From: Methylophaga sp.
Lineage (GTDB): Bacteria > Pseudomonadota > Gammaproteobacteria > Nitrosococcales > Methylophagaceae
NCBI GenBank assembly: GCA_014762585.1
Contig: JABURN010000160.1
Location: 1-26,267 of the forward strand
Direction of reading: 5' to 3'
Length of the DNA stretch: 26,267 nucleotides
The notes under the pieces were generated by a model. The model was not told the origin of the DNA. It saw only the letters and a program-made list of their open reading frames with translations, and did no database searches. Positions 1 to 26,267 of this stretch are shown here, in pieces. Both the position numbers and the translations under genes were made by a program. Position 1 is the stretch's first letter; the number at the start of each line of letters is the position of its first letter.

Positions 1-1611
1 CGCGGTGAATGACCAAAATGGGGTGCCGCTGATCAATATGGCGATAACTGTGAAGTCTGTGGTGCCACCTATGAGCCGACCGAGCTCAAAAACCCGGTCT
101 CGGCTGTGTCCGGTGCGACACCAATAACCAAAGAGTCAGAGCACTATTTCTTCAAGCTGGGCGACTTCGAGAAAACCCTGCGCGAATGGACCCACAGCGA
201 TCACCTGCAACCGGAAGTCACCCGCAAACTGGGCGAATGGTTCGACAGCGGCCTGCAGGACTGGGATATTTCCCGTGATGCCCCCTACTTCGGCTTTGAA
301 ATCCCGGATACCGAAAACAAGTTTTTCTACGTCTGGATGGATGCCCCCATTGGCTATCTCGCCAGCTTCAAAAATTACTGCGAGCGAGAAGACGTCGATT
401 TCGACAGCTTTATGAAGTCCGGCAGTGACACCGAAATGGTGCACTTTATCGGTAAGGACATCATCTACTTCCATGCCCTTTTCTGGCCGGCCATGCTGGA
501 AGGTGCCGGTTTTCGCCAGCCAGACAATATCTATGCCCACGGCTTTCTGACCGTCGATGGCAAGAAGATGTCCAAATCCCGTGGCACTTTCATCAAGGCC
601 CGCACTTACCTGAATCATCTGAATCCTGAATACCTGCGTTATTACTTCGCCGCTAAACTTGGCAGTGGTATTGATGATATCGACCTGAGCCTCGAAGATT
701 TCCAGACCCGTATCAATGCCGATCTCGTCGGTAAAGTCGTCAACATCGCCAGCCGCTGTGCCGGCTTTTTAACCAAGCGCTTTGAAGGCAAACTGGCTGA
801 TGAATTGAGCGAGCCAGCTTTGTTCAGAGACTTCGCTAACCAGGCGGAAGCGATTGCCAAACGCTATGAGGCCCGTGAATTCGGTCAGGCCATGCGCGAG
901 ATTATGGCATTGGCGGATCGCGCTAACGTTTATATCGACGAAATGAAGCCCTGGGTACTGGCCAAGGAAGAGGGTAAGGACAATGAAGTTCAGGCTATCT
1001 GCAGTATGGGTATCAACCTGTTCCGGCTCCTGGTTGCCTATCTGAAACCCGTCCTGCCGCGCACTGCTGAACAGGCTGAAGCCTTTCTGAATATCGACTC
1101 ATTGCAATGGTCGGATATTGCTAGTCCCCTGCTCGGACATCAAATCAACAAGTTCAAACCACTGATGACCCGCATTGAACAGGATAAAATCGAAGCAATT
1201 ATTGCTGATTCCAAAGACGCCATGGCGGCTGAAGCGACCACAAAAGCAGTGAACACACAAACTTCAAACATCGACCCGCTTACCGACGAAATTCAGTTTG
1301 ACGACTTTGCGAGGATTGATCTGCGCATCGCCAAAATTGTTAACGCCGAGCATGTCGAGGGCGCCGATAAATTACTGAAACTGACGCTGGATATTGGTCT
1401 GGCGGAAAAACAGGTGTTTGCCGGAATTAAATCGGCTTATGCGCCGGAAGAGCTGGTTGGCAAACTCACCGTGATGGTGGCTAATCTGGCACCGCGTAAG
1501 ATGCGGTTTGGGCTGTCTGAGGGGATGGTTCTGGCTGCGGGCCCTGGTGGCAAGGACCTCTTTATTCTGAATCCGGATGAAGGTGCGCAGCCTGGCATGA
1601 GAGTAAAGTAA
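1..1611 (+). CDS. metG: methionyl-tRNA synthetase, C-terminal part (5' truncated, in-frame stop at edge)
   Basis: Charges tRNA-Met with methionine in the cytoplasm. The frame matches bacterial MetRS from about residue 142 of the E. coli enzyme. Visible are the second zinc-knuckle pair CEVC (about 46-57), the motif DAPIGY, the KMSKS loop KKMSKS (562-579), the anticodon-binding helical domain, and the C-terminal tRNA-binding OB fold (about 1290-1611, with [10 protein letters not shown]), ending at a normal C-terminus. The beginning is odd. The codons at 7-12 read GAA TGA where the family has Thr-Cys, and the codon at 19-21 is TGG where the family has the next Cys. An in-frame stop therefore sits at the first CxxC pair. 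This could be poor sequence at a contig end or a real lesion; everything downstream looks functional. The true start lies outside the window, and a GTG at 106 is not a plausible start. Confidence 0.95.
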
Positions 1612-1811
1612 TTAACCACAGAGACACAGAGAACATAGCGTTTTTAGAGACATCCGCAGATTACCCAGATGGGCGCAGATTACAATCATTAAACGCAAAC
1701 CCCACTCACAACTGAGTTGTCATGCTGCAACGAAACGACTTCAGATCAGCCACTTTTAATCTGTGAAAATCCGCGAAATCTGCGGATAGATTTTTTATTT
1801 ACTCTGTGCTT
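1612..1811. repeat. imperfect inverted-repeat element, copy 1
   Basis: Starts right after the metG stop with AACCACAGAGACACAGAG (1614-1631) and ends with ACTCTGTGC (about 1800-1808). Inside, the left arm carries ATCCGCAGATTACCCAGATG and the right arm carries AATCTGTGAAAATCCGCG followed by AAATCTGCGGAT, so outer and inner segments are roughly inverted. The same modules recur at 7375-7583. Similar intergenic elements occur in many unrelated bacteria, from memory rather than a search. The following stretch, 1812-2002, shows no gene or clear signal. Confidence 0.6.
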
Positions 1812-2002
1812 GTTGTCAATAGCTTCTGTCAGTCACCAAAGAAGAGAACTTCATCCTACTCAGCAACAAATATACTCTGGCAATTGTTACCGTGAACAAC
1901 ATTGTTTCTTGCGGTTACCCCATTATCTCAAATCCTGGTAAACCTGCCATGCTCAAATCCTTTTGAAATATTTGATAAAAGCTTTCCGCTTCGCCTACAA
2001 AC

Positions 2003-2031
2003 AAAAAAGCCCCGGTTGTTACACCGAGGCT
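2003..2031 (-). terminator. rho-independent terminator of the pilin gene
   Basis: On the minus strand AGCCTCGGT pairs with ACCGGGGCT (one G-U pair) around the short loop GTAACA, followed at once by a run of six T. It lies 55 bp past the pilin stop codon and is correctly oriented for it. Confidence 0.8.
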
Positions 2032-2086
2032 CTTTCGCATCATTCAGGTCAAAATTATATCAATCGTGTCTGACCCCTTTGATTTG

Positions 2087-2533
2087 TTAGGTTTTTGGTT
2101 CGTATTTACTATCAATAGTTGAGTCTGCGTGAATTTCCCATGTTGTACCAGCTGAGTTACAAGTTCCTTGATAGACAACAGTCTCACCATCAATTTGAGG
2201 AACTGTATCATAAGTAATTGTAATTTTTGCTTGTGAAGCGGCTGTGTCACCTGGCGCAAGTACAATTTGCTCTACATATTCACTGTTTTGACCATAGTCG
2301 GTAGCGTCAGGAAGTTGATAGTTAGCATTGCTGGCACTGGCAAAAGTATTACCTTCACTACAATTGATACCAACAGCTGTACGGATTGGTGCAGACATAC
2401 TTACACCTTCCTGTACTTTACTTCTGATTGTGTAATCCTGATAAGCAGGCAACGCAATCGCTGCCAGAATACCGATAATCGCGACCACGATCATCAGTTC
2501 GATCAATGTAAAACCTTGTTGGTTGTGTTTCAT
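2087..2533 (-). CDS. pilA: type IV major pilin (PilA)
   Basis: Structural subunit of type IV pili, exported, cleaved by the prepilin peptidase PilD and assembled through the inner membrane. The N-terminus [17 protein letters not shown] has a six-residue positively charged leader ending in Gly, then mature Phe, with the conserved Glu5 and the long hydrophobic helix. At 148 residues it has normal pilin length. Two cysteines (about residue 58 in INCSEG and near residue 124 in GTCNSAG) could form the C-terminal disulfide loop. A GGAG ribosome binding site lies about 9 nt before the ATG. It has its own sigma54-like promoter and terminator, so it is probably monocistronic. The upstream gene encodes a PglL-type oligosaccharyltransferase, suggesting that this pilin is O-glycosylated. 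Confidence 0.95.
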
Positions 2534-2590
2534 TCTCTAATCTCCATGATTGAACAAACAGCAAACACCAAATTTGCTTGATTGGATGTA

Positions 2591-2606
2591 TGCGACAACC
2601 ATGCCA
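2591..2606 (-). promoter_or_regulatory. sigma54 (RpoN) promoter of the pilin gene
   Basis: The minus strand reads TGGCATGGTTGTCGCA. It matches the -24/-12 consensus TGGCACGRNNNTTGCW at 14 of 16 positions, with the essential GG and GC exactly 12 bases apart. It would start transcription near 2580, leaving a leader of about 47 nt. PilA genes of Pseudomonas and relatives are known to use RpoN with PilR. Confidence 0.75.
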
Positions 2607-2691
2607 TAAAATAAACCATTAATTTTCAACAACTTAAGAGAAACACCTGATACATCAAAACATTCCAAATGTCAGTTTGTGACGTAGCGCG

Positions 2692-4407
2692 TCAGTATTG
2701 ACAAAAGTTAACCGCGCTCTTGAGTCGTTCAGATTGCGGATAGATGGCGAGTCCCTGTTTAGCGGTTTCACAATAATGTTCTTTATCGCCCAAAAATTCA
2801 TAAGCATCGGTCAGTTTGATATACAAATCCACATCCGGTCGCTGTTGTAAAAGCTGCTCGCCCCACTTAGTAAAATAGACCACATTTTCTCTAAGCCCAT
2901 ACTGGATACTGGAATACATCATCGCGCTCATATCTATCCACTGCGCCTGTTCTGAGAGATAGGGGTTTTGTTTGGCAATGGGTAAGGGATTCTCTGACTG
3001 CTTACCTTTATAAAAAGCCACAAAATCCCAATTTGCCCTGATGGTGTGTGTTAAGAACAGTACAAAAATCAGGGTCAGTGTCAGCACGGTAATAGCGCTG
3101 AGCTTTTGAGCATACATCGTCATGCCATTGTTGCGCTGTCTCGAAAGATGCACAAATGGCAGCGCCATGAGCAGCAATAAAGCAAACCAGTGCACTGCCG
3201 ACATATAAAGCGGTAATTCCACCTGTGTATGCAGACTGATGGGAATGAGTAATGCCAGATAACTCCAGCCTCTGGAAGCGCCGGATTTGCGTAAAGCCAC
3301 AATCACCCCGGTCACCACGAAAATGATGCCCAGAATAGCAGTGAGACCGCCTTCCACCATCCATTGAAACATTTCATTGTGTGGATGCCCAACCATTTCT
3401 TTGGGTAGCTTGGCATCTTGGTGCTCAGCGTAGAAACCAGGCTTCGCATGCTGGAATTCACGAGCAAAACTACCAATACCATGCCCAAACAAAGGCTCTT
3501 GTTTTAGCAGATCAAAAGAGATGTTATAAATCCCCAGTCTAGCCGAACCGGAATAACCAGACTGCATGGCAACCGTTTTATCCATCGCCTTACCACCACT
3601 GGGTATTAGCCCAGATACAAAGCCAGCCACTAAAGCAAGAAGTAAAACTACTGTGAAAACTTTATTCCGGATAAGCGTTTTTTTCCTGGCGACGAGGAGG
3701 ATCGGCATGGCCACAGCGAGAGTTAGGAAGCCGATTCTTGAGCCTGAAAAACCAATAATAAAAGCCGCTGCCAACACCATTAGCACAGTGAACAACTGAA
3801 ACAATGGTTGCCGTTTAAATAAAATAGGTCTGGAGGCAAGATAAAATGCCAGAACAATACTGGTGACCAAAAAGGTGGCCTGGTTATTAATTTGCTGAAA
3901 TAAGCCTGAAGGGATACCTTCCGGGGACTTGGGTAATAGATAAGGCATGTCAGCTTTTAACCAAATCTGTAGGAGGCCTATTCCAGCATGAATAAGACCG
4001 GATAAAGCAATAATCAACAATAACCTGTCCCAACGGCCCTGCCTGAATTTGTGCTGAAACAGGCTGAAGAAAAATGCCAGCCCGCCCAGAATAAAAAGCA
4101 CGCGAAACAGCCACTTCAATGGCTGTTCTACACCCGCCAGAAATCCACTGATTATCACCAGGATGGGAAACGCGGCTATGAAAATGAAATAGCGTGGTAA
4201 CTGATATGTTTCGGACTTAATGACTTTGTTAAGTGAATAGGCAATAAATATCAATGCCACCAGCCAAGTAGTGCTGTTATTAGGAATTCTAAGCCCCTCG
4301 CCTCCCAGGTTTGGGTGGTAATACAATGGGGCGAGTAGAAATAAAACCGCCAGCATGATTTCGGCCGGGGTCCATCTGGAGAAAAATGACTGGCGAGGTT
4401 GTGACAT
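2692..4407 (-). CDS. PglL-type pilin O-oligosaccharyltransferase (Wzy_C family)
   Basis: Integral inner-membrane enzyme of the PglL/TfpO/WaaL family, which transfers lipid-linked glycans to periplasmic proteins such as pilins. It has 571 residues, about a dozen hydrophobic segments, the Wzy_C-type loop with FGHGIGSFAREFQ and HPHNEMFQWMVEGG (around residues 310-345), and a later HTQVELPLYMSAVHW segment typical of PglL rather than WaaL. A soluble C-terminal region (about 460-571) resembles the Wzy_C_2 domain. An AAGGA site precedes the ATG. It lies directly upstream of the pilin on the same strand, with 158 bp and a sigma54 promoter between them, which supports pilin as its substrate. O-antigen ligase is the alternative, less likely because of the neighbour and the motifs. 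Confidence 0.85.
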   Translation of the reverse strand: MSQPRQSFFSRWTPAEIMLAVLFLLAPLYYHPNLGGEGLRIPNNSTTWLVALIFIAYSLNKVIKSETYQLPRYFIFIAAFPILVIISGFLAGVEQPLKWLFRVLFILGGLAFFFSLFQHKFRQGRWDRLLLIIALSGLIHAGIGLLQIWLKADMPYLLPKSPEGIPSGLFQQINNQATFLVTSIVLAFYLASRPILFKRQPLFQLFTVLMVLAAAFIIGFSGSRIGFLTLAVAMPILLVARKKTLIRNKVFTVVLLLALVAGFVSGLIPSGGKAMDKTVAMQSGYSGSARLGIYNISFDLLKQEPLFGHGIGSFAREFQHAKPGFYAEHQDAKLPKEMVGHPHNEMFQWMVEGGLTAILGIIFVVTGVIVALRKSGASRGWSYLALLIPISLHTQVELPLYMSAVHWFALLLLMALPFVHLSRQRNNGMTMYAQKLSAITVLTLTLIFVLFLTHTIRANWDFVAFYKGKQSENPLPIAKQNPYLSEQAQWIDMSAMMYSSIQYGLRENVVYFTKWGEQLLQQRPDVDLYIKLTDAYEFLGDKEHYCETAKQGLAIYPQSERLKSAVNFCQY

Positions 4408-4540
4408 GAATCAGTCCTTGTTGTGATTTGCTGTAATCGCGAATATTGGCTGCCCGGTGATTGTAGCAGAGGGCTGGGGTGGTATAGATTGATTGCTCAT
4501 CATCCTAACCTTACCCTCAAGGGAGGAAGTGATAGCCCGG

Positions 4541-4601
4541 AGCCCTCAGGCAAACAGTACCTACTCCCTCTCCCTCCGGCAGAGGTTTTGGAGTGAGGGC
4601 T
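4541..4601. repeat. REP-like palindromic repeat
   Basis: Outer arms AGCCCTCA (4541-4548) and TGAGGGCT (4594-4601) are perfect inverted copies. Between them lie CCCTCTCCCTCCGG and CAGAGG, a degraded form of the CCCTCTCCC/GGAGAGGG palindromes found between genes in many proteobacteria. The right arm reaches the stop codon of the TPR gene, so it may act as its transcript end. The rest of 4408-4599 has no other clear signal. Confidence 0.45.
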
Positions 4602-6195
4602 ATAAGACTGGTTTCAAATCAAACGCAATACAAATCCGCTCTTCATCTGAACTGAACGGAATGGTTCTGTGGAAAACTGAGGATGGAAACATCACCAGAT
4701 CGCCGACTTCCGGTGCAATGGTTTTGGTGGGGAAGTTATCGTGTTTCTTCGGATATTCATCACCATGGGTGCTGAGTTCGATACTGCCTTCATGCTCGTG
4801 TTGTTTGTTTTTTGGCAATGACAAATACAAAGAACCGCTGACCCAGCCTTCCTCGTGGATATGCGAATTCAGGTGTCCACCGATTTTCATTCGCACATAC
4901 CAGGAGCTGGCAAATTCTGTGTTTTTGGGAAAAGCTTTAACAAACTGGCAGTTTTCGCTGGCAAAGGTCTGACGATAACGCTCAACCGCCTGAGTGACAC
5001 ATTCAGCCAGCTTTCTGAAAGAAGCTTCCGGGCGTTTAAATAAGTTACCGGATGATTGAACGCCGTTGTAGAGCCTTCCCTGAGACTTTTCTTCTGCGTC
5101 GCAGGTTTCGATGTCGTTGAGAAGTTGTTTCAGCAGTTCACTGTCGCCCTTGAGCTCCGGGATTTCGGTGTGGAACACAAAATCCAGCGGATTTTTACAG
5201 AAGTTATAGTCGTTCTCGACGCCAAAGTTTTCTGCATAATGCCCAGCCAGCGTGGCTAAAAATGGAGAATTATCTTTGCTACGTTTAAGTTCATCCAGCC
5301 CTTGTTTAAAGGCATCAAACTGACCGGTTTTGTATAAGCAATATAAAGACCGCTCTTGCCAGTCGGCATATTGTGATTGCTGGAAATGTTTCAACGCGCC
5401 TTCCAGATCACCACTATCGTATAAATAGACCGCTAAGCTGTAGTTGGCGAGCGGTAATTCAGGATCGAGTTTTAATGCGTGCTGATAGGCTTTGACTGAC
5501 TCTTCATATCGTCCCTGCTCGCGCAGTACTTCACCGATGTTGCTGTGTACTTCGGCATAGTCCGGGTTGATTTCCAGTGCCTGATTATAGGCCTCAATCG
5601 CATCGCCCAGTTTGCCCTGATTTTTCAGCGCGGTACCAAGGTTAAACCAGGTCTGTGCATCCGAATGAATCTCCAGTGCTCGTTGATAGGCATCAACGGC
5701 TTCGGTCAGTAAGCCCTGCTCCTGCAGCACCACGCCTAAATTCGCTCTGGCCTCATAAAATCCGGGCTCAAGTTCTATCGCTTTCTGATAACTGTTGGCA
5801 GCCAGATCATATTGGCGCTGGTTCTGGTAAGTAGCCCCCAGGTTGTAATGCGCATCGACCAGAGACGGTTTGAGTTTGACGGTTTTCTTATAGCTCTGAA
5901 TCGCTTCTTCAGTACGATTGAGATTGGTCAGTAAAATGCCGACATTGAAATGCAACTCAGCAATGTTCGGATCAATTTTCAATGCTTTACGGAAGGCGTC
6001 GATAGCTTCCTTAAACTTGTTCTGTCCCGCCAGGGCATTGCCATAAAGGTTGTGCAGCACGAAAGCATTAGGAAACTGCTTGAGCATTTTTTTAGCGGTG
6101 GATTCGGCAACAGCGAGCTGGCCACTGTTGAGAGCATTCAGAACCGGTTGAATTTCTGCTTGCGTCGGTTGTCTCAGTTGCGCATTCTTTTTCAT
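4600..6195 (-). CDS. TPR protein with C-terminal putative 2OG-Fe(II) oxygenase domain
   Basis: A protein of 531 residues, cytoplasmic by the lack of a signal peptide. Residues 10-320 form about eight tandem tetratricopeptide repeats with repeated WFNLGTALKNQG-like and A..AY..AL.I.P patterns, a protein-binding scaffold. Residues about 330-531 look like the putative 2OG-Fe(II) oxygenase family TIGR02466. The segment GGHLNSHIHEEGWVSGSLYL (438-457) gives His and Glu ligands, a distal His lies in VFHRTIPF (His509), and an Arg near 520 could bind 2-oxoglutarate. The substrate is unknown; a partner protein held by the TPR groove is an inference. It is transcribed alone, divergent from the DUF457 gene. 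No strong ribosome binding site is seen before the ATG at 6195. Confidence 0.82.
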   Translation of the reverse strand: MKKNAQLRQPTQAEIQPVLNALNSGQLAVAESTAKKMLKQFPNAFVLHNLYGNALAGQNKFKEAIDAFRKALKIDPNIAELHFNVGILLTNLNRTEEAIQSYKKTVKLKPSLVDAHYNLGATYQNQRQYDLAANSYQKAIELEPGFYEARANLGVVLQEQGLLTEAVDAYQRALEIHSDAQTWFNLGTALKNQGKLGDAIEAYNQALEINPDYAEVHSNIGEVLREQGRYEESVKAYQHALKLDPELPLANYSLAVYLYDSGDLEGALKHFQQSQYADWQERSLYCLYKTGQFDAFKQGLDELKRSKDNSPFLATLAGHYAENFGVENDYNFCKNPLDFVFHTEIPELKGDSELLKQLLNDIETCDAEEKSQGRLYNGVQSSGNLFKRPEASFRKLAECVTQAVERYRQTFASENCQFVKAFPKNTEFASSWYVRMKIGGHLNSHIHEEGWVSGSLYLSLPKNKQHEHEGSIELSTHGDEYPKKHDNFPTKTIAPEVGDLVMFPSSVFHRTIPFSSDEERICIAFDLKPVL

Positions 6196-6346
6196 GGTGA
6201 GCTTGGCTTCAGGTTGGCGGAACAGGTCTCAAGCCTGTTTTAATCAAACCCTGAATGTATAACAGGGAATTTTTTCCCGCAAGCGCCCGAAGACTTGTCT
6301 CAGACATATAAATCAAACAGAGACTGTAGAGTTAACTGAAAATCAG

Positions 6347-7369
6347 ATGGATACCATTACTCAGGCCCTGTTGGGCGGCGCTGTTGGTTATGTTGTGGCC
6401 GAGAAGCATTCCCGCAGAAAAGCCATGCTTTGGGGAGCCGGTATTGCGGTACTGCCGGACCTCGACGTATTTATACCTTACGACAATGATCTTGATGCGA
6501 TGACGTTCCATCGCAGTTGGACACATTCCTGGCTGGTCCACACGATTGCCGCACCGATTATTGCCTTGCTGCTTCATCGCTTTGATAACACCTCCAGATT
6601 TTCAACCTGGTGGTTATTGATTTGGCTCACCCTGGTCACACATGCCGGGCTTGATGCCCTGACCGTTTATGGTACCCAGTTATTCTGGCCTTTCATGCCG
6701 CCTCCAGTTTCCGGTGGCAGCGTATTTATAATCGACCCGACCTACTCAGCCGCATTGCTGGCGGGGTTCATCGCCGTGCTGTTTTGGCCAAATCGAGCGC
6801 GCAGCGACAAAATCATGCGTTTTGGCTTTGCCTTCAGTTGTCTTTATCTGATTTGGGGGTTTAGCGCGCAGCAGTGGGTAACGCAGCAAACCAAACAGGC
6901 ACTCGCCGAGCAGAATATTGAGCACATACATATGCAGGTGTCTGCAACGGCATTTAACACGCTGTTGTGGCGGATTATCGTGGTCGCTGATGATTTCTAT
7001 TACGAAGGTTTCCGATCCCTGCTGGATGATGGTGAAAAAATGACTTTCCGTCGTTATGATCGTGGCGGCGATCTGATTGAAGCGACACAATCACTGCCCG
7101 CTTTCAAACGCATCGACTGGTTCACCAACGGCCTGTTCAAACTTGAAAGACAGGGCAAGCAGATCATTGCGACTGATCTGAGAATGGGGATGGAACCGGC
7201 TTACTTCTTCCGTTTCAATCTGGCTGATGATAATGGGCATGAGTTGAGACCAGCTATCCCCAACCGGGTCAGAGTGGAATCCAACCGGGAACAGGGGGTT
7301 CGCTGGGTGTGGCAAAGGATCTGGAATCCGGCGGTGCAGTTTGATTTCAGGCCGGCGTTACATCAATAA
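6347..7369 (+). CDS. DUF457 / YdjM-type membrane-bound metal-dependent hydrolase
   Basis: A predicted inner-membrane protein of 340 residues. The N-terminal half carries the family's metal-binding signatures: MDTITQALLGGAVGY at the start, the aspartates of LPDLDVF, the histidines in HRSWTHSWLVH and THAGLDALTVYG, and several hydrophobic helices to about residue 180. The second half is a soluble domain typical of the longer members. The family is annotated as hydrolases related to E. coli YdjM, but the substrate is not known. The gene stands alone: divergent from the TPR gene, and followed after 5 bp by the second inverted-repeat element. Confidence 0.85.
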   Translation: MDTITQALLGGAVGYVVAEKHSRRKAMLWGAGIAVLPDLDVFIPYDNDLDAMTFHRSWTHSWLVHTIAAPIIALLLHRFDNTSRFSTWWLLIWLTLVTHAGLDALTVYGTQLFWPFMPPPVSGGSVFIIDPTYSAALLAGFIAVLFWPNRARSDKIMRFGFAFSCLYLIWGFSAQQWVTQQTKQALAEQNIEHIHMQVSATAFNTLLWRIIVVADDFYYEGFRSLLDDGEKMTFRRYDRGGDLIEATQSLPAFKRIDWFTNGLFKLERQGKQIIATDLRMGMEPAYFFRFNLADDNGHELRPAIPNRVRVESNREQGVRWVWQRIWNPAVQFDFRPALHQ

Positions 7370-7584
7370 CGAGCAACCACAGAGACACAGAGGGAATGAA
7401 AAGTTATCCGCAGGTTTCGCTGATTTTCACAGATTAAATGTGGCCCACACAAACTAATTGTGTATCAACAAGATTTTTAGTTGTGTCCTGATTCTGTCTT
7501 TCCTAACTTGTAATCTGTATTCATCTGCGTGATCTGCGGATGAATCTGAAAGCGCTGTACCCCCTCTGCGTCACTGTGTTTCCA
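7370..7584. repeat. imperfect inverted-repeat element, copy 2
   Basis: Begins with AACCACAGAGACACAGAG (7375-7392), identical to copy 1 over these 18 bases. It continues with TTATCCGCAG and TTTTCACAGATTAAAT, and closes with TCATCTGCGTGATCTGCGG and CTGCGTCACTGTGTTTCC. A central inverted piece (AACTAATTGTG and TTTTTAGTTGTG) also differs from copy 1. It fills the whole gap between the convergent DUF457 and ald genes. Both copies sit between convergent genes, where such an element could fold and end transcription from both sides. Confidence 0.6.
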
Positions 7585-8703
7585 TCAGTCTCTCAGCACC
7601 TTTTCCGGGCTGACATAGTCATAGCCATGCGCTTCAGCCACCGCCTGATAAGTTATTTTCCCTTGATAAACATTCAGTCCCGCAAGCAAATGCGGATCTT
7701 CTTTCAGCGCTTTTTCCACCCCTTTATTTGCTAACGCGAGCACAAAAGGCAGTGTGGCATTGGTCAGCGCGAAAGTTGAGGTTCTGGCCACCGCACCGGG
7801 CATATTGGCAACACAGTAATGAATGACGCCCTCCTCCTCATAGGTTGGCTCATCATGTGTGGTCGGACGTGAGCTTTCAAAACAGCCTCCCTGATCAATG
7901 GAAACATCCACCAGCACGGCGCCGTTTTTCATCACTTTCAGCATGGCCCTGGATATCAACTTAGGCGCTTTTGCGCCCGGCAATAAAACGGCACCGACGA
8001 TGATATCGGCCGTTATTGCTGCCTGCTCTATCGATTCGGATGTGGCATAGAGTGTTTTAAGCTGAGGACCGAACTGCTCATCCAATGCTTTTAATCGGGG
8101 AATGGATTTGTCCAGAATCGTCACATTGGCTCCCAGCCCCATCGCCATCCTGGCCGCATTGATACCAACCACGCCACCGCCGATGACAGCGACATTAGCC
8201 GGCGACACACCGGGCACCCCGCCTATCAATACCCCCATGCCACCCTGTGTCTTTTCCAGGGCATGGGCTGCCGCCTGAATTGCCATCCGGCCTGCCACTT
8301 CACTCATTGGTGCCAGCAAAGGCAGACCACCAGCGGTATCGGTCACGGTTTCATAGGCAATGCAGGTCGCACCGGAGCCAACAAGCTCCCTAGTTTGTTC
8401 TGCGTCTGGTGCCAGATGCAGATAGGTAAACAGAGTCTGATCACTACGCAGCAGCGCACGCTCCTGTGACAGCGGTTCCTTGACCTTGATTATCAGCTCA
8501 GCTCGTTTGAACAGGTCCGTGACCTCATTTACCAACTCAGCCCCGGCCAGGCGATAATCCTCGTTGCTGAGGCCAATTTCTGTCCCGGCATCTGTCTCAA
8601 TCAGAACCTGATGACCGGCTTTGCTCAACTCTCGGACACCTGCCGGTGTCAAACCAACGCGGTACTCGTGATTTTTTATTTCCCTGGGTACACCGATTAA
8701 CAT
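7585..8703 (-). CDS. ald: alanine dehydrogenase
   Basis: NAD-dependent interconversion of L-alanine with pyruvate and ammonia in the cytoplasm. The start MLIGVPREIKNHEYRVGLTP is the family signature. The conserved KVKEP lysine, the HLAPD histidine, the NAD-binding VIGGGVVG (about 174-181) and VDVSIDQGG with its catalytic aspartate are all present. The length is 372 residues, normal for Ald. The ATG at 8703 is preceded by GGAG about 9 nt upstream; the frame stays open further upstream but without family similarity. It is divergent from selO, with 40 bp shared for both promoters. The 3' end abuts the inverted-repeat element. Confidence 0.96.
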   Translation of the reverse strand: MLIGVPREIKNHEYRVGLTPAGVRELSKAGHQVLIETDAGTEIGLSNEDYRLAGAELVNEVTDLFKRAELIIKVKEPLSQERALLRSDQTLFTYLHLAPDAEQTRELVGSGATCIAYETVTDTAGGLPLLAPMSEVAGRMAIQAAAHALEKTQGGMGVLIGGVPGVSPANVAVIGGGVVGINAARMAMGLGANVTILDKSIPRLKALDEQFGPQLKTLYATSESIEQAAITADIIVGAVLLPGAKAPKLISRAMLKVMKNGAVLVDVSIDQGGCFESSRPTTHDEPTYEEEGVIHYCVANMPGAVARTSTFALTNATLPFVLALANKGVEKALKEDPHLLAGLNVYQGKITYQAVAEAHGYDYVSPEKVLRD

Positions 8704-8743
8704 CACTTTTCTCCGGTTTTTTGTTGCCCGCAATTCTGATGTA

Positions 8744-10375
8744 ATGAGCCTTATGACTGAACATATAGCACAAACAGCCACTGAAACAAGCAGTGAACTC
8801 GACTTCCGTTTCGACAACAAGTTTGTCCGTGAATTACCGGCTGATCCGGAAACAGACAATCATCGACGCCAGGTTTTGGGTGCCTGCTATTCCTTTGTGA
8901 AACCGCAGCAGGTCAAGGCACCAGAACTGGTTGCCTATTCAAAAGAGATGGCGGCTGAACTGGGTTTAACTGAAGCCGAATGTCACAGCAGACAGTTCAC
9001 CCGCGTTTTTGTTGGTAATGAACTGTTGCCGGGTATGGAGCCGCATGCTCAATGCTACGGTGGGCACCAGTTCGGCAACTGGGCGGGACAGCTCGGTGAC
9101 GGTCGTGCCATTAACCTGGGGGAAGTCATTAACGATGAAGGCAAACGTTTCTGCCTGCAGTTGAAAGGCGCCGGAGAAACGCCCTACTCCCGGATGGCTG
9201 ATGGCCTGGCGGTGATGCGCTCCTCCATTCGCGAATTTCTCTGCAGCGAAGCGATGTATCACCTGGGCATTCCCACTACCCGGGCACTCAGCATTATCGC
9301 TACCGGTGAAGATGTGACCCGCGACATGTTTTATGACGGACGCCCCAAGGCTGAACCCGGCGCGGTGGTCTGTCGGGTGTCGCCCTCTTTTCTGCGCCTT
9401 GGCAGCTACGAAATCTTTACTTCTCGGGGCGATATCGACACGCTGAAGCAACTGGTGGATTACACACTGGAAACCGACTTCCCCCATCTGGGTGAGCCCG
9501 GTAAAGAAACCTATCTAGAGTGGTTCAGAGAAATCTGTGAGCGCACCGCGGATATGGTGGTCGACTGGATGCGGGTCGGTTTTGTTCACGGCGTGTTCAA
9601 CACGGATAACACTTCGGTATTGGGCCTGACTATCGATTACGGTCCTTATGGCTGGATTGACGATTACGATCCCAACTGGACGCCCAACACCACTGATGCC
9701 GTCGGTCGCCGTTACCGCTTCGGGGCTCAGCCGCAGATTGCCCAGTGGAACCTGTTGCAGATGGCCAATGCCATCTATCCGCTGATTGATGATGCTGAAG
9801 CACTGAGAAACATTCTTAACGACTATGTCACGGTTTATACAGATAAATGGCAGCAGATGCGGGCTGACAAATTGGGGTTGAGTGCGTTCATTGAAGGTGA
9901 TGAAGAACTGAATCAAGAACTCAACCGGGTCATGCAGTTCACTGAGACCGATATGACCCTGTTTTATCGTCATCTGGCAGATGTCAGTGTGGATGACATA
10001 GATGCCGACGAGCACAAACTGCTGGCGCCGCTGATGATTGCTTTCTATGCACCGGAGAGTCTGAACAGAACGGATAAAAATGATTTTATCGCCTGGATAC
10101 GCCGCTATCTGAAACGGGTTCAGGAAGACGGTATTGATGATGAGACCCGTAAAGCCAAAATGAATAAAGTGAATCCCAAGTATGTGCTACGCAATTACCT
10201 GGCTCAGATGGCTATCGATAAGGCGGAACAAGGTGACTATTCGCTGGTCGAGGAATTACTGGATGTGATGCGCCATCCATACGACGAGCAGCCTCAGTAT
10301 CAGCAGTATGCGGCTAAACGTCCTGACTGGGCGCGTAATCGTCCCGGCTGCTCGATGTTGTCCTGTAGTTCTTAA
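8744..10375 (+). CDS. selO: protein adenylyltransferase SelO (YdiU family)
   Basis: A pseudokinase-fold enzyme that transfers AMP from ATP to hydroxyl residues of proteins; linked to redox stress in E. coli. Visible family blocks are YGGHQFGNWAGQLGDGRA, LKGAGETPYSRMADG, AVMRSSIREFLCSEAMYHLG, CRVSPSFLRLGSYE and GFVHGVFNTDNTSV, followed by IDYGPYGWIDDYDP. The protein is 543 residues and ends in SCSS. Cys stands third from the end, where selenocysteine occurs in animal SelO, and bacterial members usually have Cys. A second ATG nine bases in (8753) is an equally possible start, since neither has a clear ribosome binding site. Divergent from ald. Confidence 0.94.
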   Translation: MSLMTEHIAQTATETSSELDFRFDNKFVRELPADPETDNHRRQVLGACYSFVKPQQVKAPELVAYSKEMAAELGLTEAECHSRQFTRVFVGNELLPGMEPHAQCYGGHQFGNWAGQLGDGRAINLGEVINDEGKRFCLQLKGAGETPYSRMADGLAVMRSSIREFLCSEAMYHLGIPTTRALSIIATGEDVTRDMFYDGRPKAEPGAVVCRVSPSFLRLGSYEIFTSRGDIDTLKQLVDYTLETDFPHLGEPGKETYLEWFREICERTADMVVDWMRVGFVHGVFNTDNTSVLGLTIDYGPYGWIDDYDPNWTPNTTDAVGRRYRFGAQPQIAQWNLLQMANAIYPLIDDAEALRNILNDYVTVYTDKWQQMRADKLGLSAFIEGDEELNQELNRVMQFTETDMTLFYRHLADVSVDDIDADEHKLLAPLMIAFYAPESLNRTDKNDFIAWIRRYLKRVQEDGIDDETRKAKMNKVNPKYVLRNYLAQMAIDKAEQGDYSLVEELLDVMRHPYDEQPQYQQYAAKRPDWARNRPGCSMLSCSS

Positions 10376-10754
10376 GGGCTGAGCAGTGGCTGTCTTTATC
10401 AAAGACTGGGCGCAGAAGCGTTTCAGTCGTTGAATGTTCTCAACGGGTTCTTGATGGCTGGGGCGCCTGTCTGAATCCAGACCAGATTTTTGCTGCCTGC
10501 TCAAATTGAACTGGAAAAATCATAACCTGTACTTATTAGTTGTGACATATCCCAATATCAGCAAAAGCTCAGAACCTGTCAATAACGAGTCATAACGTAT
10601 CGGGAAACAGAAAATCCTCACCACCTTTGTCATCGCGAACCTTGGTGAAACAATCCAGGTCCGACATAGTGCCGCTTGCAAGAACTTACAGGCAAGTGTA
10701 ACTGTTCGAATACTCTGTCAACGCTTAATGCTTATTTGAAACAAGGACTTCATT
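10376..10754. other. 379-bp intergenic region without a recognisable gene
   Basis: Separates selO from the sugar dehydrogenase. I see only weak structure: GTCTG-AATC-CAGAC followed by CAGATTTTT (10469-10491), which may be a poor terminator for selO, and an inverted CTTGC/GCAAG pair at 10675-10696. A half match to the island palindrome (CGTATC near 10598) lacks the left arm. No convincing small reading frame. Confidence 0.5.
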
Positions 10755-11861
10755 ATGAAATGGCTATTTACGCTGACCTTTTCACTGTGTTGCATCACCT
10801 TCACCGCCCATGCCGATATCAGCCGCGATAAAGATCTCAACATTGCAGAAGTCGCCAGTGGTCTGAGTATCCCCTGGGGGATGGCCGTTCTGCCTGAAAA
10901 TCAATTACTGGTCTCCCAGCGTGATGAAACTCTGAGCCGGGTTGATATGAATAGTGGTGAAACCACAGAAATCAGTGGCCTGCCGGAGGATATCCGTGTT
11001 GGTGGTCAGGGCGGCCTCTTTGATATTCGTCTGGCACCGGATTTTGAGGACAGTGGCTGGATTTATCTGAGCTATAGCAAAGATGTCGACGGTCAGGGCG
11101 CCACGACCCTAGCCAGAGCACGTATTAATGATAATCAACTTGTCGACTGGCAGGATCTCATCGTGACCCAGAGCCGCACGGGTAATAGTGTACATTTTGG
11201 CGGTCGTATCGCCTTTGATGGCAAAGGCCACGTATTCCTGTCTCTCGGCGATAGGGGTGAGCGCGACTATGCGCAGGATCTCGGCAACCACGCCGGCAGC
11301 ATCTTGCGTCTGAACCTCGATGGCAGTGTACCTGAGGATAATCCTTTTGTTGGTCAGGACAATGCCCTGCCCGAAATCTGGAGCTACGGTCACCGTAATG
11401 TCCAGGGCCTGTTTTACAACACCGAAACCGATACGCTCTGGGCCCAGGAACATGGTCCCCGTGGCGGTGACGAGATCAACCTGGTCAAGCCTGGCAATAA
11501 CTATGGCTGGCCTGAAATCTCTTATGGTAAAGAGTACTGGGCGCCACTGGCAGTCGGGGAAGAGAAAAAAGCCGGCATGGAACAACCAGTAAAAATGTAC
11601 GACCCGTCGATTGCCCCCAGCGGCCTGATTCAATATCAGGGTGAGCTGTTCCCTGCCTGGCAAGGCAAGTTGTTATCGGGCGCGATGAAGCTGCAACACC
11701 TGAATATCGTCACGCTCAATGAGAATAACGAAGCGGTAGACGAAAAGCGCCTGCTTCGTAGCCTCAACAGTCGTATCCGCAACGTGATTGAAGCGCCGGA
11801 CGGCGCTGTATTAGTAGGCACTGATGCCGGTGTGATTTATCGGCTGACTCCGGCCAACTAA
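10755..11861 (+). CDS. periplasmic PQQ-dependent aldose sugar dehydrogenase (YliI/Asd-like)
   Basis: Six-bladed beta-propeller quinoprotein of the soluble glucose dehydrogenase/YliI family, oxidising aldoses in the periplasm with PQQ. The N-terminus has a signal peptide with likely cleavage after TAHA. Family motifs seen are LSIPWGMAVLP, GGQGGLFDIRLAPDF, HFGGRIAFDGKGHVFLSLGDRG, YGHRNVQGL, EHGPRGGDEIN and NNYGWPEISYG, which include the PQQ- and calcium-site residues of the family. At 368 residues it has the usual length. AGGA sits about 8 nt before the ATG. PQQ is common in methylotrophs because of methanol dehydrogenase. It ends 8 bp from the convergent permease gene. Confidence 0.88.
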   Translation: MKWLFTLTFSLCCITFTAHADISRDKDLNIAEVASGLSIPWGMAVLPENQLLVSQRDETLSRVDMNSGETTEISGLPEDIRVGGQGGLFDIRLAPDFEDSGWIYLSYSKDVDGQGATTLARARINDNQLVDWQDLIVTQSRTGNSVHFGGRIAFDGKGHVFLSLGDRGERDYAQDLGNHAGSILRLNLDGSVPEDNPFVGQDNALPEIWSYGHRNVQGLFYNTETDTLWAQEHGPRGGDEINLVKPGNNYGWPEISYGKEYWAPLAVGEEKKAGMEQPVKMYDPSIAPSGLIQYQGELFPAWQGKLLSGAMKLQHLNIVTLNENNEAVDEKRLLRSLNSRIRNVIEAPDGAVLVGTDAGVIYRLTPAN

Positions 11862-11869
11862 AGCAGCTC

Positions 11870-13084
11870 TCAACGCAACTGAGTATTCAGCCCCTGCCGG
11901 TAGGCATTCACTGCCGGCAGCAGGGCTGAAATCATGGCGGCCAGAACTATTCCCAGCAGCAATCGCCACGTGCCGGGCTGCAACAGGCTCTCGGAAAGAA
12001 ACAGCCCGAATTGCGACAGTAGCCATTCGCGCAGCCAGATATCCCCGGCCCATAAAGCTAGCAAAGCGACAATAATCGACGAGGCGGTAATGAGCAGTGC
12101 TTCCAGTTGTAGCAAAGCAAACAAAAAGCCGGGCCGGTAACCCAGTGCTCTCAGCACAGCCAACTCATGTCGCCGCTCACGCATGGACAGCAGCAACACA
12201 TTGACCATGCCGATCAGCGCCCCCAGCAATACCAGCAGCGATATCACCCATAAGGTCTGCTCAACCCCGCCCAGCATTGACCACAAACTACTAAGCGCCA
12301 CACCCGGCAGAATGGCCTGCAGGGCCTCATCTGAATAGGTATTGATTTCCCGCTGCAGCGTGAAGGTTTTGATTTTGGAATGAAGACCGAGTAACACCGC
12401 AGTGACTGACTGCGGGCTCAGGTCCGGCGCCGTATTAGCACCGGGAAAGTCGGCATGCATTGCTTCCAGACCAGTCAGACTGATGAAGATGGATCGATCC
12501 ACAGGAGTACCGGTGGGTTTGAGAATACCGCTGATTTGAAACGGGTGATTCTCGTGGCGGCTGAAACTGGTATCGGCAATGCCGTGGGCCAGCACAATCT
12601 TATCACCGTTCTGATAACCCAGACTCGCTGCGACCTCTGCCCCGACGACCGCATCATAGGTGTCGCGGAAAGCCTGCCCGGAAGCAAATTCAAGTGAGTG
12701 ATCAGAGCGAAAACGAAAATGCTCAAACAATTGCTGTTCGCTTCCCACCACCCGATATCCTCTGTGCGAGTCTCCCAAAGATAAGGGAATGGTCCAGTCG
12801 ACGTCCTGATGCTGCTTCAGCATCATGTAACTGTCCCAACTCAGATTATGGGTTGGCACACCAATATGAAAAACCGAATACAGCAGCAGATTGATCTGCC
12901 CGGTTCGCGGGCCAACGAGCAGGTCCACATCGGACACACTCTGCTGAAAACTGTCCTTGGCCTGCTGGCGAATGTTTTCCACACTGAGCAGGACAAACAC
13001 GCTCACACTCATCATCAGTACGGTCAGCAATACTGTGCCCAGGCGGGATCCCAGACTATGCCAGGCGAGTTTAAGCAGCATCAT
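11870..13084 (-). CDS. FtsX/MacB-like ABC transporter permease of a zrg-like zinc system
   Basis: Inner-membrane permease of the LolC/MacB/FtsX type: one N-terminal membrane helix (about 15-35), a large periplasmic domain (about 40-270), and three C-terminal helices (around 275-300, 325-350 and 370-395), with the conserved MRERRHELAVLRALGY before helix 3. Length 404 residues. It overlaps the ATPase stop codon by 14 bp, so the two are translated together. Such permeases pair with LolD-like ATPases and usually act on periplasmic proteins or lipids rather than carrying ions. In Vibrio cholerae a comparable pair belongs to the zinc-regulated zrgABCDE locus, which agrees with DUF3299, DUF2796 and COG0523 genes next door. 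A second ATG (13081) is possible. Confidence 0.85.
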   Translation of the reverse strand: MMLLKLAWHSLGSRLGTVLLTVLMMSVSVFVLLSVENIRQQAKDSFQQSVSDVDLLVGPRTGQINLLLYSVFHIGVPTHNLSWDSYMMLKQHQDVDWTIPLSLGDSHRGYRVVGSEQQLFEHFRFRSDHSLEFASGQAFRDTYDAVVGAEVAASLGYQNGDKIVLAHGIADTSFSRHENHPFQISGILKPTGTPVDRSIFISLTGLEAMHADFPGANTAPDLSPQSVTAVLLGLHSKIKTFTLQREINTYSDEALQAILPGVALSSLWSMLGGVEQTLWVISLLVLLGALIGMVNVLLLSMRERRHELAVLRALGYRPGFLFALLQLEALLITASSIIVALLALWAGDIWLREWLLSQFGLFLSESLLQPGTWRLLLGIVLAAMISALLPAVNAYRQGLNTQLR

Positions 13085-13736
13085 GTTGCAGTGCTCCTAT
13101 CTCGACATGACGGCCGAAATGCGACCGCAGGCTGGCATCATGACTGACAAAAATCAGGCTGGTCCGTGCCAGCACCAGTTGCTGCATCAGTAAATCGATA
13201 AATTTATCCCGATGCCCAGTATCGAGGGCTGAAGTTGGCTCATCCACCAGTAACAATTGAGGTTCATTAATCAGTGCACGGGCAATCGCCACCCGCTGCT
13301 GCTGACCGACACTGAGTTGAGCGGCCTTGCGTCCGGCTTCCATGTCCGAAAGGCCCAGTTTATCGAGCAGTCGCAAGGCGCGTTTGTCCGCTTCATGGGT
13401 CGATAAGGCTGAAAAATGACTCGCAAGACGAATATTGTCAGCCACAGACAAGTAAGGAATGAGATTAAACTGCTGAAACACCATGCCGATATGACGCGCC
13501 CGAAAGGCATCACGTCGGCGGGCGGATAATTGATTGATCGGTGTATCCAGCACACGGATTGTGCCCTGCTGCGGCGTGATAATGCCGGCCAGTAAATTGA
13601 TCAGAGTGGATTTGCCGCTACCCGAGGGTGCAGTCAGAAAGATCGCTTCTCCGGCTTCGACTTGCCAGTGCGGTATATTGAGCAGGTCTTTATCCGCCCC
13701 CGGATAACGGAATGTCAGATCTTCGATAAGAAGCAT
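13071..13736 (-). CDS. LolD/MacB-type ABC ATPase of a zrg-like zinc system
   Basis: ATP-binding subunit for the adjoining FtsX-like permease. Walker A is TAPSGSGKST (about 34-43), the Q-loop is MVFQQFNLIPYLS, the signature LSVGQQQRVAIARAL, Walker B LLLVDEPTSALD, and the H-loop FVSHD. About 221 residues, the normal LolD/MacB size. I place the start at the ATG at 13736 (MLLIEDLTFRYPG); a GTG two codons upstream (13742) is an alternative, and neither has a clear ribosome binding site. It is divergent from the DUF3299 gene, and a Zur-like palindrome lies between them. Confidence 0.9.
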   Translation of the reverse strand: MLLIEDLTFRYPGADKDLLNIPHWQVEAGEAIFLTAPSGSGKSTLINLLAGIITPQQGTIRVLDTPINQLSARRRDAFRARHIGMVFQQFNLIPYLSVADNIRLASHFSALSTHEADKRALRLLDKLGLSDMEAGRKAAQLSVGQQQRVAIARALINEPQLLLVDEPTSALDTGHRDKFIDLLMQQLVLARTSLIFVSHDASLRSHFGRHVEIGALQHDAA

Positions 13737-13769
13737 AATCACACAGTCAATTCATGTACAATCACGATG

Positions 13770-13788
13770 AATGATACAACATATCAAG
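13770..13788. promoter_or_regulatory. candidate Zur operator, variant (ABC operon / DUF3299)
   Basis: AATGATACAACATATCAAG contains the inverted arms ATGATA / TATCAA around five bases. It matches the 19-bp island palindrome at about 13 of 19 positions, including TGATA-N5-TATCA. It lies between the divergent ABC ATPase and DUF3299 genes, so one site could control both. The weakest arm pairing of the four sites. Confidence 0.5.
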
Positions 13789-13805
13789 CCAATAACGAGT
13801 CTCGT

Positions 13806-14384
13806 ATGCCTATCATAATGTCTACTGGTTTTCGTCATCTGCTTTTTATCATGCTGCTCTCAGCATCAGGGCTGACACTGGCAAAAGATTACCAGCGTAT
13901 CAACTGGGTCGATTTATTGCCGGAGAAAGATTTGAAAGCACTGGAAAATCCGCCTGACTATATCAGTGACATTGAAGACGGCAGCCCGGAAGATTCACTC
14001 AGCAATAAAATGTTAAGCGCACTGGAACAGTCGACGATGCCGGACGACGCTTATCAGCGGGCGTTGGTGTCGACGGATGTGGTGGAAGATTTTGACGGCA
14101 AGTCGATAAGACTGCCAGGTTTTATCGTACCGATAGAGATGAATGAGAAACAGCAAGTGACTGAGTTTTTCCTGGTGCCGTATTTCGGCGCCTGTATTCA
14201 TCTGCCACCGCCGCCACCCAACCAGATTATTTACGTCACCTCAGAAAAGGGCATTCTGGTCGAAGATATCTATAATGCCTACTGGCTGGAAGGCACCATC
14301 AAAACAAGCTTTACCGAGAACGAGATCGCACAGTCAGCCTACAGCATGACAGCAGAAACGGTTGAGCTCTATACCGAAGAATAA
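13806..14384 (+). CDS. DUF3299 periplasmic protein of a zrg-like zinc system
   Basis: An exported protein of unknown biochemical role from the DUF3299 family, found repeatedly with zinc-regulated FtsX-type transporters. The start chosen at 13806 gives a signal peptide (MPIIMSTGFRHLLFIMLLSA, likely cut near LTLA). The frame stays open upstream to 13662, but that part overlaps the ABC ATPase. The hallmark motif is FGACIHLPPPPPNQIIYV near residue 130, and GFIVPIEM precedes it. The 3' end overlaps the convergent COG0523 gene by 16 bp. Its Cys and His could bind metal, but no role is proven. Confidence 0.83.
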   Translation: MPIIMSTGFRHLLFIMLLSASGLTLAKDYQRINWVDLLPEKDLKALENPPDYISDIEDGSPEDSLSNKMLSALEQSTMPDDAYQRALVSTDVVEDFDGKSIRLPGFIVPIEMNEKQQVTEFFLVPYFGACIHLPPPPPNQIIYVTSEKGILVEDIYNAYWLEGTIKTSFTENEIAQSAYSMTAETVELYTEE

Positions 14385-15391
14385 TTGCAGCGACAGGCGA
14401 TTAAGACCTCTTCCAATGCCTCGATGTCCGGCTTTTGCCGACACAACAGTTCCAGCCGGCTTTCCCTTTCAACTGTCTGCCTGATGCTTGTACTTAACTG
14501 GCCTTCTATCTGGTTGATGACCAGGCAGCCATCGCGGGTATTGATGACTGCCTTCAGCCTGTCTGCCTGCTGCGAATGGCACCAATCAAGCAGAAGTGCT
14601 TCATCAAAATGCCACTGTTCAGCAAAGCGCCAGCCGCAACTGTACCAGCCATCCAGTTGCTGTTCTTCTCTCAAAATTCCGCTTTCTGGCAACGGGTTGT
14701 CGGTTGATTCAAGATTGAGGACACTCGGCGGATTGGCCCATTTCGCCTGATCAAATTTGGCGGCAGCGATCAGCCACTGCGGCTCGATCTGTGCTTTTTC
14801 ACAATATCTGACCGGCAATGCATCCAGGTGCAATGCCAGCAGTGTTTTTTCCATCTGCTGAATATCACTGAAATCCGACAAGTCGGTTTTATTCACCACC
14901 AGCGTGTCGGCAACAAGCAGTTGCTGTTGAAACACAGGATGGTCAGTATATCGCGGGTCTTTAAAGTGTCTGGCGTCGACCAACGTCAGCGTGGCTCGAA
15001 TATCCAGCAACCCACGGTAATTAGGTCCGGCCAGTGAGGCGATAACCTCTTCCGGGTGACCCAGTCCGCTGGGTTCAATCAGTAATCGGTCGAGTTTGCG
15101 TCTTCTCAGCAGTTGATTGAGGGCGACCTGCATGGGCAGACCTGCTGAACAGCACATACAGCCTCCGGCGACTTCTCGAATTTCAACGCGCTTGTGTTGA
15201 TTTGAAGCAGCCAGAATTTGACGATCAATTCCTACTTTGCCGAACTCATTAATCAATACCGCCCAGTTCTCGTCGTCCGGTTTATGTTTGAGCAGATGTT
15301 GAATGGCTGAGGTTTTACCGACACCGAGAAAACCGGTGATGACATTGGTTGGCAGTGCACGTTGAATCATGCTGGGATTGGATGCTGTCAT
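14369..15391 (-). CDS. COG0523 (CobW/P47K) G3E GTPase, zinc-island copy 1
   Basis: Cytoplasmic GTPase of the COG0523 family, whose zinc-related members act as metallochaperones that deliver zinc to client enzymes. Walker A is GFLGVGKTS (about 20-28), the metal-binding motif is GCMCC (about 76-80), EPSGLGHPEEV is the G3-type region, and NKTDL gives base recognition. The C-terminal CobW_C domain is short and Cys-rich (CRCNYSSV at the end). Length 340 residues. It is the last gene after merC-zrgA, 24 bp behind zrgA, and probably shares their Zur-like operator. It differs from the other COG0523 protein in the window in both the motif (GCMCC versus GCICC) and the C-terminus, so it is not a recent duplicate. 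Confidence 0.88.
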   Translation of the reverse strand: MTASNPSMIQRALPTNVITGFLGVGKTSAIQHLLKHKPDDENWAVLINEFGKVGIDRQILAASNQHKRVEIREVAGGCMCCSAGLPMQVALNQLLRRRKLDRLLIEPSGLGHPEEVIASLAGPNYRGLLDIRATLTLVDARHFKDPRYTDHPVFQQQLLVADTLVVNKTDLSDFSDIQQMEKTLLALHLDALPVRYCEKAQIEPQWLIAAAKFDQAKWANPPSVLNLESTDNPLPESGILREEQQLDGWYSCGWRFAEQWHFDEALLLDWCHSQQADRLKAVINTRDGCLVINQIEGQLSTSIRQTVERESRLELLCRQKPDIEALEEVLIACRCNYSSV

Positions 15392-15415
15392 TTATTACAG
15401 GGTTGATTAAGCCTG

Positions 15416-15994
15416 TTATCTGAGTGGAATAATGTCTTTGTCGCTAGACAGGATAAGCTCTGACTGACCTTGTTCCGTAATCATCTGCACGGTGAGTTTT
15501 TGCAGAGCGGGATAAGCAGAGAACAATTGCGGCTTGATGCTGACTTTTTCACCCATGACACTGCACTGAAGATGATATTCGCTGTGCCACTCTGCATGCG
15601 CATGGTTTGCTTGAGAAAAAGGCGAGGTTGTGTGTTGTTCGATCTGTGTACAGCTGGCATCAGTCAACTCAAACAAGGCCTGATAATCCATGAGGTTCTG
15701 CTGTAAATCCTGAAAAGCCTGCTTTTGTTCAGGCGTGGTCGGTTTATGTTCAAAGCCCAGCAGATTTTCCAGAGGCGAAATAAATTCGGCCAGAATCAAT
15801 GCACCATCAATCACGATATTGAGCGCTGCTTCCCCATGCACATGGGCTGCTACAGAGGCCTGATCTTGATGCTCATGACCATGCCTGTCATCAGCCTGAG
15901 CCTTTGACGATATCAACGTTAAAAGTCCCGTCAGCATGAGACCGAAGAGCATTTTATTACCCGAACCGACAGACCCGAACATGGCTGATTTCAT
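15416..15994 (-). CDS. zrgA: ZrgA-family (DUF2796) zinc uptake protein
   Basis: Periplasmic protein linked to zinc acquisition; the DUF2796 family includes ZrgA of Vibrio cholerae. A hydrophobic signal peptide (about residues 13-34, cut near SKAQA) is followed by a His-rich mature start (DDRHGHEHQDQ, then HVHGEAALNIV, the family hallmark). A second His cluster NHAHAEWHSEYH lies near residues 129-140. The His/Asp-rich loop seen in many relatives is short here. Length 192 residues. AGGAGG lies 7 nt before the ATG. Middle gene of merC-zrgA-COG0523, 42 bp after merC. It probably binds zinc for the adjoining transport system. Confidence 0.88.
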   Translation of the reverse strand: MKSAMFGSVGSGNKMLFGLMLTGLLTLISSKAQADDRHGHEHQDQASVAAHVHGEAALNIVIDGALILAEFISPLENLLGFEHKPTTPEQKQAFQDLQQNLMDYQALFELTDASCTQIEQHTTSPFSQANHAHAEWHSEYHLQCSVMGEKVSIKPQLFSAYPALQKLTVQMITEQGQSELILSSDKDIIPLR

Positions 15995-16036
15995 AGATGC
16001 CTCCTGAAGTGCTACAAACTGCTTGAGTGAAGCAGA

Positions 16037-16414
16037 TTAAGCTTGTGACGCAGTCATTTTAAGCCGCTGACGCTGCAACAGTACACTGTTCCAGCTGTGC
16101 GCCAGAATCAGTAAGCTCGCGGCTGGTATGGTGATCCATAACTCCATGGTTTCAGGCAGAAAAAAAGCGCTGCACAGGGCGGCAATGCCCAGCACTGCCA
16201 GCACCATCGGCCAGTGGGTGCGATGACTGCGATAGGCTGATGGCAGACTAAACACCGCCAACGCCACGACCGGAAATAACATCACAATGTGGACCCATTC
16301 AGACTCCAGCATGTCACCGACAAAGCCCATGACGCCGACGCCGATTATCAGTGGTGTTAGCACACAGTGCACCAGACACAGTCCGGAAAAGAACACAGCC
16401 ATTTTATCTTTCAT
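16037..16414 (-). CDS. MerC-like membrane protein
   Basis: A small inner-membrane protein of 125 residues with about four hydrophobic helices and the MerC signature CLVHCVLTP (about 13-21), whose Cys pair binds mercury in true MerC proteins. No mer resistance genes are nearby. The gene sits first in merC-zrgA-COG0523, right behind a Zur-like palindrome, so a role with zinc or another thiophilic metal is more likely than mercury resistance. A clear GGAGG lies 7 nt before the ATG. MerC-domain genes in predicted Zur regulons of other proteobacteria are known to me only in general terms. Confidence 0.8.
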   Translation of the reverse strand: MKDKMAVFFSGLCLVHCVLTPLIIGVGVMGFVGDMLESEWVHIVMLFPVVALAVFSLPSAYRSHRTHWPMVLAVLGIAALCSAFFLPETMELWITIPAASLLILAHSWNSVLLQRQRLKMTASQA

Positions 16415-16429
16415 TCATGCCTCCAAAGT

Positions 16430-16448
16430 TATGATGTAACGTATCAAT
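16430..16448. promoter_or_regulatory. candidate Zur operator, variant (merC-zrgA-cobW)
   Basis: TATGATGTAACGTATCAAT matches the island palindrome at about 15 of 19 positions, keeping TATGAT and CGTATCA. It lies 16 bp before the merC start, in the 62-bp gap behind fhcA. This suggests that merC-zrgA-COG0523 has its own zinc-responsive promoter besides possible read-through from fhcA. Confidence 0.6.
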
Positions 16449-16476
16449 AAAGAATAATAAAACACGTTAAAGAGTG

Positions 16477-18138
16477 TTAATTTGAAAAAGCGCCACTGAC
16501 TTTGTGCGTCTGGAATGACCTGTCATGATCAGCATCACTCTCCGTGACGCCATAATTGCTTAGTCTCAAGCTGTAATAGCGATCGAAATATGACTGGATA
16601 TGGCTTTCAATATTTCGGTCATAGCCTACATTCAGCGCCAGTGTCCGACCCGGGACAGAACTCAGAATAGCGCCCTCGTCCAGCACCAGTTGGCCATTCT
16701 TGAAAACTTTATCAGCGCGGCGGAACATGGCGGCTTTGTCCCCCTGCTCCCGGTATACTGCAATATCTGCTCTCGCTCCGGGTTTCAGGTGGCCACGATC
16801 ATGCTGCCCGAGTAATTTTGACGGTGCAGCCCTCGTCATCACCGCCACTTCATACAAACTGTACTCACGCTTGATATCGGCCAGCAGCGTCATTTCAGCG
16901 ATATCCGGGTGGAGATTAGACAGACATTCCATCCGGTATTCATAATCCATCAGCAACCTGAGCAAATCCGGATAACGGGTGAAAGGCGCCCCATTGGGAT
17001 GATCGGTGGTAAAAAACAACCGCCAGGGATCATCACAGAGCAGAAATATTTCCAGTCCGATGGCCCACTGCAGGCCGTTAACAAAGCCGGCAGATTTGTA
17101 GTGATAAGGCACGATGCCGCCACTGCCTTCATTTTCAGCATGCCAGACATGCCACTTTTGTGGTGAGGCATCATTGCGACGATCAAACTGGGCCATGACA
17201 TCACCAGACAGCGTGACCGTCTGACCGAATAACACCTGGCCGACATCCATGGTGATATTGGGATGACGATGAAATGCTTCCATTAATCTTGCTGCCGAGG
17301 AGGAAAAGCCGTATTTTCCCTCATCGCCATAGCCGTAGAACTGCACATGCGCCAGATGCATTGGCAGCCCCTGCGCGGCTTCCATGGTATCGACAATGGT
17401 TTGAATGTTGCCGGGCGTACCGAGGTTGTTGCAATGCACATGCACAGGATGCGGCAGGCCCGTCTGCACCACCGCCGTTTGCAGGTGCTGTAATAGCTGA
17501 CGTGAGGAGATGCCATACTCCGGCACCACATCATCAAGACCAAAGGTCGACGCGCCTTTTTTAAAGGCCTGTGATCCGCCGGCATTGATGACTTTCAAAC
17601 CCAAGGCCTTGGTTTTGTTCATTGTCCAGCTGACATAATCATTGATTTGCGACTGACTGGCATCGGCTCTTAACAGACGCACCAGAAAGTCATCACTCCC
17701 CAGCACGGCCAGCGCCGCCGTATCGATAATGGGAATATCAGCGAGCTCAGCATGAACCTGTGGGGCATTAACCGGTAACATCGCGGGTTCCAGCACCATG
17801 CTATAGCCCATTTCGGTATAGCGATAACCGGTCTCAAAGGAAGACCACTTGGCATTGGCAAACGGCGTTTTCCTATTCCGCTCAAGCTGACTGCGGTGCT
17901 GTTCAGGCAGCATCAGCCTGGCAGTATTGACGTTGCCACCGGCAATATGACTATGAACATCCAGAGCCCCGGCCATGGTCACCGCCCCTTCAAGATCGTA
18001 AACCGTGGCGTTCTGCTGCAACTCATAGGCTGGTTCGCTGATAATGCGGTCACCGGCGATCCAGAGCGTGGTCAGTTCACCGTTAGCCTGCTGCAGAGGA
18101 TCATATATTCGGGCGTTTTTTAAACAGCTAATCGTCAT
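16477..18138 (-). CDS. fhcA: formylmethanofuran dehydrogenase / formyltransferase-hydrolase subunit A, orphan
   Basis: Metal-dependent amidohydrolase subunit of the FwdA/FhcA family. In H4MPT-using methylotrophs the FhcABCD complex releases formate from the formylated methanofuran analogue. Binuclear-zinc ligands appear intact: VHSHIAGG (His62, His64), the Lys of LKVINAGG (Lys182, probably carbamylated), HVHCNNLGTPGN (His233, His235), HLAHVQFYG (His264) and TTDHPNGAP (Asp379). The family C-terminus DRYYSLRLSNYGV is present, and 553 residues is full length. The ATG at 18138 begins the family-like sequence; a TTG at 18177 opens the frame longer, and neither has a good ribosome binding site. The usual partners fhcB, C and D are absent here. 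Instead it sits among zinc-starvation genes behind the best palindrome of the window. It may be a zinc-responsive paralogue or a relocated sole copy. Confidence 0.92.
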   Translation of the reverse strand: MTISCLKNARIYDPLQQANGELTTLWIAGDRIISEPAYELQQNATVYDLEGAVTMAGALDVHSHIAGGNVNTARLMLPEQHRSQLERNRKTPFANAKWSSFETGYRYTEMGYSMVLEPAMLPVNAPQVHAELADIPIIDTAALAVLGSDDFLVRLLRADASQSQINDYVSWTMNKTKALGLKVINAGGSQAFKKGASTFGLDDVVPEYGISSRQLLQHLQTAVVQTGLPHPVHVHCNNLGTPGNIQTIVDTMEAAQGLPMHLAHVQFYGYGDEGKYGFSSSAARLMEAFHRHPNITMDVGQVLFGQTVTLSGDVMAQFDRRNDASPQKWHVWHAENEGSGGIVPYHYKSAGFVNGLQWAIGLEIFLLCDDPWRLFFTTDHPNGAPFTRYPDLLRLLMDYEYRMECLSNLHPDIAEMTLLADIKREYSLYEVAVMTRAAPSKLLGQHDRGHLKPGARADIAVYREQGDKAAMFRRADKVFKNGQLVLDEGAILSSVPGRTLALNVGYDRNIESHIQSYFDRYYSLRLSNYGVTESDADHDRSFQTHKVSGAFSN

Positions 18139-18232
18139 CAGATATTTTTGTTTTGTCGGTTGTTGCAGGCCCTTCAAGCTCGGGGCGTCGGCAGTACTGA
18201 AGTCAGCGGGCCATCCGGATAAGAGTAATAAT

Positions 18233-18257
18233 AAATATGATATATCGTATCATATTT
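18233..18257. promoter_or_regulatory. candidate Zur operator and promoter of fhcA (strongest site)
   Basis: A perfect inverted repeat with 10-bp arms (AAATATGATA and TATCATATTT) around TATCG. Its central 19 bases are identical to the site before dksA2. On the minus strand TTTATG, 17 bases, then TATCAT could be the fhcA promoter, so the palindrome would cover the spacer and -10. It resembles the gammaproteobacterial Zur core GTTATA-N-TATAAC at about 8 of 12 arm positions, and zur lies 0.6 kb away. The site is shared with the divergent DUF3617 gene. Confidence 0.72.
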
Positions 18258-18349
18258 AGCATAAACCATTTGTTTATTATCCTCCCTGACGCGTAAAGTA
18301 AGGGCTATAATCCGAGCGAGATTGTTCTGTCCTGACAGGAGCTTTTTTT

Positions 18350-18775
18350 ATGCGTCGACCATTTTTCTTTTTTGCCCTCTGCGCTGCTCTGATGGCGCCC
18401 ATCGCCAGCGCCGAAACGCCGGATTTGAAACCGGGTATATGGGTTTACACCCACAACACGCAGATCGAAGGGCCGATGAAAATTGCACCTCAGACCAGTG
18501 AAAACCGGCAGTGCGTCACTCAGGCTGATCTGGACAAGGGCGTTGATGTGCTTGAGATTCCCAAAAACTGCAAACTGACCCGTGTTGACATAAAGAGCGA
18601 GCGCGCCGACTATGCCGCCATCTGCGATATGCAGGGCATGCAAACCCGTTTCAGTGGTTACGCCACCTTCCATGGTGAACGTATGCAGGGCCAGATGAAC
18701 AGTGAAATGGATACCCCACTGGGCAAAATGACCATGAAAATGGATTATCAGGCCCGTCGCCAGGGCGAGTGTTAA
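18350..18775 (+). CDS. DUF3617 exported protein
   Basis: A predicted periplasmic protein of 141 residues and unknown function. The signal peptide is MRRPFFFFALCAALMAPIAS with cleavage after ASA, and the mature part begins with LKPGIWVYT, as in DUF3617 proteins (LKPGLWE-like start). Three cysteines (QCVT, NCKL, ICDM) and a final Cys at the C-terminus could form disulfides. AGGAG lies 8-12 nt before the ATG. A TATAAT at 18306-18311 may be its -10, with no good -35. It is divergent from fhcA and converges on zur with a 20-bp gap. Whether the nearby palindrome regulates it is open. Confidence 0.75.
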   Translation: MRRPFFFFALCAALMAPIASAETPDLKPGIWVYTHNTQIEGPMKIAPQTSENRQCVTQADLDKGVDVLEIPKNCKLTRVDIKSERADYAAICDMQGMQTRFSGYATFHGERMQGQMNSEMDTPLGKMTMKMDYQARRQGEC

Positions 18776-18795
18776 ACTCGATCTTGATCATCTGC

Positions 18796-19248
18796 TCAGT
18801 GTGACTGGCAGTTTTGACACAGGCCATGCAGCTCCAGTTGCGGGCTATTGAGCTGGAAGTGATTATCCTGAATGCTTTTTTCCAAGGCATTGATCAGTCG
18901 GTTATCAATACCGACTTCCCGGACCGACTGACAGTTATCACAAATCAAAAACTGCGGCGTTTCATGGCCGTGATCGCAGGCAATGTGAGAGCAGGCGATA
19001 AACTTGTTGGCAGAGGCCAGCTTGTGAACCAGGCCCTGGGAAATCAGAAACTCGAGCATGCGGTAGACCGACATCGCCGGAATTTTCTCATTAAGTAATT
19101 GCTGGTAATGCTCGGCAATTTCATAAGCTGACAGCGGCTGAGGTTTTTCCAGCAGTATTTCCAGCACATGGCGACGTTTTGGAGTCAGTCTGCCCCCTTG
19201 CTCGAGACAGGTCTTTTCCGCTTGCTGAAGAATTTTGTCAGTTTTCAT
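18796..19248 (-). CDS. zur: zinc uptake regulator Zur (Fur family)
   Basis: Fur-family repressor that binds DNA when loaded with zinc and shuts off zinc-uptake and zinc-sparing genes. The winged-helix part (residues 1-80) includes LTPKRRHVLEILLE and SVYRMLEFL. The metal domain shows HIACDHGHE for the regulatory site and the structural pairs CDNC and CQNC near the C-terminus. The length is 150 residues. Zur rather than Fur is supported by the H.ACDHGHE segment and by the neighbours. I start at the ATG (19248); a GTG five codons upstream is an alternative. It lies 90 bp after DUF1826 on the same strand and may be read with that operon. No palindrome is seen directly before it. Confidence 0.92.
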   Translation of the reverse strand: MKTDKILQQAEKTCLEQGGRLTPKRRHVLEILLEKPQPLSAYEIAEHYQQLLNEKIPAMSVYRMLEFLISQGLVHKLASANKFIACSHIACDHGHETPQFLICDNCQSVREVGIDNRLINALEKSIQDNHFQLNSPQLELHGLCQNCQSH

Positions 19249-19337
19249 GCTATTTCTGCCCACAGTGCATATGTTTCAAGGCCGGCTTGCCATCAGATTC
19301 TAACAGTAAACCGCCCTGCCGACATGCGGTTTGCAGC

Positions 19338-19967
19338 TCAAACCAGATCCAGGGTCAGTAACAGGCGCCTGTTTTCAGCGGTTGCCTGTGCCGAACGGTG
19401 CACGATGCCCTTCACGTCTTCCTGGGGCCACTCCTGGCCTTTGAAGAGTAGTACCTCACCGGCACTGGCTTGCTGCAGCCCGGCCGGATCACGCACTACC
19501 TGTTCGTGCTGCCGCACTTTGAGCGCCTGACGATTAATATTATCTTCCGTTAGCCATTCGGTGGCTGGCCCGTGATAAGTCGTCACCATACGTGCCATGA
19601 CTTTATCTACATGAAACAGCGGGCACAAAGTTCTGTCGACCAGTTCCAGACGCATCCCGACATGGGTCTGATCAAATAAATCCGCAAACATCGTGACCAG
19701 TTTCTGCACATCCGCCTGTAGTGCGCCATAATAGCTCGCCGGCCATTGGGCCTTGAGCCAGTCACTGACCTCTTCAGGTCGCAGGATGACACGAAAAGTG
19801 AAGGTTTTCTGTTGTTGCAACAGGCTGCTTATGTTCTGTTCCAGTTCATCACTCAACTGGCGCTGCCAGATAGCAAAGTCGACACCGGGCTGATAAATCT
19901 CGCTCAGTACCAGTGGATTATCGGCCATCATCACTGGCTGGACAATTTGATTCGCGAGGGCTGACAT
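19338..19967 (-). CDS. DUF1826 protein, zinc-starvation operon
   Basis: A protein of 209 residues of the DUF1826 family, with no known activity. Family-like blocks are QKTFTFRVILRPEEVSDWL, DQTHVGMRLELVDRTLCP and FHVDKVMARMVTTYHGPATEWL; the last carries His and Asp residues that could bind metal. The C-terminal EVLLFKGQEW and GIVHRSAQ resemble the distal part of a cupin-like oxygenase fold, but that is only an impression. Its ATG overlaps the COG0523 stop by one base (TAATG), so they are translationally coupled. In Pseudomonas aeruginosa, genes for a hypothetical protein, a COG0523 GTPase and DksA2 lie together in a Zur-regulated block (PA5534-PA5536), matching this order. Confidence 0.78.
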   Translation of the reverse strand: MSALANQIVQPVMMADNPLVLSEIYQPGVDFAIWQRQLSDELEQNISSLLQQQKTFTFRVILRPEEVSDWLKAQWPASYYGALQADVQKLVTMFADLFDQTHVGMRLELVDRTLCPLFHVDKVMARMVTTYHGPATEWLTEDNINRQALKVRQHEQVVRDPAGLQQASAGEVLLFKGQEWPQEDVKGIVHRSAQATAENRRLLLTLDLV

Positions 19968-21178
19968 TATGCCTGCTCCCAGTGCGGAAACGGATCCGGC
20001 ATGGTTTGCCAGAGGGCTTTGCCAGCCAGAAGCTCCTCGTCACTGATAAGACAGTCATCCAGCATGCCTTTGACCTCAGCTTCATCCATATTCTGCCCGA
20101 TAAACACCAGTTCCTGGCGCATATCGCCGAAGGGCTCCACCCAGTTTTCCATGATCATCTGTCTGGATTCTTCGTCCTCCGGCCAGCGGTTTTCAGGCAC
20201 AGCGCGCCAGAACATGCCGGCAAAGCCATGTCTTGCAATTCCGCCAGCCTGACTCCAACTACCGGCAAACTGCGGCCGGCTGGCCAGCCAGAAGTAGCCC
20301 TTGGAACGGATCAATTTGCCACAGGGCCATTCCTGATGCAGAAAGTCATAAAACTTTTCCGGATTGAACGGCTTGCGTGCGGTATAGGTAAAGCTGCTGA
20401 TGCCATATTCCTCTGTCTCAGGAATATGCTCACCGCGAACTTCCCTCAGCCAGCCCGGTGACTGTTCGGCCTTTTCAAAATCAAATTTCCCGGTTGCCAG
20501 TACCTGTTTGAGATCGACCTGCCCCTGTTCAATGGGAATAATCTCGGCTTCCGGGTTCAGACTTTTGATAACGCCAGTGACGGCTCTGATTTGCTCAGGA
20601 CTGCACAGATCGGTCTTGCTGATTAATATCACATCGCAGAACTCAATCTGATCCACCAATAAATCGGTGACACTGCGATTGTCGTCCTCTCCCAGAGATT
20701 CACCGGTCTCCTGCAGCATATCGGCCTGCTGGAAATCATTAAGAAAATTGGCGGCATCAACCACGGTTACCAGCGTATCCAGTCTGGCCACTTCCGACAG
20801 GCTCTGACCCGATTCATCGGCAAAGGTAAATGTCTCTGCTACCGGCAAGGGCTCGGATATCCCGGTGGATTCAATGACAAGATAATCGAATCGGCCCTCA
20901 TCAGCGAGACGGCGAACCTCGAGCAACAGATCCTCACGCAGAGTGCAACAAATGCAACCGTTACTCATCTCCACCAGCTTTTCTTCAGCGCGGTTGAAAT
21001 CTACCTCATGATTAATCTGCTGGGCATCGATATTGATTTCACTCATATCGTTGACGATAACGGCCACTCTGCGGCCCTCTCGATTATTGAGAATATGATT
21101 CAGTACTGTGGTTTTACCGGCACCTAGAAACCCTGATAAAACGGTCACGGGCAAGCGTGAATCGGACTCAATGGTCAT
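19967..21178 (-). CDS. COG0523 (ZigA-like) G3E GTPase, zinc-island copy 2
   Basis: A larger COG0523 metallochaperone GTPase of 403 residues. Walker A is [10 protein letters not shown] (about 13-22), the metal motif GCICC (about 72-76), then [11 protein letters not shown], base recognition SKTDL, and a long CobW_C domain (about 245-400) with [11 protein letters not shown]. This layout is that of the zinc-starvation ZigA type in Pseudomonas and Acinetobacter, which supports zinc-dependent enzymes when zinc is scarce. The ATG at 21178 has AAAGGA nearby; an upstream in-frame ATG (21199) lacks a site. It overlaps the end of dksA2 by 11 bp and the start of DUF1826 by 1 bp, giving one operon. Confidence 0.9.
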
Positions 21179-21566
21179 AGTGACTTTCCTTTCTTTCATT
21201 AATGGTTTTGACGTCGGCGCAATACTCGGCGGTCGGCCGAATCAGCAGCCGGGCAAGTCCAATCGCTTCACCGGTCTGCAGACAATAGCCATAGTCACCC
21301 TGCCTGATTCGCTGACGGGCGGCGTCGATTTTAGGGATCAGCTGACGTTTTCTGTCGGCGATGCGGATGGCGATAATAGCCTCCTCCTCCAAGGTCGCTC
21401 TGTCGCTCATATCGCTTACCCTCCCCTGGCTTATTTCCGCTCTCAGGGTTTCAATTTCTGTCAGTGTTTCCTGTCTTAACCGTTGCAGCCTGAGATCAAA
21501 AAATGCCAGTTGCTCGGCATTCATATACTCCTCGTGAGCCGCATTCAGCAGCGTGCTCTCGTCCAT
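21168..21566 (-). CDS. dksA2: DksA2-like transcription factor lacking half of the zinc-finger cysteines
   Basis: A DksA/TraR protein of 132 residues that binds the secondary channel of RNA polymerase in the ppGpp response. The coiled coil (about 15-95) has [12 protein letters not shown] and ATLEEEA. In the C-terminal finger the canonical DksA has four Cys. Here [15 protein letters not shown] keeps the first Cys with Thr at the second position, and PTAEYCADV keeps the third with Val at the fourth. Two-Cys forms such as P. aeruginosa DksA2 work without zinc and are Zur-repressed. The start at 21566 has GGAG 9 nt upstream; a longer frame with TTG at 21605 is less likely. First gene of dksA2-COG0523-DUF1826, behind a Zur-like palindrome. 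Confidence 0.9.
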
Positions 21567-21651
21567 ATCAATGCTCCATGCGTCAGCCTGAAACGCCCCT
21601 GCCAATAGTCAGAGCCTGAGACAGTCGGCATTAGGCTACCCGCTATTAATT

Positions 21652-21694
21652 TATGATATATCGTATCATATAAAATCTTTAGCGACACAAGCAA
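21652..21694 (-). promoter_or_regulatory. promoter and candidate Zur operator of dksA2 operon
   Basis: The palindrome TATGATATATCGTATCATA (21652-21670) has 7-bp arms and is identical over all 19 bases to the core of the fhcA site. On the minus strand TTGCTT (21694-21689), an 18-base spacer and TATGAT (21670-21665) make a plausible sigma70 promoter whose -10 lies inside the palindrome, as expected for repression. It sits in the 145-bp gap between the greB stop and the dksA2 ATG, so the operon is separate from greB. Confidence 0.72.
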
Positions 21695-21711
21695 GCTTTA
21701 TTGAGAAAATT

Positions 21712-22188
21712 TCAGGGGTTCAGATAAAGGATAGACAGCACAAAGAACGTTTTGGATTCTTCCTGCACCCGGATGATGATTTCATCGTCGACTTCCTTGC
21801 CCAGCAACGCACGGGCCATCGGTGAATCAACACTGATATTGCCTTTTTCAAAGTCGATTTCATCAGGACCGACAATCCGGTACGTGACTTCTTCACCGGT
21901 TTCGGTTTCCAGCGTTACCCGGGCGCCGAAGAAGATCTTTTGCTGATTATCCGGGGTGTCGTGAACGACTTTCAGATCAGGCAAGCGTTTCTGCAGGTAA
22001 CGGATTCGGCGGTCGAGTTCGCGCAGTTCTTTTTTACGATAAATATATTCAGCATTTTCGCTGCGGTCCCCTTCCGCTGCTGCTGCGGCAAGTGCCTGCA
22101 CGACTTCACGACGGCGCTGCCAGCGCTCGCTGAGTTCCTGATTAAGGCGGAACATGCCTTCAGCAGTGATATAGGGGGAAGACTTCAT
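21712..22188 (-). CDS. greB: transcription elongation factor GreB
   Basis: Inserts its coiled coil into RNA polymerase and triggers transcript cleavage to rescue backtracked complexes. Residues 1-75 form the coiled coil, with the acidic tip AAEGDRSENAEYIYRKKELRELD carrying the catalytic Asp and Glu. Residues about 80-158 form the FKBP-like domain (GPDEIDFEKGNISVDSPMARALLGK). The length of 158 residues and FVLSILYLNP at the end point to GreB rather than GreA. It begins 17 bp after the CheW-CZB gene on the same strand and may be cotranscribed with it. Secondary-channel factors GreB and DksA2 are neighbours here. Confidence 0.95.
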   Translation of the reverse strand: MKSSPYITAEGMFRLNQELSERWQRRREVVQALAAAAAEGDRSENAEYIYRKKELRELDRRIRYLQKRLPDLKVVHDTPDNQQKIFFGARVTLETETGEEVTYRIVGPDEIDFEKGNISVDSPMARALLGKEVDDEIIIRVQEESKTFFVLSILYLNP

Positions 22189-22205
22189 CTTGTTGCAGAA
22201 ATGGT

Positions 22206-23072
22206 TCAGGCTTGGGCAGTTTGCAGTGCTTCGCTATCCGCCAGTTTATTTACATCAAAATACAGACAGTCCGGCTGGGTGTCATCGGTGTAAACCCCGG
22301 CGAGTACATCACCTATTTTACGAAACTGTGCCAGCGCGCCACTGGCACTGGACTGGAAATTCGACGCATCATAACTGATGACATCATTGATTTCATCTAT
22401 CAGTAAAGCATAGCGAGGTGTTTTGCCATCCTCAGTAACAAACAAAAGCACTTGGCGCATATCGCTTTGCAATTGTTCGCAGGCACGCGAGATCAGGTTT
22501 TTGATTTTCTGTAGTGGCTGACCCGCCTGTTGACGGAACAACGTGGCCATGTGTTTCGGTTCCTGACCCTGGGCTTGTCTGAGGGCCGTCACGCCGGCTT
22601 CATGTAATTGAGCGTGCGGTTCCGCCAGGGCTTTGACCAGTTCATTGAGTGTTTCATCACGTGATTCAAAGTGACGCAACCACAGACTGGTGCTGCAGTC
22701 TGCCGTTTCCAGGTCAAGGTGAAAGGCTTCGCTGTTAAAGAGCGCTTCATTCAGCGTCTCCAACCATTGCTGATGCGACTGCAGTTGTGTTTTGAGCTCT
22801 GAGATGAGGGCTTTTTTCGTATCCAGTCCCGAACGGATGTTGAGCCTGTGGGCGAAATCCAACACCGGCACGACGACGCCCTGAAACTTAATCACACCGC
22901 AAAAGCCCTGCTCTTCCAACGGCAGCGGCTGGACCTTATCGACATTCTGGTCCAGCATCAACACATGCTCGACATCCAACCCGAACAGCATATCCTTAAC
23001 AAAAAAGGTAAACAGCTGTTTCTGTTCAGAGTGCTTGCTGCTCTTATTCAGCCTGGATGACGGTGTCTGCAT
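22206..23072 (-). CDS. CheW-like chemotaxis protein with CZB zinc-binding module inserted
   Basis: A cytoplasmic protein of 288 residues. Residues 18-80 match the first CheW subdomain (FTFFVKDMLFGLDVEHVLML, GVIKFQGVVVPVLDFAHRL) and residues 205-275 the second (VLLFVTEDGKTPRYALLIDEINDVISY). Between them lies a chemoreceptor zinc-binding (CZB) module (about 88-165). Its 3His/1Cys ligand set is complete: His100 with Trp103, Cys126 followed by Trp131, and the His153/His157 pair in EPHAQLHEAG. CZB domains bind zinc tightly and in some receptors respond to zinc or hypochlorite. This protein could couple such a signal to a CheA array. AAGGA lies 8 nt before the ATG. Followed by greB; no cheA or receptor gene is in the window. 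Confidence 0.83.
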   Translation of the reverse strand: MQTPSSRLNKSSKHSEQKQLFTFFVKDMLFGLDVEHVLMLDQNVDKVQPLPLEEQGFCGVIKFQGVVVPVLDFAHRLNIRSGLDTKKALISELKTQLQSHQQWLETLNEALFNSEAFHLDLETADCSTSLWLRHFESRDETLNELVKALAEPHAQLHEAGVTALRQAQGQEPKHMATLFRQQAGQPLQKIKNLISRACEQLQSDMRQVLLFVTEDGKTPRYALLIDEINDVISYDASNFQSSASGALAQFRKIGDVLAGVYTDDTQPDCLYFDVNKLADSEALQTAQA

Positions 23073-23147
23073 TGTATTTCCTTCAGTGAGACTGATTCCT
23101 ACATTTATGTATCGTCCCGGACCGGCAAAGCTTAAGTGTTCAGCATA

Positions 23148-24479
23148 CTATTTATGCAGGATGGCATTGAGCCGTGCTTCATCAATTTTTGCGCCGAGTC
23201 TGCCAGCCACGAAACGCATATCGAGCTCAGCATTTTCCAGACAACTGGTCGCGCCGGGCGACGGCGTCATATTAAAGACGATACCACTGCCGGGATTGAT
23301 TTTGGCTTCCCCGAGCATCAGTTTGGATGATTTTTTATCAATCAACTGCGGACGAACGCCACCAAAGCCCTTGGCAAAACTGACATCTTCCAGCTTCAGT
23401 GAAGGGACGATTTTGCGTGCATCGCGCATGAACAGCCAACGGCGCAGGCCGGGCACTTCGAACAGGAAGTTCTTAAAGATGTAATTGCGGATATCGCTGA
23501 CTTTAAACAGGTCCCAGAAGACTTTGAATACCCTACGGTCCAGTTTCAGCACCCGCAGAAACTCAACAAAGGTCTTGCTGTTATAACGTTCCAGCATGGG
23601 AAGCAGTAAGGCGGTGGGTCCAAAGCGGGTTTTGCCCTCTACCAGTACATCCGGGTCACCGTGCACGGCAGCGAATGGCAATTTGTCGTTTTGTACAGTG
23701 TAAACCTTGCCGTTAAGCAGCGGCGGGGTGAAATAGAAACTGCCTGCGACCGGCAGACAGGAATATTCGAGGCCATAGCCCATTTGCTGGGCCAACAGCA
23801 GGCTATGACCACCTGCTGAGACCACCACGGTTTTGGCTTTAATCACCTGGTTCTGGGTCACGATGGAAAACACGCCGTCTTTTTCTACAATGTTTTCAAC
23901 GTGACTGTTTAAGCACAGTGAAATCGCCTTATCGGTGTTTTTATTGGCTTCCTGCACAAAGCGCTGGGCCAGTTGGTGATAATCCACTGCGGAATATTCA
24001 TCGAGGACAGCGAGTGCAACACAGGGCTCTTCGCGCATTTTGCCATCGACCATGATGACATTGGGTTCGATCTCGGCAATCTGTTCTTTTTCCAGCAGTT
24101 GCATGGTGGTGAACACGGTTTTGAATTTTTCAAAACGTTCACGCAGTTGCTGACACTCTTTTTCACCGACGCCCAGCACCATTTTCGGGTACTTGAAAAT
24201 CACCTTGTCGTGGTCGTCCAGCATTTGAGCAAAGTTAACCACCATCTCGGCGGCCGCTTTGACTTTGGCCGCTTTTTCCAGGGTGTAGTTGGTCTCGATA
24301 TCACCGCAGTGCAGGGTCTGGCTGTTGTTGCGGCCGTGAGAGTTCACTTTGGCCACATCATCGTATTTTTCCACCAGCGCGATATGCTCGATATCCGTGT
24401 ATTCACTCAGGAGATACAGCAGCGCCGTACCACACACCCCGCCACCAATGATGGCGACATCATGGACTTGTTCTGTCAT
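23148..24479 (-). CDS. mqo: malate:quinone oxidoreductase-like FAD protein
   Basis: A membrane-associated flavoenzyme that oxidises malate to oxaloacetate and passes electrons to quinone. Residues 8-35 are the FAD-binding Rossmann motif (VAIIGGGVCGTALLYLLSEY), with SHGRNNSQTLHCGD following as in the MQO family. Further blocks are VVVSAGGHSLLLAQQMGYG and NPGSGIVFNMTPSPGATSC near the C-terminus, the latter close to the FAD site. At 443 residues it is shorter than E. coli Mqo (548) but like the short Mqo of epsilonproteobacteria. Other members of the same oxidoreductase fold (2-hydroxyglutarate oxidase) are possible, less likely by motifs. It stands between a strong terminator and the CheW-CZB gene, 75 bp away. 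Confidence 0.83.
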   Translation of the reverse strand: MTEQVHDVAIIGGGVCGTALLYLLSEYTDIEHIALVEKYDDVAKVNSHGRNNSQTLHCGDIETNYTLEKAAKVKAAAEMVVNFAQMLDDHDKVIFKYPKMVLGVGEKECQQLRERFEKFKTVFTTMQLLEKEQIAEIEPNVIMVDGKMREEPCVALAVLDEYSAVDYHQLAQRFVQEANKNTDKAISLCLNSHVENIVEKDGVFSIVTQNQVIKAKTVVVSAGGHSLLLAQQMGYGLEYSCLPVAGSFYFTPPLLNGKVYTVQNDKLPFAAVHGDPDVLVEGKTRFGPTALLLPMLERYNSKTFVEFLRVLKLDRRVFKVFWDLFKVSDIRNYIFKNFLFEVPGLRRWLFMRDARKIVPSLKLEDVSFAKGFGGVRPQLIDKKSSKLMLGEAKINPGSGIVFNMTPSPGATSCLENAELDMRFVAGRLGAKIDEARLNAILHK

Positions 24480-24489
24480 GGTTTTTCCC

Positions 24490-24536
24490 GATAAAAACTG
24501 CGCCAGATTTTAGCAGAATAGCGATACTGGCGCAGT
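24490..24536 (-). terminator. rho-independent terminator of the acidic repeat protein gene
   Basis: On the minus strand ACTGCGCCAG (24536-24527) pairs perfectly with CTGGCGCAGT (24506-24497), with a 20-base loop, followed by TTTTTAT. It lies 24 bp past the stop codon of the acidic gene and only about 10 bp before the mqo start. It probably ends the upstream transcript, but its position in the mqo leader also allows an attenuation role. Confidence 0.85.
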
Positions 24537-24559
24537 GGGAAATTACGCTTGAAACCGGT

Positions 24560-26267
24560 CTAGCGATCGGACTTTTTATTCATTTGCGAGAATGAAGGAA
24601 TCGAGGACAGAATGGACTTCAATTCATCCTTTTCGACTGGTTTGCTCTGATCACGCTTATCATCTCCGGATGCCGGCTCACTCTGATCCAATTGCCTTAT
24701 TTCCTCAAACATGGACTCCAGATCTTCCTCTGAAGGCAGAGGCTCTTCGGTCAAGTCATCCCACATTTCAGATAAGGCGGCTTTGGAATCCGTGAGCTTG
24801 ACCGGCGGACCGGTATCGATATCTTCATCCTCTACTTCACTGCTGTCTGTGTCAGCTTGTCCTGTCTGCCGGGTATCTGACTGAGCTTGATCCTGGTCCT
24901 CTGGCGTTGACGCAAGGTCAAATGCATTACCCTGTTCCCAGGCAGCGGCCAGGGCGGCTTCCCTCTCTGCCTCAGCCTGTTCCTGATCGGCGATTTGGCT
25001 CGCCTGGGTTTCAGAAAATGCGACAAAACCATCATCCTGAGCTTCTTCCTGCTGCACTTCTGCAACTGACGGTTCAGCTTCGTCGGGCAGTTGTTGTTCG
25101 CTCTGGGCCAGCATCCCGGCTTCATCAGTCTCTTCTGCTACCTGCTGTTCGCCTGAGGCCGGTTCTTCAGCCGGGATGGTTTCATCTGCTTCAGCTGCTA
25201 TCTGTTCAGAGTCTTCAACACTAACAGCCTGTTCCTGCTCAAGCTGTTGCTCCCATTCAGCGGCGATGTTTGCTTCATCATCAGGCTCATTGCCGGCTGA
25301 TGATTCATGCCTGGCGGGTTCATCCTGCGCCGCGCTGTCTGCTTTTACTTCGGGGGATGTGAAAGACGGCGATTCATTGACCAGCTGCTGCTCCCATTCT
25401 GCCAGCATCGCAGCTTCGTCCTCAGTATCTGTTGTGTCGTTCTGACTATCAGGTTCTGAACTATCATCAGCTTCGGACGGCGCTTCAGTGACGCTGGACG
25501 TTGTGAGTTCTTGCTCCCATTGTGCAGCCAGTTCTGCTTCATCATCCAGCGGCGCAGTATTCGCCTGAGGGTTTTCGATATTATCCGTAATTGATTCAGG
25601 CGCAAGCTCAGCTAGCTCTTCCGCTGTCTCCGCATCTGACTTTTCTGGCAATTGAGGTTCTAACTCAGCCGCCATGCCATTTTCATCTGTCAGCCCCTCG
25701 CTGGTCTCCGTATCAGCATTGAGTTCAGTTCCCGGGTCCAGCTCGGTACCCGTCAATTCTACCTGATCCGTAAGCTGTTGCTCCCACTCGGCTGCAAGCG
25801 TGGCTTCATCTTCAGCATCCTCTGCTGATGCCGGCTCGTTCAAGTCAGTAGTTTCTGGCGAAAGTGCTTCAATCGCTTTTTCTTCTGCCTCTAATGAACT
25901 GTAACCTGCTTCCTGCAACGACGGCTCTGTAAGCTCATCCGCCTCAGGCGTTAGTTCAATCTCACCAGTCTGCGCTTTCTCTTCCGGTGAAACATTGAGC
26001 GCCTGCTCGTATGCCTCGTTAATATTCTGCGTGGTCTCGAGCTCTGGCTGTTCCTCCTCAGCTTTTTGTAACTGGCGAGCTTCAGCCTCGGCTTTAAGCT
26101 GTGCTGTGCGGGCACGTAATTTGGCCCGCAAGTCTTCCAGTTCAGAGCGTGCTGCTTGCTGTTCTGCGACAGGCTCTACTTCTGGGTAATCAATCGCCAG
26201 CTCAGTTTCAGACTCGGCTTCGGCTTCGGCTTCGGCTTCGGCTTCGGCTTCGGCTTCGGCTTCGGCT
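24560..26267 (-). CDS. very acidic repeat protein with WEQQL motifs, N-terminus outside window
   Basis: I do not recognise this protein. The open frame runs from beyond the window edge to a stop at 24560, giving at least 568 residues rich in Glu, Asp, Ala and Gln. From the edge it reads (Ala-Glu)n, then ESETELAIDYPEVEPV, then a charged probable coiled coil (SELEDLRAKLRARTAQLKAE). A low-complexity acidic part follows, holding a repeated motif DEAxLAAEWEQQL with intact copies near 25772-25810, 25505-25543, 25382-25420 and 25241-25279 and weaker ones elsewhere. The tail has EMWDDLTEEPL, LESMFEEIRQL and a basic end MNKKSDR. It is probably largely disordered, with short helical binding motifs. No signal peptide can be judged. 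Transcription ends at the hairpin at 24490-24536. Confidence 0.7.
   Translation of the reverse strand, partial: AEAEAEAEAEAEAEAEAESETELAIDYPEVEPVAEQQAARSELEDLRAKLRARTAQLKAEAEARQLQKAEEEQPELETTQNINEAYEQALNVSPEEKAQTGEIELTPEADELTEPSLQEAGYSSLEAEEKAIEALSPETTDLNEPASAEDAEDEATLAAEWEQQLTDQVELTGTELDPGTELNADTETSEGLTDENGMAAELEPQLPEKSDAETAEELAELAPESITDNIENPQANTAPLDDEAELAAQWEQELTTSSVTEAPSEADDSSEPDSQNDTTDTEDEAAMLAEWEQQLVNESPSFTSPEVKADSAAQDEPARHESSAGNEPDDEANIAAEWEQQLEQEQAVSVEDSEQIAAEADETIPAEEPASGEQQVAEETDEAGMLAQSEQQLPDEAEPSVAEVQQEEAQDDGFVAFSETQASQIADQEQAEAEREAALAAAWEQGNAFDLASTPEDQDQAQSDTRQTGQADTDSSEVEDEDIDTGPPVKLTDSKAALSEMWDDLTEEPLPSEEDLESMFEEIRQLDQSEPASGDDKRDQSKPVEKDELKSILSSIPSFSQMNKKSDR
25241..25810 (-). 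repeat. diverged protein-level repeats, DEAxLAAEWEQQL
   Basis: Four good copies of a 13-residue motif (DEATLAAEWEQQL, DEAELAAQWEQEL, DEAAMLAEWEQQL, DEANIAAEWEQQL), spaced about 40-90 residues apart in acidic linkers. Two degraded copies have lost the Trp (GMAAELEPQL, GMLAQSEQQL), and two related ones lie further on (AALAAAWEQ, AALSEMWDDL). The DNA copies differ in codons, so they are old and kept by selection on the motif rather than recent duplications. Confidence 0.75.
26216..26267. repeat. GGCTTC hexanucleotide tandem repeat, runs off the window
   Basis: Eight full copies of GGCTTC plus GGCT reach the last base. On the minus strand they encode alternating Ala-Glu in the acidic protein. 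Because the unit is six bases, slippage would change length by two residues without breaking the frame. The full repeat length cannot be seen, and the window may stop here because the repeat broke an assembly. Confidence 0.95.

Follow-up and report, generated by a model that had tools for sequence, protein, structure and literature searches.

In the sections drawn on here, Haas et al. (2009; PMC2770081) described nine Zur-linked paralogue families from gamma- and betaproteobacteria, some of which have lost and some of which have kept their zinc ligands. Where the ligands are kept, as in HisI and CysRS among others, the same sections raise the idea of increased copy number. In the FhcA/FwdA family, the binuclear metal site consists of four histidines, one aspartate and a carboxylysine lysine, according to the part of PMC11656701 used here. 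We describe a gene of this family, fhcA2 (formyltransferase/hydrolase subunit A, spare copy), that is probably switched by Zur in many methanol and methane eaters, a control that would couple carbon metabolism in them to the availability of zinc.

The fhcA2 gene and its surroundings in the window

The window is the whole stretch of DNA that was analysed, 26,267 nucleotides from a Methylophaga sp. contig. An open reading frame at 16477-18177 on its minus strand has its preferred start at the ATG at 18138, and the fhcA2 gene thus delimited (16477..18138) encodes 553 aa. The product scored 644 bits against TIGR03121, well over the curated cut-off of 392.75, which places it in the FhcA/FwdA family. 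Alignment located all six expected metal ligands (H62, H64, K182, H235, H264 and D379), at positions that were set partly from what we take to be the ligands of FwdA. The draft genome comprises 260 contigs that total 2.37 Mb, at 86% completeness; contig C158 holds a canonical fhcA that is part of an fhcB-A-D-C operon and 49% identical to fhcA2. As this canonical copy is present elsewhere in the genome, fhcA2 is a spare copy. The original prediction, made from the letters of the window, had recognised, with no strand named, a full-length FhcA with the expected zinc ligands, standing apart from fhcB, C and D, and all of this holds; none of these three genes was recognised among the window genes scanned. 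It had also proposed a search for a second fhcA beside fhcBCD, and finding one on C158 refutes its suggestion that fhcA2 might be the only fhcA of this genome.

The neighbors agree with the zinc-starvation island that was first read there. On the minus strand lie genes for a Fur-family regulator (zur, 18796..19263; the top NCBIfam match is Zur, at 100 bits under its 167 cut-off), a DUF1826 protein that is a recurrent partner of fhcA2 (19338..19967), the COG0523 zinc metallochaperone GTPase ZigA (19967..21199; 702 bits, cut-off 600) and the DksA paralogue DksA2 (21168..21605), in which two of the four zinc-finger cysteines are replaced, leaving C..T and C..V. The same strand carries genes for a MerC-like membrane protein (16037..16414), the zinc uptake family protein ZrgA (15416..15994; above the Pfam cut-off, and at 93 bits under the NCBIfam cut-off of 185) and a second COG0523/CobW GTPase (14369..15391). 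A divergent gene for a DUF3617 protein (18350..18775, plus strand) has its intergenic region in common with fhcA2. The DUF1826 gene, which adjoins zigA in the window, recurs elsewhere: of the 52 loci that do not belong to the set of the window's family, 45 have it no more than 6 kb from fhcA2, making its product a candidate zinc-starvation protein of unassigned role. A 523-aa open reading frame at 24560-26131 gave no Pfam match at E 0.001.

A Zur-box-like palindrome, TATGATATATCGTATCATAT, stands some 100 bp before the ATG of fhcA2 (18236..18255, no strand assigned), and an identical one precedes dksA2 (21652..21671, likewise without strand). The identity of the two had been noticed before and stands, but it extends over 20 bp and not the 19 bp first given. 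A weaker copy, with two mismatches to the 15-mer, precedes the merC-zrgA-cobW genes (16430..16449, no strand), and a copy without mismatches lies on the minus strand at 13772..13786. The latter is flanked by genes for a DUF3299 protein and an ABC ATPase/FtsX permease pair (11870-14384), which look like a zinc-controlled transporter set and presumably resemble ZrgB-E of Vibrio. With up to 2 mismatches, TGATATRTYRTATCA gave eight matches in the window (four sites, both strands) against 0.19 expected, and all three exact matches in the 2.37-Mb draft genome are inside the window; TGATATRTYRTATCA was composed after viewing these sites and those of relatives, so that the enrichment is descriptive and not independent. 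By exact sequence match, the fhcA2 unit thus has a putative Zur box of its own. The palindrome at 18236-18255 overlaps a weak -10-like hexamer (18254-18249), a promoter-like site that is not above chance. A site with one mismatch to TGATATRTYRTATCA was seen at C104:3011 of the same genome, inside a gene cluster that we take to resemble that of methylamine dehydrogenase (mau).

Distribution, zinc-gene linkage and origin of fhcA2

A search of 58 genomes showed that 19 of the 24 from the window's genus carry an fhcA2-type copy at least 72% identical and that two of the 11 other genomes of its family also have one (71% and 64% identical); relatives named by their fhcA2 include Methylophaga sp. Biocath_Gamma_020, M. 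thiooxydans DMS010 and M. lonarensis MPL. The methanotroph-like order had such copies in 48 of 201 genomes, 51 copies in total, and a gap separated the fhcA2-type matches (at least 69% identity) from the rest (at most 57%). The methane monooxygenase family PF02461 was present in 29 of the 31 tested among these 48 genomes and absent from the four other fhcA2 genomes tested, three of the window's genus and G158 (35 tested overall). G158, from another family, has an fhcA2 copy at 55% identity and is the only one among the 53 genomes of its order with an fhcA2-type match, the others reaching ~37-50%, as judged by identity and not by tree. A draw of 398 genomes from the phylum gave 17 further genomes with FhcA, all single-copy. 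As in the window's genome, a standard copy exists elsewhere in the genomes of relatives. Diverged FhcA proteins, 37-41% identical to fhcA2, were also seen in some genomes of the order of G158 and at L106:15664-17328, where separate fhcB, D and C genes accompany it close to the canonical operon. One in-frame TAA interrupts an fhcA2 gene (G927:C12:16037-17659) and one in-frame TGA an fhcB gene (G960:C1:1463330-1464595); these may be pseudogenes, sequencing errors or cases of recoding.

We then compared 73 fhcA2 loci (the 51 methanotroph-like copies, G158, the window and 20 loci of the window's family) with loci carrying fhcA in its operon. Of the 25 operon loci given, one (L238, the fhcDC place of G948) has no FhcA, leaving 24; the strict-box test used 23. 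Linkage was called from tblastn matches of at least 60 bits within 6 kb, with references taken from fhcA2 loci. A zinc-starvation gene was found in 69 of the 73 fhcA2 loci (20/21 in the set of the window's family, 49/52 in the others) and in none of the 24 operon loci, counts that compare loci by that list only, as the list was drawn from fhcA2 loci. Such co-localization is characteristic of Zur-regulated spare paralogues, and in 67 of the 73 loci the zinc-starvation gene is adjacent and on the same strand. The loci are related by descent and significance tests would overstate the case; more independent support comes from the variety of arrangements, of which there are at least six. The survey of other genomes that the original prediction had proposed therefore argues against the outcome it had named as fatal, a local rearrangement limited to the window's genome, and we rejected that explanation.

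Among the neighbors, family models pointed, below their cut-offs, to a ZnuD-like receptor, a ZupT-like ZIP protein and an AztABC-like importer. Further neighbors are FolE2 (296 bits, cut-off 215), several COG0523 GTPases and HisI, which was found within 6 kb in L049 and, among the 52 loci that are not in the set of the window's family, in roughly one of every four (11 + 2, with two references). Only L040, L192, L193 and L198 had no listed zinc gene within 6 kb. L040 (in G028) is a solo fhcA2 with its own box 90-95 nt upstream, and the other three are additional copies in genomes that also hold a zinc-linked fhcA2. Two of these, L192 (G960) and L193 (G925), are extra genes of the fhcA2 clade, and the L192 copy follows genes for an IlvD/Edd-family dehydratase and a class-III aminotransferase. 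In some Methylophaga genomes (L035:486-6988 and L042:491-7008), a one-strand run between zur and fhcA2 encodes an ABC ATPase, a TonB receptor, two ABC-2/DUF3526 permeases and a COG0523 GTPase (families scanned in L035), possibly a zinc-chelate uptake operon.

The density of palindromes matching TGTTATANNATAACA with at most 3 mismatches was 17.0 per 100 kb for the 52 loci that are not in the set of the window's family and 3.0 per 100 kb for 13 operon loci, two sets of unmatched base composition. A strict box, which would be a candidate Zur site, lies upstream of the unit in 31 of the 73 fhcA2 loci (8/21 in the set of the window's family, 23/52 in the others) and of none of the 23 operon controls. 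The remaining 42 fhcA2 units have none in the region searched, a region cut by the end of the contig or locus in 23 of the 73.

To place fhcA2 among its relatives, 223 FhcA matches were reduced to 156 rows by dropping near-identical rows and those shorter than 450 aa. Of the 73 fhcA2 copies, 71 were aligned, leaving out L189 (in-frame stop) and L046 (equal to L042 over the compared stretch). Two trees of 93 and 55 rows, with 47 and 25 of the 71 fhcA2 rows, were drawn from the 156. In both, the fhcA2 rows form a single clade (SH-aLRT 98 in the 93-row tree; 100/98 in the 55-row tree), which takes in the zinc-less extra copies L192 and L193, and the 55-row tree sets the FhcA1 copies of these genomes apart as a group of their own (100/100). 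This phylogeny of both copies, another check proposed at the outset, leads us to reject an origin of fhcA2 by duplication of the genome's own fhcA. A single clade apart from the FhcA1 of the same genomes points instead to a probable single recruitment from an FhcA lineage other than that of FhcA1, followed by spread. The nearest operon copies come from Methylocapsa, Jiella, other genomes of the phylum and some gammaproteobacteria, in which fhcA is beside fhcB and four of which are single-copy. Alphaproteobacterial-type rows stand next to fhcA2 in the 93-row tree (support 90) but not in the 55-row tree, and L101 has a long branch in each of them. The position of L049, from the window's family, within the methanotroph-like copies suggests transfer.

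A proposed role for FhcA2

Taken together, these data favor a model, to which we give a probability of about 0.75, where FhcA2, derepressed through Zur, substitutes for the standard A subunit in the formyltransferase/hydrolase complex. It corresponds to the first of the earlier hypotheses, a paralogue for zinc-poor conditions, and is favored by the spare copy together with the zinc linkage in 69/73 against 0/24 loci. Binding by Zur, induction, assembly into the complex and the metal used are what we infer from the gene, its copies and their surroundings. When zinc is plentiful, Zn-Zur would sit on the promoter palindrome and keep fhcA2 off, with the operon-encoded FhcA1 in use. When zinc is low, Zur would release fhcA2 along with dksA2, zigA/cobW and zrgA, and elsewhere with folE2, hisI2 and zinc importers. 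FhcA2 would then assemble with FhcB, C and D and keep formyl-methylofuran hydrolysis going, and hence H4MPT-linked formaldehyde oxidation.

The six ligands are conserved in all 71 aligned FhcA2 copies (positions by alignment), and none of the 71 shows ligand loss of the kind seen in the zinc-independent paralogues PyrC2, DksA2 and HemB2. Zinc independence is thus not visible in the sequence, and with its binuclear site kept FhcA2 is probably not metal-free; this retention, unlike PyrC2 and DksA2, is a counterpoint to a zinc-independent role. The advantage of FhcA2 would probably lie in better metal capture, in help from the neighboring COG0523 chaperone or in the use of another divalent metal. 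A counterpoint to a replacement subunit is that the lineage of FhcA2 differs from that of FhcA1, the usual partner of FhcB, C and D. A more specific form of the proposal, which we put forward tentatively and at somewhat less than even odds, is a hybrid FhcA2-B-C-D complex: under zinc shortage FhcA2, carrying another metal or loaded by a dedicated COG0523 chaperone, would displace FhcA1 so that methane and methanol oxidation continue, and in some lineages, as in G948, it would have replaced the standard subunit altogether. The draft genome of G948 has fhcB, C and D, with fhcA2 as the sole FhcA found, and its absent fhcA1 may be an assembly gap.

FhcA2 could also be a normal zinc enzyme, overproduced so that this step captures enough of the scarce zinc, and not a lower-zinc version, a reading that overlaps the replacement subunit as a sub-case of it. 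All six ligands being kept speaks for it, as does the proposal, in the sections of PMC2770081 used here, of increased copy number for ligand-conserving Zur-linked paralogues. We nevertheless find it doubtful that dose is the whole matter, since extra copies of fhcA1 would suffice for that and what has been kept, as one clade, is a diverged protein of another lineage; this is weak evidence against it.

The second of the earlier hypotheses has FhcA2 working outside the complex as a stand-alone amidohydrolase on another N-formyl or amide substrate, for instance in recycling zinc ligands or cofactor precursors. It would fit the lineage difference from the FhcA1 of the would-be partners, and the references used revealed neither fhcB nor fhcC nor fhcD next to any of the 73 fhcA2 loci. 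FhcA2 also departs from the operon copies at a few of their invariant positions (E131 is mostly Q, Y426 mostly F) and has one loop with the clade-specific residues A316, R320 and D323. We rejected these three as pointers to the metal, as they are in or next to stretches modelled at low confidence. Against a stand-alone enzyme, 115 of the 128 columns invariant in operon copies are kept along with the ligands, and FhcA2 has the complete FhcA fold, beyond the common amidohydrolase core, while the other listed amidohydrolases align across 315-392 residues only. Moreover, fhcD co-occurs in 68 of the 70 fhcA2 genomes (63/63 of the near-complete ones), and the sole FhcA found in draft G948 is fhcA2, all of which makes this reading improbable.

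Purifying selection on fhcA2 is suggested by a dN/dS of 0.033 for one pair, at a saturated dS of 2.6 (two of four pairs gave no dS). That fhcA2 sits among zinc genes by chance or shared island transfer, without zinc regulation, is highly improbable: the nesting of L049 does show that horizontal transfer could have carried it, but the variety of arrangements, nearly all zinc-linked, the box kept by the solo fhcA2 of G028 and this constraint stand against it.

FhcA2 and known Zur-linked paralogues

For many methylotrophs and aerobic methanotrophs, H4MPT-linked oxidation of formaldehyde is the chief means both of gaining energy and of detoxification. If the replacement model is true, the C1 pathway would join the few processes that bacteria shield from a lack of zinc, and zinc would become a control, open to testing, on how methane and methanol are oxidised in lakes, soils and the sea. 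It would also offer a clear assay for what the COG0523 chaperones adjacent to fhcA2 load.

The original prediction held that no C1 amidohydrolase was known in a Zur role, and we likewise found no report of a Zur-linked fhcA among the matches listed for the titles and abstract starts of the open-access literature. The words "formyl" and "amidohydrolase" have no occurrence in PMC2770081 and PMC6103462. A close likeness is to PyrC2, a paralogue of a binuclear zinc enzyme of the amidohydrolase superfamily, whose gene accompanies COG0523 genes and Zur boxes in gamma- and betaproteobacteria and which has not conserved its zinc ligands (both from the sections of PMC2770081 used here), whereas FhcA2 retains all six. 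PyrC2 serves pyrimidine synthesis, while FhcA2 would be a complex subunit in C1 metabolism. The HisI2, CysRS, ThrRS, QueD and AmiA paralogues resemble FhcA2 as Zur-linked spares with their zinc ligands kept, in the same sections of PMC2770081. They differ in belonging to other pathways, with no C1 enzyme among them. FolE2 has a fold that differs from that of FolE. Both FolE2 and DksA2 are Zur-regulated substitutes, according to the part of PMC6103462 used here, and both co-occur with fhcA2; DksA2 differs in losing its zinc-finger cysteines. FhcA of the Methylorubrum extorquens FhcABCD complex (PDB 6s6y) and methanogen FwdA have the same family, fold and metal ligands as FhcA2. Operon copies differ in their setting, beside fhcB and mostly fhcD and fhcC, with listed zinc genes in 0/24 loci and the strict box in 0/23. 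The Zur-controlled spare enzyme is a known strategy, and its client here, a subunit of the C1 formyltransferase/hydrolase, appears to be new.
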